A stretch of DNA of 64,000 bases, taken from assembly GCF_900110215.1 (NCBI RefSeq), contig NZ_FOCX01000004.1:124001-188000 (forward strand). Direction: 5' to 3'. The DNA comes from Halorientalis persicus (GTDB lineage Archaea > Halobacteriota > Halobacteria > Halobacteriales > Haloarculaceae). The notes under the pieces are model-generated. The model was given only the letters and a program-made list of their open reading frames with translations. It did no database searches and was not told the origin of the DNA. Position numbers and translations under genes: made by a program. Shown here piece by piece: positions 1 through 64,000 of the stretch (the stretch's first letter is position 1; each line of letters opens with the position of its first letter).

Positions 1-681
1 TTCGCCTCGCTGGTCGACGCGACACTCGGGGCCGAGGAGGGGCTCGACGTGGTCACGGTCGGCTCTGTCGAGGCGGCACTCGAACACCTCGACAGCGTCG
101 ACTGCGTCGTCAGCAACCTCGACGGCTCGACCCCGGACGGTGACGACCTGCTCGCGGCCGTCCGGGACCGGGACGAGACGCTCCCGTTCGTCCTCTTTAC
201 GGTCAAATCGCTCCGTGACGTGCCCGGGACCACGTTCGACGGGCTCTGGACTGACTATCTCGAAAAGAACGGCCTCCGGTCGCTGGAACTGCTCGACCAG
301 CGCGTCCGCCGACTCGTGGCTCACCAGACCACCAGGATCACGGCCCAGCGGGGGCTGGCAGCGGCCCAGGCCGCAGGGGAGGGAATCGCCATCGTCGACC
401 CGGACGGCATCGTCGAGTTCGTCAACACCGTCTATGCCACACGGCTCGGCTACGAGCCCGGCGAGATCGAGGGGCGGCCGTGGCAGGACTGTTATACCGA
501 CGCCGAGGCCGACCGGATCGCCTCGTCGGTCCTACCGGCCGTCGCCGACGACTGGCGCTGGACCGGCGAGTGCGTCGCCCGCCGGAACGACGGCGACACG
601 GTCGCCGTGCAGGCCCGCATCGTTCGCCTGGAAGACGCGAGCCTCGTGATCGTTCACGACGGCGACGCAGCACAGTCCTGA
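1..681 (+). CDS. Receiver/PAS signal-transduction protein, 5' end outside the window
   Basis: The frame is open from base 1, so the N-terminus lies upstream of the window. The first ~100 visible residues look like the second half of a response-regulator receiver domain (SNLDGSTPDGDDLL, then LPFVLFTVKS and a DYLEKN segment like the conserved Lys loop). They are followed by a PAS domain at about residues 118-220 (GIAIVDPDGIVEFVNTVYA, LGYEPGEIEGRPW). The protein ends straight after the PAS core, so no histidine kinase domain is present. It is probably a cytoplasmic sensor or adaptor of the haloarchaeal receiver-PAS type. The signal sensed is unknown. Confidence 0.7.
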   Translation, partial: FASLVDATLGAEEGLDVVTVGSVEAALEHLDSVDCVVSNLDGSTPDGDDLLAAVRDRDETLPFVLFTVKSLRDVPGTTFDGLWTDYLEKNGLRSLELLDQRVRRLVAHQTTRITAQRGLAAAQAAGEGIAIVDPDGIVEFVNTVYATRLGYEPGEIEGRPWQDCYTDAEADRIASSVLPAVADDWRWTGECVARRNDGDTVAVQARIVRLEDASLVIVHDGDAAQS

Positions 682-724
682 ACCGACCCCGTTATACCGT
701 CCGCTGGGCGAGTACTACACACCG

Positions 725-931
725 ATGTCTGACGAACAGCCGTCCGTTCCGGTCTTCTGTGACGACTGCGGGACCACGACGCGAGTGCCGCTGGACGACG
801 TGGGCGAGGCCATCGAGCGCCACAACGACCAGCTCCACGACGGCGAGGAGATCGCACAGGTCGACCCCGACATCGCCGATCACCTCGCCGACCTGGTGGT
901 CGACGACCTCGGACTGCTCGACGAGGAGTAG
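725..931 (+). CDS. Small acidic conserved haloarchaeal protein with a CxxC pair
   Basis: A 68-residue acidic protein starting MSDEQPSVPVFCDDCG. The CDDC pair near residue 12 looks like half of a zinc knuckle; no second pair is present, so metal binding would need dimerisation. The rest is predicted to be helical and Asp/Glu-rich, ending VVDDLGLLDEE. Its stop codon abuts the stop of the convergent gene that ends at 932. The function is not recognised. Confidence 0.6.
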   Translation: MSDEQPSVPVFCDDCGTTTRVPLDDVGEAIERHNDQLHDGEEIAQVDPDIADHLADLVVDDLGLLDEE

Positions 932-1387
932 CTACCGAACCAGATCCTGTCGGAGTCGCCGCGCCCGGTCGGCCATCTCGGGGGCGTCGTCCACGTCGGC
1001 CAGCGCCTCGACGGCCTCTAGCGTCCGGACGGAGTCGTCGAGAAAGGAGAGGATGTCGCCCGGATAGGCATAGAGCATATAATCGTCACCCATCACGTCG
1101 ACGATGGCGTCGGGCCCCAGTCCCTGGGCACGCAACTCCAGCAGGTAGTCGACGAACTTCTCCTCGGGGTGGCCACAGTGGGGGTTGGCCTCACAGTCAC
1201 AGTCCAGGAAGTCCTCCGCGAACTCCAGTACCCGGTCGCGGGTGGCGTCGTCGAGTTTGGCCAGCCCGTCGCCCTGATAGAGGATGTCCAGCGTCGCCCC
1301 GGAGAAGGCCCCCTTCGGGATGGAGGTCTCTAGCTGGGAGGCGATCTGCCGGTGGTTCTTCACGTAGATCTTGTCCGTGATGGCCAC
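932..1387 (-). CDS. Conserved haloarchaeal protein of unknown function (DUF58xx type)
   Basis: A 151-residue soluble protein starting MAITDKIYVKNHRQIASQLETS. It matches my memory of a single-copy haloarchaeal DUF family, possibly DUF5806, though the number is uncertain. A central Cys/His cluster (CDCEANPHCGHPEEKF, about residues 63-78) could bind a metal. The rest looks helical. There is no signal peptide or membrane segment. It is convergent with the preceding small gene and has no clear operon partner. The role is unknown. Confidence 0.65.
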   Translation of the reverse strand: MAITDKIYVKNHRQIASQLETSIPKGAFSGATLDILYQGDGLAKLDDATRDRVLEFAEDFLDCDCEANPHCGHPEEKFVDYLLELRAQGLGPDAIVDVMGDDYMLYAYPGDILSFLDDSVRTLEAVEALADVDDAPEMADRARRLRQDLVR

Positions 1388-1436
1388 GCGTACCCCTTCG
1401 TTGACGGCTGACGCGCAAAAGTGTCTCGGACCGCCC

Positions 1437-2210
1437 CTACGTCGTCGTCCAGCCGCCGTCCACGGTCAGCACGCTCCCGGTACAGTAGGCCGAGGCCTCG
1501 CTGGCGAGAAAGAGCGCGACGCCTTTCAGGTCCTCGGGCTCGCCCAGCCGGCCCATGATGGTCTCCTCTTCCATCTGCTCGTGGAGGTGGTCCATGCCCG
1601 AGTCCTTGCGGAAGGCACCGCCGCCGATACCGGTGTGGACCCAGCCCGGCGCGATGGCGTTGACCCGGATACCTTGCGGGCCCAGATCGGCGGCGGCCTG
1701 TTTCGTCAGCTGGGCGACCCCGCCCTTCGAGGCGACGTAGGCCGCGACGCCGGGGAAGTCAGAGGCGATCTGGCTGAGAACCGACGCCGTGGTGACGATG
1801 CGGCCGCCCTCCTCCATCACCGCGGCGGCCTCCCGGATCGTGTAGAACACGCCGTCTAAGTTCACGTCCATCACCTGGTGCCACTGGTCGATGTCGTAGT
1901 CGTCGACGGTCGCACCGAGCCGGCCGATGCCGGCGTTGGCGAAGGTCACGTCCAGCCCGCCGAACTCCTCGACGGTCTCCTCGACCATCGCGACGACCTG
2001 GTCGTGGTCGGACACGTCCGCCGGAATCGCCAGCGTCTCGGCGTCGACCTCCTCTGCGACGGTCTCGACGCCCTCGACGTCCTTGTCGGCCAGCGCCAGC
2101 CGTGCCCCCGCGTCGGCACAGGCTTCCGAGATCGCCTTCCCGATGCCCGACGCCGCGCCCGTCACGAGGACCACCTCGTCGTCGAGTCGGAATTTGTCGA
2201 GTGCGTTCAT
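1437..2210 (-). CDS. Short-chain dehydrogenase/reductase (3-oxoacyl/3-hydroxyacyl type)
   Basis: A 257-residue classical SDR. It has the Rossmann TGAASGIG motif near residue 16, a catalytic Ser in the TTASVLSQ strand, YVASK as the YxxxK motif, and the family C-terminus CTGSVLTVDGGWTTT. It should oxidise or reduce a hydroxy/oxo-acyl substrate with NAD(P). The ATG at 2210 is chosen because it overlaps the stop of the acyl-CoA dehydrogenase upstream in an ATGA (4 bp), meaning one mRNA and coupled translation. With the divergent kinase gene the pair suggests degradation of hydroxylated fatty acyl-CoA. Confidence 0.9.
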   Translation of the reverse strand: MNALDKFRLDDEVVLVTGAASGIGKAISEACADAGARLALADKDVEGVETVAEEVDAETLAIPADVSDHDQVVAMVEETVEEFGGLDVTFANAGIGRLGATVDDYDIDQWHQVMDVNLDGVFYTIREAAAVMEEGGRIVTTASVLSQIASDFPGVAAYVASKGGVAQLTKQAAADLGPQGIRVNAIAPGWVHTGIGGGAFRKDSGMDHLHEQMEEETIMGRLGEPEDLKGVALFLASEASAYCTGSVLTVDGGWTTT

Positions 2211-3466
2211 CGCTGGGGCTCCCCGAAGCGGGTGACGTACTCGAGTTCTTCGGGCACGATCTCGTCGTCGTCGAAGGCACCCTTGGCGATCGAGCGCATA
2301 TGTGCCTCGTCGGCCCCGTCGACGATGCGGAACGCGCGGACGTTCTCGTAGAAGTCCGCCAGCGGGAGGTCCTTGCCGATGCCGTTGCCGCCACACACCT
2401 GGACGCAGGTGTCGACGATGTCCTGCACCGTTCGGGCGGCGAACACCTTCGACATCGAGACCTCGGTGTCGGCTTGGCTCTCCTCCTGGATGGTCCGGGC
2501 GGCGTGGCGCACCATCGTCCGGGCGGCGTGGAGCCGCATCTCGGCGTCGGCGATGTCGAACCGGAGCGCCTGCTTCTGGCTCAGTTTGTCGCCGTAGGCC
2601 GAGCGTTCGTCCATGTACGCCTTGGCGATGTCCAGCGACCGGTCGGCCATCCCCATGAAGCGCATACAGTGGGTGAGCCGCGCTTTGCCCAGGCGTTGCT
2701 GGGCGATGGCCAGACCGCCGTCTTTCGGGCCGAGCATCTGGTCGTCGTGAACGCGCACGCCGTCGTAGACGATCTCGGCGTGGCCCATCCCGGACTCACC
2801 CATGTGTGGGATGTCACGCACGTACTCGACGCCGTCGGCGTCGGCGTCCACGATGAACGCCGAGGTCCCGACGTAGGGGTGGGCGTCCTCGTTGGTCCGG
2901 GCGACGACGATCAGGAAGTCGGGCTGGCTGTGCCCGAAACTCGTCCACCACTTGTGGCCGTCGATGACCCACTCGTCGCCGTCCTTCTCGGCGGTCGTCT
3001 TGATCTGCTTGGCGTCGGAGCCGGCCCCGTCCATCGGCTCGGTCATCGAGAACCCCGAGGACACTTCGCCGTCGACCAGCGGCCGGAGATACCCCTCCTT
3101 CTGTGCTTCGGTGCCCGCCTGTTCGAGGATCTCCATGTTGCCCTCGTCGGGCGCGGCGACGTGCATCGCCCCCATCGCGAAGATCGACCGCCCGGCCTGC
3201 TCGAAGACGGGGAGCAGGTCCGAAAACGCCATGCCGAGGCCGCCGTACTCCTCGGGGATCTGCGGGCCGAACACGTCCCGCTCGCGGGCGATCTCCCGCA
3301 GGTCCTCCATCAGTTCGTGCCCCTCTTCCTGGCGGTCGGCGTCGCTCGCCGCGTCGCGCTGGCCCAGTAGCTCCCGCTCTCTAGGTAGGACTTCCTCGTC
3401 GACGAACGCGCGTGCCCGCTCGGCAACCTCGCGCGCTCGTTCGGAATCCTGGTACGTGAGATCCAT
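2207..3466 (-). CDS. Acyl-CoA dehydrogenase, ACAD10/ACAD11 subtype
   Basis: A 419-residue flavin acyl-CoA dehydrogenase. It has the middle-domain signature FSMTEPMDGAGSD, the KWWTSFGHSQPDF FAD region, and a C-terminal QVCGGNGIGKDLPLADFY helix. Instead of the usual YEG catalytic-base region it has RIVDGADEAHMRSIAK. This resembles the DGPDEVH motif of ACAD10/11-type enzymes, which act with an APH-like kinase on 4-hydroxyacyl-CoA. Exactly such a kinase is divergently encoded 120 bp away. It is co-transcribed with the SDR downstream. The subtype call is from memory of the family motif. Confidence 0.9.
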   Translation of the reverse strand: MDLTYQDSERAREVAERARAFVDEEVLPRERELLGQRDAASDADRQEEGHELMEDLREIARERDVFGPQIPEEYGGLGMAFSDLLPVFEQAGRSIFAMGAMHVAAPDEGNMEILEQAGTEAQKEGYLRPLVDGEVSSGFSMTEPMDGAGSDAKQIKTTAEKDGDEWVIDGHKWWTSFGHSQPDFLIVVARTNEDAHPYVGTSAFIVDADADGVEYVRDIPHMGESGMGHAEIVYDGVRVHDDQMLGPKDGGLAIAQQRLGKARLTHCMRFMGMADRSLDIAKAYMDERSAYGDKLSQKQALRFDIADAEMRLHAARTMVRHAARTIQEESQADTEVSMSKVFAARTVQDIVDTCVQVCGGNGIGKDLPLADFYENVRAFRIVDGADEAHMRSIAKGAFDDDEIVPEELEYVTRFGEPQR

Positions 3467-3481
3467 GCCCTACCAGTGTGA

Positions 3482-3522
3482 AACAGCGGGGTTAGTTGCA
3501 CTGCCGCCCTAACGAGGCTGTT
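3482..3522. promoter_or_regulatory. Imperfect dyad in the divergent acyl-CoA dehydrogenase/kinase promoter
   Basis: Arms at 3482-3495 and 3509-3522 are inverted repeats matching at 11 of 14 positions (AACAGC...GGTTAG against CTAAC...GCTGTT) with a 13-bp spacer. The dyad sits between the two divergent starts (3466 and 3590), so one regulator bound here could control both. A TATA-like stretch for the kinase gene lies at 3558-3567. This is a prediction from symmetry only. Confidence 0.4.
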
Positions 3523-3589
3523 TTAACCCCCTCGGATAGTGGCAGTGGGATGACAACGCATTTACTGCAGACCACGCTACGCCGTGGCA

Positions 3590-4648
3590 ATGCCAGACGA
3601 AGCCGATCTCGTCGATCGCGACCGCCTGCGGGCTTTCCTCGCGGAGCGACTGGGCGAGACCGATACCTTCGATGTCGAACGACACGATCAGGGCTTTTCC
3701 AACGAGACGCTGTTCGTCACCTGGGGCGACCGTGAACTGGTCATCCGTCGCCCGCCGCCGGGCGAGACCGCCGACACCGCCCACGACGTGCTCCGGGAGT
3801 ACGAGGTCGTCCACGCCCTGCAGGACACCGACGTGCCCGTCCCGACGACCGTCGCCGAGAGCGAGGACACCGACGTGATGGGCTGTCCGTTCTACGTCAT
3901 GGAGCGACTGGACGGCGATGTCATGCGGTTCGTCGAACTCGACCGCTTTTCCGACGCCGACTCGCGCCGACAGGTCGGCGAGGAGATGGTCGACACGCTC
4001 GCGGCCATTCACACCGTCGACGTCGAAACTGTGGGCCTCGGCGACTTCGGCACCCCCGAGGGCTTCGCCCAGCGGCAGGTCGACCGCTGGACCGAGCAGT
4101 TCGAGTGGGCCTTCGAGGAAACAACCGACGAGCGGGAAGTCACCGAGATCCACCGCATCGGCGACTGGCTCGACGACAACGTCCCCGAGGAGTCCGCCCA
4201 CGCACTGGTCCACGGTGATTACAAACTCGACAACGTGATCTTCACGCCGGGCTCGCCGCCCGAGATCGGCGGCGTCCTCGACTGGGAGATGTCGACGCTG
4301 GGCGACCCGCTCTGTGATCTGGGGTGGCTCCTCTTTTTCTGGCCCGATCCCGAAGACGACCTCTCGCCGCTGATGCAGACGATGGCTCCCTCTTTCACCG
4401 CCGACGAGGACTACCTCACCCGCGGCGAACTGGTGGAACGCTACGAGGACCAGACCGGCGTCACCGTCGAGAACCAGCGGTTCTACCGCGTCCTCGCGGT
4501 GTACAAGATGGCCGCGCTGGGCGAGATGTTCTTCGCCCGCTACCTGATGGGGAACTCCGACAACACCCTCTACCAGATGATGGAGGACGGCGTCCCGACG
4601 ATGGCCGACCACGCTGTCGAGATCATCGACGGCGAACGCCCCCTGTAG
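3590..4648 (+). CDS. APH-like phosphotransferase (ACAD10/LvaA type acyl-CoA kinase)
   Basis: A 352-residue aminoglycoside-phosphotransferase-fold kinase. The catalytic loop is HGDYKLDNVIF (H-x-D-x4-N) and the magnesium-binding motif is LDWEMSTLGDP. Such kinases, when paired with ACAD10/11-type dehydrogenases, phosphorylate the 4-hydroxyl of acyl-CoAs (LvaA in levulinate degradation). The ATG at 3590 suits the TATA-like box at 3558-3567; a GTG two codons earlier (3584) is an alternative. The next gene begins immediately after the stop. The substrate is inferred from the neighbouring dehydrogenase. Confidence 0.85.
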   Translation: MPDEADLVDRDRLRAFLAERLGETDTFDVERHDQGFSNETLFVTWGDRELVIRRPPPGETADTAHDVLREYEVVHALQDTDVPVPTTVAESEDTDVMGCPFYVMERLDGDVMRFVELDRFSDADSRRQVGEEMVDTLAAIHTVDVETVGLGDFGTPEGFAQRQVDRWTEQFEWAFEETTDEREVTEIHRIGDWLDDNVPEESAHALVHGDYKLDNVIFTPGSPPEIGGVLDWEMSTLGDPLCDLGWLLFFWPDPEDDLSPLMQTMAPSFTADEDYLTRGELVERYEDQTGVTVENQRFYRVLAVYKMAALGEMFFARYLMGNSDNTLYQMMEDGVPTMADHAVEIIDGERPL

Positions 4649-5314
4649 ATGACTGTCCACACCGTCGACCGCCTGGAGGACGTGCCAGAGCCCGCGTCCG
4701 ACGGCGTCTTCGTCGTCGTCGACGTGATAATCTCCTCGACCAGCATCGTCCGCCTGCTCGAAGCGGGTGCCAGCTACGTCCGGCCCTTCGCCGAGGCCGA
4801 CGAGGCCCGTGAATTCGCGATCGACACCGACGACGCCGTCCTCGTCGGCGAGCAGGGCGGTCAGCCCGTCGACGGCTTCGACTGCTCGCCGCTACCCTCG
4901 TTGATCGCCGAGCGGGACTTCGAGGACCGCCCGGTAGGCATCCTCACCTCCAACGGGACCCGCGCCGTCCACCGTATCGGCCCCGACGCCGAAATCCTGA
5001 TCGGCAGCACCGTCAACGCCGCCGCCGTGGCCGACCATCTGCGCGAACGCGACGGCGACGTGTGGCTGGTCGCCGCCGGCCGGCAGGGCGACCGCACGCC
5101 CGAAGACTCCGCGGGCGTCGAGTTGATCCGTCGCCACTACGCCGACGAGGCGGCCGAGTTCACGCCCGACGACCTCGCCAGGCAGGTCCGCGAGAGCGGC
5201 ACCGCCGAGTGGCTGCAAGACCTGGGCTTCGAGAACGAGGTCGAGGACCTCTGTACGTTCGACGAAAGCGCCGTGGTGCCGCGGTTGCGGGAGGGTCGGT
5301 TCGTCCACGAGTGA
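4649..5314 (+). CDS. 2-phosphosulfolactate phosphatase (ComB) family protein
   Basis: A 221-residue ComB-family protein: VVVDVIISSTSIVRLLEAGA at the N-terminus, LVGEQGG, ILTSNGTRAV and SAGVELIRRHY follow the family order. ComB dephosphorylates 2-phosphosulfolactate on the way to coenzyme M, which haloarchaea do not make, so the real substrate is probably another phosphorylated hydroxyacid. Its ATG directly follows the stop of the APH-like kinase, so the two are co-translated. A phosphatase acting in the same hydroxyacyl pathway is possible but unproven. Confidence 0.8.
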   Translation: MTVHTVDRLEDVPEPASDGVFVVVDVIISSTSIVRLLEAGASYVRPFAEADEAREFAIDTDDAVLVGEQGGQPVDGFDCSPLPSLIAERDFEDRPVGILTSNGTRAVHRIGPDAEILIGSTVNAAAVADHLRERDGDVWLVAAGRQGDRTPEDSAGVELIRRHYADEAAEFTPDDLARQVRESGTAEWLQDLGFENEVEDLCTFDESAVVPRLREGRFVHE

Positions 5315-5414
5315 CGGGCCGGGTACGACTGGCGAGTGCCCTGTCACACCGTTGCAGGGCGTTCCGGGAGTCGTAACGTATTTCAGGTGTAGGTAGCCTA
5401 CCTTGACGTGCGTG

Positions 5415-5485
5415 TCCGGGCTGGGGTACTGGTATCCTGTATCCCTGTGGCGGATACGAAGTGGGTTCGATTCCCACGCCCGGAC
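5415..5485 (+). tRNA. tRNA-His (anticodon GTG)
   Basis: The acceptor arms TCCGGGC and GCCCGGA pair. The anticodon stem TATCC/GGATA encloses loop CTGTGGC with anticodon GTG, and the T arm is GTGGG-TTCGATT-CCCAC. The base before position 1 (5414) is G and position 73 is C, the G-1:C73 pair diagnostic of tRNA-His, so G-1 may be genome-encoded. CCA is not encoded. A TATA-like CGTATTTCAG lies about 30 bp upstream. An HNH nuclease gene follows 105 bp downstream. Confidence 0.92.
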
Positions 5486-5589
5486 CTATAAAACATTTTA
5501 CAAATAACAAGCCAGCGAGACCCATCTCCAGTTTCACTTTCACCACGGGCGGCTCGGAATGAAGAGCTGGGCGTGTGTAACAACAGGCC

Positions 5590-6483
5590 ATGCCGGAAGA
5601 AGAATGCCCGACGTGCGGAGAGGGGTTCGACAGTCGTCGCGGACTCTCTGTCCATCACAGCCACGCACACGACGAGAAGTTACCGAACCGGAGGTGTGCG
5701 GAGTGTGGGATGGATTTCCATTGTAAACACGAGAAGAGATACTGTTCCGAGGACTGCCGGGATGCGGCCGTTTCCTACGAGGGCGAGGACAACCCGAACT
5801 ACGACGGTGGGAAGACCGAAGCCGAGTGCAAAATCTGTGGCACGTCCTTCGAATACTATCCCTCGGAGAAGGAAGGACTGTACTGTCCTGAGTGTGTCGA
5901 GAACGCTGACTGGCGGGAGCCGCCGGAGATCAGTGGGTCGGACCATTACCGCTGGTCCGGTGGCAAGCGGGAACTCGACTGCGAACAGTGTGGCGAAACG
6001 GTCGAGCGCAACTCTTGGAACATCAACGGCGAAGCGACCTTCTGCAGCGACGAGTGCCAGTACAAGTGGCTCTCCGAGGCGTTCACCGGCGAGGGTCACC
6101 CCAACTGGGAAGGCGGCGACACGGGCAACTACGGGAAAGGCTGGAACCGCGTGCGAAAGCAGGCACTGGAGCGGGACGGCTACGAGTGCACGCACTGCGG
6201 GAAGTCCAAGGAAGAGATCGGCCGAAATCCCGACGTGCATCACATCGTTCCGGTGCGAGTGTTCGCGGGGGCCGAGGAGTACGAGAAGGAAGACGCCCAC
6301 TTCCTGGACAACGTCGTGTCGCTGTGTGTCGACTGCCACCGGAAGGCGGACTTCGGCGCGATTCCGAAGGAACGGCTCCGGTCGTCCGTCTCGACGGGGC
6401 AGGAAACGTGTGGATCCTCGGGCGGGATCGATCGAGAACGAGGTCCACGTCCGCTCGAAAAAGAGCCGCCGGCCGCGGAGTGA
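5590..6483 (+). CDS. HNH endonuclease with N-terminal zinc-finger array
   Basis: A 297-residue protein. Four CxxC-type zinc fingers fill residues 6-165 (CPTCGEGFDSRRGLSVHHSH; CAECGMDF...CSEDC; CKICGTSF...CPEC; CEQCGETV...CSDEC). An HNH domain follows at about residues 185-260 (YECTHCGKS, DVHHIVPV, LCVDCHRKADFG). Three short repeats separate the fingers (GEDNPNYDGG, GSDHYRWSGG, GEGHPNWEGG), a motif I associate with free-standing HNH homing-type nucleases. It lies just behind tRNA-His in AT-richer surroundings, suggesting transfer. It could be a homing, phage-derived or defence nuclease. Confidence 0.8.
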   Translation: MPEEECPTCGEGFDSRRGLSVHHSHAHDEKLPNRRCAECGMDFHCKHEKRYCSEDCRDAAVSYEGEDNPNYDGGKTEAECKICGTSFEYYPSEKEGLYCPECVENADWREPPEISGSDHYRWSGGKRELDCEQCGETVERNSWNINGEATFCSDECQYKWLSEAFTGEGHPNWEGGDTGNYGKGWNRVRKQALERDGYECTHCGKSKEEIGRNPDVHHIVPVRVFAGAEEYEKEDAHFLDNVVSLCVDCHRKADFGAIPKERLRSSVSTGQETCGSSGGIDRERGPRPLEKEPPAAE

Positions 6484-7560
6484 CTACGGCGAGGTGCCGT
6501 TGCCCGGGAGCGTCGGCGTCGTGTCGGGCTGATCGCCGAAGCCGCCGGTGCCGGTGCCGGGGCCGGTCGCAGCGTCCGCCGGTTCCGGCACACCGGGCTG
6601 TTTGTCGCCGGTGACGAGGAAGCTCGCGATGTTGCTCACGAAGGCGTCGTTGTCGGCGACGGTCGCGCTGTCGGGTGCGAGGAACTCGGTGTTCCCGATG
6701 GCGACGACGCTGTCGGTCCGGACGGCGACGGGGTAGGTGCCGTCGCGGCGGGTCGCGGACGACTGGGCGTCGCTCTGGACGATCGGCGTCGCGTCGGCGT
6801 CGGTCGTCAGCGCGGTCGCGTCGTCGAAGACCAGTCGATCGGCGCCGGCAGTGAGGGCATCGTCGCCGGACGGATCGGCGTAGATGCGCTGGTAGTTGTT
6901 GGCGTTGTTCTCCATGTCGAAGAGGTAGCCAGCGCCGAAGGAGATGCCGAAGTTGGCGGCGAGATTGGTCGGCTGGCCGGGCGTGGTCGCGGTGCCGCTC
7001 CCGGTGCCGATCGGGATGTTGACCGGGATCGACTGGGTGGACGCGGACGGCGGGACCGGGTCGGCCAGCAACAGCACGCGGCCGCCGGCGTCGGCGAATG
7101 ACTCGATGCCGTTGATCTCGCCGCTGGTGTAGGCGCTGGCGGGGTTGGCGACGACGAAGGCGTCGGCGGACCGGAGCGTCGCGTTGAGGCCGGATCCGCC
7201 ACTGGAGAGGCCGCCGGTGCCGCCCCCGAAGCCGCTGTCGGTGCCGCCGGAGTAGAACCGCACGTCGTGCCCGCTCTCGATCAGGGCGTCGACCAGCGGT
7301 TCCATGTCGCTCTCGCCGACCGCGTTGCCGTGGCTCTGGTCGATCACGACGGTTTTGGTCTCGTCGCTCTGGGGCGGTTCGACGGTGCCGCTGTCGTCGA
7401 CGGCGGTCGGGAGCAGTCCGGAGTCGTAGGCCGGGGCCTCCGTGTCGCCGGACGGGGACGCACCCGAGAGCAGCGTTCCGGTGGCGGCAGTCGCTCCGAC
7501 CACCACTATCACGACGATTGCGAACACACCGATTCCTTTCAGGAGGTTAGTTCGCGCCAT
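6484..7560 (-). CDS. DUF4350-like membrane-anchored protein
   Basis: A 358-residue protein with an N-terminal transmembrane helix (residues ~9-31, GIGVFAIVVIVVVGATAA). A glutamine-amidotransferase-like Rossmann domain follows (TKTVVIDQSHGNAV, DALIESGHDVRFYSGG, ADAFVVANPASAYTSGEINGIESFADAGGRVLLLADP). It ends in a Gly/Thr/Pro-rich tail (GTGTGGFGDQPDTTPTLPGNG). This matches the DUF4350 / GATase-like group found next to secreted proteases or MoxR systems. Its start overlaps the end of the sppA gene by 14 bp, so it is the last gene of a three-gene envelope operon. The catalytic role is unknown. Confidence 0.75.
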   Translation of the reverse strand: MARTNLLKGIGVFAIVVIVVVGATAATGTLLSGASPSGDTEAPAYDSGLLPTAVDDSGTVEPPQSDETKTVVIDQSHGNAVGESDMEPLVDALIESGHDVRFYSGGTDSGFGGGTGGLSSGGSGLNATLRSADAFVVANPASAYTSGEINGIESFADAGGRVLLLADPVPPSASTQSIPVNIPIGTGSGTATTPGQPTNLAANFGISFGAGYLFDMENNANNYQRIYADPSGDDALTAGADRLVFDDATALTTDADATPIVQSDAQSSATRRDGTYPVAVRTDSVVAIGNTEFLAPDSATVADNDAFVSNIASFLVTGDKQPGVPEPADAATGPGTGTGGFGDQPDTTPTLPGNGTSP

Positions 7561-8449
7561 CGGCGCTCACCTCCGTTACGTTCCCGTCGCCGGGGGTATC
7601 CAGCTGTCCGTGAAGCATGAGGTACTGTGTCGTCTCGACGGTGAGGCCGTCGCCGCCCGTTGGGCCGGAGCTGTTCAGTCCGATCGAACTCAGTGCGCTG
7701 GGAGTGGGGGACTCCTTCCGGACGGTCCGGTAGTCGTCGAGACCGGCGTCGTCGGCCGCAGCGTCGACAGCGGCGTCGAGCCCGCCGATCTGATCGGCGA
7801 GTCCGAGTTCGACGCCACGGGTGCCGGAGTACACTTTCGCGTAGGACAACTCGCTCGCCGAGAGGTTGAGTTCGTCCTCGCGTTCGGCGACGACGCTGTC
7901 GACGAACGCACTGCGGAGTGCCTCGACGCGCTGGCGCGCTTCGGCCTCGGTCGCGCCGGTCGCCTTGTCGGGGCCGGTCGTGATCTGGTTGTCCGGTGCG
8001 CCGCCCGGGGGAACGACCGCCCGGACGCCGACGCTGCCGACGGTGCTGGCCGGCGTCACGTAGATCTCGTCGGCGGGGGCGCTCATATAGTACGCTCCCG
8101 AGGCCGCCATCCCGGTGACGGCGACTTTCACGGGCATCTGCTCGCTGGTCCGTTTGACCGCGAGATAGAGCTGTTCGCTGACCGAGGCCAGCCCGCCGCC
8201 GCTGTTGATGTCGAGGACGACGGCCTGTACGGAGTCGTTCTGGCGTGCCTCGCGAAGGTCCTCGATGGCCGCCGTGGCGGTGTCGCCGTTGATGGTGCCG
8301 TGCATCTCGACGACGGCGACGGTCCCGTCGGGCTCGGTCGACGCGCCCCAGGCGTACGGGACGAGTGCGGCACCGACGACGAGGCCGACGACGCCGAACA
8401 CGACGACTGGACCGCCGAGTCGGTCGAGGAGGCCAGGCTCACGGTTCAT
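7547..8449 (-). CDS. sppA: Signal peptide peptidase SppA-like protease (family S49)
   Basis: A 300-residue membrane protease. One N-terminal transmembrane helix (about residues 13-35) precedes a single S49 domain: VAVVEMHGTI, VVLDINSGGGLASVSEQLY, and VAVTGMAASGAYYMSAPADEIYVTP, which contains the likely nucleophile Ser in AASGAYY. It would cleave leftover signal peptides or membrane proteins in the membrane. The length fits the short archaeal SppA form. It overlaps the upstream LolA-like gene in an ATGA and the downstream DUF4350-like gene by 14 bp, so the three are one transcript. Confidence 0.88.
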   Translation of the reverse strand: MNREPGLLDRLGGPVVVFGVVGLVVGAALVPYAWGASTEPDGTVAVVEMHGTINGDTATAAIEDLREARQNDSVQAVVLDINSGGGLASVSEQLYLAVKRTSEQMPVKVAVTGMAASGAYYMSAPADEIYVTPASTVGSVGVRAVVPPGGAPDNQITTGPDKATGATEAEARQRVEALRSAFVDSVVAEREDELNLSASELSYAKVYSGTRGVELGLADQIGGLDAAVDAAADDAGLDDYRTVRKESPTPSALSSIGLNSSGPTGGDGLTVETTQYLMLHGQLDTPGDGNVTEVSADGAN

Positions 8450-9099
8450 GCCGTCGCACCTCCCGGAGTCGCATCGGCGTCGGTCGCGGGAACGCCCAGC
8501 GAGACGTTCTCGAAGCGGATCGTCTCGTTCACCCGCTGGCCGTCCTCGGTCCAGGTCGACTCGATCCGGCGGGGGACGACCTGCTTCGCGTCGACCCAGA
8601 CGCGGCGCTCCGGCTGGGTCGCGGCGCCGTCGTCCGGCGGGGTGATCGAGAAGACCGCCGTCGAGCGACCGTCGAGTCGCTCGGTCCCCTCGAAGACGAC
8701 CTCGTTTTCGCGCACGAGGTCGGCGGCGACCGTTCCGAGGCGCGCGCTGGCCTCGGCATCGGTGCGGGCCTCACCGGCGAACAGCTTCGCCGATGGGTTC
8801 TCGATCACGGCGACATCGCCGGCTTTCGGGCCCGTTTCGTAGGCGATCCGGAGCGAGTCACCCTTGTCGAAGGTGACGGTGGCCCGCGTGGTTTCGGTCT
8901 CGCTGCCGACCGTGACCCGCTGGATCATCGTCGCCTGGAATCCGTCCAATCGTTCGTATCTCGATTCGACCTGTTCGGCGACGACCGACGGATCGTCGAC
9001 TTCCGTCCCGGGTGCCCCGAGACAGCCGGCCGTCACGAACACGAGACCGACGACGCCGAGTAACGCGCGCCGGTGTCTGCTCCGCAGTGGTGGTGTCAT
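8446..9099 (-). CDS. LolA-like lipoprotein
   Basis: A 217-residue lipoprotein: basic start, hydrophobic segment and lipobox VTAGC (Cys near residue 26). The mature part resembles the LolA/DUF4367 beta-barrel half fold (VEQVESRYERLDGFQATMIQRVT, RVWVDAKQVVPRRIESTW). Archaea have no outer membrane, so this is probably a surface lipid-anchored binding or chaperone protein rather than a true Lol carrier. It is the first gene of the operon with sppA and the DUF4350-like gene. Its promoter should lie in 9100-9180. Confidence 0.8.
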   Translation of the reverse strand: MTPPLRSRHRRALLGVVGLVFVTAGCLGAPGTEVDDPSVVAEQVESRYERLDGFQATMIQRVTVGSETETTRATVTFDKGDSLRIAYETGPKAGDVAVIENPSAKLFAGEARTDAEASARLGTVAADLVRENEVVFEGTERLDGRSTAVFSITPPDDGAATQPERRVWVDAKQVVPRRIESTWTEDGQRVNETIRFENVSLGVPATDADATPGGATA

Positions 9100-9247
9100 G
9101 TTTCGCCCCTATCTACACACAGGACGTACATGGCCTTCTCGCGTAGTTTCTGAGACAGCACACTGGCCACAAGCTTTATACCCTGGGCTGGCTGGGATCT
9201 CGGCCTCGGTATCGATCACGGACGGCTCGGCCGATGACAGACGGAGC

Positions 9248-9258
9248 GTTTTATTTTA
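9248..9258 (+). promoter_or_regulatory. TATA-like box of the gene at 9279
   Basis: The A/T run GTTTTATTTTA in a GC-rich intergenic region ends 21 bases before the ATG at 9279. The distance matches a leaderless haloarchaeal transcript. A second TATA-like stretch (CTTTATACC, about 9174-9182) lies further upstream. Confidence 0.6.
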
Positions 9259-9278
9259 CGCCGTGACAAGGATCTCAC

Positions 9279-9719
9279 ATGGTCGAGACCTACGAGGCGG
9301 CGGGGTGGGACGAGGGCCTGGCTCGCGTGCGACAGGTGGGGCACGGGAACCGTGTCGTCGTTTCCAAAGTGGACGAGCCGGGTCTGCCCGAGTCGCTCGA
9401 CCTCCGGTCGTCGAACTTCCCGTGGTCGATTCACAGCGGTGCGCTCCGGGTCTATCGGGAGGACAGCCCGGGCGAACACGTCCAGCTCAAGGAGTACCGG
9501 GATCGATGGGTGGTGTCGCTCGACCGCGTCAACCCGCACTACCAGCCGTTCGGGCACGCCCGCAACGACGTGCCTGCGGCGTCGCTGGTCTCGCTCCCGC
9601 TGTTCGCGGCCACCCAGTCGGTCCGGCTGGCGGGCGGGCTCTCGGCGGCGGCCATCGAGAAACAGGGATCACTGGTGAACGACGGACTCGTCCCGCTGGT
9701 CGGGAAGATCCTGATCTAG
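9279..9719 (+). CDS. Conserved hypothetical protein
   Basis: A 146-residue soluble protein starting MVETYEAAGWDEGLARVRQVG with no family I can name. A central beta-rich part (LRSSNFPWSIHSGALRVYRED, HVQLKEYRDRWVVSLDRVNPHYQPF) is followed by a weakly hydrophobic C-terminal third (LVSLPLFAATQSVRLAGGLSAAAI). The start is supported by the TATA-like box 21-31 bp upstream. The next gene follows on the same strand after 66 bp. The function is unknown. Confidence 0.6.
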   Translation: MVETYEAAGWDEGLARVRQVGHGNRVVVSKVDEPGLPESLDLRSSNFPWSIHSGALRVYREDSPGEHVQLKEYRDRWVVSLDRVNPHYQPFGHARNDVPAASLVSLPLFAATQSVRLAGGLSAAAIEKQGSLVNDGLVPLVGKILI

Positions 9720-9785
9720 TGGTGCCGCCAGCTGTGACCGTCGGTCCCCGTTACCTCTTTTGCGGGCGGGTCCGTTCCATCGACC

Positions 9786-10520
9786 GTGCAGGTCGCACTG
9801 GTCACGGTCGGAGACGAGTTGCTCGCGGGGGATACGGTGAACACGAACGCCGCGTGGCTGGCCGAGCGCCTCGCCGAGCGTGGGGTGTCGGTGCGGCGCG
9901 TGCTGGTCGTGCCCGACGAGCGCACGGAGATCGCCGAACGCGTGCGGGCCTACAGTGAGGCCTACGACGCCGTCCTCGTCACCGGCGGACTCGGGGGGAC
10001 GCCCGACGACGTGACGATGGCGGCCGTGGCCGACGCCTTCGACAGCGACCTCGCCGTCGACGAGTTGGCGCTGGCCGACGTGGAAGAGACCCTCGAAGCC
10101 ATCGCCGGCGACTATCCCGACCTCGAAGTCGACGCGAGAGCCGAGGCGACGATTCCCGCGGGGAGTCGCCCCCTCATCAATCGCGGTGGACTGGCTCCCG
10201 GGTGTGTGATCGAGAACGTCTACGTCCTCCCGGGCATCCCCGACGAGATGAAGACGATGTTCGAGGACATCGAAGACGAGTTCGAGGGGGATTCGGTCTC
10301 GGAGTTCCTCTACACGGAGAAACCGGAGGCCAACCTCGTGGACGCGCTGACCGACGCGGGCGCGCAGTTCGACGTGACCGTCGGCTGTTACCCGGACCGG
10401 GACGCGGGGCACAATCGCCTGAAAGTGACCGGTGACGATCCCGACCAGGTCGACGCCGCGACGGCGTGGCTGGCCGCGGAAGTGGACGCGGGCGAGGAAC
10501 CCCGCGACGAGGACGACTAA
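9786..10520 (+). CDS. CinA-like molybdopterin-binding (MoCF) domain protein
   Basis: A 244-residue protein with a GTG start. The N-terminal MoeA/MogA-like domain has VTVGDELLAGDTVNTNAAWLA, VLVTGGLGGTPDDVT and YVLPGIPDEMK, the CinA N-terminal signature. It lacks the deamidase domain of full-length CinA, as is usual for archaeal members. The family includes NMN-deamidase and ADP-ribose pyrophosphatase activities, but the single-domain archaeal role is unsettled. It is convergent with, and overlaps by 4 bp, the GTP cyclohydrolase III gene. Confidence 0.85.
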   Translation: MQVALVTVGDELLAGDTVNTNAAWLAERLAERGVSVRRVLVVPDERTEIAERVRAYSEAYDAVLVTGGLGGTPDDVTMAAVADAFDSDLAVDELALADVEETLEAIAGDYPDLEVDARAEATIPAGSRPLINRGGLAPGCVIENVYVLPGIPDEMKTMFEDIEDEFEGDSVSEFLYTEKPEANLVDALTDAGAQFDVTVGCYPDRDAGHNRLKVTGDDPDQVDAATAWLAAEVDAGEEPRDEDD

Positions 10521-11305
10521 TCGTCGTCGGCGACGACCGCTGGCCGCTCGGCGAATTCGACTGCCGTCCCGTCTTCGCGGCACTCCTCCAGGGCGTGTTT
10601 CGCGCCCATCCCAGCCGCCTGGGCGACGCCCGACTGCCCGACGCCGACCTTGAGGTCCACGTCGACGGCCTCGTTGACGTGGTCGATGGCGTCGCGGTAG
10701 TCAGCCGCGTCGAGGTCGGCACAGACTGCGATGACGTTGTCGCCACCGACGAAAAAGGACAGCGAGTCGTGGGCCTGGCGCATATACCGCATCAACTCGG
10801 CGTAGCCCTGCTCGATCCGGATGAACGTGTCGAACTCGTTGAGTTCGTCCGTGTACTTGCCTGTCGCGTCGTTCACGTCGAAGTGGGCGATCTGCACGTC
10901 CTCGTCCGTCCGATCTTCGTCGGCCAGCGTCTCACCGCGGAGGATCTCGCGGCGGGTCTCGTCCTGTGCGCTCCCGGCGTCCTGGAGGCGGTCGGAGGCC
11001 CGGCCCAGCGCGGCGACCGGCGAGGCGTCCACCGCGACGCTCACGCTCGCGGTGACCGGATAGCGGTTGCCGATGGACTCCTGGACCAGTGCGAGGTCCT
11101 CGACGTCTAACCCGTTGGTCACGGCGACCATGTTGTCGAATCGGCCGAAGAAGGCGTACCCCTGGCGGTTGCCGACGAGTTGTGACACGTCGGCGTACAG
11201 CCGCGACTGCATCGTCTGGAGGTCGACCTCACGGCGCGGCGTCGGCGTGACTGTCCAGGGCCCGTAGTTGTCGATCTGGATCAGCGTAACCTGCGTGTTT
11301 GTCAC
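10517..11305 (-). CDS. arfA: GTP cyclohydrolase III (ArfA)
   Basis: A 262-residue archaeal GTP cyclohydrolase IIa/III. It has MTNTQVTLIQIDNYGPWTVTP with GTG start, the duplicated GGDEF-like fold (VGNRQGYAFFGRFDNMVAVTNG; FFVGGDNVIAVCADLD) and C-terminal GVGQSGVAQAAGMGAKHALEEC. It converts GTP to a formylaminopyrimidine phosphate for riboflavin and deazaflavin (F420) synthesis. It lies 136 bp from, and co-oriented with, a gene group containing a PTPS-like enzyme, so a link to pterin-type chemistry is worth considering. The separation and the repeat at 11382 argue for a separate transcript. Confidence 0.93.
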   Translation of the reverse strand: MTNTQVTLIQIDNYGPWTVTPTPRREVDLQTMQSRLYADVSQLVGNRQGYAFFGRFDNMVAVTNGLDVEDLALVQESIGNRYPVTASVSVAVDASPVAALGRASDRLQDAGSAQDETRREILRGETLADEDRTDEDVQIAHFDVNDATGKYTDELNEFDTFIRIEQGYAELMRYMRQAHDSLSFFVGGDNVIAVCADLDAADYRDAIDHVNEAVDVDLKVGVGQSGVAQAAGMGAKHALEECREDGTAVEFAERPAVVADDD

Positions 11306-11381
11306 GACACCTGTCGTACGGGGTAGAGTAGTATTGTTCTTTGGAAGCCGGACGGACGACCGAAGGGAGTCCGTCGAACAC

Positions 11382-11408
11382 GCGAGCGGTGACGACGGAG
11401 CCGCGAGC
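11382..11408 (+). repeat. Left copy of an exact 27-bp inverted repeat
   Basis: This copy begins GCGAGCGGTGACG and ends GAGCCGCGAGC. The exact reverse complement is at 13889-13915. The pair brackets the methyltransferase, glycosyltransferase and PTPS-like genes. Both copies lie in non-coding DNA at the gene-group boundaries. Confidence 0.75.
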
Positions 11409-11441
11409 AGGGAGGCTCGACCGAGGTGTCCCCGCCCCGCC

Positions 11442-12362
11442 TCACTCTTCGCCCGTCCACTGGCCGAGCAGATCCAGCTGGTGGGTCACGTAGACGAGTT
11501 CACCGTTTGCGACCTGCTCGCGGCGTGTCCGGAGCCAGTCGTCGAGGCTGTCGTCGTCCAGCTTCGCGCCGCGGTCGCCCTCCCCGAGTGCGCCCTCGAT
11601 GGTGTCCAGGATGTACCGCAGGAAGTACGCCTCGTCGTCCGGGTACCCGTTCTCGTCCGGGTAGACGACCCAGTCCGACCCCGCGACGCCAGCGACCGTC
11701 GCGCCGTGCAGGTCCCGGAGTCGCGCCAGCGCGTGGTGGCCCGCGCGGCTGTCGCCCCCCGGTTTCGTGTCCATGTGGCCGTGGTACGCGCGCTCGACGG
11801 CGTCGTCGGCCGGGTGGTCCGGTGTGAACCGCGTCCCGCCGTCGATGGTGATCGGGAAGTACCAGTAGCCGCCGGACGCGAGCCCCGACAGGAGTGTCGG
11901 CAGCGTCTCCAGGCCCATCACGTCGAGGACGGCCAGGCCGACCAGCAGATCCCACGACTGGTCGGTGTCGGCGACGAAGGCCTCGGCATCGGCGGTGACG
12001 GGCCGGACGGCGACGGTGCGCTCCGGCCAGACGAGGTCGATTCCGTCGTCGCGTTCGCTGGCCTCGACCGGTCGGTCGGCCGCCCAGTCCGCGAGGCGGC
12101 CGGGGATCGCCGCGGTGTTGTCGGGCTCCTGATCGACGGCGGTGTAGACCACGTCCCGGTCCCCGGGGAAGAGATCCCACTCGACGGCGCGTTCGATCAT
12201 CGTCCCGATTCCGGCACCGACCTCCAGCACGCGGAACGGTCCCTCGTCGTCGGCCGCCGTCGCCAGGTTCATCCGGAGCTGTCGCCAGAGCCGGCGGTCC
12301 AGACTCCGGTCGTCGACGGACCGCTTGGCGTCGAGGTACCGCTGGAAGTCGTCGGCCGTCAT
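11442..12362 (-). CDS. SAM-dependent methyltransferase
   Basis: A 306-residue class I methyltransferase. Motif I is VLEVGAGIGTMIERAV (about residues 44-59), VVYTAVDQEP provides the acidic residue at the end of beta-2, and LLVGLAVLDVMGL fills the motif IV area. A C-terminal extension (DWVVYPDENGYPDDEAYFLRYIL) may shape the acceptor site. The substrate is unknown. Its ATG overlaps the stop of the glycosyltransferase gene in ATGA, so it is translationally coupled to it. It would act as a tailoring step in the cluster that also holds the PTPS-like enzyme and the dehydrogenase. Confidence 0.82.
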   Translation of the reverse strand: MTADDFQRYLDAKRSVDDRSLDRRLWRQLRMNLATAADDEGPFRVLEVGAGIGTMIERAVEWDLFPGDRDVVYTAVDQEPDNTAAIPGRLADWAADRPVEASERDDGIDLVWPERTVAVRPVTADAEAFVADTDQSWDLLVGLAVLDVMGLETLPTLLSGLASGGYWYFPITIDGGTRFTPDHPADDAVERAYHGHMDTKPGGDSRAGHHALARLRDLHGATVAGVAGSDWVVYPDENGYPDDEAYFLRYILDTIEGALGEGDRGAKLDDDSLDDWLRTRREQVANGELVYVTHQLDLLGQWTGEE

Positions 12363-13429
12363 GCGGCGACCCCTCCGCCGCCGGCCACTCCCTGCAGGAA
12401 CTCCCGGACTCGCGCGGTCGTCTCGGACCAGCCGGGGTGGGCCTCGTATCGTTCGCGCGCCGCCTGCCCCATCCGCGCGAGGCGGTCGCGGTCACGGGCG
12501 AGCGCGCCCAGCACTCGCCCCACACCCTCTGGGTCGTCTGGCTCGACCAGCGCTCCCGTCTCACCTGGGGTCACGAAGTCCCGTGCCCCGCCTGCGGCCG
12601 ACGCGACTGCCGGCAGGCCGAAGCTCATCCCCTCCAGATAGGCGATGCCGAACCCCTCGTGTCGCGCGGGGATCGCCAGGACGTGACTCCCTCGGAGCAC
12701 GGTCGCGAGCTCGTCGTCCGCGAGCCGCCCGCGGAGGTCGATGCGGCCGCCGGCACCGCTGCGAGCGATCGCGTTCTCGACCGTCCGGACGTACGAGGGG
12801 TTCTCCGCCCGCCCGACGACCGTCAACTCCCAGGGTTCGTCGACCTCGGCAAGCCCGTCGACGAGCGTGTCCAGCCCCTTCCGGGGCTCGATATTGCCGA
12901 CGAAGGCAACTCTCAGTGCCCCCTCGTGGGCCCGAGATTCGATGGTCGCGGTGCCGATGTCCGGATCGAAGCGGTCGCCGGCGGGCGGGGCGACGACCGT
13001 TCGACCCTTCGGCGGCCCGCCGGTCTCGGTCACGGTGCTCCGGGTCGCGGTGCTGTTACAGACGGCGGCGTCGACGCCGCCGAGATAGCGGCGCTCGACG
13101 GCCCGGTAGAGGCCGGCGAGGTGGCGGCCTTCGCTGGCTCGCAGGTGGTGGACGACGCTGACCACGGGGTAGGGCAGGTCGCGGTTCGCCCGGACGAGCG
13201 ACGGGTGGGCGAGTTCGTCCTGGAGCATCACGTCCACGTCGACGGCGAGTCGGTCGCGCAGGGACGACGAGAGGTTGTCGAGCAGGCCACGGGCGTACCG
13301 GCGGCGCGGGAGTTCGATCACGTCGACGGTGTCGCCGGCGTCGCGGAGCGCCTCGACGAGTCGGCGGTCGTACCGGAACCCGCCCGACTGGTCGTCGAGA
13401 CTCCCGTACAGCGTCAGGCCGACGCGCAT
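12359..13429 (-). CDS. Glycosyltransferase family 4
   Basis: A 356-residue GT-B glycosyltransferase. The C-terminal nucleotide-sugar domain has VAFVGNIEPRKGLDTLVDGL, ELTVVGRAENP and the EX7E motif EGFGIAYLE near residue 287. The N-terminal acceptor domain starts MRVGLTLYGSLDDQSGGFRYD. No transmembrane helix is evident, so it should work on the cytoplasmic face. It overlaps the PTPS-like gene by 16 bp and the methyltransferase gene by 4 bp, so the three form one operon. The sugar and acceptor are unknown. Confidence 0.9.
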   Translation of the reverse strand: MRVGLTLYGSLDDQSGGFRYDRRLVEALRDAGDTVDVIELPRRRYARGLLDNLSSSLRDRLAVDVDVMLQDELAHPSLVRANRDLPYPVVSVVHHLRASEGRHLAGLYRAVERRYLGGVDAAVCNSTATRSTVTETGGPPKGRTVVAPPAGDRFDPDIGTATIESRAHEGALRVAFVGNIEPRKGLDTLVDGLAEVDEPWELTVVGRAENPSYVRTVENAIARSGAGGRIDLRGRLADDELATVLRGSHVLAIPARHEGFGIAYLEGMSFGLPAVASAAGGARDFVTPGETGALVEPDDPEGVGRVLGALARDRDRLARMGQAARERYEAHPGWSETTARVREFLQGVAGGGGVAA

Positions 13430-13806
13430 GGGACGGATGCCTCGTACGCCGCGTGTGCCTGGTCGTCTTCCCAGATCGTCACGGTCAGTTCGGTCACCGT
13501 GTCGTCGGTCACCTTCTCGGTCACCCGCTCCCAGACCGCCCGGGCGAACCGCTCGACGCTGGGGTTATGTCCCTCGAACTCCGGCAGGTCGTTCAGCATC
13601 GCGTCGGCGTAGCGACTCTGGAGTCCATCCAGCGCCGCTTCCACGTCGTCGATGTCGACGAGGTAGTCGAACTCGTTCAGTTCCGGTCCCCTGAACGTGA
13701 GTTCGACCTCGTAGCGGTGGGAGTGTGGCTCCCCCTCGGGGCCCGCGTTCGGTACAGTGAGAAAGTGCTGTGCGATAAACGACTCCAGCACCGTGACTGT
13801 GTACAT
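13414..13806 (-). CDS. PTPS/QueD-like (6-pyruvoyltetrahydropterin synthase fold) protein without the catalytic Cys
   Basis: A 130-residue T-fold protein. The zinc-binding histidines are retained: H14 in ESFIAQHF and the HSH pair in EGEPHSHRYEVEL. A VDIDDVEAAL segment and a NPSVERFA motif equivalent to the pterin-anchoring P-T-x-E are also present. The CxxxHGH cysteine of PTPS and QueD is missing (the segment reads VPNAGPEGEPHSH), so canonical chemistry is unlikely. The ATG at 13806 is preferred; a GTG at 13830 would add eight residues. It is the first gene of the operon with the glycosyltransferase and methyltransferase. Confidence 0.85.
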   Translation of the reverse strand: MYTVTVLESFIAQHFLTVPNAGPEGEPHSHRYEVELTFRGPELNEFDYLVDIDDVEAALDGLQSRYADAMLNDLPEFEGHNPSVERFARAVWERVTEKVTDDTVTELTVTIWEDDQAHAAYEASVPCASA

Positions 13807-13888
13807 ACCAGTTCCTGTGCCCGTCGCCACCTAAGTCTCCCGCCGCTGGTGTAAGGCCTCGCGGCTCGGTCCGCTCGCGCATCCGTCG

Positions 13889-13915
13889 GCTCGCGGCTCC
13901 GTCGTCACCGCTCGC
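13889..13915 (-). repeat. Right copy of the exact 27-bp inverted repeat
   Basis: This is the exact reverse complement of 11382-11408 and lies in the 145-bp gap between the PTPS-like gene and the MDR dehydrogenase. The gap is otherwise low-complexity (CGCTCG repeats). With its partner it frames a three-gene block of about 2.5 kb. Confidence 0.75.
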
Positions 13916-13951
13916 TCGTCCGGAGATACTCGCTCCGCTCGCATCTCCCGG

Positions 13952-14956
13952 TCACTGATACGTCAACACGACACCCAACGCGCGCTCGGGCGCGTCGTCG
14001 AGCAGTTCGTAGGCGTCTTCGGCCCGCTCGACGGGGAACTCGTGGCTGAACAGCGCCGACACGTCGAGTTCGGCCAGGAGGTCACGGACCAGCGAGAGCC
14101 GGCGTTCCTTGTCCCAGCGGCCGCTGTGGTCCGGATCGATGCGGCTGACCTGACTGCTCTGGACCCGGACGTGACTCCGGTGGAACTCCCCGCCGAGGTG
14201 CAGCGTCGCCGGCTTGTCGCCGTACCACGAGCCGACGATCACCTGCCCGGCGTAGCCAGTCGCGTCGATGGCGTCGTCGAGCGCGTCCGGGTTGCCCGAG
14301 AGCTCGAAAGTCAGGTCCGCGCCGTCGACGTGGTCGCTCGCCACCGCATCGCCGAGCGCGCCGGCGTCGGCCACGGCCGCGTCCGCGCCGAGTCGCTCCG
14401 AGAGTTCTCGCCGCCGCTCGTAGGGGTCGACGGTCACCAGTTCACCCAGCGGGAACTCCGCGAGGACGGCGGTCGTCAGCAGGCCGACGATTCCCTGGCC
14501 GAAGACGGCGACCCGGTCACCGACGCGTGGCCGGCCGTCCATCACGAAGTTGACGGCGGCCTCGGCGTTGGCCAACAGCGTCGCCCGCTCGGCGGGCTGG
14601 TCGACCGGGATCAGTTCCGAGGGCGTCGCGAGGAAGTGACTCTCGTGGGGATGGAACGCAAACACGCGGCGGCCTTCCCAGTCGGCGTCGACGTTCGCGC
14701 CGGTCGCGGTCACGCGGCCGACGGCCGCGTAGCCGTACTGGAGTGGGTACGAGAGGGTCCCGTCCAGCGCGTCGATGGTCTCGTCGATCTCGACGCCGGC
14801 CGGCGCTTCGTCCCGGTAGAGCAACAGTTCGGTCCCGGGGCTGATGGCCGAGCGTTCCGTCCGAACGCGCACCTGGTCGGGTCCGGGGTCCGGGACCGGG
14901 CGTTCGCGAACCGTCACTTCACGCGGTCCGGTGAAGTAGAGCGAGCGTGCAGCCAC
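13952..14956 (-). CDS. MDR-family dehydrogenase lacking zinc ligands (BchC-like)
   Basis: A 334-residue medium-chain dehydrogenase. It has a GroES-like N-terminal domain and a Rossmann domain with AVFGQGIVGLLTTAVL (about residues 150-165) and LVTVDPYERRRELSERLGAD. The usual catalytic-zinc residues are absent: the first Cys position reads AISPGTEL and the GHE position reads LQYGYAAVG. It thus resembles the BchC/zinc-free branch. The start is GTG at 14956, six bases after the stop of a 26-codon ORF. It probably oxidises a sugar or polyol intermediate in the neighbouring PTPS/glycosyltransferase pathway; this is inference. Confidence 0.85.
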   Translation of the reverse strand: MAARSLYFTGPREVTVRERPVPDPGPDQVRVRTERSAISPGTELLLYRDEAPAGVEIDETIDALDGTLSYPLQYGYAAVGRVTATGANVDADWEGRRVFAFHPHESHFLATPSELIPVDQPAERATLLANAEAAVNFVMDGRPRVGDRVAVFGQGIVGLLTTAVLAEFPLGELVTVDPYERRRELSERLGADAAVADAGALGDAVASDHVDGADLTFELSGNPDALDDAIDATGYAGQVIVGSWYGDKPATLHLGGEFHRSHVRVQSSQVSRIDPDHSGRWDKERRLSLVRDLLAELDVSALFSHEFPVERAEDAYELLDDAPERALGVVLTYQ

Positions 14957-14962
14957 GGTCGA

Positions 14963-15043
14963 TCACGCCCGGGTTCGGCGTCGGTCGTCGCTGATCCGAT
15001 TTGCGATCTCGGTCCGAAACGTCGACGCGGGCTGAATCGCCAT
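14963..15043 (-). CDS. Possible 26-residue leader or small protein ahead of the dehydrogenase
   Basis: An ATG at 15043 opens a 26-codon frame (MAIQPASTFRTEI... ending RRRTRA) that stops 6 bp before the dehydrogenase GTG. A good TATA-like box (GTTTTATCGG, 15064-15073) lies 21-30 bp upstream of this ATG. That is the leaderless distance for this ORF but too far for the dehydrogenase. It may be a genuine small basic protein or a leader that couples translation. The peptide has no recognisable motif. Confidence 0.4.
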   Translation of the reverse strand: MAIQPASTFRTEIANRISDDRRRTRA

Positions 15044-15063
15044 GGCATCGCCAAGGGCTGTAA

Positions 15064-15073
15064 CCGATAAAAC
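15064..15073 (-). promoter_or_regulatory. TATA-like box driving the dehydrogenase transcript
   Basis: Read on the minus strand this is GTTTTATCGG. It lies 21-30 bp upstream of the ATG at 15043 and about 110 bp upstream of the dehydrogenase GTG. Confidence 0.6.
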
Positions 15074-15132
15074 CTGTGTGTGGCGGAAATTCTCCACGAA
15101 TCCCTCGCTCGGCCGCCGGGTTCGGCTGTCGG

Positions 15133-15501
15133 TCACCCTTCGCGCCGGTACAGCACCACCAGCACCACGATGAAGGCGACCTGGACGGCCTTGTCCAGGT
15201 AGCCGATCGGCGAGAAGTCGGGTGCGTTGACCAGATACCAGGCGACGATCTGGACGGCGGTGAAGGGGACGCCGATGGCGTAGACCAGTCGCCGGCGGTA
15301 GTCGACCGCGACCAGCGCCGCGCCCGCGAAGAACCCGACGCCGGCCAGCAGGAAGCTGATCCCCACGGGCGAGGAGACGAACTGCACGCCGAGCCAGATG
15401 TGCAACACGCCGGTGATCGCCGCGAGGCCGAACGCGACCCAGTGGAGCGGCGACAGCGATGCCGTGTCGACCGTGCGTCCGCCCGCGGCTGTCTCTGTCA
15501 T
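15133..15501 (-). CDS. Small four-helix membrane protein, conserved in haloarchaea
   Basis: A 122-residue integral membrane protein with four hydrophobic helices: WVAFGLAAITGVLHIWLGVQ, GISFLLAGVGFFAGAALVAV, LVYAIGVPFTAVQIVAWYLV and AVQVAFIVVLVVLY. It belongs to a haloarchaeal hypothetical family I know only as uncharacterised. It is divergent from the Gfo-AKR fusion gene and shares its 83-bp promoter region. Whether it belongs to the biosynthetic cluster is unclear. Confidence 0.65.
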   Translation of the reverse strand: MTETAAGGRTVDTASLSPLHWVAFGLAAITGVLHIWLGVQFVSSPVGISFLLAGVGFFAGAALVAVDYRRRLVYAIGVPFTAVQIVAWYLVNAPDFSPIGYLDKAVQVAFIVVLVVLYRREG

Positions 15502-15553
15502 ATCCCTAGTGGGAACGCGAGTGGCTTCAATTTTGGCCGCCGATCCGGCCGTG

Positions 15554-15561
15554 AATTTATG
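15554..15561 (+). promoter_or_regulatory. TATA-like box of the Gfo-AKR fusion gene
   Basis: AATTTATG lies 24-31 bp before the GTG at 15585, so the transcript should be leaderless. This supports the GTG start. Confidence 0.65.
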
Positions 15562-15584
15562 CCGTTCAATCCCTGTATAGGTCT

Positions 15585-17558
15585 GTGAACTGCCTGTTCG
15601 TGGGTGCGGGGGCCGTCGCCGACCGGTACGCGGCCGGGCTCGCGGACGGCCCGCTCACCCTGGCGGGCGTCTGTGACACCGACGCCGACCGCGCCGAGGC
15701 GCTGGCCGCCAGCCACGAGGCCGCCGCGTACGTCGACATCGACGACGCACTCGCCGCCTGCGGAGCCCCGGTGGTCGTGAACCTCACGAGTCACGGCGCA
15801 CACGCGACCGTGACGCGGCGCGCGCTGGCCGCCGACCGCCACGTCTACAGCGAGAAACCCCTCGCGCTCGACGCCGACACCGCCACGGATCTGCTCGCGC
15901 TGGCCGCCGACCGCGACCGCGCGCTGGGCTGTGCGCCGGTCGCACCGCGATGCCCGGCCCAGCGACTCGCCGGCCGCGCCGTCGCCGACGGCCGACTCGG
16001 TCGGGTCGGGCTGGGCTACGCCTACGCGCACGTCGGGCGGGTCACCGAGTGGCACCAGAGTCCGGATGGCTTCCTGTCGGTCGGACCGCTGTACGACGGC
16101 GCGGTCTACCCGCTCACCGTGCTCGTCGCGCTCTTTGGCCCCGTCGAACGGGTCCGGGCCGCCGACGCGCTGGACGTGTGGCCGGCCCGCGAGGCCGCGA
16201 CTCCCGAGGCCCCGACCCACGTCGAGGCGACCCTGGAGTTCGCCTCGGGGCCGGTCGTCCGCCTGACGGCGAGTTTCTACGCGCCCCACCGGAGCCGGGA
16301 GTTCTACGGCGTCGAACTCCACGGCGACGACGGCTCCCTGCGGCTCCGGGACGCCGGCACGCTCGACGCCGCGGTCGATTCGGTCTCGTTCGGCCGCCAG
16401 GGCCGGGAGTACACCCCCATGCCGGCCCAACAGCCGACCCGCGCCGGCACCTACCTCGACGGCGTCGAACGGCTCGCGGCCGCCGTGGCCGACGGGCGAC
16501 GACCCCGTGCGACCGCCCGCCGCGGCGCACACGTCGTCGCGATCTGTGATGCCGTCGAACGCGTCGCGGCGGGGGCCGATCCTGCCCCGGTCCCCGACTT
16601 CGGCACGGCGGCGGATCGACCGGCGAAACCGTCCGTTCGTCCGCGCCAGGACGGCCCCCGCTCGCCGTTCGAGGACGACCGCTCGCTCCGCCTCCCGCCC
16701 ATCGGCTTCGGCTGTTCGCGCTACCGCGGCGACGAGTACGTGGGTCGGGTCGAGTCCATCGCGACGGCGCTGGACGCCGGCTACCGGTTGCTCGACACCG
16801 CCGAACTGTACGGCAACGAACACCGGATCGGCGACCTGCTGGCCGCGCCCGGGACGCCCGACCGGGATTCCCTGTTTCTGTTCGGGAAGGTCTGGAACAC
16901 GAACCACGGCCACGTCGCAGAGGCGTGTGCCGGGAGCCGCGCGGAACTCGGGATCGAGACCTTCGACTGCTACGCGTTGCACTGGCCCGACTCGTGGGCG
17001 TATCAGGGGCCGCTTGAACGACTCGCCGAGAAACCGGTCCCCGAGCAGGAAGCCATCGCCTTCCCCGAGGACGAGACGGGGGAGATCGAGACGGTGGAGC
17101 TGTCGCTCGCCGACTCCTGGGCCAATCTGGAGACGGTCCACGACCGGGGCTGGGCGCGGACGCTCGGGCTCTGTAACGTCACCCGCGAGCAAGTCGAGGC
17201 CGTCCTGGAGGCTGGCTCGGTGAAACCCGCGGTCGTGCAGGTCGAGCGCCATCCCTACCAGCCCCGGACGGAACTCGTGGAGTTCTGCCACGAACGGGGC
17301 ATCCGCGTGATCGCTCACTCGCCGCTGTCGGCTCCCGGCCTCCTCGACGAACCGGTCCTCGACGAGATCGCGGCCGACCGGGGGCTCTCGCCCGCCGCGG
17401 TCGTCATCGCGTGGAACGTGACCGAGGGGGTCGTCCCGATCCCGTCGAGCAACGACGAAGCCCACGTCGTCGCCAACCTCGCGGCGGCGGGGGAGCGACT
17501 GGACCCAGAGGCGCGGGCCCGGATCGCGACGCTCGAAGATCCGGAGTTCTCACGATGA
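15585..17558 (+). CDS. Fusion of Gfo/Idh/MocA oxidoreductase and aldo/keto reductase
   Basis: A 657-residue two-domain enzyme with a GTG start. Residues 1-~330 are a Gfo/Idh/MocA domain: Rossmann CLFVGAGAVADRYAAGL, the sugar-binding SEKPLALD motif and a C-terminal sheet domain. Residues ~365-657 are an aldo/keto reductase with the whole catalytic tetrad: Asp and Tyr in LLDTAELYGNEHRIG, Lys in LFLFGKVWN, and His in CYALHWPDSW. VVPIPSSN marks the NADPH site. Such a fusion could perform two successive redox steps on one sugar or cyclitol. It overlaps the phosphatidyltransferase gene by ATGA, tying it to lipid-headgroup chemistry. Confidence 0.92.
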   Translation: MNCLFVGAGAVADRYAAGLADGPLTLAGVCDTDADRAEALAASHEAAAYVDIDDALAACGAPVVVNLTSHGAHATVTRRALAADRHVYSEKPLALDADTATDLLALAADRDRALGCAPVAPRCPAQRLAGRAVADGRLGRVGLGYAYAHVGRVTEWHQSPDGFLSVGPLYDGAVYPLTVLVALFGPVERVRAADALDVWPAREAATPEAPTHVEATLEFASGPVVRLTASFYAPHRSREFYGVELHGDDGSLRLRDAGTLDAAVDSVSFGRQGREYTPMPAQQPTRAGTYLDGVERLAAAVADGRRPRATARRGAHVVAICDAVERVAAGADPAPVPDFGTAADRPAKPSVRPRQDGPRSPFEDDRSLRLPPIGFGCSRYRGDEYVGRVESIATALDAGYRLLDTAELYGNEHRIGDLLAAPGTPDRDSLFLFGKVWNTNHGHVAEACAGSRAELGIETFDCYALHWPDSWAYQGPLERLAEKPVPEQEAIAFPEDETGEIETVELSLADSWANLETVHDRGWARTLGLCNVTREQVEAVLEAGSVKPAVVQVERHPYQPRTELVEFCHERGIRVIAHSPLSAPGLLDEPVLDEIAADRGLSPAAVVIAWNVTEGVVPIPSSNDEAHVVANLAAAGERLDPEARARIATLEDPEFSR

Positions 17559-18319
17559 GCGGGACCGAACGCGCACGTCTCACTCGGCGACGGCGGCGGT
17601 GGCTGTTCCTCGGGTCTGGGACCGTGCTGGTGCCGACGGCCGGCGCGGCCGCGCTCGCACGGCTGGTCGATCCGGCCGGGGCGGCCGCCTGGGCGCTCGT
17701 CGTGATCCCCATCGTCGGCTTCGAGGCCTGGTTCTACCACTCCCGGCGTGATCGGGTGTCGACCGCGGGGCCGGCCCTGCGGGTCGCCGACGCCGTCACG
17801 CTAGTCCGGGGGTGGCTCTACGCCGCCGTCGCCGGCTTCGCCGTCCTGTCGCCGACGGCGCTGGTCGCCTGGCTCCCGGGGCTCTGTTACGGCACCGGTG
17901 TCGCTCTCGACTGGCTCGACGGCCGGATCGCCCGCCGGACGAGCGGGGGGACGCGGCTGGGCGAACGGCTCGACATGGCGTTCGACACGCTGGGCTTTCT
18001 CGTCGCCCCGGTCGTCGCCGTCGTCTGGGGACGGCTCCCGGTCTGGTACCTGTCGCTGTCGGCGGCCCGGTACCTGTTCAAGGCCGGGCGAGGGCTCCGG
18101 CGCGTTCGCGGCCAGCCGGTCCACGAGTTACCCCCCAGCGAGCGCCGCCGGCAACTGTCGGGGCTGCAGATGGTGTTCGTCACCGTCGCGCTGGTCCCGC
18201 TCGTTCCGGCTGGCCCACTCGCGGTTCTCGCCGCCGTGGTGCTGGCCCCGTCGCTGGCGCTGTTCGCCCGGGACTACCTGGTCGTGGCCGGCTACCTGTC
18301 GCAGGCGGCGGAACAGTGA
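17555..18319 (+). CDS. CDP-alcohol phosphatidyltransferase
   Basis: A 254-residue membrane enzyme. The complete family signature D-G-x2-A-R-x8-G-x3-D-x3-D is present at DGRIAR...GERLDMAFD (about residues 124-146). Several hydrophobic helices flank it (LFLGSGTVLVPTAGAAALA, AWALVVIPIVGFEAWFY, LVPLVPAGPLAVLAAVVLAPSLALF). It should transfer a CDP-activated lipid to an alcohol, or a CDP-polyol to a lipid, in the membrane. The ATG overlaps the stop of the Gfo-AKR gene, so that enzyme may make the alcohol acceptor. The headgroup is unknown. Confidence 0.92.
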   Translation: MSGTERARLTRRRRRWLFLGSGTVLVPTAGAAALARLVDPAGAAAWALVVIPIVGFEAWFYHSRRDRVSTAGPALRVADAVTLVRGWLYAAVAGFAVLSPTALVAWLPGLCYGTGVALDWLDGRIARRTSGGTRLGERLDMAFDTLGFLVAPVVAVVWGRLPVWYLSLSAARYLFKAGRGLRRVRGQPVHELPPSERRRQLSGLQMVFVTVALVPLVPAGPLAVLAAVVLAPSLALFARDYLVVAGYLSQAAEQ

Positions 18320-18358
18320 TACTCGCCCCGTCCCAACCCCGGCCCGAACTGCACAGCC

Positions 18359-18916
18359 ATGATGGCACCGACACACGTCGTGGTCGGACTCGCGCTCGGG
18401 GCTGCCGTCGCGACTGTCGAGCCGTCGCTGGGGACCGCCGCCGCGATCGGTGGCGCAATCGGCGGTGCCGCGCCCGACGTGGACCTGTTCGTCGGCCAGC
18501 ACCGTCGGACGCTGCACGCGCCCGCGCTCCTGTTCGTCCCCGCGGCGCTGGCCGCCGGCCTCGCGCTGGCCGCACCGACGCCGCTCGCGGTCGCGGTCGC
18601 GGTCGCGTTCCTCGCGGCGGCCGTCCACTCCGCCAGCGACGCCCTGGGGGCCGGCGAGGAACTGCGCCCCTGGGAGCGGACCAACCCGAACGCCGTCTAC
18701 TGCCACGCCGCCGGCCGGTGGTTGCGCGCTCGGTACGTCGTCCCCTACGACGGCGCACCGCGTGACTTCCTGGTCACGGCCGCGTTCGCGGTGCCGGTCG
18801 TCCTCGTCTTTTCCGGGCCGATCCGCTGGCTGACGCTGGCGCTCGTCGCCGGTGCCGGCGTCTACACCGCCCTGCGCAAGCGGCTCCCGAAGTACTTCGA
18901 GCCCATCGTCGAGTGA
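18359..18916 (+). CDS. YdjM-like membrane-bound metal-dependent hydrolase family protein
   Basis: A 185-residue multi-pass protein of the DUF457/YdjM group. It has an N-terminal MMAPTHVVVGLALG with the conserved His, GGAAPDVDLFVGQHRRTLHAPALL carrying the PDxD and H-R-x-xH motifs, and further helices (LLFVPAALAAGLALA, FLVTAAFAVPVVLVFSG). Members are called metal-dependent hydrolases on the strength of these residues, but the reaction is poorly defined. It follows the phosphatidyltransferase by 39 bp on the same strand and may be the last gene of that operon. Confidence 0.82.
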   Translation: MMAPTHVVVGLALGAAVATVEPSLGTAAAIGGAIGGAAPDVDLFVGQHRRTLHAPALLFVPAALAAGLALAAPTPLAVAVAVAFLAAAVHSASDALGAGEELRPWERTNPNAVYCHAAGRWLRARYVVPYDGAPRDFLVTAAFAVPVVLVFSGPIRWLTLALVAGAGVYTALRKRLPKYFEPIVE

Positions 18917-18965
18917 GGGCGTCGCCACCAGTGGCGATTTGGGACTGCCGGTCGTACCGAATACT

Positions 18966-19343
18966 ATGAGCGACAGCGACCCCGACCCGCTGATCCGCCG
19001 GGCCGCAGAGATCGACTACGAGACCGTCGACGCCGCCGAAGGCGTCGAGAAGGGCGTCCTGATAACCGAAGATCACGGTGCGCCGAACTTCGCGATCCGG
19101 CGGTTCACCATCGCGCCGGGCGGTGAGATTCCGGAACATACCAACGAGATCGAACACGAGCAGTACGTCCTGCAGGGGGAGTACACCGTCGGGATCGACG
19201 GCGAGGCGTACGCGGTCTCCGCGGGCGATTCGCTGTTGATCCCCGCCGGCGTCGTCCACTGGTATCGCAACGACGGCGACGAGACGGGTGCGTTCGTCTG
19301 TGCGGTGCCCAACGGCGACGACGAGATCGAACTCGTGGACTGA
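18966..19343 (+). CDS. Cupin-domain protein
   Basis: A 125-residue single-cupin protein. Cupin motif 1 reads PEHTNEIEHEQYVLQGEYTV (about residues 57-76) and motif 2 reads AGDSLLIPAGVVHWYRND. The His/Glu/His metal ligands look complete. It probably binds a divalent metal. The substrate, enzymatic or sensory, is unknown. No operon link to the helicase gene downstream is obvious; the gap is 55 bp. Confidence 0.85.
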   Translation: MSDSDPDPLIRRAAEIDYETVDAAEGVEKGVLITEDHGAPNFAIRRFTIAPGGEIPEHTNEIEHEQYVLQGEYTVGIDGEAYAVSAGDSLLIPAGVVHWYRNDGDETGAFVCAVPNGDDEIELVD

Positions 19344-19398
19344 CCGGACCTGTTCGGGTTCCGAGCGACTGAAATACCTCACCCGAGTATCGGGACCT

Positions 19399-21438
19399 GT
19401 GTCACGGCAGGTCGCGCAGGTCGATACGCTGTTCCTCCACGAGTCCGGCGACGACTACCGGGTGGTCGTCGAGCGGGACGGCCAGCGGCTGTTCCAGGCC
19501 GTCCTCGAACTCAAGGAGACCGACGCCGGCCCGCGCCCGGGGCGGTTCCGGATCAAGGAGGGAACCAGCGAAGAACCGCGCAGCCCCGACGAATTCGTCG
19601 ACATCGCGCGCCGGGCCTCGCGCATCCGCATCTCACAGCAGACCTCTCAAACTGGCCGCCAGCGATTGCTGGCGATGCTCGACGGCTATCAACTGGACGC
19701 GAAGGTCGTCCGAACCTGTCGGTTCTGCGCCCGGGACGGCCGCTACTCGCCGATCACGAGTGAGACGGCCATCGAGGCCGACGACGAGGCGATCTGTCCC
19801 GACTGCGCGAAAGAAGAACTCGACCGGCAGGTGACGATGCAGGGGTCGATGAGCGCCAGCGCCCGCGAGCGCCTCGAAGAACTCCTGCTGGAGGTGCAAG
19901 ACCTCGACCGCATCACCAATCTACTGGAGGGCCGACTCGACCCCGACCTGACCAAGTTCGACGAGATCAGCGCGACGCTCGACGACGTGGAGCCCGTCCC
20001 CGTCGACTCGCTTTCCCTGCACCCGGGCATCCAGTCGAAACTCGAAGGGCGGTTCGACGACCTGCTCCCGGTCCAGAGTCTGGCCGTCGAGAACGACGTG
20101 CTGAACGGGCGGGACCAACTCGTGGTCAGCGCCACTGCGACCGGGAAGACCCTGATCGGCGAGATGGCCGGTCTCGACCGCGTTCTCAACGGGGAGGGCA
20201 AGATGCTGTTTCTCGTCCCGCTCGTCGCGCTGGCCAACCAGAAACACGAGTCCTTCGAGGAACGGTACGGCGATATCGCCGACGTGACGATCCGGGTGGG
20301 TGCCAGCCGCATCAACGACGACGGCAACCGCTTCTCCCCCGAGGCCGACATCATCGTCGGGACATACGAAGGCATCGACCACGCGCTCCGGACCGGGAAG
20401 GATCTGGGCGACATCGGCACCGTCGTCATCGACGAGGTCCACACGCTGGGCGAGGAAGAGCGGGGCCACCGACTGGACGGCCTGATCTCGCGGCTGAAGT
20501 ATTACACTGAAACACATCAGAGCGCGGCCGACACCCAGTACATCTACCTCTCGGCGACGGTGGGCAACCCCGGTCAGCTGGCCGAGAAGCTCCGCGCCCA
20601 GTTGATCGAGTTCGAGGAGCGACCGGTCCCCATCGAACGGCACCTCACGTTCGCGGACGGGCGCGAGAAACTCGACGTGGAGGACAAACTGGTCAAGCGA
20701 GCCTTCGACCAGGAGTCCTCGAAGGGGTATCGCGGCCAGACGATCATCTTCACCAACTCCCGGCGACGCTGTCACGAAATCTCCCGGAAACTGCAGTACG
20801 ACTCCGCGCCCTATCACGCGGGGCTGGACTACAAACGCCGCAAAAAGGTCGAGGGACAGTTCGCCGACCAGGAGCTCGCGGCGGTCGTGACGACCGCGGC
20901 GCTGGCGGCTGGGGTCGACTTCCCGGCCTCGCAGGTGATCTTCGACTCGCTGGCCATGGGGATCGAGTGGCTCACCGTCCAGGAGTTCGAGCAGATGCTC
21001 GGCCGGGCGGGTCGGCCGGACTACCACGACGAGGGGACGGTGTATATGCTGGTCGAACCCGACGGCGTCTACCACAACAGCATGGAGATGACCGAGGACG
21101 AGGTGGCGTTCAAGCTCCTGAAAGGCGACATGGAGCCGGTCATCACCCGCTACGACGAGAGCGCCGCGGTCGAGGAGACCCTGGCGAACGTCACGGTCGC
21201 GGGGAAGGGAGCAAAGCGGCTCAACGACCGGATGGTCGGGGAAGTGCCGACGAAACACGCGCTGGGGAAACTCCTGGAGTACGAGTTCATCGACGGGCTC
21301 TCCCCGACACCGCTGGGGCGGGCGGTGACCCGGCACTTCCTCGCGCCCGATCAGGCCTTCCTGATGCTCGACGGGATTCGGAAGGGGAACGATCCGGCCA
21401 AAATCGTCGCGGATCTGGAGTTGCGCGACGAGGAGTGA
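19399..21438 (+). CDS. DEAD/DEAH-box (Ski2-like) helicase with N-terminal zinc module
   Basis: A 679-residue helicase with GTG start. Residues 1-~100 are a haloarchaeal N-terminal domain (QVAQVDTLFLHESGDDYRVV). A CRFC...CPDC zinc pair follows at about residues 114-139, then two RecA domains: Walker A VVSATATGKTLIGE, DEVHTLGEEERGHR, YLSATVGN, IIFTNSRRR and QMLGRAGRP. The motif set is that of Ski2/Hel308-type superfamily 2 helicases acting on nucleic acid. Its N-terminal module is, from memory, the DUF5814 type. It is single-copy and probably housekeeping in RNA or DNA metabolism. Confidence 0.9.
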   Translation: MSRQVAQVDTLFLHESGDDYRVVVERDGQRLFQAVLELKETDAGPRPGRFRIKEGTSEEPRSPDEFVDIARRASRIRISQQTSQTGRQRLLAMLDGYQLDAKVVRTCRFCARDGRYSPITSETAIEADDEAICPDCAKEELDRQVTMQGSMSASARERLEELLLEVQDLDRITNLLEGRLDPDLTKFDEISATLDDVEPVPVDSLSLHPGIQSKLEGRFDDLLPVQSLAVENDVLNGRDQLVVSATATGKTLIGEMAGLDRVLNGEGKMLFLVPLVALANQKHESFEERYGDIADVTIRVGASRINDDGNRFSPEADIIVGTYEGIDHALRTGKDLGDIGTVVIDEVHTLGEEERGHRLDGLISRLKYYTETHQSAADTQYIYLSATVGNPGQLAEKLRAQLIEFEERPVPIERHLTFADGREKLDVEDKLVKRAFDQESSKGYRGQTIIFTNSRRRCHEISRKLQYDSAPYHAGLDYKRRKKVEGQFADQELAAVVTTAALAAGVDFPASQVIFDSLAMGIEWLTVQEFEQMLGRAGRPDYHDEGTVYMLVEPDGVYHNSMEMTEDEVAFKLLKGDMEPVITRYDESAAVEETLANVTVAGKGAKRLNDRMVGEVPTKHALGKLLEYEFIDGLSPTPLGRAVTRHFLAPDQAFLMLDGIRKGNDPAKIVADLELRDEE

Positions 21439-21506
21439 CGGGTCCGCTGCCGGACGTGTTTCGGTCCCCCGTAACACATATTCGCGCCGCGACCGGACAG
21501 CGGAGT

Positions 21507-23627
21507 ATGGGGCTTTTCGACTCCGTCCGCGGACTCGTCTCGGGGGACGACGAGCCGGGGGACGACGACGCGGCCGCGCCCGAGCGCCGGGACCCGACGC
21601 CGACGACGTTCCGGAACAAGGCCGCCGACGCCGTCGCCGACTGGGACGCCCAGGAATTGGACTACTCGCTCGACTCGCTCTCCAGACTCGACGACTTCGC
21701 CGACAAGCAGGGCGCGAAACTCGACGTGATGCACGACGAGGGCGACGACACCGTCGCCGACCTTCACACCCGCTACACCATCCAGGCCGGGAGCTACCTC
21801 GGTGAGGTACTCGTCCGCCAGCGCGACGGCGAGTGGGTAGAAGACGGCGAGCGCTGGGCCGTCTCGCTGGAGTACGAGGGCGACCGCGCCACCGTCGACG
21901 TGTTCGAGCTGGCGGGCCACTCCTTCGCGGAGGAACCGGTCTTCGGCGAGGTTGCCGACCGGTTCACCGAGGACGACGACCAGGCCGAGGACTCGGGACC
22001 CGCTCCCGTCGACACGAGCGACATCGAGTCCCACGCCGAGGAACTCGCCGCGTACTGGGACGGCTACGACCTGAACTTCGCGCCGCGCTCGCTGGCTCGA
22101 CTGGACGAACTCGCCGACAGCGAGTGGGACGACGACCGCTTCCGTGACGCGGAACTCGGCGGCGAGGACATGGACTCGGGGATGTACACGGAACTGGTCA
22201 AGCAACTCGGCAGCTACTACGGCGAGACGCTGATCCGAAGCCTCGACGCCGAGTGGACCCGCCGGGACGACGACATCGTCGTTGCCGTCGAAGGTAATAC
22301 CAGTGCACCGCCGGTCCCCGTTCCGGTCTTCTCGGTCGCCGCTGACTCGCTGTCCGGGCCGTCGGTGTTCGCCACGCGGTTCAACGAGCTGACCGACCGG
22401 GTGAACCTGGAAGTCCCGGCGGTAGCGACAACCGCGGGCGTGACACCCAGCGCCGAGACCCCCGCCGCCACGAACCGAGAGGACGAGGACCTGACCGCGG
22501 TGCAACCCGACAGCGAGACCGACGACGAGGCCGATGTCGATACCGAACCGGCGACGCCGGCGACCGCTGCCGACGCCGAGACCACCGACGACCCGGCAGA
22601 CACGGCTCAGGCGGTCGATGCGGAGGCCGACGCGCAGTCGGTCGACGGCGGTGTGGTGGCCGAGACGGATACGGAGCCGACCGGCGACGATCCTGACGAC
22701 GGAGACGACACCGATGCGCTGGCCGCGTCGGTGGTCGATGGAGCGGACGACACGGCTACCGAAGACGGTGCAGACAGGGTGACGGAACCCGGACCCACCG
22801 GAACCGATGCCGCCGATGACGGCGGCGTCGACGCGGAAACGGACAGGGTGGCCGACACCGCCGATGCCGAGGCCGCCGACGAAGCGACCGATGCCGAGCC
22901 CACGGTCGACCCAGAGGGGAAGTCCCCGCTCGAAACCGCCATCGCAGAGACGGTCGCGGCGGGGCTAGTCGACCGTCCGGACGAAGATGGGGAGGGAGAC
23001 GAGACGGCGACGACCGCGGCCGCGACTGATTCCGACGGACCCGACGCCGCCGAGACGATGGCGACGACAGACGCGCAACCGGCCGACGGCGGTCCGGGAT
23101 CCGACGACGAGGATTCCGCGGCGGCCACGCCTGACGCCGGAGCCGGCGGGTCGGACCCGGATGGGGACGCCGAACGCGAGGCCCTCGCCGCGGAGATCAG
23201 CGACAGCGGGCCGGCCGAGTCGGGGCCGACGCTGCCGACGCCGGCGGAGTTACACGACAACGCCGAGGCGTTCGCGGCGACGTACCCGGGCTACGATCTC
23301 GACTTCTCGCCGGACTCGCTGGAGCGGCTGGACCGCCTCGTCACCGAGGAGTACGACGCGGCGACGTTCGCGGACTTCGACCTCGACGATCCGGACTCGC
23401 AGTTCCAGATCGACCGCGTGACCGAGGTCGGCGGCTACTTCGCGCTGGTGATCGAGGGAACTGTCGGCGGGGAGTGGCAGCACGGCGAGGCGGGACTGCA
23501 GTTCGTCGTCGAGGGGGCAAACGGCGTCGCGCGGCTGGACCCGCTCGGGGTCGCCGCGGGGTGTTTCCGGGGCGACGATTCGTTCGCCGCGACCTACGCG
23601 GCCATCCGGGATCGGCTGGGTACGTGA
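21507..23627 (+). CDS. Large acidic modular protein, three related domains with a disordered linker
   Basis: A 706-residue cytoplasmic protein of unknown function. Three copies of a ~130-residue module are visible at about 34-160, 172-305 and 573-706. Each opens with a helix ending in a Tyr or Leu-Asp motif (LDYSLDSLSRLDDF, YDLNFAPRSLARLDEL, YDLDFSPDSLERLDRL) and contains a glycine-rich strand around GSYLGEVLVR, GSYYGETLIR or GGYFALVIEG. Modules 2 and 3 are separated by ~265 residues rich in Asp, Glu, Ala and Thr, surely disordered. There is no signal peptide or membrane helix. It may be a scaffold protein. Confidence 0.7.
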   Translation: MGLFDSVRGLVSGDDEPGDDDAAAPERRDPTPTTFRNKAADAVADWDAQELDYSLDSLSRLDDFADKQGAKLDVMHDEGDDTVADLHTRYTIQAGSYLGEVLVRQRDGEWVEDGERWAVSLEYEGDRATVDVFELAGHSFAEEPVFGEVADRFTEDDDQAEDSGPAPVDTSDIESHAEELAAYWDGYDLNFAPRSLARLDELADSEWDDDRFRDAELGGEDMDSGMYTELVKQLGSYYGETLIRSLDAEWTRRDDDIVVAVEGNTSAPPVPVPVFSVAADSLSGPSVFATRFNELTDRVNLEVPAVATTAGVTPSAETPAATNREDEDLTAVQPDSETDDEADVDTEPATPATAADAETTDDPADTAQAVDAEADAQSVDGGVVAETDTEPTGDDPDDGDDTDALAASVVDGADDTATEDGADRVTEPGPTGTDAADDGGVDAETDRVADTADAEAADEATDAEPTVDPEGKSPLETAIAETVAAGLVDRPDEDGEGDETATTAAATDSDGPDAAETMATTDAQPADGGPGSDDEDSAAATPDAGAGGSDPDGDAEREALAAEISDSGPAESGPTLPTPAELHDNAEAFAATYPGYDLDFSPDSLERLDRLVTEEYDAATFADFDLDDPDSQFQIDRVTEVGGYFALVIEGTVGGEWQHGEAGLQFVVEGANGVARLDPLGVAAGCFRGDDSFAATYAAIRDRLGT

Positions 23628-23645
23628 GGCGGTCGGATCGTCGGC

Positions 23646-25445
23646 TTATTCGAGGTGGTGGTAGTCGAGTTCGTAGCCCTCGTCGAGCGCTCGCTGGACC
23701 CGCTCGCTGGGCGTCCCCGGCGTTCGGGTCGACAGCCGGAGGTCGTCGCCGTCCAGGCTGACGAGGACGTTCCGCCGCCAGTCCGAGTCGACCTCCGGGT
23801 AGTCGGTCCGGTAGTGTGCGCCCCGCGATTCCGTCCGGCGGGCGGCGGCCCCGAGGACCGCGTCGGCGAGCGTGAGCATGAAGCCCAGGTCGACGGCGAA
23901 CTCGAAGGGACGACCGGTGCGGTCGCCCACGACGCCGACGTGGCGAGCTCGCTCGCGCAGGTCGGCCAGGGCCGCACGGCCGTCGGCGAGCGAGGGCCCG
24001 TCCCGGCGGATGCCGGCGTACTCCCAGAGCAACTCGCCCAGTTCCTCGATCAGGGCCCGGGGGTCTTCGTCGCCGTCGGCGGCCGCGAGCGCGGCCAGGC
24101 GGTCGAACTCCCGTTCGGCGGTCGCCCGCACCCGTTCGGGCAGGCGGTCGACGCGTCGGGGCGCGTATTCGGTCGCGACGTGATCGCCGACGATCTTTCC
24201 CAGGGCGACGGTCTCGGCCAGCGAGTTGCCGCCGAGTCGGTTGGCACCGTGGACGCCGGCGGTGGTCTCGCCCACCGCGTACAGCCGGTCGACGTTCGTC
24301 TCGCCGGTCCTGAAGTCGACGTCGACACCGCCCATCGTGTAGTGGGCCGTCGGGGCGATTTCGACCGGTTCCGCGGCCAGGTCGACGCCCAGCGACTGGA
24401 ACCGCTCGTACATCCGGGGCAGGCGCTCTTGCAGGAACGACCGGTCGCGGTGGCTGATGTCGAGGTAGACGCCGCCGTTGTCCGTGCCGCGGCCGGCGTC
24501 GACCTCCGCCTGGATGGCGCGAGCCACCACGTCGCGGGCGTCCAGTTCCATCTGGTCCGGCGAGTACCGCTCCATGAATCGGTCGCCGTTCGCGTTGTAG
24601 AGGCGGCCGCCCTCGCCGCGGACCGCTTCCGTCACGAGGCGACCGTTCCAGTCGTCGTCCCACTCGTCGTCCGCGACCATACCGGTCGGGTGGAACTGGA
24701 CGAACTCCACGTCGAGCAGGTTCGCGCCGGCCTCCAGTGCCAGCGCCGGTCCGTCGCCCGTGTTCTCGTCCTCGCGGGAGGAGTGGCGCGACCACAGCGC
24801 CGAGAACCCGCCAGCCGCGAGGACGACGTGACTCGCCCGGAACAGGATCGCCTGGCCGTCCTCCATGTCGTAGCCGGCCGCGCCGTAGACGCGGTCGCCG
24901 TCCGACAGGAGTTTCGTGACCATGACGTTCTCCCGGTAGGGGATCTCCAGTTCCTGGGCTCGCCCGACCAGCGTGTCGAGCATGGCTTCGCCCGTCCGGT
25001 CGCCGACGAAGCAGGTCCGTCTGAACGACTGCGCGCCGAAGTACCGCTGGTCGATCTCTCCGTCCGGCGTCCGGGCGAACTCCGTCCCCCACTCGTCGAG
25101 TTCGCGGATCCGGTCGGGCATCGCCCGCGTCACCGTCTCGACGGCGGTCGGATCGTTGAGGTGGTGGCCCTCGTCGATGGTGTCGGCCGCGTGGATCGCC
25201 CAGTCGTCCTCGGGATCGAGACTCCCGAGCGCGGCGTTGATCCCGCCGGCGGCCCACACCGTGTGTGCGTCACCGTGGTCGCGCTTCCCGATCACGAGCG
25301 ATTCGATCCCGTGGTCCGCCAGCGCGATGGCCGCCCGCGCGCCCGCTGCCCCCGCCCCGATTACCAGCACCGGGACCGTGACCTCCTCGTAGTCCCCGCG
25401 CTCGCCCTCGGACGCGTCGGTCTCGACCGGTGTGATAGTAGTCAT
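23646..25445 (-). CDS. NadB/FrdA-family flavoprotein (L-aspartate oxidase or fumarate-reductase type)
   Basis: A 599-residue FAD enzyme of the succinate dehydrogenase/fumarate reductase/L-aspartate oxidase family. It has the dinucleotide motif VLVIGAGAAGARAAIALA, HTVWAAGGINAALG, VEFVQFHPTGM, HYTMGGVDVDF and GANRLGGNSLAETVALG. The C-terminal helical domain is typical. Without nadA or nadC nearby the choice between aspartate oxidase and a fumarate reductase-like role is open. An SLC13 dicarboxylate-type permease is divergent. The ATG at 25445 fits the TATA-like box at 25465-25472; an upstream in-frame ATG at 25490 would place that box inside the gene. Confidence 0.85.
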   Translation of the reverse strand: MTTITPVETDASEGERGDYEEVTVPVLVIGAGAAGARAAIALADHGIESLVIGKRDHGDAHTVWAAGGINAALGSLDPEDDWAIHAADTIDEGHHLNDPTAVETVTRAMPDRIRELDEWGTEFARTPDGEIDQRYFGAQSFRRTCFVGDRTGEAMLDTLVGRAQELEIPYRENVMVTKLLSDGDRVYGAAGYDMEDGQAILFRASHVVLAAGGFSALWSRHSSREDENTGDGPALALEAGANLLDVEFVQFHPTGMVADDEWDDDWNGRLVTEAVRGEGGRLYNANGDRFMERYSPDQMELDARDVVARAIQAEVDAGRGTDNGGVYLDISHRDRSFLQERLPRMYERFQSLGVDLAAEPVEIAPTAHYTMGGVDVDFRTGETNVDRLYAVGETTAGVHGANRLGGNSLAETVALGKIVGDHVATEYAPRRVDRLPERVRATAEREFDRLAALAAADGDEDPRALIEELGELLWEYAGIRRDGPSLADGRAALADLRERARHVGVVGDRTGRPFEFAVDLGFMLTLADAVLGAAARRTESRGAHYRTDYPEVDSDWRRNVLVSLDGDDLRLSTRTPGTPSERVQRALDEGYELDYHHLE

Positions 25446-25464
25446 AATTCGTATGGTTTCCTCG

Positions 25465-25472
25465 ATATATGC
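25465..25472 (-). promoter_or_regulatory. TATA-like box of the NadB/FrdA-type gene
   Basis: Minus-strand CATATATC lies 20-27 bp before the ATG at 25445, supporting that start and a leaderless mRNA. Confidence 0.55.
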
Positions 25473-25669
25473 TAGGGGCTCTGCGCTCAAGTATGCACCG
25501 TCGAAACCCTAATGAGTGTGCACGAGAGGGCGCTAAAGGCCGGAATCGGGTAGATTCACCGACCGAATTTCGAGGCCGGATAGAACGGTAAAGAAACTTA
25601 TTATTTGGACGGCACTCCCGCTCGTCGACATCCTCTGGTTTTTCAAACCTCGCCCGAGAGAGGTCAGGC

Positions 25670-27568
25670 GTGGCACTCGCGCCGATCACGCCTGGGATGG
25701 TGTTCGTCTTCGCGCTGATCTTCGTCGCGCTGGTCATGTTCGCGACGGAGCCGGTGCCCATCGACATCACCGCGATCGGCGTGATGGTCGCGCTCTTGCT
25801 CGTCGAACCGCTCTCGGTGCTCGCCGCCGATCTCGGCCTGCTGGCCGATCCGCTGATCGTCCTCAGCGATCCCGAACGCGGTATCTCGGCCGTCGAACGC
25901 GGTATCTCGGGCTTTGCGAATCCGGCGACGATCACCGTGCTGGCGATGTTCATCCTGAGCGCCGGCGTCCAGCGGACGGGCATCATCCAGATCGCCGGCC
26001 GCAAGATCGCCGCGATCACCCGCGACAGCGAGGCCCGCCAGCTCGGGGCCACCATCGGCTTCGTCAGCCCCATCTCGGGCTTTATCAACAACACCGCTGC
26101 GGTCGCGATCCTGTTGCCGATGGTGACCGACCTGGCCCACGAGGGGAAGACCTCGCCCTCGAAACTCCTCCTCCCGCTGTCCTACGCCTCGATGTTCGGC
26201 GGGATGCTCACGTTGATCGGGACCTCGACGAACATCCTGGCCTCGGAGATCGCGGGGCGGCTGGGCGAGCGGTACCCGACGCTGGACCTGCACACGTTCT
26301 CGATGTTCGAGTTCACCGAACTCGGGTTGGTGTTGACCGTCGTCGGCGCGGCCTACCTCATGACCGCCGGCCGGTGGCTCACGCCCGCCCGGATCAAGCC
26401 CGACGAGGACCTCACCGAGGAGTTCGAGATGGGAGAGTACCTCACGGAAGTCGTCGTCCGGGAGGACTCACCGGTCGTCGGCCGGACGGTCCGGGGGGCC
26501 ATGGGGGAGTTCGACTTCGACGTGGACCTGATCCAGTTGATCCGCGACGACGAGGTCTTCCTCGAACCGCTCGGGCAGAAGACCATCCGGGCCGGCGACG
26601 TGTTCGCGATCCGGACCGACCGGGACACGCTCGTGGAGGTCAGCGACGCCGAGGGGTTCGACCTGCTCCCCGAAGTCGACGTGGACGAGGCCGAACTGGA
26701 GGCCGCGAACGAGCGCCAGAACCTCGTCGAAGTCGTCGTCGCGCCCGGTGCAGGGCTGGTCGGCGAGACACTCGCGAGTTCGGAGTTTCGCCAGCAGTTC
26801 GACGCGACAGTCCTCGCGCTCCGGCGTGGCGGCGAGGTGTTCCGGAAACGGATGGACCACGTGTCGCTGCGTGTCGGCGACACACTGCTCGTGCAGGGGT
26901 CGCCGGAGTCGCTGAAGCGACTCGACCGGGACCGCAACTTCATCGTCGCCGGCGAGATCGAACGCCCCGACTTCCGGGAGTCGAAGATTCCCGTCGCGCT
27001 GGGGATCGTCGCCGCCGTCGTCGGCCTCGCCGCTATCGGCCTCCTGCCTATCGTCACGGCCGCGCTCGCGGGGTCACTAGCGATGGTCGCGACGGGCTGT
27101 CTGCGCCCGCCCGAGGTGTACGAGGCCGTCCAGTGGGACGTGATCTTCCTGCTGGCCGGCGTCATCCCGCTGGGCATCGCCATGGAACAGACCGGCGGCG
27201 CTGACCTGATCGCCGATCTGGTCGTCCTCGCCGCGGCGTCGCTCCCCCCGATCGCCGTGCTGGGCCTGATGTACGTCGTCACCGCCCTGCTGACGAACGT
27301 CATCAGCAACAACGCCAGCGTCGTCCTCATGGTCCCCGTCGCGGTGACCGTCGCCATCGAACTGGGTGCCTCGGCCTTCTCGTTCGTCCTCGCGGTCACC
27401 TTCGCCGCCTCGACCGCCTTCATGACCCCCGTCGGCTACCAGACCAACCTCTTCGTCTACGGTCCCGGCGGCTACCGCTTTACCGACTACATCCGCGTCG
27501 GCGGCCCACTACAGGTGATCTTCGCCGTCGCCACGACGCTCGGGATCGCCTTCTTCTTCGGGCTCTAG
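25670..27568 (+). CDS. SLC13-family permease with two TrkA-C (RCK_C) domains
   Basis: A 632-residue transporter. N-terminal helices (MVFVFALIFVALVMFATEPVPIDITAIGVMVALLLVEPL when read in pieces) and the C-terminal half form the DASS/CitT fold, with a SNNASVVLMVPVAV segment like the family SNT sodium-site motif. Two cytoplasmic TrkA-C domains lie in the middle (about 250-335 and 345-430: VVREDSPVVGRTVR, VVVAPGAGLVGETLA). It likely imports dicarboxylates, sulfate or a similar anion with sodium. A 17-bp identical repeat at 25877-25910 gives the peptide ERGISAVERGISGF. The start is GTG; an ATG nine codons later is possible. Confidence 0.88.
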   Translation: MALAPITPGMVFVFALIFVALVMFATEPVPIDITAIGVMVALLLVEPLSVLAADLGLLADPLIVLSDPERGISAVERGISGFANPATITVLAMFILSAGVQRTGIIQIAGRKIAAITRDSEARQLGATIGFVSPISGFINNTAAVAILLPMVTDLAHEGKTSPSKLLLPLSYASMFGGMLTLIGTSTNILASEIAGRLGERYPTLDLHTFSMFEFTELGLVLTVVGAAYLMTAGRWLTPARIKPDEDLTEEFEMGEYLTEVVVREDSPVVGRTVRGAMGEFDFDVDLIQLIRDDEVFLEPLGQKTIRAGDVFAIRTDRDTLVEVSDAEGFDLLPEVDVDEAELEAANERQNLVEVVVAPGAGLVGETLASSEFRQQFDATVLALRRGGEVFRKRMDHVSLRVGDTLLVQGSPESLKRLDRDRNFIVAGEIERPDFRESKIPVALGIVAAVVGLAAIGLLPIVTAALAGSLAMVATGCLRPPEVYEAVQWDVIFLLAGVIPLGIAMEQTGGADLIADLVVLAAASLPPIAVLGLMYVVTALLTNVISNNASVVLMVPVAVTVAIELGASAFSFVLAVTFAASTAFMTPVGYQTNLFVYGPGGYRFTDYIRVGGPLQVIFAVATTLGIAFFFGL

Positions 27569-27633
27569 CCGAGCTGGACGGAGCAGTCCCGCAACGAAAC
27601 GCTTACCTCTCGCCGTCGGCGATTGGTACCTAC

Positions 27634-27706
27634 GGGATCGTGGGGTAGCTTGGTAACCTTTGGCGTTTGGGACGCCATACCCCCGGTTCAAATCCGGGCG
27701 ATCCCA
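27634..27706 (+). tRNA. tRNA-Pro (anticodon TGG)
   Basis: The acceptor arms GGGATCG and CGATCCC pair, with A as the discriminator base. The anticodon stem TGGCG/CGCCA encloses loop TTTGGGA, anticodon TGG. The T arm is CCCGG-TTCAAAT-CCGGG. CCA is not encoded and no intron is seen. A TATA-like CGCTTACCTC lies about 30 bp upstream. The downstream 1.3 kb has distinctly lower GC and holds accessory-type genes. Confidence 0.93.
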
Positions 27707-27739
27707 CTTTCGTCGCTCTCAATCGACGAGGCTCTGATT

Positions 27740-27940
27740 TTAATCCTCGCCGTCACAGACTACGGATTCCAGTTCGGCGAACAGCGTTGGATGATTCTGT
27801 CGAAGAATCTCTATATCTCGGGGCAATTCCTCACTGATTCGCCGCCGAACTCGTGAGATCGATTCGTGACGCCGCTGTTCGTTCTCCACTTCGCCAGCGA
27901 TGCGTTTACGCTCGGTTTCTGTCAGTAACGCACGCGACAT
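27740..27940 (-). CDS. Small haloarchaeal protein, RALLTETER family
   Basis: A 66-residue charged helical protein starting MSRALLTETERKRIAGEVENE, with SRVRRRISEELPRDIEILR and a VCDGED tail. This belongs to a haloarchaeal family often found beside proviruses and other accessory genes; that association is from memory. An in-frame ATG at 27988 would add 16 residues but lies only 8 bp from the TATA-like element at 27996, so the ATG at 27940 is preferred. It is convergent with tRNA-Pro. The function is unknown. Confidence 0.6.
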   Translation of the reverse strand: MSRALLTETERKRIAGEVENEQRRHESISRVRRRISEELPRDIEILRQNHPTLFAELESVVCDGED

Positions 27941-27995
27941 TTCCTGAGTGATTTTCTCGGATCGTAATAGACGACGGGGTTGCAACATTACGCAA

Positions 27996-28007
27996 CTTTA
28001 TAAATAG
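27996..28007. promoter_or_regulatory. Near-palindromic TATA element between two accessory genes
   Basis: CTTTATAAATAG reads as a TATA-like box on both strands. It lies 33-44 bp before the ATG at 28040 and 56-67 bp before the minus-strand ATG at 27940, so it could serve both genes. Confidence 0.5.
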
Positions 28008-28039
28008 CGGCGAACGATTGGTTACTGAGGGGATATCAA

Positions 28040-28843
28040 ATGCAGACGCACCTACGGGGTGATGCGACTGAAGCTACAGTCATTGCCGAACTGAAACGCC
28101 GTGCGATTCCAGTTTCCAAGCCAGTCGGTGATAACGAACGATACGATGTACTGGTTGAAACACCGGAAAACCGGATTCTCAGGGTGCAAATCAAAACTGG
28201 TCGGCTAACTGACGGCAAAATCGACTTTCACACCCGTTCACAGCACACCAATTCGACGGGGAATTCGTACGAGAAGTACGACGGTGACGTGGACTACTTC
28301 TTCGTCTACACCCCGGAACTGGAGACGATTCACGTCGTCGGTGAGTGGGAGTTCGATTCTTCGATGAAACTCAGAGTCGAGGAACCGGAGCAGGTTCACC
28401 ATACGATCAACTGGGCCGAGGAGTACGAGTTCGACGAGCGATGGCCGCCGCAATCGGACGACTGTAACCGCGCGATGCGAAGCCAAATCGTCGATACGGT
28501 CGCCGCCGAGCTGAAAAGACACGAACTCTCGGTCGCTCGTTCACTGAACCTCGACGGGTGTGATATAATCGTCGAATCGGACGGTAAGCAGTTCCAGCGG
28601 ATTACTGTTACACCCGGTTGGCTGAGAGATGGATGTGTGACGTTCGATCCCGGTTCCACAGACAGGGAACGTTTAGACTGGTTTGTGGTGTATGCAGCCG
28701 AACTCAAGACCTGCTATCTCGTTTCTTCGGATGAGTTCGACAAGTCAATCTCGCTCCGTGTCGATGACGACGTGCAGAATCGCCCTCAAATCAACTGGGC
28801 CGAGGAGTACGAACTCGGTTCTCGTGTTGACCAACTCACCTGA
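28040..28843 (+). CDS. Tandem PD-(D/E)XK-type protein; second domain lacks catalytic residues
   Basis: A 267-residue protein made of two homologous halves, both ending in a shared INWAEEYE motif (about residues 127-134 and 253-260). The first half has the restriction-like core: a helix TVIAELKRRAIPV, the active-site Asp in RYDVLVE, and VQIKTG. This resembles archaeal Holliday-junction and intron-associated PD-(D/E)XK families. In the second half the matching strand reads QRITVTPG, so the (E/Q)xK pair is lost. Its lower GC and position after tRNA-Pro suggest acquisition. It may be a homing-type, repair or defence nuclease. Confidence 0.7.
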   Translation: MQTHLRGDATEATVIAELKRRAIPVSKPVGDNERYDVLVETPENRILRVQIKTGRLTDGKIDFHTRSQHTNSTGNSYEKYDGDVDYFFVYTPELETIHVVGEWEFDSSMKLRVEEPEQVHHTINWAEEYEFDERWPPQSDDCNRAMRSQIVDTVAAELKRHELSVARSLNLDGCDIIVESDGKQFQRITVTPGWLRDGCVTFDPGSTDRERLDWFVVYAAELKTCYLVSSDEFDKSISLRVDDDVQNRPQINWAEEYELGSRVDQLT

Positions 28844-28864
28844 TCTCTCTCGCTATTTCGGTCA

Positions 28865-29002
28865 TTCCGAGGATGGCCTCGACCTGTTGTCGTCCCTGTG
28901 GGTGCTGGCGACTTTCCCGATCCCGATGTACAACTCCAGTACCGTCATCGCCGGGATATCCAGCGGGACGCCAGCCGCTTCCAGTTCTTTCCCCTTTCGA
29001 GA
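28865..29002 (-). pseudogene. Remnant of a VapC-type PIN-domain toxin
   Basis: About 46 codons on the minus strand read like the central part of haloarchaeal VapC proteins: KGKELEAAGVPLDIPAMTV followed by LELYIGIGKV. The N-terminal Asp-containing strand (usually LDTSF) and the whole C-terminal half with the remaining acidic residues are missing, and a stop follows at 28862. No vapB-like antitoxin is next to it. The assignment rests on remembered family sequence and short similarity. Confidence 0.5.
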
Positions 29003-29092
29003 CTGTGGCGTCGAGGCTCGGCCGGCGCGAGTCAAGAGCAGCCGACAGGTGCAGGCCGCCGAGGCTAAACGGCTCGAACCCCTCGGGAGCGT

Positions 29093-29422
29093 ATGAGCGA
29101 GCAAACAGAGAACCGGCCCGTGAACCTCGAAAACGAGGCGGAACTGGACGCGTTCGTGGACGACCACGACCGCGCGCTGGTGGAGTTCTACACGGATGGC
29201 TGTACGATCTGCCAGAGCATGGAGCCGGTGCTGGGGAACGTGGCGCGGGCGACGGATGTCCCGGTCGGGCTGGTGAATCCCCGCGACGATCCGCCGCTGG
29301 TCGACCGGTTTCGGGTGCAGAGCGTCCCGTTGCTGGTCCTATTCGAGGACGGCGAGCCCGTCGCGCGGAAAGCGGAGGGGTTCGTGGGTGCGGACGAACT
29401 CGAAGGGTTCGTCGAGGCGTAG
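29093..29422 (+). CDS. Thioredoxin-fold protein with CTIC active site
   Basis: A 109-residue thioredoxin-like protein. The redox motif is CTIC in EFYTDGCTICQSMEPVLGNV (near residue 38), and the cis-proline loop is SVPLLVLFEDGE. The Trp before the active site is replaced by Asp-Gly, and CTIC differs from the classical CGPC, so its redox potential may differ. It is cytoplasmic, with no signal peptide. The promoter would lie in the VapC-remnant region. It is convergent with the lipoprotein gene. Confidence 0.88.
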   Translation: MSEQTENRPVNLENEAELDAFVDDHDRALVEFYTDGCTICQSMEPVLGNVARATDVPVGLVNPRDDPPLVDRFRVQSVPLLVLFEDGEPVARKAEGFVGADELEGFVEA

Positions 29423-30553
29423 CTACTGGTTCAAGAGGCGCTGGACGACTTCGAGGCGCTCGACGGCCACCTCGGACTCGCGCAGGTGCGCCCTCGCGTC
29501 GGCGAGTGCGGCCTCGCGGTTCTCGCGCTCGCCTCGCGAGCCCGCACCGGCGGCGGTTTCGAGGTCGACGGCGGCCAGCGCGAGCGCGTCGGTGACGCCG
29601 GCAAGATCCGTGATGTCGTCGGCCATCGGTTCGGGTGCGTCGAGATTCGACAGCGTGTCGCTGGCCTGACGCAGTGCGTCCGCGGCCGTCACGAACTCTC
29701 GTTCCGCGGAGAGGTACCCTTCGTTTCGGTAGTTCTGGGCGGCACTCCTGAACGCGTCGAGCCCGCGCTTGACGTTCGCGAGCGCGTCGGGGAGCGTCCT
29801 GAAGGCCGCGACGGCACGCTGGAGCTGGGCGACTTTCGCCTCGTAGGCCGACGCGTCGATCCGGTCGAACGCGTCGACGTCCTCGACTGCCGTCTCGCTC
29901 TCGATGGTGGCGAGGTGTTCGGCGGCGGCCGACCGGGTGGTGCGTATTCTGCCGAGGGCGTTGGGAACCGTTCCGGTGTTGTCGGCGTAGATCCGGCCGA
30001 GGACGAACTCGAATTCGTCGTAGGCTTCGCGGAGGTCGTCCTGGCAGCGAATCCCCTGATCGAGGAGGGTCGCGACGCCACGGAGTCGCCGCCTCGCGTC
30101 GTACTGCTCACCGCTCGCCCGACGCGGGAGTTCCGCGAGCGTACTGCGGGCCTTGCCGACGGGAGTGGTCACGCGCGAGAACGTTACCTCGGTCGCGACG
30201 GTCACATCGAGCAGCGTGGCCGGTTCGCTCCCGCCGCTGGTTCCACCGGCGTCGGCGAAGCCGACGTACGCCTCGTAGGCGGTCCCGAGATGGTCGCGGG
30301 CGGTTCCGATGACTTCGGCACCCTGACGCTCGGCCCGGTTCGGCGTCTCGGTCTCGGTGGGTTCTTCGGTGGGCTCTGTGTCCGTCGCGGTCGCGTCGGC
30401 CGTCTCGGTCGGCGGTGATTCGGAAGGTGACTCGCCGTTCGGTGGTGTGGACTCGGTGTTCGCGGGGGTGTCGTCGTCGAGAACCGGGATCGACTCCGAA
30501 CAGCCGGTTACGAGCCCGGCACTGACGGTCGCGAGGAGGGTGCGGCGGCGCAT
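29423..30553 (-). CDS. Secreted lipoprotein, helical, unknown function
   Basis: A 376-residue lipoprotein. MRRRTLLATVSAGLVTGC gives an arginine-rich signal and lipobox (Cys at residue 18); the RRR could allow Tat export. Then comes a ~60-residue Thr/Glu/Pro-rich linker typical of haloarchaeal surface proteins. The globular part (about 75-376) is almost entirely predicted helix with coiled-coil character (AAEHLATIESE, YEAKVAQLQRAVAAF, AHLRESEVAVERLEVVQ). No enzymatic motif was seen. It is a monocistronic gene convergent with the thioredoxin gene. Confidence 0.7.
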   Translation of the reverse strand: MRRRTLLATVSAGLVTGCSESIPVLDDDTPANTESTPPNGESPSESPPTETADATATDTEPTEEPTETETPNRAERQGAEVIGTARDHLGTAYEAYVGFADAGGTSGGSEPATLLDVTVATEVTFSRVTTPVGKARSTLAELPRRASGEQYDARRRLRGVATLLDQGIRCQDDLREAYDEFEFVLGRIYADNTGTVPNALGRIRTTRSAAAEHLATIESETAVEDVDAFDRIDASAYEAKVAQLQRAVAAFRTLPDALANVKRGLDAFRSAAQNYRNEGYLSAEREFVTAADALRQASDTLSNLDAPEPMADDITDLAGVTDALALAAVDLETAAGAGSRGERENREAALADARAHLRESEVAVERLEVVQRLLNQ

Positions 30554-30712
30554 CAGTTCGTGGATGTGTGGTTGGCGTGTTAACTCTGTCCATCCGACCG
30601 ATTTTACTGCCAGCGTACGACACGCCCGCGATCCGACTGTCCCGGACGAGGGTCACTTTCACCCTGCGTTGCGAACCTTCTTAGGCGAGTGGGCACAACC
30701 CGGTGACGACAG

Positions 30713-33700
30713 ATGGCTCGCGCGGAGGACACCGAAGTAATCGATCTCTTCGAGGAGTTCTACCGCAACTACTACCGCAACGAGATCGGTGAACTCGCCC
30801 AGAAGTACCCCAACGAGCAGAAGTCTCTCTACGTCGACTGGCAGGACCTCTACCGATTCGATCCCGACCTGGCCGACGACTACCGCAACCACCCCAGCCA
30901 GTTCCAGGACTACGCCGAGGAGGCCCTGCGACTCTACGACTTACCTGTGGACGTGAAACTCGGGCAGGCCCACGTCCGCGTCCAGAATCTGCCCGAGACG
31001 ACCGGCATCCGCGACATCCGGGCCGACCACCGCGGCAAGCTGATCGCCGTCACAGGGATCGTCCGGAAAGCCACCGACGTGCGCCCCAAAGTGACGACCG
31101 CCGCTTTCGAGTGCCAGCGCTGTGGTACACTCACCCGCATCCCCCAGGCCGCCGGCGACTTTCAGGAACCCCACGAGTGCCAGGGCTGTGAACGCCAGGG
31201 TCCCTTCCGCATCAACTACGACCAATCGGAGTTCGTCGACGCCCAGAAACTCCGCGTGCAGGAGAGTCCCGAAGGGCTCCGGGGCGGCGAGACGCCCCAG
31301 AGCATCGACGTGAACATCGAAGACGACATCACCGGTCGGGTGACTGCCGGCGACCACGTCCGGGTCAGCGGCGAACTCAACCTCGATCAACGGAGCAACC
31401 AGGGGGAGAAATCGGCCATGTTCGACGTGTACATGGACGGTTCGGCCGTCGAGATCGAAGACGAGCAGTTCGAGGACATGGACATCACCGACGAGGACAA
31501 AAAGGAGATCGTCTCCCTCTCGGAGGAAGAGGACATCTACGAGCAGATGGTCGACTCCATCGCCCCCTCGATCTACGGCTACCGCCAGGCCAAACTGGCG
31601 ATGATCCTCCAGCTCTTCTCCGGCGTCACGAAGCACCTCCCCGACGAATCGCGGATTCGGGGCGACCTGCACATGCTCCTGATAGGGGACCCTGGTACGG
31701 GCAAATCGCAGATGCTTCAGTACATCCGAGAGATCGCGCCTCGTTCTGTCTATACATCAGGTAAAGGTTCGTCCTCGGCGGGGCTCACTGCGGCGGCCGT
31801 CCGTGACGACTTCGGTGACGGTCAGCAGTGGACACTGGAGGCAGGCGCGCTCGTTCTCGCCGATCAGGGCATCGCAGCGGTGGACGAACTGGACAAGATG
31901 CGCTGTGTGACCGGCGACACGCTAGTTCACCTTGGAGATGGGCGAATCTGTCGTATCGGCCAATTGGCGAACGAAGCGTCCGAAAACGGTCGGATTGAAG
32001 AACTACCCAACGGCCGGAGTATCAGAGACCCCGACGTCCAGGCTTGGACGATGACCGACGACGGCCAGTTAGCCCGTCGACCGGTGACGGCGATTCACGA
32101 GTACGATTCGCCCGAAGAACTGACGCAAGTGAGGCTCCAGAGCGGGGAGCGACTGACTGCGACCGAGGATCATCCGTTCTTCGTCTTTGACGACGGGGAG
32201 CGTATCGAGAAGCCAGCGGGAGAACTCGAACCGGACGATTGGGTTTACGTCCCACGCCAGCTATCCGAAACAGCGACAGATGGTGGCGTCGCGACGGCTG
32301 CAGACCCGACAGTGGATACGAAGTCGCAACTTTCCACGTCGCTGGCAACCGTTCTCGGTTATCTGTCCGGCGATGGAAACGTCTACTATAACCGAGACGA
32401 GGGTGTCTACGGGATTCGGTTTACGAACGCCGAAGAGGAACTGCTGGTAGACTTCGAGCGAGCGTGCCGCGACGCCTTCGACACACAGCCGGTTCGCCCG
32501 GTAAGTGAACAGCGTGATGACGGCGTCGAGACGGTTCGCGTCCCCGGAAAAGAGCACGCCGACACGGTACTCGACGCCGGTATGAATCTTGAAACGTACG
32601 ACGGGAAGCGTCTTCCTGAAAGCGTTTCCACGGCCGGGAGGGCTGCAAAGGCTGCATTCGTCCGCGCGCTCGCCGATAGCGAGGGAACGGTCGACGACAG
32701 GAACGTGAGGATCCACTCGGCCAGTTACGAACTCCTCATGGGGACGAAACATCTTCTCTTGGAGTTCGGAATTTCCAGCCAGATTCAGACACGCGAGCGG
32801 GACGGGCGGCGGGACCTCTACGTGCTGGCGATCACTGACGCCGAGTCGCTGGCTGCGTTCGATCAGTACGTCGGCTTCACGCTCGACAGGAAACAACGCG
32901 CACTCGACGACGTAGTCGAGACCGTTTCCGGCGACCGGACGATTCTCGATGTGGTCCCGGATATCGGTGATCTGCTTGGGGAGAGACGAGAATCACTTCG
33001 CCTCCACCAGTCGGAGTGTGGTCTCGTCGATTCGACCTATTGCAACTTCGAGAACGGCGATGCCAACATTTCCATCCGTGCGGCCCGGACGGTGCTGGAA
33101 GCGTTCAGAAAGCGCAAGCAGCAGGCCCAGACCGACCGGCACCGCATCGAAAACGCCGACTGGTCGCAGCTAACGGAGCTGCGAGACCGATATCACGTCT
33201 CGCAACAGCAGATCGCAGACGGAACGCGATATAGCCAGCAACAAGTGTCACGACTGTGGGGGAGTAATGAGGCACTTCGGGAACGTGTGCGCGAGCGCCT
33301 CTCGGAGTTTGTCACTGCCGTCGCAGAGACTGATTTGAGCGGACTGCAATCCCTTGTTTATGGCGACGTGAAATGGCGAAAAGTCCAGACGGCCGAGACT
33401 GTTTCGTCTACGAAAGCTAACGAGGACCAGATCCTTCTTCAGAAACAGCAACTCGCAAATCTACTGGGCTGTGACACCGACGTTGCTGAACAGCGCGCTC
33501 GTCAGCTACTGTCCGCCGACCCGGCTACTGACACGTGGGACGATTTGGATTCGACACTCGATACGTACGGCATTTCGTATCAGGATATTGGACGCGATCT
33601 CGGTGTCGCCGGATCGACGATCTCTCGCTGGTTCAACGGAGTCGTCGAAACGGATCGGTTCGATGATGTTCGCCAGACTGTCGAGGATCGAATCGACCAA

Positions 33701-34726
33701 ATCAACGACGAAGCGACCGAATTACTCGACTCCATTGAGTCCAATCGAGAACCAAAAGTGTACGATCTGACCGTCGAAGGTACACATAATTTCGTTGCCA
33801 ATGGGATGGTCGTTCACAACTCAGAAGACCGTTCAGCAATGCATGAGGCGCTAGAGCAGCAGTCGATTTCGGTCTCTAAGGCTGGTATTAACGCCACGCT
33901 GAAAAGTCGCTGCTCACTCCTCGGCGCGGCCAACCCGAAGTACGGTCGCTTCGACCAGTACGAGCCCATCGCCGAGCAGATCGACCTCGAACCGGCGCTC
34001 ATCTCCCGGTTCGACCTGATCTTCACGGTGACGGACAAGCCCGACGAGGAGGCCGACCGCAACCTCGCGGAACACATCCTGACGACCAACTACGCGGGGG
34101 AACTGAACACCCACCGGACGGAGACACAGGCGTCCGACTACACCGAAGAGGAGGTCGCGCGGGTCACCGACGAGGTCGCGCCCGAAATCGACGCCGAGTT
34201 GCTCCGGAAGTACGTGGCCTACGCCAAGCGGAACGTGTTCCCGACGATGACCGAGGAGGCCAAAGCCGAGATCCGGGAGTTCTACGTCGACCTGCGCTCC
34301 CAGGGGACCGACGAGGACGCGCCGGTGCCGGTGACGGCCCGGAAACTGGAGGCGCTGGTGCGACTGGCTGAGGCGAGTGCCCGGATTCGGCTGTCCGATA
34401 CGGTCGAGGTCCACGATGCCCAGCGGGTGATCGAGATCGTCCAGCGGACTCTCGAAGACATCGGGATGGACCCGGAGACGGGCGAACTCGACGCGGACGT
34501 GATCGAGACGGGGACCTCCAAGAGCCAGCGCGACCGGATCAAGAACCTGAAGACGCTGATTGGCGACATCGAAGACGAGTACGACGAGGGGGCACCGGTC
34601 GAGCGCGTACTCGAACGTGCCGAGGAGGCCGGGATGGAACGCTCGAAGGCCGAACACGAGATCGACAAGCTCAAACAGCAAGGCGAGGTGTACGAGCCTC
34701 GGAACGACCACCTCAGGACGACATAG
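30713..34726 (+). CDS. mcm: Replicative helicase MCM interrupted by an intein
   Basis: A 1337-codon gene; the spliced product would be 698 residues, normal for archaeal MCM. The N-extein (397 residues) has the zinc-binding CQRCG...CQGCE module, Walker A GDPGTGKSQ and Walker B VDELDKMR. The intein interrupts directly after DELDKMR. The C-extein resumes SEDRSAMHEALEQQ and includes the arginine-finger region SRFDLIF and a winged-helix C-terminus. MCM unwinds DNA at the replication fork, so splicing must be efficient. The gene heads a run of seven more co-directional genes, the next starting with no gap. Confidence 0.97.
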   Translation: MARAEDTEVIDLFEEFYRNYYRNEIGELAQKYPNEQKSLYVDWQDLYRFDPDLADDYRNHPSQFQDYAEEALRLYDLPVDVKLGQAHVRVQNLPETTGIRDIRADHRGKLIAVTGIVRKATDVRPKVTTAAFECQRCGTLTRIPQAAGDFQEPHECQGCERQGPFRINYDQSEFVDAQKLRVQESPEGLRGGETPQSIDVNIEDDITGRVTAGDHVRVSGELNLDQRSNQGEKSAMFDVYMDGSAVEIEDEQFEDMDITDEDKKEIVSLSEEEDIYEQMVDSIAPSIYGYRQAKLAMILQLFSGVTKHLPDESRIRGDLHMLLIGDPGTGKSQMLQYIREIAPRSVYTSGKGSSSAGLTAAAVRDDFGDGQQWTLEAGALVLADQGIAAVDELDKMRCVTGDTLVHLGDGRICRIGQLANEASENGRIEELPNGRSIRDPDVQAWTMTDDGQLARRPVTAIHEYDSPEELTQVRLQSGERLTATEDHPFFVFDDGERIEKPAGELEPDDWVYVPRQLSETATDGGVATAADPTVDTKSQLSTSLATVLGYLSGDGNVYYNRDEGVYGIRFTNAEEELLVDFERACRDAFDTQPVRPVSEQRDDGVETVRVPGKEHADTVLDAGMNLETYDGKRLPESVSTAGRAAKAAFVRALADSEGTVDDRNVRIHSASYELLMGTKHLLLEFGISSQIQTRERDGRRDLYVLAITDAESLAAFDQYVGFTLDRKQRALDDVVETVSGDRTILDVVPDIGDLLGERRESLRLHQSECGLVDSTYCNFENGDANISIRAARTVLEAFRKRKQQAQTDRHRIENADWSQLTELRDRYHVSQQQIADGTRYSQQQVSRLWGSNEALRERVRERLSEFVTAVAETDLSGLQSLVYGDVKWRKVQTAETVSSTKANEDQILLQKQQLANLLGCDTDVAEQRARQLLSADPATDTWDDLDSTLDTYGISYQDIGRDLGVAGSTISRWFNGVVETDRFDDVRQTVEDRIDQINDEATELLDSIESNREPKVYDLTVEGTHNFVANGMVVHNSEDRSAMHEALEQQSISVSKAGINATLKSRCSLLGAANPKYGRFDQYEPIAEQIDLEPALISRFDLIFTVTDKPDEEADRNLAEHILTTNYAGELNTHRTETQASDYTEEEVARVTDEVAPEIDAELLRKYVAYAKRNVFPTMTEEAKAEIREFYVDLRSQGTDEDAPVPVTARKLEALVRLAEASARIRLSDTVEVHDAQRVIEIVQRTLEDIGMDPETGELDADVIETGTSKSQRDRIKNLKTLIGDIEDEYDEGAPVERVLERAEEAGMERSKAEHEIDKLKQQGEVYEPRNDHLRTT
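31904..33820 (+). mobile_element. Intein in MCM with LAGLIDADG endonuclease and extra HTH modules
   Basis: A 639-residue intein from Cys1 (CVTGDTLVHLGDG, block A) to the terminal His-Asn (THNFVANGMVVHN, blocks F/G), followed by Ser+1. Block B reads TATEDHPFF. The endonuclease has two LAGLIDADG-like helices, LGYLSGDG (about residue 150) and FVRALADSEG (about residue 252). Between the endonuclease and block F lie ~280 residues with at least two helix-turn-helix units (SQQQIADGTRYSQQQVSRLW near 435; SYQDIGRDLGVAGSTISRWF near 558). GC is clearly lower than in the exteins. Confidence 0.95.
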
Positions 34727-35032
34727 ATGGACCGGATCTCGGCGCTACGGAACCTCGAAGACGCCCTCGAATCGTTCGAGGACGGAGAGACGGATCTCGA
34801 GGGACTGGAACGGGACGTGCGTGGTATCTTGCGGACGTACGCGACGGAGTTCGAGGGTGAGCTGGCGGCCTATCGGGTCACCAGTCCCGAACGGATGGCG
34901 GGGGCGGTCGTGATGGCGACCGGTGAACCCGAGGCTCGCGAGCGGGTACGTTCACTGTTCGACGGGGTGTCGGACGGGGCGGTCGACGTGGGCCGAATCG
35001 CCGACGTCGGGGCCGGCCAGTCGGGCGACTAG
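34727..35032 (+). CDS. Small conserved protein directly behind mcm
   Basis: A 101-residue acidic, mostly helical protein starting MDRISALRNLEDALESFEDGE. Its ATG follows the mcm stop with no spacer, so it is co-translated with the helicase. The middle (RDVRGILRTYATEFEGELAAYRV) could be a short coiled coil. No family with known function is recognised. Being locked behind mcm suggests a replication-associated role, which is inference from position only. Confidence 0.65.
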   Translation: MDRISALRNLEDALESFEDGETDLEGLERDVRGILRTYATEFEGELAAYRVTSPERMAGAVVMATGEPEARERVRSLFDGVSDGAVDVGRIADVGAGQSGD

Positions 35033-35097
35033 ACAACACCCGAAGGGTTTTAGCAGACTCTCCCAAATAGGGTGACAGAGCGCCGGTGACAGCCGAG

Positions 35098-35697
35098 ATG
35101 TCTGATATCAACGAGCGAATCGGGGACGCGACGACAGTCATGTTCGGCGCGCCGTCGATGAGCGGCGGGGCCGACGCGACCTGTGTCGACCTGCTCACAC
35201 AGGACGATCCCGGGGCGGTGAGCGTTCTGTGGGTGTCCTTTACCAAGCCGGCCGGGGCCTGTCTCGACCGCTGGCGGTCGGTTCACGATACGGACCCGGC
35301 GGATTTCGGTGTGATCGTCGTCGGTGAGACGGTCGGCGGTGGCGGCGGGAACGCCGACATCGATCCCCAGGCCGTCCAGACGATCTCGAACGCGAGCGAC
35401 CTCACCGGCATCGGCATCAAGGTCAGTGAGTTCATCTCCGGACGCGACGAGCAGATCGCGGTCTGTTTCGACTCGCTGACCGCCCTGTTGCAGTACGTGG
35501 ACCTGGAAACCGCCTACGAGTTCCTCCACGCGCTGACCGGCCAGTTGTACTCGGTCGGCGCTACGTCCCATTTCCACATCGACCCGAACGCACACGACCA
35601 GCAGACCATCGACACACTGCTGTCGCTGTTCGACGCCGAAGTTCGACTCGGCGAAGACGAGACCGCGAGCGTCCGCACTCGCAATCTCGTCGGGTGA
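35098..35697 (+). CDS. DUF7504-like RecA/KaiC-fold protein without a Walker A motif
   Basis: A 199-residue protein whose fold pattern resembles the RecA/KaiC-like haloarchaeal family DUF7504. It has a strand and loop TVMFGAPSMSGGADATC where a P-loop would be, VSVLWVSFTKPAG, DFGVIVVGET, and IAVCFDSLTALLQYVDLETAYEFLHALTGQL where Walker B would be. The GxxxxGK[ST] sequence is absent, so ATP binding is doubtful. The ATG at 35098 is preferred over an upstream GTG at 35086. It belongs to the co-directional run behind mcm and is probably regulatory. Confidence 0.7.
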   Translation: MSDINERIGDATTVMFGAPSMSGGADATCVDLLTQDDPGAVSVLWVSFTKPAGACLDRWRSVHDTDPADFGVIVVGETVGGGGGNADIDPQAVQTISNASDLTGIGIKVSEFISGRDEQIAVCFDSLTALLQYVDLETAYEFLHALTGQLYSVGATSHFHIDPNAHDQQTIDTLLSLFDAEVRLGEDETASVRTRNLVG

Positions 35698-35749
35698 CTG
35701 ATCGGCGGATTCAGATACTTTTTTGACGTGTTGGGGTGGCGATTCGTCT

Positions 35750-36088
35750 GTGCTGTTGGTAATCGCCTACTCCCGGGCGGCCCGGCAGACGCTCCGGAAC
35801 GCGTGTGAGGCCCACGAGGAGACGGTCGTGCGCCGGCTCGGCCGTGCGGCGCTGTTCGAGGAGACCGAGTTCGGGGCCTTCCTCGCACTCAGGCTCCGGG
35901 CGGAGTACGGTGTCGACGTGCAGGTCGAACGGACGGCACCGCTCAACGAGTTCGAGACGGTCCCAGATGGCGTCCGCGAGGCCGCTCGGGCCTACGCCGA
36001 CCGGGAGCACGCCAGCACGCCGTACGCGAAGTTCGCGAGTGGGGACGAGTATCCCGACCCGGCGGCGATGAAGGACCGCGAGCTATGA
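35750..36088 (+). CDS. Conserved hypothetical protein of the MCM-linked gene run
   Basis: A 112-residue protein with a GTG start (LLVIAYSRAARQTLRNACEA). It is a small alpha/beta protein: HEETVVRRLGRAALFEETEFGAFLALRLRAEYGVDVQVE, then RTAPLNEFETVPDGV and a C-terminal tail DPAAMKDREL. No known domain is recognised. The stop overlaps the next ATG (ATGA), so it is translationally coupled to the coiled-coil protein. Function is unknown; the basic Arg-rich helices could touch nucleic acid. Confidence 0.65.
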   Translation: MLLVIAYSRAARQTLRNACEAHEETVVRRLGRAALFEETEFGAFLALRLRAEYGVDVQVERTAPLNEFETVPDGVREAARAYADREHASTPYAKFASGDEYPDPAAMKDREL

Positions 36089-36900
36089 GACTCGACGACG
36101 GTGAGACGGCTCGGGCGGGGCGCGTCGTCGACGCACGCGACTTGAATCTCTCGCGGGCCGATGCCGTCGCGGCCATCCGGAGGGACGCCACGGCCGTCAC
36201 CGTCGAGTGTCCCGAACCCGGTCCCGCACACGAGCGGGTCGGGGACGTACACCCGGAAATCGGCGTCTCGATCCGGACGGCACTCGCGGCGGCGGCGCGC
36301 TCGCGGGGCCACACTGCACCACAGGCCGACCGGATCGCGGAGATCGAATCGGAACTGGCCGAGTTGACGGTCCCGACGGCGTCGACGCGGCCGGAACGGG
36401 CGGCCGTCGCCGACCGGGCCGACGACGTCGAGCGACTCGACGAACGGGTGGCGGAGTTGCGCGGGCGGGTGCAGGCGCTTCGCGAGCGCGACGCCGAGAC
36501 CGACGACGTGGAGGCCGACCTGGCGGCGGCCATACAGGAGTTCACGGCGGCGAAGACCGACCTGATCGCCGCTCGCGAGAACCACGAGGCCGCGACCGAG
36601 GCCGCTCGGGCGGCACGGGACGCCCGCGAGCGACGGATGGAACTGGAAGACCGACTGGCGAACCGCCGGCGGGCGGCCCGTGCGTCCCTCGCGGACGGCC
36701 TCACCGACGAGTATCGGGAGGCGGTTGCGGTCGCGCCGTGGGAGACGCCGACCGACCCGTTCCAGGTCGGGGACGTGACGGCGGCGCTGGCGGTAGCACG
36801 GGTTGCCGACCTGCGCGCGCCGGTGGTGCTGTCCTGTGATCGCTTCGCCGACCCGGCGACGGCGGCGGACTGGCTGGACGCCGCGGTCCTTCGCCTGTAG
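36085..36900 (+). CDS. Coiled-coil protein of the MCM-linked gene run
   Basis: A 271-residue protein. A ~75-residue N-terminal domain (MRLDDGETARAGRVVDARDL, VTVECPEPGPAHERVGDVHPEIG) precedes a long heptad-type coiled coil at about residues 80-215 (IAEIESELAEL, VERLDERVAELRGRVQALRER, ARDARERRMELEDRLANRR). A short C-terminal domain ends DPATAADWLDAAVLRL. It looks SMC-like in outline but has no ATPase motifs. It overlaps its upstream neighbour by 4 bp and lies two genes before a MinD-like ATPase, so it may be a structural partner. Confidence 0.65.
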   Translation: MRLDDGETARAGRVVDARDLNLSRADAVAAIRRDATAVTVECPEPGPAHERVGDVHPEIGVSIRTALAAAARSRGHTAPQADRIAEIESELAELTVPTASTRPERAAVADRADDVERLDERVAELRGRVQALRERDAETDDVEADLAAAIQEFTAAKTDLIAARENHEAATEAARAARDARERRMELEDRLANRRRAARASLADGLTDEYREAVAVAPWETPTDPFQVGDVTAALAVARVADLRAPVVLSCDRFADPATAADWLDAAVLRL

Positions 36901-36931
36901 TTTAAGTCCGAAGCCGGGACCAGCCCGTCCC

Positions 36932-37726
36932 ATGGTGACGCTCTCCTGTACCGCGTCGCGCGAGAACGGCGTGACGCTCGTGACCGGTCGCGTCGAGAAC
37001 CCGGACGACCGTCGTCGCGTCCGACTGCGGAGTCGTCTCGACGGCCCGCTCTGGCCGCCGCGTCGACAGGGCGTGCCCGCCGACGGCTGGGACGAGGACG
37101 GGTTCGAGTGCGTCCTGGCGGCCGGCGAGGTCCGGTCGCTGGGGTTCGCGAGTCCGGCACCGCCAGCCGATCCGCCGCTGACCGTCGCCGAGACCGACCC
37201 CGTCGACGCCGACGATGGCGGTGTCGAGCCACGGGTCGCCGTGCCGGCCGTCGAGTCCACGGCCGACGGGGTCGTCAGGGCGCTCGGTGCGCCCCGCCCG
37301 CCGCGGGACGCCGTGCCGACGCCCGATAGTGGGTGGCCGTCGGAGTCCCGGGATACCGAACTGAGCCCCCCAGAGTCCGGCGGTGCCGAGCCATCGCCAG
37401 CCGCGGGGGCGGTCGACGGTGGCGACGGGACGAGGGTGGACCGTGACAGGGTCGAGCCGAAACCGGCTGACGAGCCGGTCGGGGCGGCGCTGGATGCCGT
37501 TGCGGTTCGCGTCGAGACTGCCGAACGGCTCTCGGCGGCGACGCGAGTGCCGGACGCGACCGAGACGCTCCAGGCGGTCGGCGGCATCGCCGGCGCTCGC
37601 GACCTAGAGGCCCAGCTCTCCTGTGACGCCGAGCGGCTGTCTCGACTGGCGACCCGGGCGTCGGAGCTCGCGGATCGCGCCGAGGCGGTGACGGTACCGG
37701 TCGAACGGCTGGATCGGGTGCGATGA
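36932..37726 (+). CDS. Hypothetical protein with disordered centre, MCM-linked gene run
   Basis: A 264-residue protein in three parts. Residues 1-~80 are a beta-rich domain (VTLSCTASRENGVTLVTGRV, RRVRLRSRLDGPLWPPRRQG). Residues ~85-175 are Pro/Asp/Ser-rich and probably disordered. Residues ~178-264 form a helical, possibly coiled-coil, region (ALDAVAVRVETAERLSAAT, DAERLSRLATRASELADRAE). Its stop overlaps the ATG of the MinD-like ATPase by ATGA, so the two are made together and may interact. No known family is recognised. Confidence 0.6.
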   Translation: MVTLSCTASRENGVTLVTGRVENPDDRRRVRLRSRLDGPLWPPRRQGVPADGWDEDGFECVLAAGEVRSLGFASPAPPADPPLTVAETDPVDADDGGVEPRVAVPAVESTADGVVRALGAPRPPRDAVPTPDSGWPSESRDTELSPPESGGAEPSPAAGAVDGGDGTRVDRDRVEPKPADEPVGAALDAVAVRVETAERLSAATRVPDATETLQAVGGIAGARDLEAQLSCDAERLSRLATRASELADRAEAVTVPVERLDRVR

Positions 37727-38406
37727 TTCTGGCAGTCACCGGTGGGAAAGGCGGCGTCGGGAAGTCGACGGTGGCGTACAACCTGGCGGCCGCACTGGAC
37801 GCGGTGGTCGTCGACGCGGATCTGGGGATGGCCGACCTGCCGGCCGCCCGCGGGCCGGACCTCCACGACGTCCTCGCCGGCCGTGCCGATCCGGTCGAAG
37901 CGGTCCGGGAGGATGGGCCCGTCGCCATCCTCCCGTGCGGGCGGTCGCTGGCGGGAGCGCGGGCGGCCGAGCCGACCCGGCTGGTCTCGGCCGTCGAGTC
38001 GGCCGCGGCCGAGTACGGGCGGGTGGTCGTCGACTGTCCGGCCGGGCTGGGTGGCGACGTTGGACTGGGGCTGTGTGTCGCGGAGGCGTGTGTGCTGGTG
38101 ACGACGCCGGCCGAGCCGGCAGTCGCCGACGCGGTTCGGGCCCGGGCGCTGGCGCGGGAACTGGACGCCGGGCTGGCCCGGATCGTCCTGAACCGGGCCA
38201 CCGACCGGACGACGGCCGACGCGCTCGCCCGGGAACTCGGCGCGCCGGTGACGGCCATCCCGGACTCGGCGGCCCTTGCCGACGCGCAGGACCGGGGACA
38301 GCCAGTCGTCGAGGCCGCGCCGGAGAGTACCGCTGCGGCGCGTATCGAGGCACTGGCCGAGGGGGTGCGGACGACCGTCCGGTCGGCGACGAATCCGGGA
38401 ACTTAA
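37723..38406 (+). CDS. MinD/ParA-family ATPase
   Basis: A 227-residue P-loop ATPase with the deviant Walker A GGKGGVGKST at residues 7-16 (signature Lys present), switch I region VVDADLGMADLP and Walker B RVVVDCPAGL. It should dimerise on ATP. The C-terminus (IEALAEGVRTTVRSATNPGT) shows no clear basic amphipathic membrane helix, so it need not be a cell-division MinD. It is coupled by ATGA overlap to the upstream disordered/coiled protein. A positioning or switching role within this gene group is inferred. Confidence 0.88.
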   Translation: MILAVTGGKGGVGKSTVAYNLAAALDAVVVDADLGMADLPAARGPDLHDVLAGRADPVEAVREDGPVAILPCGRSLAGARAAEPTRLVSAVESAAAEYGRVVVDCPAGLGGDVGLGLCVAEACVLVTTPAEPAVADAVRARALARELDAGLARIVLNRATDRTTADALARELGAPVTAIPDSAALADAQDRGQPVVEAAPESTAAARIEALAEGVRTTVRSATNPGT

Positions 38407-38433
38407 TTCGGGACGGCCGTGTCGACCACACGC

Positions 38434-39168
38434 ATGGCTGGTGACGAGTTCCGGGTCGAGGTGAAGCCCTCCGCCATCGACCGGAACTCCGCGGTCGCGG
38501 AACTGGTCGCGACCGCGGGCGAACGGCTCTCCTACGGCGGCGAGGGAGACGCTCGTGCGGACGCGGCCGAGCTGACGCGACGCGGGGAGAGTCCGGTGCG
38601 GATCCAGGGAGTCGCGCCCCAGGACGACACCGACGCCGATGCGTATCTGGTCGCCGGCAGTCGGACCAGGGCGACGATCCCGGCAGCCGCGCCGGACGAC
38701 GGCTGGCAGTTCGGTGTCGACGCGAGCCAGTACGGCGCGCTGGGCGAAGCCCTGCTCACGGCGGGCGACGGGACGGCTCGGCCGCTGGCGCTGTACGTGC
38801 GCCACGATCTGGAACTCGACCCGGAGACGTCGCTGTCGATCGACGTGGACGAGTCGCCACCGGCAGTCACGAAACCCGGGACGCCCGGGCGCTGGCGGCC
38901 CGACTGCGCGCTGTCGGTCGCGGTCGCCGGACGGACGGTGGCACGCTACCGCTGTGAGATCAAGACGGGCGGGGGCTCGCTCGAACGGTCCCAGCGGGAA
39001 CTGATCGAATACGCGGCCCGCGAGACGCCGGTGATCTACGCTCGTGTCGACGTTTCGGGCCTCCCCCGAGAGTACGAGGTCTCCTTCGAGCAGTTCGGCG
39101 AAACGTCGCGGGACACGCCGACGGATGCGGACCAGCGGTCGCTCGACGACTGGGCCGACCCGGGTTGA
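38434..39168 (+). CDS. Candidate PD-(D/E)XK nuclease-fold protein
   Basis: A 244-residue protein. Its C-terminal third carries a restriction-like core: Asp157 in RWRPDCALSV, Glu175 and Lys177 in RYRCEIKTGGG, and a following helix SLERSQRELIEYAAR with a conserved-type Gln. The first ~140 residues are an unrecognised domain (FRVEVKPSAIDRNSAVAELVATAGERLSYGG). If active it would cut DNA with a divalent metal. The ATG at 38434 is preferred over a GTG at 38419. It is the last gene of the MCM-headed run and is convergent with the TFB gene. Confidence 0.65.
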   Translation: MAGDEFRVEVKPSAIDRNSAVAELVATAGERLSYGGEGDARADAAELTRRGESPVRIQGVAPQDDTDADAYLVAGSRTRATIPAAAPDDGWQFGVDASQYGALGEALLTAGDGTARPLALYVRHDLELDPETSLSIDVDESPPAVTKPGTPGRWRPDCALSVAVAGRTVARYRCEIKTGGGSLERSQRELIEYAARETPVIYARVDVSGLPREYEVSFEQFGETSRDTPTDADQRSLDDWADPG

Positions 39169-39172
39169 GCGA

Positions 39173-40033
39173 TCACTCCCGCAGGTCCTGATAGGTCGAC
39201 CGGAGCGTCACCGGCGTCACGTCGGCGGTTTCGGCCGCCTCGGCCTGTGTGAGGTCGTACTCTTCCTGCCGTGCGGCGAGATAGAGACAGCCGGCGGCGA
39301 CGCCTGAGGGGTCCCGACCCGAGACCAGCCCGCGTTCCCGGGCGGTGTCGACGAGCGCGTCGGCCCGGCGCTCGACGGCCTGGGGCAGGTCGAGCCGGCT
39401 GGCGAAACGGGGCAGGTACTCCGCGGGATCGATGGGGCCGGTCGGAAGGCCCAGTTCGCGATTGAGCGCGTCGTAGGCCGCGGTGAGTTCGGCCTCGGAG
39501 GCGCGGGCGGCGTCGACCACTTCGTCGAGCGTCCGCGAGACCGAGGCGGTCCGGCAGGTCGCGTAGACGACGGCCGCGGTGAACCCCTCGATGGAGCGAC
39601 CCCGGAGGAGGTCTTCGCTCTGTGCGGACTCGAAGAGGACGCAGGACTGATCGCGAACGTGGTCGGTCAGGTCGAGCGCGCTGACGAGCCGGCGGATCTC
39701 ACCGAAGGCGTACACCCGGTTGCGCTCTGCCTTGGACTTGATACGAGACCGGTTGTGCTGGCGGCGCATCCGGGCGAACCGACGGCGCTTGCGTCCCTTG
39801 AGGCGGGTCGACCGGCCGATCTCCGTGGTGAGACCGCGGTCGTGACGCGACCGGGTCAGCGGCGCACCGGTCCGTTCTTTCTCGGTCTCGTCGTCGGCGA
39901 AACTCCGCCACTCGGGCCCGCGGTCGATGTTGTCTTCCGCGACGACGAGGCCACACTCTCCACACACCGTTTCACTCTCGCCCTCGCGGAGTCTACCCTC
40001 ACACTCCGGACAGCACTGCGTTGACGTAGCCAT
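39173..40033 (-). CDS. tfb: Transcription initiation factor TFB (TFIIB homologue)
   Basis: A 286-residue TFB. The N-terminal zinc ribbon is CPECEGRL...CGECGLV. A B-finger/linker region follows (RGPEWRSF...GAPLTRSRHDRGLTTEIG), then two cyclin-like repeats ending in the helix-turn-helix LTQAEAAETADVTPVTLRSTYQDL. It recruits RNA polymerase to TBP-bound promoters. Haloarchaea have several TFBs that select promoter sets, and the rather short length suggests one of the specialised paralogues. The ATG at 40033 matches a TATA-like box 28-37 bp upstream. Confidence 0.95.
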   Translation of the reverse strand: MATSTQCCPECEGRLREGESETVCGECGLVVAEDNIDRGPEWRSFADDETEKERTGAPLTRSRHDRGLTTEIGRSTRLKGRKRRRFARMRRQHNRSRIKSKAERNRVYAFGEIRRLVSALDLTDHVRDQSCVLFESAQSEDLLRGRSIEGFTAAVVYATCRTASVSRTLDEVVDAARASEAELTAAYDALNRELGLPTGPIDPAEYLPRFASRLDLPQAVERRADALVDTARERGLVSGRDPSGVAAGCLYLAARQEEYDLTQAEAAETADVTPVTLRSTYQDLRE

Positions 40034-40060
40034 CTTACAGTCGAAGGTTGGCCCGGGATC

Positions 40061-40070
40061 ACTATTTAAA
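40061..40070 (-). promoter_or_regulatory. TATA box of the tfb gene
   Basis: Minus-strand TTTAAATAGT stands 28-37 bp before the tfb ATG in a GC-rich region, giving a near-leaderless transcript. Confidence 0.7.
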
Positions 40071-40112
40071 GACCGTCCGAGCGGCCCGGAAACGCCCGAA
40101 ACCGGCCGGACG

Positions 40113-40135
40113 AACGTACCGGTAACCGGTACGTT
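40113..40135. promoter_or_regulatory. Perfect 10-bp-arm palindrome between tfb and its divergent neighbour
   Basis: AACGTACCGG and CCGGTACGTT flank a TAA spacer. The dyad lies about 43 bp from the tfb TATA box and 53 bp from the TATA-like box of the gene at 40220, midway between the two divergent promoters. It is a good candidate operator for one or both. Confidence 0.6.
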
Positions 40136-40187
40136 TGGAGCGAGCGAGCGGCGCTCCCGCGGAACTGTCCTCGTGCGGGTCCACGAA

Positions 40188-40195
40188 CATTTATT
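40188..40195 (+). promoter_or_regulatory. TATA-like box of the gene at 40220
   Basis: CATTTATT lies 25-32 bp before the ATG, consistent with a leaderless mRNA. Confidence 0.6.
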
Positions 40196-40219
40196 GGGGA
40201 GATAGCGGAACCGCCGCGT

Positions 40220-40726
40220 ATGGGGTTGTCGGACATCGCCGCAGGGGTGGAGGTGACGACGGAGCAGCGGGACCGTGGCGTGGCGACCGTCGACGAGACC
40301 GACGCGGACCTCGCCGAGCGCCTGGCAGACCACGCGGACGCGCTTCCCTGCGAGCCGGCGGTGGCCGCGACGGTCGTCGAGGTGTACGCCGAGGGCCGCT
40401 CTATCGAGACGGCGGCAAGCGTCGCCGAGGTCGCGCCGACGACGGCCGCGAAGACGTTACATCTGTGTGGCGAACAGGTCTCGCCGCTGGGCCCGACGGG
40501 ACGTGAGATCGTCCGGGACTGGATGGACGCGGAACTGTCCCGGACCGAGGCGATGGAGCTGGCCGGGGCCAGCGAGCGGGCGTTCGCGCTGGCGGCGTAC
40601 GTCGAGACCCACGAGCCGATTCCGGCGGTACGGGAGGCCGTCGCGGCGACGCTCTCGCGGGGGCTCGGCGGGGAGGAACCGCTGGACGAGGCGATGAGTA
40701 GCGTGAGCGACCTGCGCGAGCCGTAG
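40220..40726 (+). CDS. Conserved haloarchaeal protein with HTH-like region
   Basis: A 168-residue helical protein (MGLSDIAAGVEVTTEQRDRG). The segment RSIETAASVAEVAPTTAAKTLHLCGE (about residues 60-85) and the later LSRTEAMELAGASERAFALAAYV both read like helix-turn-helix units, so DNA binding is plausible. It is divergent from tfb across a region containing a perfect palindrome, suggesting that it or TFB is controlled there. The last ~50 bp of the gene are repeated in decayed form just downstream. The family function is unknown to me. Confidence 0.6.
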   Translation: MGLSDIAAGVEVTTEQRDRGVATVDETDADLAERLADHADALPCEPAVAATVVEVYAEGRSIETAASVAEVAPTTAAKTLHLCGEQVSPLGPTGREIVRDWMDAELSRTEAMELAGASERAFALAAYVETHEPIPAVREAVAATLSRGLGGEEPLDEAMSSVSDLREP

Positions 40727-40790
40727 GTGAAGCGTTCGTCGCTGAGACTGCGAGTGAGTATCGTCGCCGACCTGCGTGAGTCCTAGACGG
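40681..40790 (+). repeat. Decayed 60-bp-period tandem duplication of a gene end
   Basis: 40681-40730 and 40741-40790 align position by position, best in CCTGCGCGAG against CCTGCGTGAG. The second copy keeps the reading frame and ends in a TAG exactly 60 bp after the real stop. It looks like an old tandem duplication of the 3' end of the gene at 40220. Confidence 0.5.
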
Positions 40791-40850
40791 GCGGTCGTCA
40801 CTGTGGGAGTTCTGGGGACCAGTTAAGGGACATCGGGCCTTGCATATGGT

Positions 40851-41780
40851 ATGCGCGTACTGGTGACCGGTGCGACGGGATTCGTCGGCGGCCACCTCGT
40901 GCCGGCGCTCCTGGCGGCCGACCACGACGTGTCGGTGCTGGTCCGTGACCGTGCGGGCTACGACGGGCCCGACGACGTGACGGTCTTCGAGGGCGACCTG
41001 CTCGAACCCGGGAGTTTCGACGACGCCCTCGACGGCGTCGAGGCGGCGTACTACCTGGTCCACTCGATGCGGGCGGGGCCGGATTACGCCGAACGGGATC
41101 GGCGAGCGGCGTCGAACTTCGTCGCCGCGGCCGACGATGCCGGCGTCGAGAGAGTGCTCTACCTCGGTGGACTGGGCGAGGAGCGCGACCGGCTCTCGGA
41201 ACACCTCAAGTCACGGCGGGAGGTCGAACACATCCTGGCGGACGCGGACTTCGCGTTGACGAGTCTCCGGGCGGCGATCATCGTGGGCGACGGCAGCGCC
41301 AGCTTCGAGATGGTCCGGCAGCTGGCGGTTCGCCTGCCGGTGATGGTCACGCCCCAGTGGGTCGACACGCCCTGTCAGCCCATCGCGATCGACGACGTGG
41401 TGACGTATCTGGTCAGGGTCCTCGACGTGCCCGAACTCGCCGGGCGAACGGTCGAGATCGGCGGCCCGGAAGTCATGAGCTACAAGGAGGTGATGGCCCG
41501 GACGGCCGAGATCGTCACCGGCCGGCGGCCGGTGATCGTCCCGGTGCCCGTGCTGACGCCGAAACTCTCGGCGTACTGGGTGAACCTCGTGACCGACGTG
41601 CCGCGCTCCGTCGCCCATCCCCTGATTCTGGGACTGAAGAACGCGGTGGTGGTGCAAGACGACAGCGTTCGCGAGTACCTGCCCATCGAGCTGACGCCGT
41701 TCGAGACGGCGGTGCGGCGGGCGGTCGGCGACGGTGCCGACACCCCCGAGCCGAAGTCGGTCGCCGCGGGGGAGCGGTGA
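40851..41780 (+). CDS. NAD(P)-binding atypical SDR (complex I NDUFA9-like)
   Basis: A 309-residue extended/atypical SDR: Rossmann LVTGATGFVGGHLVPALLA, AAYYLVHSM, LYLGGLGEERDRLSEHLKSRREVEHIL, and VIVPVPVLTPKLSAYWVNLVTDVPRSVAHPLILGL near the C-terminus. This matches the NDUFA9/YwnB-like NAD(P)H-binding group. Such proteins bind nucleotide without well-defined catalysis and may act in quinone or carotenoid-related metabolism. It overlaps the next membrane-protein gene (TGATG), so the two are coupled. Confidence 0.88.
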   Translation: MRVLVTGATGFVGGHLVPALLAADHDVSVLVRDRAGYDGPDDVTVFEGDLLEPGSFDDALDGVEAAYYLVHSMRAGPDYAERDRRAASNFVAAADDAGVERVLYLGGLGEERDRLSEHLKSRREVEHILADADFALTSLRAAIIVGDGSASFEMVRQLAVRLPVMVTPQWVDTPCQPIAIDDVVTYLVRVLDVPELAGRTVEIGGPEVMSYKEVMARTAEIVTGRRPVIVPVPVLTPKLSAYWVNLVTDVPRSVAHPLILGLKNAVVVQDDSVREYLPIELTPFETAVRRAVGDGADTPEPKSVAAGER

Positions 41781-42499
41781 TGGAACCCGAATACGGGGAG
41801 ACTTGGACCTACGAGAGCATCGTGGGGGCACTGCCGGGCATCGATGTCTCGACGCGAGCGGCCGTCTTTATCCAGTTTCTCGTCTTCGAGGTTGCAGTCC
41901 TCGTGCTGGCGGCGATCTACGACCTCTGGGTGGCGGCGGCCGCGGGCACCGTCGCGGTCGTCGTCGCCAGTGCCGGCAGCGTCGAGATGCTCCGGATCAG
42001 CCGGTTCGTCCGCGGTGAGGCCGTGCCAGAGAGCTACCGCCGCCTGCTGTTCGGGTCCAGCGTCGAGGTCGTCCTCTCGGTGCTGGCGTACGTGGCGCTG
42101 ATCACGCACCTGTTCGTGTTCGACCCGCGCTCGGGGACGCCGCTGCTGACCACGCTGTTCGGCCCGGAACCACCGATCCTCGTGGTCTATCTGGTCTTGC
42201 TGGTGCTGTGGGACGTGTGTTACCGCATCGGGACGGGCTGGTGGGCCAGCGTCGTGGCACTGTGGCGGTCGGTCCGCTACCGGTTCGACCCGGCGACGGC
42301 CCGGGCGCTCCAGCGGGCCGATCTGGAGACGATGGGCTTTGGCGTCCTCCAACTGGTGCTGGTTCCGTTTCTCGCCTCGGCACCAGTCCTCCGGACGGCC
42401 GTCGTCGGACACGTCCTGGCCGTCACTGTCGTGACGGGCACGTCGATACTGTTCTTGCGGGTCCGGACAGAAACAGCTACTCCGAGTTCATCTCCTTGA
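41780..42499 (+). CDS. Multi-pass membrane protein, conserved hypothetical
   Basis: A 239-residue membrane protein with about six helices (VFIQFLVFEVAVLVLAAIYD, AAAAGTVAVVVASAGSVEML, VEVVLSVLAYVALITHLFVF, ILVVYLVLLVLWDVCYRIG, FGVLQLVLVPFLA, VVGHVLAVTVVTGTSILFL). The ATG at 41780 overlaps the stop of the SDR gene. The 3' end overlaps the convergent DUF5786 gene by 23 bp. No family with known function is recognised. Co-translation with an NDUFA9-like protein hints at a membrane redox partner, but this is speculative. Confidence 0.65.
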   Translation: MEPEYGETWTYESIVGALPGIDVSTRAAVFIQFLVFEVAVLVLAAIYDLWVAAAAGTVAVVVASAGSVEMLRISRFVRGEAVPESYRRLLFGSSVEVVLSVLAYVALITHLFVFDPRSGTPLLTTLFGPEPPILVVYLVLLVLWDVCYRIGTGWWASVVALWRSVRYRFDPATARALQRADLETMGFGVLQLVLVPFLASAPVLRTAVVGHVLAVTVVTGTSILFLRVRTETATPSSSP

Positions 42500-42650
42500 A
42501 CTGGTCGAGGAGATCCTCCGTGGACTCGCCGCTGTCGTACTCGACCTCGCCGTGGTAGTTCGTCCGCTCGTCGTCGAAGTCAGCGTCTACCTCGCTGTTT
42601 TTCCGCTCACGGCGCTCGTGCTCTTCCTCGTCGTAGGCACCCATCGACAT
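42477..42650 (-). CDS. DUF5786 family small protein
   Basis: A 57-residue highly charged protein (MSMGAYDEEEHERRERKNSE... VEYDSGESTEDLLDQFKEM). The sequence is characteristic of the haloarchaeal family DUF5786, whose function is unknown. It is probably unstructured at the start with a short C-terminal helix. The last 23 bp overlap the end of the membrane-protein gene on the other strand, so the two transcripts run through each other. Confidence 0.85.
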   Translation of the reverse strand: MSMGAYDEEEHERRERKNSEVDADFDDERTNYHGEVEYDSGESTEDLLDQFKEMNSE

Positions 42651-42747
42651 TGTTACTCACACCCACGCTAGGCGGTAGCTGACTATGAATGTAACGGTAA
42701 ATAATAGGATTGTTGATGTTTTACCGATAGCGCGCTCGTCGGGCCGG

Positions 42748-44757
42748 CTACGAGCCCTCGAGCGCGACGGTCCGGGTTCGGTTCCAGGTGCGTTCGTCGA
42801 CGACGACCAGTTCGTCGCGGCCGAAGACGTACATGAAGTCGTCGACGTACATCGCACGCGTGGCCGCACCGTCGGTGTCGACCGTCGTTTTCAGCGCGAG
42901 GTCACCGTCGCTGTAGTCGACGATCTTCCCGCCCTGTCCGGTCGGCAGGAAGAAGACCTCGTGGCGGCGGTCGAGCAGGAACGCGTGGTGGGTTTCGGAG
43001 ATGGCAGACCAGCCCGCGCCGAACAGCCGATCGTCGTCGATGGTCGGGTCGGACGTGTCGGACACGTCGAACAGCACGGCCTTGACCTGCCCGTCCTCCT
43101 GGCCGATGCCGAGGACGTGGTTCTCGTCGACGGGGTGGAGATACGAGGAAAAGCCCGGGAGTTCGAGTTTGCCGACTTCCTCGGGATTCCGGGGATCGGA
43201 CACGTCGACGACGTGGAAGGGGTCGACCCGCCGGAACGTGACGACGTAGGCGGTGTCACCGACGTAGCGGACGGCGAACACCTCCTCGTTCAGTCCCATG
43301 CCTTTCGCGGCACCGAGCCGATCCAGACTCTCGGCGTCCAGCGTGTAGAGGTCGTTGGCCGACTGGGCACTCCCCGCGGCCGGCACCGTCGTCGTGATCC
43401 GGAGCGTCCCCGCCTCTTCCGAGAGGGAGAACTGGTTCAACGGTCGGCCCGGCACCGTCCCGACGGTCTCGACGGCGAGGTCGGTGCCGTCGACGCCGAC
43501 CCGGACGATGCCCGTCGTGAGCAGGTCGCGCTGGTTGGCCCCGAGGTACGACCGGTAGTCGTTCCGGATCTCGCTGGCCACGCGGTCGCGTTTCGACTGG
43601 TTCAGGGTAGCGAGGTACTGCCCGAGGATGCGGTTGGCCTCCCGCTCTTTCGAGGTCGCGGAGATGTTGTATCCCTGAATCTCTTCGAGTCGGTCGACCG
43701 CCCACGGCGGGAGCCGGTCGGCCTGCCGTTCGAGCAGGAAGTCCACCCTGCGTTCGCCCCGCTCACTGCGTTCGGTGTAGGTCACGTACAGCGACCGGTT
43801 GGACATGTAGACCGCCGTGTCGTCCTGCGTACCGACGAAGCTGATCGCGTCACCGACCGCGCCGTTCTCGGCGTCGAGTGCGAGCGCCGAGTAGGTTGCG
43901 TCGACCGGCACCTGCCGCGTCGGCCGATAGATGTCGTCACAACCGATGGCCGCGTCGCCGCCCAGCGGTTCCACCGGACAGGGGTCGTCGACCGACACCG
44001 ACGACCGCGTGACCAGGTAGAGCCGCCCGTCGCGTTCGCGCGCGGTGACGACCTCGTCTTCGAGGGGATGGGTCCAGACCTGCGTCGGCGCGGCCGGATC
44101 ACTCACGTCGTACCCTCGCACCGCGTCGTTCTCGATGACGACGAGCGTGTCCTCGACCTGCAGGAGTCGGCCGCTGGCGTCGATCGACCCGATCTCTTCG
44201 GGTGCCTCGGGTGGGGTCGCCGAGAGGACGTTGGTTTCGTCGTCGCCGTAGTCCGGTCGGCGTGGCTCCCCCCACGGCTCGAACCGCTGTCGCTGTGCCG
44301 AGTAGTAGACGTGTCGCCCGTCGGTCTTCAGGATGTCCGGCTCCTGAAGGCCCGCTACCTGGACGTTCGTGTTCGAGACGCGCTCGGGGGCGCTCTCACT
44401 GCCAGCCCCGCCCGACGCACTTTCGCTCTCGGCTGTGTCGGTCCGTGCTGGCATGGGCTGTTCGAGGGTCGGCTCTCCGCTGACGGCGGTCGGTTGGGCC
44501 GTGAACCGGACGCGCCGCACCCGAAACGGCGTGTCGACCGCCGCGAGCCGCTGGCCGCGCTGGACGTACGCCGCGACCGCCGCTTCGCTCTCGAACTGTG
44601 TCACCGTCGCGTTGTCGCTCGGCGCGCCGTCGCTGTCGTTCGCCACGTCCGCCGGCGGGCGCGTGGTGGCACCGCCCAGCGCCAGCGCACCGGCGACCAC
44701 GACGGCGGTGATGACGACGACCGCGAATCCCGTCTTCGTGAGCCGAGTCCGTTCCAT
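42748..44757 (-). CDS. Secreted, membrane-anchored beta-propeller protein
   Basis: A 669-residue surface protein. It has an N-terminal membrane anchor or uncleaved signal (LTKTGFAVVVITAVVVAGALALGG), a short low-complexity linker, then repeated propeller blades with motifs such as LQEPDILKTDGRHVYY, GRLLQVEDTLVVIENDAVRGYDVSDP, FHVVDVSDPRNPEEVGKLELPGFSSYLHPVDENHVLGIG and VKAVLFDVSD. It fits the family of secreted proteins with a C-terminal propeller distantly related to WD-40. The ATG at 44757 fits the TATA-like box at 44778-44785; a GTG at 44772 is less likely. The ligand is unknown. Confidence 0.88.
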   Translation of the reverse strand: MERTRLTKTGFAVVVITAVVVAGALALGGATTRPPADVANDSDGAPSDNATVTQFESEAAVAAYVQRGQRLAAVDTPFRVRRVRFTAQPTAVSGEPTLEQPMPARTDTAESESASGGAGSESAPERVSNTNVQVAGLQEPDILKTDGRHVYYSAQRQRFEPWGEPRRPDYGDDETNVLSATPPEAPEEIGSIDASGRLLQVEDTLVVIENDAVRGYDVSDPAAPTQVWTHPLEDEVVTARERDGRLYLVTRSSVSVDDPCPVEPLGGDAAIGCDDIYRPTRQVPVDATYSALALDAENGAVGDAISFVGTQDDTAVYMSNRSLYVTYTERSERGERRVDFLLERQADRLPPWAVDRLEEIQGYNISATSKEREANRILGQYLATLNQSKRDRVASEIRNDYRSYLGANQRDLLTTGIVRVGVDGTDLAVETVGTVPGRPLNQFSLSEEAGTLRITTTVPAAGSAQSANDLYTLDAESLDRLGAAKGMGLNEEVFAVRYVGDTAYVVTFRRVDPFHVVDVSDPRNPEEVGKLELPGFSSYLHPVDENHVLGIGQEDGQVKAVLFDVSDTSDPTIDDDRLFGAGWSAISETHHAFLLDRRHEVFFLPTGQGGKIVDYSDGDLALKTTVDTDGAATRAMYVDDFMYVFGRDELVVVDERTWNRTRTVALEGS

Positions 44758-44777
44758 ACGGGCGACTCCCACAGCCG

Positions 44778-44785
44778 CGATAAAG
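44778..44785 (-). promoter_or_regulatory. TATA-like box of the beta-propeller gene
   Basis: Minus-strand CTTTATCG lies 21-28 bp before the ATG at 44757, supporting that start. Confidence 0.55.
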
Positions 44786-44883
44786 GTTATATCGTTGACT
44801 CAAAGGGCCGTTTGACTCTCCGGCTATACGACGGACCGACACCGATCGAATCGCCGAACGCCGCTGTCAGCGACGCTCGCCCC

Positions 44884-45171
44884 TCAGAACGAGACCTGCT
44901 CGTGGCCGTCCTCGCCGAGACAGGACGGGTCGCGGTCGCTGTACCCTTTCCGGCCGATGGCGTTGCTGCTGACGGCCGACAGCGTCGCCAGGCGCAGGTC
45001 CTCGGCCGTCTCGAAGGTCTCGCTGTCGAGTCGCCCCAGCACGTCGCCCAGCTGTTCGTCGCCGTTGGGCAGTTCGAGTTCGATGTCCCCGTACTCCTCG
45101 ATGACTTCCTCGGTCGTCGCCGGGTACGCCTGCGCACCGATCCGGTCGTCCAGCCCACTCAGTAGTCGCAT
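44884..45171 (-). CDS. DUF5789 family protein
   Basis: A 95-residue protein with the pattern YPATTEEVIEEYGDIELELPNG, LGDVLGRLDSETFETAEDLRL and AIGRKGYSDRDPS, which I recognise as haloarchaeal family DUF5789. It is small, acidic and soluble. Function unknown. It is monocistronic with its own TATA-like box at 45196-45203. Confidence 0.85.
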   Translation of the reverse strand: MRLLSGLDDRIGAQAYPATTEEVIEEYGDIELELPNGDEQLGDVLGRLDSETFETAEDLRLATLSAVSSNAIGRKGYSDRDPSCLGEDGHEQVSF

Positions 45172-45195
45172 ACATTTCAGTCGTTAATGGTCGTT

Positions 45196-45203
45196 CATAA
45201 ACG
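45196..45203 (-). promoter_or_regulatory. TATA-like box of the DUF5789 gene
   Basis: Minus-strand CGTTTATG lies 25-32 bp before the ATG at 45171. Confidence 0.6.
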
Positions 45204-45278
45204 TTCGCTATCGAGTCTTCTAGTGACATTAAGGGCCACGACCGGAAGCGCGATGGGGGCGGGGGACACAGCGCCGGC

Positions 45279-46052
45279 ATGGTCGTCGCGGATGTACACG
45301 TTCACACGACGCGCTCGGACGGGACGCTGACCCTCGACGCGGTGCCGGCGGCGGCTCGCTCGGCCGGTGTCGAGGTCGTGGCGCTGACCGATCACGACCG
45401 GATCCAGCCCACACTCGACGCGCCCGTCGTCGAGCGCGAGGGGATCACTCTCGTCCACGGGATCGAACTCCGGGTCGACGCCGGCGATTTGCGGGTCGAC
45501 CTGCTGGGCTACGGCGTCGAACGGACGCCCGCGCTCACGGAACTGGTCGAGAAAATCCAGCGTGACCGCGCGGAACGGGGCCGAACCATCATCGAGTGTG
45601 TCGAGAACCGGCTCGGCGTGGCACTCGACGTGGAACCGCGGCCAGGGCTGGGTCGGCCGCACATCGCCCGTGCCGTCGCGGAGAGCCCCGCCGACTACGG
45701 CTATCAGGACGCGTTCGACCACCTGATCGGCGACGACTGTCCCTGCTACGTCGCCCGCGACATCCCGACCTTCGAACGCGGCCGCGAGGTCCTGGCCGAG
45801 GCCTGTGGCGTGGTCGGCCTGGCACATCCGCTCCGGTACGGGGACCCTGAAGCCGCGCTCGATCTGACGGGCGACCTCGACGCCGTCGAGCGCTACTATC
45901 CCTACGCGCACGACGCCGACCCGACCCCGGTCGACCGGGCTATCGAGGCCCACGACCTGCTCGTGACCGGTGGGAGCGACGCTCACGACGAAGTGCTGGG
46001 CCGAGCCGGACTGGACCGGGCGGCGACCGAGCGATTGCTCGCCACACTCTGA
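45279..46052 (+). CDS. PHP-domain phosphoesterase
   Basis: A 257-residue PHP protein. It has the metal-binding motifs DVHVHTTRSDGTLTLDAV (residues ~4-21), ALTDHDRI, LVHGIELRVDAGDLRVDLLGYG, GLAHPLRYG and the C-terminal TGGSDAHDEV. Nearly all PHP metal ligands are visible, so it should be an active metal-dependent phosphoesterase, perhaps on a nucleotide such as 3',5'-nucleoside bisphosphate. The ATG follows a GC-rich 107-bp gap shared with the divergent DUF5789 gene. Confidence 0.9.
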   Translation: MVVADVHVHTTRSDGTLTLDAVPAAARSAGVEVVALTDHDRIQPTLDAPVVEREGITLVHGIELRVDAGDLRVDLLGYGVERTPALTELVEKIQRDRAERGRTIIECVENRLGVALDVEPRPGLGRPHIARAVAESPADYGYQDAFDHLIGDDCPCYVARDIPTFERGREVLAEACGVVGLAHPLRYGDPEAALDLTGDLDAVERYYPYAHDADPTPVDRAIEAHDLLVTGGSDAHDEVLGRAGLDRAATERLLATL

Positions 46053-46114
46053 CCGTCAGACAGTCGGCTGACGGGTTCGCAGGGTTCAAAGCCACGGGCG
46101 TTCTAGACTGGGAT

Positions 46115-46279
46115 ATGCGGTGTCACTACTGCGACCGCGACGCGGACATCGCGGTCGAGAAAGACGGCGTCAAGGTGGGCGTGTGTGAGACGCACTTCCG
46201 CGAACAGATGGAGTCGCTCGCCGACAGCGACGCCATCGCGAACCTCGAAGAGGAACTCGACATCGACGGCCACGAGTAA
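46115..46279 (+). CDS. DUF6757 family small zinc-finger-like protein
   Basis: A 54-residue protein: MRCHYCDRDADIAVEKDG, then KVGVCETHFREQMESLADS. The CxxC and CxxH spacing looks like a small treble-clef or rubredoxin-like zinc site. The sequence fits the haloarchaeal family DUF6757. Function unknown. It lies between the PHP gene and a cupin gene, all on the plus strand, 62 and 57 bp away. Confidence 0.85.
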   Translation: MRCHYCDRDADIAVEKDGVKVGVCETHFREQMESLADSDAIANLEEELDIDGHE

Positions 46280-46336
46280 GTCCGCCGCCGAGTCGACCGC
46301 CTGTAGACTTTTGATCCCGGCTCGCAAAGCCCGAGT

Positions 46337-46804
46337 ATGAAGCGAGCCACAGTCGACGACGTGGACGACCGGATGGGACCGGCCGACACCAAGCGCAAGG
46401 TCGGCGACGCCGTCGGCGCGACCGACATGGCGCTGAACTACTACGAACTCGAACCCGGCGACAGCTTCGGCTTCGGCTACCACCGCCACAGCGACCAGGA
46501 AGAAGTGTTCTACATCGCCGAGGGCACCGTGACCTTCGACACGGAAGACGGCGAGATCGAGGCCACGGCGGGCGAGTGCGTCCGCTTCGCTCCCGGCGAG
46601 TGGCAACTCGGCACCAACGAGGGCGACGAGCCCGTGGTCGCGCTCGCCATGGGCGCGCCACAGGAGATGGGCGAGACCGAGATGCTCCGCCACTGTGCCG
46701 ACTGTGACGGCCAGACCGAACAGGAGCTAGAACTCACCGACGACCGCGACGCCATTCTGACGGTCTGTGCCGAGTGTGGGGCCGAAACTGGCCGGTTCGA
46801 GTAG
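46337..46804 (+). CDS. Cupin protein with C-terminal zinc-ribbon-like tail
   Basis: A 155-residue protein. The cupin core is at residues ~35-110 (LEPGDSFGFGYHRHSDQEEVFYIAEG when read in pieces; AGECVRFAPGEWQLGTN). A short C-terminal zinc-ribbon follows, with CADC and CAEC pairs at about residues 119 and 146. The cupin metal site is plausible. The ribbon suggests binding to another macromolecule or self-association. Function unknown. Confidence 0.82.
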   Translation: MKRATVDDVDDRMGPADTKRKVGDAVGATDMALNYYELEPGDSFGFGYHRHSDQEEVFYIAEGTVTFDTEDGEIEATAGECVRFAPGEWQLGTNEGDEPVVALAMGAPQEMGETEMLRHCADCDGQTEQELELTDDRDAILTVCAECGAETGRFE

Positions 46805-46863
46805 AATAGACTGCGAACCTGGTCACTGCCCGCGTTCGCACCGAACTCGCACCGCCTAGGGCG

Positions 46864-48027
46864 TCACTCGTAGGCTGCGAACCCGGTCAGATCCTCCCCG
46901 AGGATCAGGGTGTGGATGTCGTGGGTGCCCTCGTAGGTGTAGACGGTTTCGAGGTTGGCCATGTGACGCATCGGCGAGTAGTCGGCGGTGATGCCGTTGC
47001 CGCCGAGCATCTCGCGGGCGATCCGGGACTGGTCACGGGCCATCCGGACGTTGTTGCGTTTGGCCATCGAGACGTGCTGGGGGCGCAGATCGCCCCGTTC
47101 CTTGAGATCCGCCAGCCGATGAGCCAGCAGTTGCGCCAGCGTGATCTGGGTGGCCATCTCGGCGAGTTTGTCCTGCTGGAGCTGGAACCGGGCGATCGGG
47201 CCGCCGAACTGCTCGCGGTCGGTGGCGTAGTCCCGCGCCGTCTCGAAGCCGTCACGCGCCGCCCCGATGGCACCCCAGGCGATGCCGTAGCGCGCCTGCG
47301 TGAGACAACCGAGCGGGCCGCCCATGCCCTCGACGCCTGGCAGGATGTTCTCCTCGGGCACGTACACGTCGTTGAGGCCGATTTCGCCCGTGATCGACGC
47401 CCGCAGGGAGAGTTTCTCGTCGATTTTGTTCGTACTGACGCCGTCACGATCCGTCTCGACGAGGAACCCGCGGACGGGCGTGTCCGGGTCGGTCTGATCG
47501 CGGGCCCAGACGACGGCCACGTCGGCGATTGGTGAGTTCGTGATCCAGGTCTTCGAGCCGTTCAGGACGTAGCCCTCGTCGGCTTCTTCCGCACGAGTCT
47601 CCATCGCGGTGGGGTTCGAGCCGTGTTCCGGCTCTGTGAGGCCGAAACAACCGACCGCTTCGCCCGAACCGAGTTTGGGCAGCCAGTGTTCTTTCTGCTC
47701 CTCGGAGCCGTAGGCGTGGATCGGGTACATGACGAGTGCGCCCTGCACGGAGGCCATCGAGCGCAGGCCCGAGTCACACGCTTCCAGTTCCTGCATCAGG
47801 ATGCCGTAGGCTTTCTCGCTGACGTTTGGTGAGCCGTACCCTTCGAGATTGGGCGCGTAAAAGCCCATCTCGCCCATCTCCGGGATCAGGTCCTTGGGGA
47901 AGGTGCCCTCGATCCAGTGTTCGCCGATGTCCGGTCGCACCTTCTCGTCGACGAACTCCCGCGCCGACTCCTGGATCATCCGCTCTTCTTCCGACAGGTC
48001 CGCTTCCACACCGTAGTAATCGAGCAT
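46864..48027 (-). CDS. Acyl-CoA dehydrogenase (glutaryl-CoA dehydrogenase-like)
   Basis: A 387-residue flavoprotein: GCFGLTEPEHGSNPT, KTWITNSPIADVAVVWAR, REMLGGNGITADYSPMRHMANLE and YTYEGTHDIHTLILGEDLTG. The YEGTHDIH region carries the usual catalytic Glu, unlike the enzyme at 2207-3466. Overall it resembles glutaryl-CoA dehydrogenase and related short-chain enzymes. The ATG at 48027 gives the family-typical start MLDYYGVEADLSEEE; a further upstream start is possible. A TTTTTACC stretch about 30 bp upstream may be the TATA box. Confidence 0.92.
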   Translation of the reverse strand: MLDYYGVEADLSEEERMIQESAREFVDEKVRPDIGEHWIEGTFPKDLIPEMGEMGFYAPNLEGYGSPNVSEKAYGILMQELEACDSGLRSMASVQGALVMYPIHAYGSEEQKEHWLPKLGSGEAVGCFGLTEPEHGSNPTAMETRAEEADEGYVLNGSKTWITNSPIADVAVVWARDQTDPDTPVRGFLVETDRDGVSTNKIDEKLSLRASITGEIGLNDVYVPEENILPGVEGMGGPLGCLTQARYGIAWGAIGAARDGFETARDYATDREQFGGPIARFQLQQDKLAEMATQITLAQLLAHRLADLKERGDLRPQHVSMAKRNNVRMARDQSRIAREMLGGNGITADYSPMRHMANLETVYTYEGTHDIHTLILGEDLTGFAAYE

Positions 48028-48179
48028 ACAACGGCCTAGGTTTCCAGTGGTAAAAACACTACTCAACCGAACCGCTGTTTGTTAACCGCCGAGTCGACGG
48101 CCCGGTCGTCGAGAGAGAACGTGCTGTGTGGCGTTCTGTGGGGAGAATTGCGTGGTTTCGGCGGAACGTCGCTGTCGCG

Positions 48180-48908
48180 TCAGTCGTCCGCGGCATTCCT
48201 CGCCCCGTCGCCGCCGGTCCGCTCGCTCTGCACGTCCTGGACGAAGGCGGTGAAGTTGTCGAACAGACGTTTTGCTTCGCAGGCGGCGTCGTAGTTGTCG
48301 GCGTGAATGCCGTCGAGTACCCGCTGGATGCGGTCCTGGCTCAACTGGTCGTCTTTCCCCTCGGTGACCGACGCCGCCGTCTCCATGTCGTACTCGGGGT
48401 GGAACTGGACGGCGAACACGCGATCCTTCCGGAACCCGTGGATGCCGTAGTCGTTCCGGGCGAAGACGGTCGCGCCAGGCGGGGCCTCGACCACCCGGTC
48501 GGAGTGGGTCGTGAAGACGGTGAAGTCGTCGTCGACACCGTCGAGCAGTCGGTTGTCGCCCTCCTGCTCGACGGTTCGGTAGCCGATCTCGTACTCGTCC
48601 ATGGCTTCGACGCGCCCGCCCATGACATCCGCGAGCAACTGGTGGCCGTAACACACGCCCAGCGCGGGGAGGCCGGCCTCGATGGCGTCGCCGGCCCAGG
48701 CCTTCAACTGGCCGATCCACTCCCGCTCCCAGTAGACGGAGGCCCGCGAGCCCGTCACGACGAACCCGTCGTAGCGGAAGCTCTCGGGCACCTCACCCTC
48801 CGGACAGTGGAACTCGACGAGGTCCGCGTCGAGTTCGCGACGGAAGTTCCGTCGGGTGTCTGCACCGTCGTGGGCCGCGTTCAACAGGGCGATGCGTGGC
48901 CGCGTCAT
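48180..48908 (-). CDS. Class I glutamine amidotransferase-like protein
   Basis: A 242-residue GATase1 protein: FRYDGFVVTGSRASVYW, nucleophile elbow LGVCYGHQLLADVMGG (Cys in the middle), and FAVQFHPEYDMETA carrying the His and Glu of the triad. It resembles the stand-alone GMP-synthase-type amidotransferases that hydrolyse glutamine or gamma-glutamyl compounds. No synthetase partner is adjacent. The ATG at 48908 is chosen; a GTG immediately upstream (48911) is possible. Confidence 0.88.
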   Translation of the reverse strand: MTRPRIALLNAAHDGADTRRNFRRELDADLVEFHCPEGEVPESFRYDGFVVTGSRASVYWEREWIGQLKAWAGDAIEAGLPALGVCYGHQLLADVMGGRVEAMDEYEIGYRTVEQEGDNRLLDGVDDDFTVFTTHSDRVVEAPPGATVFARNDYGIHGFRKDRVFAVQFHPEYDMETAASVTEGKDDQLSQDRIQRVLDGIHADNYDAACEAKRLFDNFTAFVQDVQSERTGGDGARNAADD

Positions 48909-48990
48909 CACGCTCTAGCAACGACTCCAGACTGAAAGGCTCGTCTGTCTCGACACGTCTTGCCGTGCCCGCCCCCGCGCTCACCCTCAC

Positions 48991-49170
48991 TCACGACTCG
49001 TCGGTGCTGCTGTCGACGGCCTCCTGCCACGACGACGCGCCGAAAAACGACTGTAGCGCCATCAGAACACCGACGTACGACCCGAAAGCGACGACCAGCA
49101 CCGGAACGACGAGGAGGAGGACCAGTCGACCGATGCCGTACCCGCCGAGCATCTGGAGTGGAACAGTCAT
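48991..49170 (-). CDS. Small single-helix membrane protein
   Basis: A 59-residue protein. MTVPLQMLGGYGIG is followed by one transmembrane helix (RLVLLLVVPVLVVAFGSYVGVLMAL) and a short acidic tail (AVDSSTDES). The ATG at 49170 gives a compact small protein; an upstream ATG would add five residues. Uncharacterised haloarchaeal small membrane proteins of this kind are common. Function unknown. Confidence 0.6.
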   Translation of the reverse strand: MTVPLQMLGGYGIGRLVLLLVVPVLVVAFGSYVGVLMALQSFFGASSWQEAVDSSTDES

Positions 49171-49213
49171 GTGCGAAACACACACTACTGCCTGATAACT
49201 GGTGCGGTCTCGC

Positions 49214-50002
49214 TCAGCGGTCGAGGTCCGCGTGCTCGTCCAGTTGTCCCGTCAGCGCGTCCGCGACGACCGCCGGCTCCTCGGCGGCGACGAGGTGGCC
49301 GGCGTCGATCCCATCGAAGGTTCCCCGTGGCAGGTCTTCCGCGAGGTCCTGGCCCGCCTCGACCGGGACCACGGCGTCGTGTCGCCCGTGGACCACGAGC
49401 GCGGGCGTCGTCACCTCGTAGAGGTCCGGCATCGCGAAGTCGGTCATCGCACCCCGCTGTGCCTCCCACCCCGCGGAATCGGCGTCGTCCTCGGCCCGCC
49501 AGTCGACGATCCGGTCGACGGCCTCGGGGTGATCCTCGACGATGCCGGGCGAGAACGCGTCGCGAAGCGAACTCCGGAGCGCGTCGGGGTCGTCCCGCGG
49601 GGCCTGCAGGTCTCGCAGGGCTCCGGCGTCGACGCGACTCCCGTCGGCCGTCGTCCCGAGCAGGGCGAGCGTGGCCGCCCGCCCGTGGTCGCGGGCGTGC
49701 TGGAGCGCGACCATCCCACCCAGTCCCGCGCCGACGAGGTGCACAGTCCTGGTGCCGTGATCGGCGAGGACGGCTTCCAGGTCCGCGGCGAGCGTCGCCA
49801 CGTCGCAGGGTCCCGGCGGGGCATCGGAGCGGCCGGTCCCCCGGTGGTCCCAGACGAGCGTCTCGACGGGGCCGGCGAGCGCGTCGACGAGCCACGACCA
49901 GCACCACGCGCCGTAGCCCGCCGGTTCGACGAACGCGACCGTCGGGCCCGTGCCCGCGGTCTCGTAGTACAACTCCACGTCGCCGTTGGTCGCGGTCGGC
50001 AT
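49214..50002 (-). CDS. Alpha/beta-hydrolase-fold protein with Gly at the nucleophile position
   Basis: A 262-residue alpha/beta hydrolase: WDHRGTGRSD, VVHGRHDAVVP with the acid Asp, and DAGHLVAAEEP with the base His. The nucleophile elbow reads HLVGAGLGGMVAL, so the expected Gly-x-Ser-x-Gly has Gly in place of Ser. Normal serine-hydrolase chemistry is therefore unlikely unless another residue substitutes. It could be a lyase-like or binding member. The ATG at 50002 is preferred over the GTG one codon earlier. Confidence 0.85.
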   Translation of the reverse strand: MPTATNGDVELYYETAGTGPTVAFVEPAGYGAWCWSWLVDALAGPVETLVWDHRGTGRSDAPPGPCDVATLAADLEAVLADHGTRTVHLVGAGLGGMVALQHARDHGRAATLALLGTTADGSRVDAGALRDLQAPRDDPDALRSSLRDAFSPGIVEDHPEAVDRIVDWRAEDDADSAGWEAQRGAMTDFAMPDLYEVTTPALVVHGRHDAVVPVEAGQDLAEDLPRGTFDGIDAGHLVAAEEPAVVADALTGQLDEHADLDR

Positions 50003-50060
50003 CACGTCGGGCTTGCCCGTCCACGCGCTTGAACCCTCCTGATGACGGTCGCGTCCCCGC

Positions 50061-51596
50061 TCACGTCCGGATGTCCGTCTCGTTCGCCCGCGAACTGTTG
50101 CCCGGGTCGAACCGCCACAGCGTCAACCCTCTGAACTCCGTCACGCCGGTGTCGCTCCGGTTGGCTTCGAGCGTGGCACGGTAGCGTTGCACCGCGTCCG
50201 GCGGGAGCTGTGTGGTGACGAGCCACACGGTGTCGTGGCCACGAACTGCGGCCCGGATCTCGGTGGTCGACGCCGACGCCGGGAGCGGTTTCACGGATAC
50301 GTCCTCGCGCGAAACGTAGTGCTCGAAGGGGTTCGCGTAGGAGGGCTGGCTGATGAGGATCACGTCCCCGGCGGCCGCGTTCGTCCCGACGGCTTCGGAT
50401 ACTTCGTCCCACTGGGCGTGCTGGTCCTGCGTGTAGTACACCGGGAGCGGAAGCAGGAACGCGACGACGAGGACGCCGCCCACGATGTATCGCATCTCGA
50501 CGCTCCCGACGAGTCGGATCAGTGCCGCCAGCAGGACGTACGCCCCCATCGCCGCCCCGATGGTGTAGCGGGCCACGTAGATCGGCGTGAGTACGTAGGA
50601 GATGACTACCGGCACGAAGACGACGACACCGATCCAGCACCCGAGCAACGCCGTCCGCCCTCGTGTGCCGAGTCCCGACCCGTCCGCCGCAGGCGCTCGT
50701 TCGGCTTCGCCCCCGGCCGTGTCGCCGTCCGCGTCGACCCGCTCGATGGCGTAGTCCGCGGCGACGAACCCCCCGACGAGCAACAGCGCCAGCGAGCCGA
50801 TGATCGGATTCCAGGGATCGACGTAGCCCCCGAACGTCAGGAGGACACTCGCGACCGTCGGCTCGGGGATCCAGCTCAGTCCCGTCGGCCCGCCCGAGGA
50901 CAGCGCCTGTCCGAGTAACACCGCGACCCACGGGAGCGCGGCCAGCCCGACGACGGCCTGTGACGCGAGCCACGTCCGGAACGGGACGGCCGGTCCCTCG
51001 TCGTCGAGCCATCGGGAGCCGACCACGAAGACGTTCTGGGCCAGGACGACGAACAGCGCGAACGCGTGGGTGTAGAGCAGCAGAACCGTCACCAGCGCGT
51101 ACCCGGCGACGGTTCGGCGCGTCGGCTGCTCGACGACCCGAACGAGCAGGTAGAACGACAGGAGCGTCAGGAGGGCGAACAGGCTGTACATCCGCGTGGC
51201 CTGTGAGTGGTTGATGTGGAACCGCGCCACGGCGAGGAGCGTCGCGCTCAGCAGGCCCACCTGTCGGTCGTAGAGACGCGCACCGACGCCGTAGATGACG
51301 ACGACGGCCGCGACGCCGAACACCACCGCCGGAAGCCGCGTGATTACCTCGCCCGTTCCGAACAGGTCGATCCACCCTTTCAGGAGCGCGTAGTACAGCG
51401 GCGGATGTCGGTCGACGGTCGGCACCTGGATCAGTACCTCCGGCAGCGTGCGCCCGGCCACGAGATTCAGCGACGCGATCTCGTCGAGCCAGTAGCTCTC
51501 ACGACCGAGACTGTACAGTCTGAGCCCGGCCGCCAGGACGACGACACCGTACAGCGCCACCGGTACCGACCGGAGTCTGTCCGTGAAACCCCCCAT
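50061..51596 (-). CDS. GT-C family membrane glycosyltransferase (GT39/ArnT-like)
   Basis: A 511-residue polytopic protein. The first loop contains SLGRESYWLDEIASLNL, with the catalytic-type acidic pair of GT39/ArnT enzymes, followed by DRHPPLYYALLKGWIDLFG. About ten membrane helices follow, then a C-terminal extracellular domain (SQPSYANPFEHYVSRED...). It should transfer a sugar from a lipid-phosphate donor outside the membrane. It is not next to an obvious N-glycosylation (agl) cluster. The acceptor is unknown. Confidence 0.88.
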   Translation of the reverse strand: MGGFTDRLRSVPVALYGVVVLAAGLRLYSLGRESYWLDEIASLNLVAGRTLPEVLIQVPTVDRHPPLYYALLKGWIDLFGTGEVITRLPAVVFGVAAVVVIYGVGARLYDRQVGLLSATLLAVARFHINHSQATRMYSLFALLTLLSFYLLVRVVEQPTRRTVAGYALVTVLLLYTHAFALFVVLAQNVFVVGSRWLDDEGPAVPFRTWLASQAVVGLAALPWVAVLLGQALSSGGPTGLSWIPEPTVASVLLTFGGYVDPWNPIIGSLALLLVGGFVAADYAIERVDADGDTAGGEAERAPAADGSGLGTRGRTALLGCWIGVVVFVPVVISYVLTPIYVARYTIGAAMGAYVLLAALIRLVGSVEMRYIVGGVLVVAFLLPLPVYYTQDQHAQWDEVSEAVGTNAAAGDVILISQPSYANPFEHYVSREDVSVKPLPASASTTEIRAAVRGHDTVWLVTTQLPPDAVQRYRATLEANRSDTGVTEFRGLTLWRFDPGNSSRANETDIRT

Positions 51597-51706
51597 ACCC
51601 GTGGGTCGAGATTCACGGCGGAGGTGTTAGCTGTTGTGGAAGTCGCTCGGGTGCTGGAAACGAGCGTCGAAAAAGTGCCGTCGACCGGTATGTGAACCGG
51701 GGGCGA

Positions 51707-54097
51707 TCAGCGCCGCAGGACCGCGATCAGCACCGCGAGCAACGCCAGGAGCAGGGCGAGTAACGCCAGCCAGGAGACGCCGAAACCGCTGTCGCTGTCA
51801 CTGGAGTCCTCGCCGGGGTCGTCCGCGGCCCCGCTGTCGGTCACCGTCCGAGTCGCGGTCGTGTTCGCCGACCCACCGTCTCTCCCCGTCGAAGCGTCGG
51901 TGTCGCCGTCCGCGGCGGTCCCCGAGTCGGTCGAGTCGTCGCCCGTGCCGCTCTCGGCAGCCGACCCGGAGTCGGTGGTGTTGCCGCCCGTGCCGCTCTC
52001 GGCAGCCGACCCGGAGTCGGTCGTCGCGTTTGCACTCGCACTCGACGTGCCGTCGGTCGAGTCGCCGTCGCCGGACCCGCCGTCGCTTCCGGGATCGGCG
52101 TCGGTCCCCGAACTACCGCTTCCGGAGTCGGTCGTCGAACTGCTGTCGTCGCCGGAACTGCCGTCCGAGCCGGTCGTGTTCGACTCGTCGGTCCCTGGGT
52201 CGCTGGAGTCGTCCGAGTCGTCGTCAGATCCGTCGGGACGGGGGCCGCTGGAACTGTTATTCGAGCCGAAGTCGTCGAAGTCCGGGATTTCGCAGGACTC
52301 GTGGGTCTCGTCGCACGGACCGTCGAAGTCCAGGTCCGGGCCCCGGTATCCCGGGCCACCGTCCCCGGACTCGGTCGTGTGGTTGACCGAGATGGTGTAG
52401 GCCGAGATCCGACCGCCGCCGGGGCTGTCGCTGACCATCACGGTGTAATCGCCGCTCTCGTTCGCCGTGAACGTCTGGGTGACGACGTCGCCGTTGTCGG
52501 TCGGTGAGCCGACCTGCGGCCAGGGTTTGTGGCTCATGTCGTTCCCGTTCCACGGGGGCGAGCCCTTCACGATCTTGTAGTCGAGGTTCGTGTTCCCCGC
52601 GCCGGCCTCGAGGGTCACGGTGGCACGCTCACCCTTCGAGAGCGGGACGACGTAGTCGTCCGCCTCCCCCCCGTGGTACAGCACGTCGACGCTCTCGTCT
52701 GGGTCGAGGGTCGTCCAGTGTTGGTTCGGCTGCTTCGAACAGGGGTAGTAGTGGACCGAACACTCGACGAACGGGTTGGATTCGTCGAAGGCGGTCGAAT
52801 CGAACCGGTCGGGCTTGACGATGCCGTACTCGAAGTAGATTTTCCGGAGGTCCTCGTGGCGGCCGGTGTTGTCCAGGTACTGGACGAAGAAGTCGTGGAT
52901 GTCCGTCGTCCGGTCGCTGTTGAACGGCCGTTTCGCCCGCTGCTGGTTGTCCGTCTCGTTGACGGCGTCGAAGATCGTCCCGAGGTCACCGTCGACGTTG
53001 TCGTGGGGTTCGTCCGCCGGGTCGTACAGGTCCCAGAGGACGTTCGCGACCGCGCCCTCGACCTTCGCCCCGTCGTAGCCGTCGTTGGCGTGGGACTCGG
53101 GACACTGCGGACCGTGTTCGTTGGTCTCGTTGTAGTAGTGGTGCTGTTCGAGCCACATCCCGTCCGTCCGGGGGCTGTCGTTGACTGCGGCCTCGAAGAA
53201 CGCCGCGAAGCCCTCGTACCAGGCGGTGATGCGCCCGGTGTCGCTCCACACGCAGTGTGGGCCCCAGTTAGCAGGCTTGGGAATCTGCCAGCCCTTGTAC
53301 TTGAACAGGCCGCTCATCACCGCGTGCCCGTACTCGTGGTGGACCGTGTGGCGCTTGTCCGCGTCCCAGCCGTTGCTCCCGATGACGAACTTCTCGAAGG
53401 GGGACTTGAACTGGCTGTTGTTGGGATTGACCGCCGGGTACCGCGCTTTCACGCGGTTGCGCGTCCAGCCGGCCTCACGCTCGGTGAAGCGGTACGCCTC
53501 CAGGGTCCAGTTGGCGACCTGGAAGGCGCGGCGGGGCTTTTCTTTCGTCGCGGTCAGGTCGACCGTCGCCGAGTTCTGTCCGCGCTTGAGCGTCGCCTCC
53601 TGGTTGAGCGTCCAGGTGTTGCCGTTGGCCGTATCCAGGTTCTGCCCGAAGTTGACGACGTTCACCGCCGGGTTCTTCGCGACTGCCTGCACGTGCAGGA
53701 AGAGCTTCTTGTCGAAATCCACGTCGGCCTCGTACTCCGCCACGTCGATCTGCACCGAGTAGCGACCCTGATCGTCGGTGGTCGTCCTCGCGATCACCGG
53801 ATTCACCGGGCCGACCACGTCGTGTCGGATCTTGACCGTCACCTGCCGGGCCGGCTGGAGATTCCCGTCGACGCCGCGGTACTGGACCGTCCCGGAGAGG
53901 GTCGTCTTCCCGTTGGCCGCCGACAGGGACTTCGTGACCGTCACCGCAGAGGACTCGTCCGTGTCCACAGTGGTCGACGCGTGTGCGCCGCCCGAGCCAC
54001 CCGCCCCGCTGGCGGCGGCCGTCGGCACGAGACTCAGCGTGAGCAACACTGCACCCACGACGACGAGCCCCAGCCGGAGTCGACTGCGAACGCACAT
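51707..54097 (-). CDS. Secreted HEYGH zinc metalloprotease with acidic stalk and C-terminal membrane helix
   Basis: A 796-residue surface protein. It has a signal peptide (LRLGLVVVGAVLLTLSLVPT), Ig-like beta domains to about residue 190, and a zincin core HTVHHEYGHAVM with the third ligand probably Glu in AWYEGFAAFFEAA. A pre-peptidase-type domain follows (DVLYHGGEADDYVVPLSKGE), then ~180 residues rich in Ser, Thr, Gly and Asp, and a final helix (SWLALLALLLALLAVLIAVL) plus RR. The end resembles archaeosortase-type tails but lacks the PGF tripeptide. Translation is coupled to the small upstream gene, one base away. Confidence 0.9.
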   Translation of the reverse strand: MCVRSRLRLGLVVVGAVLLTLSLVPTAAASGAGGSGGAHASTTVDTDESSAVTVTKSLSAANGKTTLSGTVQYRGVDGNLQPARQVTVKIRHDVVGPVNPVIARTTTDDQGRYSVQIDVAEYEADVDFDKKLFLHVQAVAKNPAVNVVNFGQNLDTANGNTWTLNQEATLKRGQNSATVDLTATKEKPRRAFQVANWTLEAYRFTEREAGWTRNRVKARYPAVNPNNSQFKSPFEKFVIGSNGWDADKRHTVHHEYGHAVMSGLFKYKGWQIPKPANWGPHCVWSDTGRITAWYEGFAAFFEAAVNDSPRTDGMWLEQHHYYNETNEHGPQCPESHANDGYDGAKVEGAVANVLWDLYDPADEPHDNVDGDLGTIFDAVNETDNQQRAKRPFNSDRTTDIHDFFVQYLDNTGRHEDLRKIYFEYGIVKPDRFDSTAFDESNPFVECSVHYYPCSKQPNQHWTTLDPDESVDVLYHGGEADDYVVPLSKGERATVTLEAGAGNTNLDYKIVKGSPPWNGNDMSHKPWPQVGSPTDNGDVVTQTFTANESGDYTVMVSDSPGGGRISAYTISVNHTTESGDGGPGYRGPDLDFDGPCDETHESCEIPDFDDFGSNNSSSGPRPDGSDDDSDDSSDPGTDESNTTGSDGSSGDDSSSTTDSGSGSSGTDADPGSDGGSGDGDSTDGTSSASANATTDSGSAAESGTGGNTTDSGSAAESGTGDDSTDSGTAADGDTDASTGRDGGSANTTATRTVTDSGAADDPGEDSSDSDSGFGVSWLALLALLLALLAVLIAVLRR

Positions 54098-54098
54098 C

Positions 54099-54260
54099 TC
54101 ACCGCACCTCCGTGAGGTCGGTCGTGGTCTCGGCCTGTATCCAGGCGTCCTTGTTCTCCCGGTCGTAGACGACCGCGCCACCCGTCGCGAGTTCGACCGT
54201 CTCGGTCGACGGGCCGGTCGTCGCTCGATGCGAACCGTTCGTGATGTGGTTTCGAGCCAT
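54099..54260 (-). CDS. Small haloarchaeal protein (DUF7331-like) ahead of the metalloprotease gene
   Basis: A 53-residue acidic protein (MARNHITNGSHRATTGPSTE... VYDRENKDAWIQAETTTDLTEVR). The VYDRENxxAWIQ motif is a haloarchaeal small-protein family I place as DUF7331; the number is from memory. Its stop is one base before the metalloprotease ATG, so it is the first gene of that transcript. A TATA-like box lies at 54289-54296. Confidence 0.75.
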   Translation of the reverse strand: MARNHITNGSHRATTGPSTETVELATGGAVVYDRENKDAWIQAETTTDLTEVR

Positions 54261-54288
54261 CACACTCCCTTCTCGGGCCGGGATGTAC

Positions 54289-54296
54289 GTATAAAC
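54289..54296 (-). promoter_or_regulatory. TATA-like box of the metalloprotease transcript
   Basis: Minus-strand GTTTATAC lies 29-36 bp before the ATG at 54260. Confidence 0.6.
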
Positions 54297-54308
54297 CCCT
54301 CAGCCTCA

Positions 54309-54349
54309 GCGCCAATCAGCGACGCTCACCCACGCTCCGCGCCAATCAG
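54309..54349. repeat. Direct repeat GCGCCAATCAG, 30 bp apart, in a divergent promoter region
   Basis: Copies at 54309-54319 and 54339-54349 lie just upstream of the metalloprotease TATA box. A related inverted copy (CGCTGATTGG, about 55713-55722) lies ahead of the gene at 55786. This may be a binding site shared by the locus. Confidence 0.45.
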
Positions 54350-54411
54350 AACCACTGCAGTATTGCGATTCTGTATTCCGACCTCGAAGTAAGGACGTAA
54401 ACGGTAAAAGG

Positions 54412-54421
54412 TTTTAAATAG
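54412..54421 (+). promoter_or_regulatory. TATA-like box with a long 5' leader ahead of the HTH regulator
   Basis: TTTTAAATAG would start transcription near 54445, leaving about 100 nt before the ATG at 54549. That is unusual here, where most genes look leaderless. Two short hairpins fall in or near the leader (54434-54446 and 54451-54462). Confidence 0.5.
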
Positions 54422-54548
54422 CAGAACATCCGCCGGCGATTTGCCGACGGCCACTCCGGTGGTCCGTGGCGTCATTTCGAACGATCCCCCACTATCAAGT
54501 CGGTTCACGAACACGACCGATTCGAACACGCGTCGTGCGGGGTGAGGA

Positions 54549-55652
54549 ATGTCAGACAGCGCCATCGGGGATCGAGTCGTTCGCCTGGTCGCCCTCGGAG
54601 CGGCTGTCACGGTTCTGGTCGCGGTCGCGTTCGGTGCGTCCGCGTCCGCGGGCGCGACCGGGGCCGTGGGGTCGAATCCGTCTTCCGTCGGCGCGCTGGC
54701 ACCGGTGTCGGGCTACGACGCCGTCGTGACGCGGATCGATCTCGACCGGGACGGGGACGCTCGTTGGCAGGTGGAATTCCGCTACGAACTGACCGACCGG
54801 GCCGCGCGGCGCGCCTTCGCGCGGGCACGAACGAACGTCTCGAATCCGCCGGGTGTCTTCGTGGGACGGATGCGACGCGCCGTCGACCGGGCCCAGCGAG
54901 AGACGGGGCGGTCGATGGCGGTCGAGAACGGGTCGGTCCGGACCCACCGGTCGGTACCCTCCGGCCGGTTCGGCGTCGTGACCTACCGCTTCACCTGGAC
55001 GAACTTCGCCGCGACGCCCGCGTCGGACCGGTACGTCCTCGGCGACGCCATCGGCGGCCTCCGCCTCGGTGCGAACGAGTCGCTCTGGATGGAGTGGCCC
55101 GACGCCTTCGAGCGAGCGTCGGTCACGCCCGACCCCGACGCCAGTCAGGCCCACGCCGTCCGCTGGACGGGGCCCGTGCAGTTCCGGACCGAAGACCCGA
55201 CGGTCGCGCTGGACGCGACCGGCGTCGGCGGTTTCGACCCGGTACTGCCGGCCCTCGGCGGCGTGGCCCTGGCGCTCGTCCTCGCCGTCGGCTGGTACGG
55301 CTACGGACGGTGGTGGGGCGAGTCGGCGACGGCCGACGACGGCCCGGCCGGCGGGACGACAGCGGCTCCTGCCGACGCCGGCGGAGACGAGACGAGAGCG
55401 CGCGGGAGCGGAACTGCCGAGGACAGCGCCGACGACCCACCGGAGGAACTGCTCACCGACGAGGAACGGGTCCTGGGACTGCTGGAGGCCAAGGGAGGTC
55501 GCATGAAACAACAGGACCTCATCGCGGCCGTCGACTGGTCGCGGACGAAGGCCAGCGACGTGGTCAACGAGATGCACGAGGCCGAGCGCATCGAGGTCTA
55601 CCGACTCGGCCGCGAGAACGTCCTCGCACTCCCGGGGGAGATCGAGGTGTGA
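54549..55652 (+). CDS. Membrane-tethered HTH regulator with extracytoplasmic domain
   Basis: A 367-residue protein. An N-terminal signal or anchor (LVALGAAVTVLVAVAFGASA) precedes an external domain (about 45-225: YDAVVTRIDLDRDGDARWQVEFRY, then FGVVTYRFTWTNF). One transmembrane helix follows (VLPALGGVALALVLAVGWYGYG), then an acidic linker and a cytoplasmic winged HTH (LTDEERVLGLLEAKGGRMKQQ, then DLIAAVDWSRTKASDVV). This is the DUF7345/DUF7343-type architecture of haloarchaea. It could report envelope state to the genome. It is divergent from the secreted metalloprotease operon, so regulation of that operon is plausible but unproven. Confidence 0.82.
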   Translation: MSDSAIGDRVVRLVALGAAVTVLVAVAFGASASAGATGAVGSNPSSVGALAPVSGYDAVVTRIDLDRDGDARWQVEFRYELTDRAARRAFARARTNVSNPPGVFVGRMRRAVDRAQRETGRSMAVENGSVRTHRSVPSGRFGVVTYRFTWTNFAATPASDRYVLGDAIGGLRLGANESLWMEWPDAFERASVTPDPDASQAHAVRWTGPVQFRTEDPTVALDATGVGGFDPVLPALGGVALALVLAVGWYGYGRWWGESATADDGPAGGTTAAPADAGGDETRARGSGTAEDSADDPPEELLTDEERVLGLLEAKGGRMKQQDLIAAVDWSRTKASDVVNEMHEAERIEVYRLGRENVLALPGEIEV

Positions 55653-55785
55653 CCGTGCGCGTCCCGTGTTCCCCATCGCCCCGTCCACGTCCGGCGATTG
55701 AACGGTTCCGAAACGGCGCTGATTGGGCCGGAACGTCTGTGCCTTTCAACTCTCCCGGGTGCCTACCCGAGAGGTGGACCGACGA

Positions 55786-56730
55786 ATGACTCGACTCAGT
55801 CGCGCCGTCGTCGTCGTGGCACTCCTCGTCGCACTCGCGACCGCCGGGAGTGCGCTGGCGGCGACGCCGCCCGAGCACAACGCGACCGCTCCGGGCACGG
55901 CCGTCGCCGGTGCCATCGACACACAGCGTGCCGAACTCGACGGCGACCTCGCCGCCGCCGACCTCCGGGACCGACTGGCCGCCGCCGAGACGCCGGCGGC
56001 GAGAGCCCGCGTCGCGGCCGCCGCGCTCGACGACGCGGAGTCACGGCTCACCACGCTCGAAGCCCGCACGGACTCGTTGCGCGCCGCCCGTGAGCGAGGG
56101 ACGCTCGATGCCGACGCCTACGCGGCCCGGATCGGACCGGTCGCGGCGCGTGCCCGGGCGGTAGACAGACGCGTCCAGCGGGTCCGGACGGCGACAGTAT
56201 CGCTGAACGCCGCCGTCCGCCGCGAGGCCACCGTCACCGGTGACCGGATCGACGCGGTGCAGTCCCGGGCCGCGGACGTGATCGCCGCCGACCCCGGCGG
56301 GACCGCCGGCCTCGGCGCGGGCTTCTATCGTCGCCTCGCGACAACGGTCGCGGCGTACAACGCCAGCGCCGGCAGTTACGACCTCGGCGTCCTCGGGGCA
56401 CACGTCGACGGCGAACGCGTCACGCTCCGGATCGACCGGACCGACGGTGGCACCGGCGTCGTCTCGTTCCGGACGACCGAGGACGGTCGGATCCGGGACC
56501 TCCGGGCCGGGGCACACCCGGACACGACGCTGGTCGTCACGGTCGACGAACCGACGGCCAGACGCGTTCTGACGGCCGAGCAGTCCGACGCGGCGCTCAG
56601 GCAGGCGTTCGCGGCCGGGAAGATCACGGTCCGGGGCGTCGGCCCCCTCGCCGCGATCAAGTGGGCCGTCGTCGACCTCGCGCTCGGTGCCGCCCGGCTG
56701 GTCGTCGGCCTCCTCACCTGGCTCCTATGA
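55786..56730 (+). CDS. Exported helical protein with C-terminal membrane region
   Basis: A 314-residue protein. It has a signal peptide (VVVVALLVALATAGSALAAT), a long helical, coiled-coil-like part (residues ~40-160), and then a region resembling an SCP2-like fold (VVTVDEPTARRVLTAEQSD, FAAGKITVRGVGPLAAIKWAVVDLAL). It ends in a hydrophobic segment (ARLVVGLLTWLL). The ATG at 55786 gives a proper signal peptide. Its stop overlaps the ATG of the next gene, so the pair is coupled. It is close to haloarchaeal DUF7096-type proteins from memory; function unknown. Confidence 0.68.
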   Translation: MTRLSRAVVVVALLVALATAGSALAATPPEHNATAPGTAVAGAIDTQRAELDGDLAAADLRDRLAAAETPAARARVAAAALDDAESRLTTLEARTDSLRAARERGTLDADAYAARIGPVAARARAVDRRVQRVRTATVSLNAAVRREATVTGDRIDAVQSRAADVIAADPGGTAGLGAGFYRRLATTVAAYNASAGSYDLGVLGAHVDGERVTLRIDRTDGGTGVVSFRTTEDGRIRDLRAGAHPDTTLVVTVDEPTARRVLTAEQSDAALRQAFAAGKITVRGVGPLAAIKWAVVDLALGAARLVVGLLTWLL

Positions 56731-57227
56731 CACCCACGACACACCTCCGCCGGCTGGGTGCCCTGCTCGACAGGCTGCCGGCCGCCGAACGCATCGCCGT
56801 CGCTGGAATCGCCTTCCAGACTGTCCTCGCGGTCGGGCTGTTCGCTGTGGGATACGCCGACGGCGACCGGATCGGGGCACTCGTCGCCGCGGTCCTCCTC
56901 GCCGTCGCGGTCCTCGCGGGGGTGGCCACACTCCCGGCTGTTCTCCTGTGGCGGCTGGACCGCGCTCCGCGACTCGCGGCCGCATTCGCCGCCCTCGTCG
57001 GCCTCGCTACCCTGCTGTTCAACGAGGCCCACGTCACTGTCTGGCCCGTCTCGTTCGCGCTCGTCCTCGCCGCCGGCCGCGCGTGGGCCGGGGTCAACCT
57101 CGACGCGACCGACCTGCTCGCGCTCGACCCCGACCGATTCGAGCGAGTCCAGCCGCCGGCACGTGACACCGGTGGGGGAGACGGGGCCGCCGCTGGCGAC
57201 ACCGAGCACGACACGGAAACAGACTAG
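56727..57227 (+). CDS. Small membrane protein, conserved hypothetical
   Basis: A 166-residue protein with four predicted helices (IAVAGIAFQTVLAVGLFAVG, IGALVAAVLLAVAVLAGVATL, LAAAFAALVGLATLLF, VWPVSFALVLAAGRAWAGV) and a charged C-terminal tail. It is translationally coupled to the exported protein upstream (ATGA overlap), implying a shared envelope function. It is convergent with alaS, 12 bp apart. Not recognised. Confidence 0.65.
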   Translation: MTPTTHLRRLGALLDRLPAAERIAVAGIAFQTVLAVGLFAVGYADGDRIGALVAAVLLAVAVLAGVATLPAVLLWRLDRAPRLAAAFAALVGLATLLFNEAHVTVWPVSFALVLAAGRAWAGVNLDATDLLALDPDRFERVQPPARDTGGGDGAAAGDTEHDTETD

Positions 57228-57239
57228 TCGGCCTCTCGC

Positions 57240-60011
57240 TCAGGCGCTCAGGACCTGTTCGAGTACGTCCGGGGCGTCGTCCAGCGCGTCGTCCAGCGCG
57301 TCGCCGTCGGGGCCGCCGCCCTGGGCGAAGTCCGGCGGGCCGCCGCCGCCACCGCCGACTTTGCTCGCGAGTTCGCCGACGACCTCGCCGGCGTCGATCC
57401 CGGCGTCGTCGGGCACCGCCACGACGAACTGCGCACCGTCTTGCCCGCTCCCGATGACGGCGATCTTCCCCTCCTCGACGAGGGCGTTCGCGGTCGCCCG
57501 GAGTTCGTCCATGTCGGCGTCGAGCCGCTGGATCACCGCGGGCGTCCCGCCCACGTCGACTTCCTCGCCGTCGTCGCCGGCCGCCCGGACTTCCGCCAGT
57601 TCCTCTTTGAGCTGTTCGATGGTCTTGCCCCGCTCTTTCCACTCCGTGAAGAACCGTTCGGCGGTCTCGGGCACGTCCTGTGGACTCACGTCGAGGGTGT
57701 CCGCGGCGTCGTAGAGGGCGTCCTCGGTCGCCTGGGTCGCCTCGACAGCGGCGTCACCGGCGGCGAACGTGAGTCGTTCCACGCCGTCCTGGATGCGTTC
57801 GGTGTTGAGGAGCTTGATCGCACCCACGTCGCCGGTGCGGGCGACGTGTGTCCCACCGCAGGCCTGGACGTCCTCGTCGACGTGGATCAGCCGGATCTGC
57901 TCGCCGGCCGGAATCCCGCCCTGGTAGAGGTCGAAGCCGTGTTCGGCTTCGGCCTCGTGGCGGTCGGGCCACTCCTGACTGACCGACGTGTTGTCCATCA
58001 CGACCTCGTTGGCGAGGCGTTCGATCTCCTTGACCTGCTCGCGCGTGATCGGCTCGTAGTGGCGCACGTCCAGCCGGGCGCTGTCGGTGTGTTTCTGCGC
58101 CCCGGCCTGTCGGATGTGATCGCCCAGCACTTTTCGGGCGGCGTGGCCGACGATGTGGGTCGCCGTATGGTGGCGCATGAGCCGCCGTCGCCGGTCGGCG
58201 TCGATCCCCCCGCGGACGAACTCACCTTTGCCCGGGTCCTCGTCGACCCGGTGGAGGACGACGCCGTCGACGATCTGTACGTCCTCGACCTCGGCGGTCA
58301 CGTCGTCGGTCGTGATCGTCCCGTGGTCGGCGGGCTGGCCCCCACCTTCGGGGTAGAACATCGTCTGATCCAGCACCACGTCGTAGCCGTCGTCCTCGCG
58401 CTCGAACACGTCGAGCACCATCGCCTCGAACTCCATGCGCTCCTGGTCCTCGTAGTAGAGGCGGTCGGTCTCGGGCAGGTCGGCCAGGCGCTCGCCGTGG
58501 GTCGACGCCTCGCTCTCGGCCTCGACGGTCTCGGCGTCGTGACGGTTCGCGACCAGCGAGTAGAAGTCGTCCGGGACCGCGACGTCGACGCCCCGCTCGG
58601 CGGCGATCTCCTCGACCATGTCCGGCTGGATGCCGTGGCTGTCGTACAGCTCGATCAGTTCCTCGGTCGGGATCGGCTCGCCCGAGGCGGCGTACTCCTC
58701 GGCCAGCTGGCGGACCTTCCGGCCGCCCCGGTCGAGCGTCTCGCGGTACTTCTCGACCTCGGTGCGGACGATGTCGCGGATCGTGTCGCGGTTGCGGTAG
58801 TCGAGCCGTTCGGCCTGCATATCGACGAGCTCGTCCAGCGGCGCGTCCACGCCGACGTTGTCACAGAGGCGCTTGGTCCGTCGGAGGACCATCCGCGCGA
58901 GATAGCCGGTCCCGACGTTGGAGGGCACGATGCCGTCGCCCAGCATATACGCCAGGGTTCGGGCGTGATCGGAGATGGCGTAGATATCTTCGAGGGGTGC
59001 CATCAGGTCCCGGAGTTCGTCGGCCGAGACGCCGACCTCTGCGGCGATGTCGGCGCGTGCGGCCTCCACGTCGTCCACGTCGTCGATGTCCAGCCCCCCG
59101 GCGAGGCGCGCGGCGTCGTGGACGATGGACTCCTCTTCGCTCGTCAGCTCGACCCCGGCGTTGTCCTTCAGGAAGGCGATCATGTCGGGGTAGATCGCCT
59201 CGTAGACGGTCGGCGTACCCTGGCTCATCCAGGTCCAGCGCTCGATGCCGTAGCCGGTGTCGATGACCCGCCGATCCATCCGGGAGTAGCGGTTGCCGTC
59301 CTTGAGCTCGTACTCGCCCTCGGGGTCCTGCTCGAAGCACATGAACACGAGCGTGGCGAGTTCCAGCCCGCGGTAGATGACCTCGAAGGCCGGGCCGGCG
59401 TTGCCGCCGCCGACCCACGGGTCTTCGATGAACGTCAACTCGCCCATGTCCGCACCCAGTGACTCGAAGAAGTCGACGCAGTACTCGACACACTGGTCCT
59501 TCCAGTAGACTTCGCCCTCGTAGGCGTAATCGGAATCCTCGGCGGCGTTGAACGCGTGGTGACCGCCCATCTCGAAGGCCATGGTGTGGCGGCCGGTCTT
59601 GCCCACGTTGTCGATGTCCTGCATCCGGATGCAGGGCTGGGAGACCACGAGGGGATTGGCCGGCGGTGGCGACTGCCCCGAGGTGACGTGGGGCTGGAAG
59701 TCGTAGATCGACGCCTGCGTCAGGAGCACGTCGTCACGCCAGCGGTTCGCGGCGACGGGGTAGGGATCGACCCGCTCGTGATCGTGGTCCTCGAAAAAGG
59801 AGAGAAACGTCTCGCGCATCTCCGACAGTGACAGCTCGTCGTCGAACCCCGGATTGTCGATGAAACTGTACTCCGCACACGGGGGCTCGCCACAGGTTGC
59901 CCGACTCCCGTCGAGCGTCCAGAAGTGGTCCCCACAGGCCGAACACTCCAGCCGGTGAAACCCCTTATCCTCGAAGTACTGGAGTTTGTACTCCTCCTCG
60001 AGCTCACTCAT
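57240..60011 (-). CDS. alaS: Alanyl-tRNA synthetase (archaeal type)
   Basis: A 923-residue AlaRS. It has an archaeal N-terminal zinc-binding extension ([23 protein letters not shown]), a class II aminoacylation core ([51 protein letters not shown]), and the editing domain [17 protein letters not shown] plus [10 protein letters not shown] with the HxxxH and CxxxH zinc ligands. A C-terminal C-Ala domain is glycine-rich ([20 protein letters not shown]). It charges tRNA-Ala and clears mischarged Ser or Gly. The ATG at 60011 is supported by a TTTTACCG stretch about 30 bp upstream. Confidence 0.97.
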
Positions 60012-60159
60012 TCGTTGCTCTAATGTGGCCAACCGGGCGGTAAAACAGTTCCGAACAGCCGGCGAGATTCGCCGCCGTCTGGACGTTTCGAGATCCAGCG
60101 CCGCCCCGATCACGGGGGGCCGCCGCGTTCTTTTTGCCCCTCGCCGGTCTGTAATCGGC

Positions 60160-60672
60160 ATGGCCGACACCGCACTCAGCACGGCGTCACGGCTCCCCGA
60201 ACGCCGCCCGATCGCCACGCTCGTCCTCGCGATCCTCGCGTCCGAACTGGTCGGCAGCCTCGGCAACCTCCTCTCCCTGTCCGGCGTCACGACGTGGTAC
60301 CCCACGCTGACGACACCGGCGTTCAACCCGCCGGGCTGGGTGTTCGGCCCTGTCTGGATCACCCTGTTCGCCCTGATGGGCACAGCCGCGTGGCTCGTCT
60401 GGCGGGGCGGTCTCGACGACCGGTCGGTCAGGCTCGCGCTCGCGCTCTTCGGGATCCAGTTCGCGTGCAACGTCGCGTGGTCCGGCGCCTTCTTCGGCCT
60501 GCGCTCGCCGTTGCTCGGGCTGGTCGTCATCGTCGCGCTGTGGCTCGCCATCGTCGCGACGATCCGGGCCTTCGCCCGCGTGGACCGACGGGCGGCGCTG
60601 TTGCTGGTTCCCTATCTGCTGTGGGTGAGTTTCGCGGCAGTGTTGAACTACGAACTCTGGCGGCTCAACTAG
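60160..60672 (+). CDS. tspO: TspO/MBR family membrane protein
   Basis: A 170-residue five-helix protein: [39 protein letters not shown] when read in pieces carries the TspO signature (P-x-F-x-P-P, then FGPVWxxL). Aromatic residues [21 protein letters not shown] and [19 protein letters not shown] follow as in the family. TspO binds porphyrins and affects tetrapyrrole and oxidative responses. The ATG at 60160 is chosen because it opens with a hydrophilic N-terminus. Its 3' end overlaps the convergent rfcS gene by 4 bp. Confidence 0.93.
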
Positions 60673-61646
60673 TCGTCCAGCGCGAGCGAGGCCAGTAGCG
60701 CCTCCAGCTGGATGCGCTCGTTGGCGCCCTCGGTGATCCGGTAGTCGGCCTCGCCGATGCGGTCAAGCAGGGTGACGGCGGCCTCGTCGTCCAGATCGAA
60801 CTCCCAGACCGAACGGTGCAGTTGATCGATCACGTCACCGCCGGCGATCCCCTCGTTTGTGAGCAGGTCGTCGAGCGTCGACCGGGCGGCGAGGAAGTCG
60901 CCGTCCAGCGCCTGCGTGACCATCTCGTGGATCTCCTCCGGGCGTGCGGTCGAAGTGATGGCGTAGACGCCCTCCTCGTCGACCACGTCGCCGGTGACCG
61001 CGGCGGCCTGGAGGCCGTTGATCGCCCGGCGCATATCCCCGTCGGCGGCGTAGATCAGCGCCTCGACCCCGTCGTCGGTCACCTCGATGTCCTCCTCCTC
61101 GGCGATGATCCGGATCTGCTCCGCGACGGCCTCGTCCGAGAGCGGGTTGAACCGGAAGACGGCACAGCGGGACTGGATCGGGTCGATGATCTGGCTGGAG
61201 TAGTTACACGAGAGGATGAAGCGGACGTTGTTCGAGAACTCCTCCATCGTCCGGCGGAGTGCTGATTGCGCATCTGCCGTGAGGGAGTCTGCCTCATCAA
61301 GGAATATAATGCGGTAATTCGCCCCGCCGAAGGAGGACCGGGCGAAGCTCTTGATCCGTTCCCGGACCACGTCGATCCCGCGCTGGTCGGAGGCGTTGAG
61401 TTCGAGGAAGTGTTCCTGCCAGTTCTCCCCGTACAGATCCCGGGCGATGGCGAGTGCCGCGGTGCTCTTCCCGATTCCGGCCTCTCCCGAGAACATGAGG
61501 TGGGGCAGGTCGTCCCTGCTGACGTAACTTTCGAGGCGTTCGACGATGGTCTCCTGTCCGACGATCTCGTCGAGCGTCTGCGGGCGGTACTTCTCGATCC
61601 AGATCTCGTCCCGCCCGGCCCGCGACTCGGTGTCGGCCTCGCTCAT
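60669..61646 (-). CDS. rfcS: Replication factor C small subunit
   Basis: A 325-residue clamp-loader AAA+ subunit: [19 protein letters not shown], Walker [16 protein letters not shown], Walker [24 protein letters not shown] (read in pieces), and sensor-1 [17 protein letters not shown] with the SRC arginine finger. With RfcL it loads the PCNA clamp on DNA. The ATG at 61646 matches a TATA-like box 25-32 bp upstream. No intein is present, but the Walker B codons (about 61258-61320) are markedly AT-richer and use rare codons (ATA, CTT, CAA, TCA) unlike the rest of the gene. Confidence 0.97.
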
Positions 61647-61670
61647 AGTCCGGGCAACGAGTGGGCTCGT

Positions 61671-61678
61671 CATAAACT
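61671..61678 (-). promoter_or_regulatory. TATA-like box of rfcS
   Basis: Minus-strand AGTTTATG lies 25-32 bp before the ATG at 61646, supporting that start and a leaderless mRNA. Confidence 0.65.
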
Positions 61679-61757
61679 GCCCGGGACCGGTCTGCTCGGA
61701 CCGTCCCACCCCGGGTAGGCCCTCAGTAACTACTGCCCTCCGGGCCCGCCCGCCGGT

Positions 61758-61859
61758 ATGGACCGCGAAACGGATTTCCGCCTCGTCACCGCCATCGGGT
61801 TCGGGCTGTCGGTCTGGGTGCTGGCCAGTGCCCTCCGGAACCGACGGACCCGGCGGTGA
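61758..61859 (+). CDS. Very small membrane protein
   Basis: A 33-residue ORF ([19 protein letters not shown]...) with one hydrophobic helix ([18 protein letters not shown]) and a basic end (RNRRTRR), the layout of a genuine tiny membrane protein. It sits 37 bp before the SAMP-like gene on the same strand. Composition and positive-inside pattern support it, but conservation could not be checked. Confidence 0.45.
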
Positions 61860-61896
61860 GCGACACGCTCAAATCCGGTCGCCCGCTCGTTCGCAC

Positions 61897-62103
61897 ATGG
61901 TCACGGTCGAAGTCGTCGGCGAGGAGACCCGCGAGATCGACCCCGAGACACTCGGGTCCGATCCGACCTACGCGGACCTGGTGCGGGCCGTCGACTACAG
62001 CCCCCACGAGGTGTCCGTGCTGGTCGACGACCAGCCGGTTCCCGAGGATCGGGCGGTCGACGCCGACCACGTCCGTATCCTGCGACTGATCAAGGGCGGG
62101 TAG
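61897..62103 (+). CDS. Ubiquitin-like small archaeal modifier protein (SAMP2-like)
   Basis: A 68-residue beta-grasp protein ending in Gly-Gly (RILRLIKGG). The start VTVEVVGEETREIDPE and the YADLVRAVDYSPHEVSVLVDD core match SAMP2/Urm1-type modifiers, which are adenylated by an E1-like enzyme (UbaA) and act in protein conjugation and tRNA thiolation. The C-terminal diglycine is intact and needs no processing. The E1 gene is not in this window. Confidence 0.88.
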   Translation: MVTVEVVGEETREIDPETLGSDPTYADLVRAVDYSPHEVSVLVDDQPVPEDRAVDADHVRILRLIKGG

Positions 62104-62163
62104 CACCGGCGAGGCGCGCCCGCTCCCACGCGCTCTTTACTCGCGGGCGGAAAGATCGACCCG

Positions 62164-62529
62164 ATGGAGATACGCGAGGCGACGGTCGAGGACCTCCCGG
62201 CCGTGATGACGGTCTTCGACGGAGCCATGCTGGCGACCGACGTCGACGCCGTCAGGGAAGCCATCGACCGGGGTGACCTGCTGGTGGCCGCGACCGAGGG
62301 CCGCGTGCTCGGGGCCTGTCTGCTGGCCGGCGAGGAGATCGATGCAGTCGCGGTCCGGCGCGCGCGCCGCGATCAGGGCATCGGGGCGGCGCTGGTCGAG
62401 GCCGCCGCCGACCGCCGGGGCCGGCTCGTCGCCGAGTTCGACCCGCGGGTGCGGCCGTTCTGGGCGTCGCTCGGGTTCGAGATCGAACCCGCGGACGAAC
62501 CGGAGCGGTATCGGGGTGTCCGCGAGTGA
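62164..62529 (+). CDS. GNAT-family acetyltransferase
   Basis: A 121-residue compact GNAT protein: MEIREATVEDLPAVMTVFDG (first strand and helix), LLVAATEGRVLGACLLAGEEIDAVAVRR, and the acetyl-CoA-binding RRARRDQGIGAALVEAAADR (R/Q-x-x-G-x-G/A type). The final FWASLGFEIEP is typical of the fold. The substrate is unknown. It is convergent with, and one base from, the GAF-HTH regulator. Confidence 0.88.
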   Translation: MEIREATVEDLPAVMTVFDGAMLATDVDAVREAIDRGDLLVAATEGRVLGACLLAGEEIDAVAVRRARRDQGIGAALVEAAADRRGRLVAEFDPRVRPFWASLGFEIEPADEPERYRGVRE

Positions 62530-62530
62530 G

Positions 62531-63403
62531 TCAGTCCTCCAGCGGACGGACGCGTCTGCGGACCCGCTCGATGGCGTCGTCCGGCCGATAGTCGAGTTCC
62601 CCTGTCGGCGCGTCGTAGGTGACGACGCCCGCGTCCGCCAGCTTCGGGACGTGTGAGTGGACGAGCGCGATTTCGAGCCGTCCGGGCGACTGTCCGTGCA
62701 CGCCGCCCGTGTTCGCGAGGTGGGCGGCGGCCTCCTCGACGGTGATCGGCCCGTCCGCCGTTGCGAGGTACGAAAGCAGGTCCCGACGAGTCCGGTTGGC
62801 TAGCAGGTCCAACGCCGTGTCGACGACCGACGGCTCGACGCCCTCGCGGAACGACGCGAGCCGGTCCCCGAGCGGCTCCGCCGGCTCACGACCCGTTCGG
62901 TGGGCCAGTTCGTAGCTCGCCCACCGCGCGAGCAACTCGACGAACGCGACGGGCGTCTCGCCGAACGGTTCGTCGCGAGGGGTGTCGTCGGCGAAACAGA
63001 GTGTCCCCCGTGGTTGCCCCGCGAACTCGACCGTCGAGCCGACGTACGTCTCCAGCTCGAACCGTCGGTAGGCTGGATCGTCGTCCCACCCTTCCGCCCT
63101 GGCGTCGGCGACGGTGAGGGTCCCCGAGTCCGACGCGATCGTCTTCCGACAGTACGACTCGGAGAGCGGAGCCGTCTCAGCTTCCCGGAGGTTCCCCGCC
63201 ATGCCCCACGTGAGTGCGATCTCCTGTCTGTCGGCCTCGACGTCGATGTTCGTCAGAAAGCCACACGGCACGTCGAGGTGGTCACTCTCGGTCGCCAGCG
63301 CCGCCTCCAGCCGCTGTTCGAACGGTTGGTTCGGATCGAACACGATCTCCGCGAGGTCGAACAGCTGATCGAGGTGCTGCGCTGCCCGGGGTTGGGCCGC
63401 CAT
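62531..63403 (-). CDS. GAF-domain protein with C-terminal HTH (DUF7344-like)
   Basis: A 290-residue cytoplasmic regulator. Residues ~10-175 are a GAF-like sensor domain (LFDLAEIVFDPNQPFEQRLEAAL; SESYCRKTIASDSGTLTVAD; FAGQPRGTLCFADDTPRDEPF). Residues ~205-285 are a winged-HTH of the haloarchaeal DUF7344 type (DLLANRTRRDLLSYLATADG, VEEAAAHLANTGG, LVHSHVPKLADAGVVTYD). Cys in SESYCRKT and CFADD might bind a ligand or metal. It likely responds to light, redox or a small molecule. The target genes are unknown. Confidence 0.85.
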   Translation of the reverse strand: MAAQPRAAQHLDQLFDLAEIVFDPNQPFEQRLEAALATESDHLDVPCGFLTNIDVEADRQEIALTWGMAGNLREAETAPLSESYCRKTIASDSGTLTVADARAEGWDDDPAYRRFELETYVGSTVEFAGQPRGTLCFADDTPRDEPFGETPVAFVELLARWASYELAHRTGREPAEPLGDRLASFREGVEPSVVDTALDLLANRTRRDLLSYLATADGPITVEEAAAHLANTGGVHGQSPGRLEIALVHSHVPKLADAGVVTYDAPTGELDYRPDDAIERVRRRVRPLED

Positions 63404-63499
63404 AGCGGGTAGTATTCCCCAGTCGTTTCCTTAGCTCTTTGGGGGAAAATCGCCTCTAGAGGCCTCTTAATCCCGGTATTTCCGGTTCCGATACCTGAC

Positions 63500-64000
63500 T
63501 CAGACGAGAGGTTCGACGAGGTCACGGCCGGCCGACAGAAGCGCCGCGACCCGCGCGTCGCTGGTGGCCTCCGCGTACACCCGGAGTTTGGGTTCGGTAC
63601 CGCTGGGGCGGACCAGCAGCCAGGCCCCGTCCGCCAGGAAGATCTTGAACCCGTCCACGTCGTTGACGCGCTCGACGGCTGTGCCGGCGATCTCCTCGGG
63701 CAGTGCCCCGTCCAGATCCGCGATAACCTCGGCTTTGCGCTCGTCGGGACAGTCGACGCTGACACGGTCCTGGTGGACTTCACCGTGGTCGGCCTCCAGT
63801 GCGGAGACGCGCGCGTCGAGCGGGCGCTCGACGGCCGCGGCCGCGGTCAGGAGGGCGAGCGTGACGCCGTCCTTGTTCCGGAGGTGGCCCCGGACCCCGA
63901 AGCCGCCGCTCTCTTCGCCGCCCATCAGGGCGTCGGTCTCTTGCATCGCCTCGGCGACGTGTTTGAATCCGACCGGCGTCTCGGCGACGGTCTCGCCGTG
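63500..64000 (-). CDS. Phosphohexomutase (phosphoglucomutase/phosphomannomutase), 3' part only
   Basis: The frame runs out of the window at 64000, so only the C-terminal ~166 residues are seen. Present are the sugar-binding loop MGGEESGGFGVRGHLRNKDG, the PMM domain 3/4 boundary, and the C-terminal phosphate-binding motif RPSGTEPKLRVYAEA. The metal loop and active-site serine are outside. It would interconvert hexose 1- and 6-phosphates for glycan or nucleotide-sugar synthesis. Subtype (PGM, PMM or GlmM) cannot be decided here. Confidence 0.93.
   Translation of the reverse strand, partial: HGETVAETPVGFKHVAEAMQETDALMGGEESGGFGVRGHLRNKDGVTLALLTAAAAVERPLDARVSALEADHGEVHQDRVSVDCPDERKAEVIADLDGALPEEIAGTAVERVNDVDGFKIFLADGAWLLVRPSGTEPKLRVYAEATSDARVAALLSAGRDLVEPLV

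Follow-up and report, generated by a model that had tools for sequence, protein, structure and literature searches.

The closest described systems to the gene cluster considered here are the PTPS-IV subfamily of COG0720, the archaeal early riboflavin/F420 route through ArfA, ArfB and ArfC, the QueD (PTPS-I) and PTPS-II enzymes, and the cyanopterin-type pterin glycosides. PTPS-IV was noted in 2017 as cluster-node 62, with 561 sequences and with neighbouring genes for GTP cyclohydrolase II (GCH II, labelled FolE2 there) and RibD_C, and the accessible part of that report assigns no product (PMC5445326). A sequence-only reading of the window, a stretch of 64,000 nucleotides from Halorientalis persicus, had proposed an undescribed pathway at this locus. 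Because of the 2017 observation, the neighbourhood is not wholly undescribed. No published product for the cluster was found in the literature searched, which did not cover the key papers on the COG0720 subfamily, SCO6650 and SCO6655. Our comparison identifies the cluster as an orphan biosynthetic pathway common to archaea and bacteria, fixes its probable starting metabolite and assigns orthologues across the two domains.

Organization of the locus

Gene positions, strands and overlaps agree, on an ORF check of the window, with those first read from the sequence (Table 1). The methyltransferase (MT) and GT4 genes share an ATGA overlap (12359-12362), as do the genes for the Gfo-AKR fusion and the CDP-alcohol phosphatidyltransferase (CDP-OH; 17555-17558), and GT4 and the PTPS-like gene overlap by 16 bp (13414-13429). 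Conservation places the start of the PTPS-like gene at an ATG, with a GTG at 13830 as a possible alternative. The gene families originally claimed are upheld by Pfam, or, for the methyltransferase, by a class I SAM fold; among PDB folds, class I methyltransferases match its AlphaFold model (pLDDT 95.4) best. The DUF7475 gene had been missing from the sequence-only reading. At the deletion site, the sister genomes L033 (7416-8315) and L034 (11556-12455) carry an AlkP/sulfatase-superfamily-like gene that is missing from the window.

The usual catalytic zinc ligands appear to be absent from the MDR dehydrogenase (SAISPGTE / YGYAAVG). GT4 has the EX7E motif, and the AKR tetrad motifs are present in Gfo-AKR, together with GxGxxA and EKP of the Gfo part. 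The CDP-OH motif DxxDGxxAR(x8)GxxxDxxxD is intact (DWLDGRIARRTSGGTRLGERLDMAFD), and the protein scores 21.9 bits against NF040950 (archaetidylinositol phosphate synthase), below the cut-off of 180.

Table 1. Features of the cluster and its immediate surroundings, in window coordinates
Feature	Coordinates	Strand	Remarks
GTP cyclohydrolase III (GCH III, ArfA-type)	10517..11305	-	proposed entry enzyme; PF05165 1e-86, NF002587
SAM-dependent methyltransferase (MT)	11442..12362	-	own family, Pfam match absent; class I SAM fold
GT4 glycosyltransferase	12359..13429	-	PF00534 7e-29; E-x7-E motif
PTPS-like T-fold protein	13414..13806	-	PF01242 93.5 bits
MDR dehydrogenase, BchC-like	13952..14956	-	profile match
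Clean ~940-bp deletion site	15091..15131	.	blastn, window vs L033
DUF7475 small membrane protein	15133..15501	-	PF24287
Gfo/Idh/MocA - aldo/keto reductase fusion (Gfo-AKR)	15585..17558	+	PF01408 + PF00248
CDP-alcohol phosphatidyltransferase (CDP-OH)	17555..18319	+	PF01066
YdjM-like protein	18359..18916	+	

Conservation of the gene set

Roughly half the sampled haloarchaeal genomes have the cluster. Of 243 genomes, 129 contain both PTPS and MDR, 4 contain PTPS without MDR and none MDR without PTPS (co-occurrence 129/4/0/110). The companions of PTPS in 60 haloarchaeal loci are MDR (52), the methyltransferase (49), GT4 (44; it is not detected beside PTPS in about a quarter of the loci), CDP-OH (38) and GCH III (23). 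As a negative control, the S49 peptidase, CinA, cupin and helicase genes that flank the window cluster were found near PTPS in just 1-2 of the 60 loci. By raw count, DUF7475 is a frequent companion, lying within 6 kb of PTPS in 33/60 loci. The sequence-only reading had also counted Gfo-AKR and the YdjM-like membrane hydrolase as members of the cluster. They occur in 14/60 and 2-4/60 haloarchaeal loci, respectively, and are therefore accessory or unrelated: Gfo-AKR is an accessory gene limited to some lineages and is rejected as a core component, and a core role of the YdjM-like protein is unsupported.

In bacteria at least 589 loci were found, and in most of the 86 examined the set of MDR, PTPS, GT4, MT and CDP-OH recurs. 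All 86 have MDR, followed in frequency by GT4 (82), MT (81), CDP-OH (72), RibD (55), RibA (45) and creatininase (39); the additional genes encode GCH II, a RibD_C reductase resembling ArfC and a hydrolase of the creatininase family. The association of PTPS, a zinc-type dehydrogenase, GT4 and a CDP-alcohol transferase in other prokaryotes, which the sequence-only reading mentioned, is borne out. With a bacterial cluster MDR as query, the cluster MDR was the sole match in 12/12 haloarchaeal genomes, and a Streptomyces cluster CDP-OH had a match in 11 haloarchaeal genomes, the best one lying inside the cluster in 10 of them. The window GT4 is 30% identical to a Rhizobium cluster GT4 (E 3.5e-29), and homology between the window and bacterial cluster methyltransferases is weak (E 3e-7). 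In a tree with long branches and uneven support, where the outgroup row Q_L002 is a wrong-frame translation whose long branch is meaningless, the cluster PTPS sequences form one group apart from QueD (98/45). Alignment A2, in which another outgroup row was misread, did not enter the structure predictions or the tallies of residues.

The gene grouping is not due to chance. Scattered homologues had been named in advance as the sign of a chance grouping, and the neighbourhood comparison finds the genes co-located not just in Halobacteria but also in other archaea and in several phyla of bacteria; the bacterial loci, the 129/4/0 co-occurrence, the MDR orthology and the rarity of the control genes together rule chance out.

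The PTPS-like protein

The AlphaFold model of the window protein (pLDDT 94.7) has SCO6650 (PDB code 3D7J) as its closest solved structure, with a TM score of 0.86; plasmid-record sequences were left out of the alignments for two structure predictions. Both the T-fold and the pterin-anchoring Glu that mark the PTPS T-fold superfamily are found, and the anchor, Glu113, occurs in 40/40 aligned PTPS-like sequences. The catalytic Cys is gone in 40/40, being replaced by Glu in 30/30 haloarchaeal and 5/5 other archaeal sequences, the window protein included, and by Ala in 5/5 bacterial ones. The Asp-His dyad is not kept either: haloarchaea mostly have Arg-Asp at the aligned columns and bacteria Asn-Tyr, although the exact columns depend on the alignment. 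The zinc site (H14, H28, H30) is present in all archaeal members, and the third ligand is Ala in bacterial members. Loss of this His suggests that the chemistry may differ between the domains, or that the protein may only bind.

The motifs of the named subfamilies do not fit the window protein. It scores 45 bits against the QueD profile (cut-off 89), and departs from the PTPS-III motif ExxHGH in having the Glu four, not three, residues before the His and HSH in place of HGH. The PTPS-IV signature FGPAQ is invariant in the alignment of bacterial cluster PTPS; the window has AGPEGEPHSH at this place and other archaea FGPETRLHGH. A neighbourhood of PTPS-IV type, with GCH II and RibD_C, is found in bacterial loci, and two archaeal loci have GCH II; the window has GCH III, and ArfC lies elsewhere. 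Separate QueD paralogues are present in the same genomes as the cluster PTPS, which together with the motif rules out a queuosine/archaeosine role. In the hundreds of bacteria and in the haloarchaea that carry the cluster, the PTPS-like protein is routinely given the name 6-carboxytetrahydropterin synthase, an annotation that its active site does not support.

Entry step

The window GCH III is well above the cut-offs for its family (NF002587, 409 vs 306 bits; PF05165, 290 vs 21 bits). Of the 23 haloarchaeal loci that have it within 6 kb of PTPS, 16 carry it upstream of MDR and 5 carry it after MT. The initial description of GCH III as lying next door is correct as to position, but falls short in that GCH III belongs to the gene set. 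Haloferax volcanii is a candidate carrier of the cluster, probably with a PTPS gene near its arfA (HVO_1284). Halorientalis persicus has a second copy outside the cluster, and in many haloarchaea the cluster copy is the sole one in the genome. As Haloferax volcanii needs arfA for riboflavin (PMC8305020), such sole copies could sit there for other reasons. Two non-halobacterial archaeal clusters (L221 and L225) have GCH II where haloarchaea have GCH III, which was not seen in these two genomes. Since GCH III and GCH II substitute for one another, an aminopyrimidine derived from GTP is the entry step, and the pathway seems to begin at GTP.

All ten bacterial genomes examined with RibA-holding clusters have extra RibA copies beyond the cluster copy. 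Tyr105 of RibA is changed to Met, His or Cys in 30 bacterial loci, and 30/30 of these have the creatininase, compared with 5/15 loci that keep the Tyr, an association that comes mostly from related actinobacteria. The cluster creatininase scores 37, 20 and 41 bits against NF033501 (ArfB; cut-off 180), and MftE is a better match than ArfB. The cluster RibD_C is below the cut-off of TIGR01508 (ArfC; 108 vs 186 bits), and its best PDB matches are ArfC-type 2,5-diamino-6-ribosylamino-pyrimidinone phosphate reductases. Archaeal ArfC is encoded elsewhere in the genome, outside the cluster.

Proposed pathway and alternatives

The sequence-only reading had offered a novel glycolipid or a pterin-like conjugate as product, which is a reasonable prediction. 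The most likely reading, at about even odds, is that the cluster makes a pterin-like compound that is glycosylated, methylated and probably linked to a lipid. In its first step, which the gene replacement backs, GCH III of haloarchaea would open GTP to FAPy, a formylated ribosylaminopyrimidine phosphate, and bacteria, like some other archaea, would use GCH II to obtain FAPy or its deformylated form. The formyl group may be stripped by the creatininase-family hydrolase where the active-site tyrosine of GCH II is missing, and in haloarchaea by housekeeping ArfB; the ArfC/RibD_C reductase, encoded in the cluster in bacteria and elsewhere in archaea, would then convert ribosyl to ribityl. The conserved Glu of the PTPS-like protein is predicted to hold the 2-amino-4-oxo ring, and this protein and MDR, acting on the polyol chain, could form a pteridine or similar ring while leaving the side chain uncleaved, in contrast to true PTPS/QueD. 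Judging from the enzyme families, GT4 would add a sugar, the methyltransferase a methyl group, and CDP-OH would couple the conjugate to an archaetidyl or phosphatidyl group; the result would be a glycosylated compound of pterin-like type, anchored in the membrane.

A concrete version of the ring-forming step has MDR oxidizing C2' to a ketone, the 1-deoxypentulose intermediate also made by GTP cyclohydrolase I, and the 5-amino group closing the ring to dihydroneopterin phosphate. The full proposal that follows, which we regard as unlikely, is a pteridine route independent of GTP cyclohydrolase I, in which reduction of the GCH II/III product to ribityl and re-oxidation of C2' by MDR are two redox steps replacing the Amadori rearrangement, ring closure falls to a T-fold protein that lacks the PTPS triad, and the glycosylated, methylated and lipid-attached pterin represents a new class of cofactor- or pigment-lipid common to archaea and bacteria.

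Among the alternatives, a soluble pterin or diaminopyrimidine of cyanopterin type, glycosylated and methylated, with CDP-OH using another alcohol or serving a separate lipid step, is a serious possibility of distinctly lower probability than the lipid-linked product. Cyanobacteria are known to have glycosylated pterins (cyanopterin papers), a GTP cyclohydrolase, PTPS fold, GT4 and MT suffice for a pterin glycoside, and CDP-OH is the least constant core gene (38/60 haloarchaeal, 72/86 bacterial loci). However, its presence in as many as 84% of bacterial loci and its orthology between the two domains suggest that CDP-OH is part of the set. An inositol or polyol glycolipid, with CDP-OH as a polyol-phosphate synthase, an MshA/PimA-like GT4, a polyol shaped by MDR and Gfo-AKR, and the PTPS-like protein as redox or binding accessory, is improbable. 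In its favour are the best matches of CDP-OH (archaetidylinositol-phosphate synthase and PIPS), GT4 (MshA), and Gfo and MDR (inositol/inosose dehydrogenases), all weak and far under the cut-offs; against it, this scheme leaves the GTP cyclohydrolase, RibD_C and creatininase of the same clusters unexplained, and most loci are without Gfo-AKR. Service to coenzyme F420 biosynthesis is very improbable, even though such a role of PTPS-IV is stated as unpublished in PMC5041015 and GCH III and ArfC feed F420 too: CofH is over the cut-off in 0/11 proteobacterial genomes with the cluster, which rules the role out for these bacteria, whereas 7 haloarchaea that lack the cluster do have a CofH relative, and a strong one (E 1e-79 to 1e-98). 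That arfA, a riboflavin gene, merely has chance neighbours can be dismissed, for although GCH III is near-universal and mostly single-copy (233/243 genomes), MDR-PTPS-GT4-MT is kept without it in most haloarchaeal loci and in bacteria.

Comparison with known systems

If a lipid-linked pterin is indeed made, redox or light-absorbing molecules of membranes would gain a new class. As for cyanopterin-type pterin glycosides, the product class would be glycosylated and methylated pterins, but those systems have no CDP-alcohol transferase; they draw on GCH I products and use other glycosyltransferases. QueD (queuosine/archaeosine) and PTPS-II (tetrahydrobiopterin) share with the cluster protein the T-fold, the anchoring Glu and, for archaeal members, the three zinc His, whereas the catalytic Cys and Asp-His dyad are theirs only. 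The ArfA-ArfB-ArfC route also has GCH III, and its three opening reactions, by GCH III, a deformylase and a reductase, are those proposed for the cluster, but the cluster has no deaminase, lumazine or Cof genes and contains PTPS-like, MDR, GT4, MT and CDP-OH instead.

With PTPS-IV, bacterial cluster members share FGPAQ and the GCH II and RibD_C neighbours (PMC5445326), and SCO6650 is the structure closest to the window protein, which itself differs in having GPEG...HSH rather than FGPAQ...HGA. The accessible part of PMC5445326 lists just GCH II and RibD_C, and relative to it the set of MDR, GT4, MT, CDP-OH and creatininase is new here, as are its archaeal form, which has GCH III, and the link between the RibA Tyr and creatininase. 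The long-open function of PTPS-IV is thereby brought down to a few tests that tractable organisms allow.

Conservation and layout of the haloarchaeal cluster

The cluster is a conserved unit. A homologue of the PTPS-like T-fold protein (PTPS) is encoded in 135 of the 243 genomes of the order, which include Haloarcula marismortui from the family of the window's genome. With two weak matches set aside, PTPS and the BchC-like dehydrogenase (MDR) occur together in 129 genomes, PTPS alone in four (two of them incomplete), MDR alone in none, and neither in 110. In several genomes (G112, G234 and G235) the two genes lie far apart and both are still kept. Among 60 diverse haloarchaeal loci, the genes within 6 kb of PTPS were those for MDR (52), a SAM-dependent methyltransferase (49), glycosyltransferase GT4 (44), a CDP-alcohol phosphatidyltransferase (38), DUF7475 (33) and the ArfA-type GTP cyclohydrolase GCH III (23); these counts and the co-occurrences come from related genomes and are not independent events. 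Unbiased clustering of all ORFs in the 60 loci gave no further widespread companion, and mere flanks of the window cluster (S49 peptidase, CinA, cupin, helicase) recur in one or two loci.

In the window, 136 bp separate the methyltransferase and GCH III genes. The catalytic motifs of GT4, the CDP-alcohol transferase and both halves of the Gfo/Idh/MocA–aldo/keto reductase (Gfo-AKR) fusion are intact, as is the SAM-binding loop of the methyltransferase. DUF7475 accompanies about half of the haloarchaeal clusters, and cytochrome b561 sometimes takes its place in bacteria (L093, L096, L118, L172). Between DUF7475 and MDR, two sister genomes hold a gene resembling the AlkP/sulfatase superfamily (weak PF00884); it is cleanly missing from the window strain (~940 bp), and so looks dispensable. 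On H. marismortui plasmid pNG700 the PTPS frame is broken into two tblastn pieces with internal stop codons, so this copy of the cluster may be decaying.

Positions of cluster features in the window and of related features in other loci
Feature	Position	Strand or placement
Whole cluster	10517-18319	both strands
MDR, PTPS-like, GT4, methyltransferase, then GCH III		-
DUF7475 small membrane protein	15133-15501	upstream of - strand group
Gfo-AKR fusion and CDP-alcohol transferase		+
ATGA overlaps	12359-12362; 17555-17558
16 bp overlap	13414-13429
Site of lost AlkP/sulfatase-like gene	15091-15131
AlkP/sulfatase-like gene, sister genomes	L033:7416-8315; L034:11556-12455
Broken PTPS, pNG700 (L098)	G201:C7:104280-104665
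Second GCH III gene, window's genome	G000:C61:39011-39730
f22 locus	L223:10566-10943
Archaeal GCH II	L221:8016-9209	directly upstream of MDR

Counterparts in bacteria and other archaea

MDR adjoins PTPS in Thiodictyon, Methylosinus, Rhizobium, a rhodobacterium and Streptomyces (tblastn, plasmids), and a scan of genome contigs with a bacterial PTPS alignment gave at least 589 confirmed stretches. We read 86 bacterial loci, from Proteobacteria, Actinomycetota, Acidobacteria, and Gemmatimonadales and Nannocystaceae MAGs; with some loci cut off by contig ends, they contain MDR (86), GT4 (82), methyltransferase (81), CDP-alcohol transferase (72), the ArfC-like reductase RibD_C (55), the cyclohydrolase RibA/GCH II (45) and creatininase (39). 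With Thiodictyon MDR as query, the cluster MDR was the only match in 12 of 12 haloarchaeal genomes (E <= 1e-8), and with the Streptomyces CDP-alcohol transferase the cluster copy was the best match in 10 of 11.

Outside Halobacteria, gene order is methyltransferase-GCH II-MDR-PTPS-GT4-creatininase in G274 and GCH II-MDR-PTPS-GT4 in G304. In the non-halobacterial archaeal family f22 (L222, L223, L224), MDR is paired with a PTPS that has a third form of the motif; GT4 and the CDP-alcohol transferase lie near the pair in L224, the other two loci having no further cluster gene nearby. In the PTPS tree, archaeal and bacterial cluster proteins each form one clade, and the two join, separate from QueD-type paralogues (UFBoot 98, SH-aLRT 45); this joint grouping, with its long branches, appears moderately secure. 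It is nearly certain that a genuine pathway is common to archaea and bacteria.

Entry step

Haloarchaeal clusters have GCH III, and those of bacteria and of two non-halobacterial archaea have GCH II; GCH III was not seen in either of these two archaeal genomes, that of L221 included, whose GCH II has a long C-terminal extension. The substrate is indicated most strongly by this non-orthologous replacement, in which the type of reaction stays unchanged; the pathway very probably begins from a GTP-derived aminopyrimidine. Each of the ten bacterial genomes examined that encode RibA in the cluster has one or more further copies elsewhere, so the cluster copy is a dedicated one. Two GCH III genes occur in the window's genome, and likewise in members of the genus that lack the cluster.

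At the position of Escherichia coli RibA Tyr105, 30 of 45 cluster RibA loci have Met, His or Cys; all 30 contain a creatininase gene, compared with 5 of the 15 with Tyr (nominal Fisher p 9e-7, which overstates independence, the loci being mostly actinobacterial). The Streptomyces coelicolor homologue SCO6655, with Met at this site, is reported by Spoonamore and Bandarian to halt at the formylated ribosylaminopyrimidine phosphate FAPy, the product of GCH III. Such a halt would account for the additional hydrolase, creatininase, which fails the cut-off for the archaeal deformylase ArfB. Among solved structures, cluster RibD_C best matches 2,5-diamino-6-ribosylamino-pyrimidinone phosphate reductases. 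The haloarchaeal reductase ArfC is encoded elsewhere in the genome, which would account for archaeal clusters needing neither creatininase nor RibD_C.

Later steps and product

The steps after entry are read from protein families. The window MDR appears to lack the usual zinc ligands, the methyltransferase has a class I fold, and the active-site motif of the CDP-alcohol transferase is intact. Together with GT4, these families suggest that a glycosylated, methylated, lipid-attached pterin-like compound would be made. We give about equal weight to the product being pterin-like and lipid-linked and to its being otherwise, and the particular route in which two redox steps lead to the pteridine ring seems improbable. 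Decades-old reports describe unusual charged or glycosylated pterins in haloarchaea and Sulfolobus (phosphohalopterin, solfapterin), for which we know of no genes; they are a lead, not evidence.

The AGeNNT paper (PMC5445326) places GCH II and RibD_C near PTPS-IV, the COG0720 subfamily that includes SCO6650, and an unpublished F420 role of PTPS-IV is mentioned elsewhere (PMC5041015). Such a role does not fit the cluster: no CofH passes the cut-off in 11 proteobacterial cluster genomes, and a strong CofH relative occurs in seven haloarchaea that lack the cluster; like that of the window's genome, it falls under the curated cut-off. Neither the full gene set joined nor a named product was found in the literature searched, mostly outside subscription journals.

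Comparison of the PTPS-like protein with PTPS and QueD

The window PTPS has a T-fold in the predicted model (pLDDT 94.7), with SCO6650 as the closest structure. All archaeal members keep the three zinc His residues, and Glu stands at the position of the catalytic Cys; in bacterial members this residue is Ala and the third His is lacking. Non-halobacterial archaea have the motif FGPETRLHGH, which bridges the AGPEGEPHSH form of haloarchaea and the FGPAQRLHGA form of bacteria. The pterin-anchoring Glu of PTPS and of QueD, the 6-carboxytetrahydropterin synthase, is invariant in the cluster proteins; their catalytic Cys and Asp-His dyad are absent, the dyad leaving a few scattered matches at aligned columns. 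On these residues, side-chain cleavage as in PTPS/QueD is unlikely, and the cluster protein probably binds a 2-amino-4-oxo ring or carries out chemistry on it.
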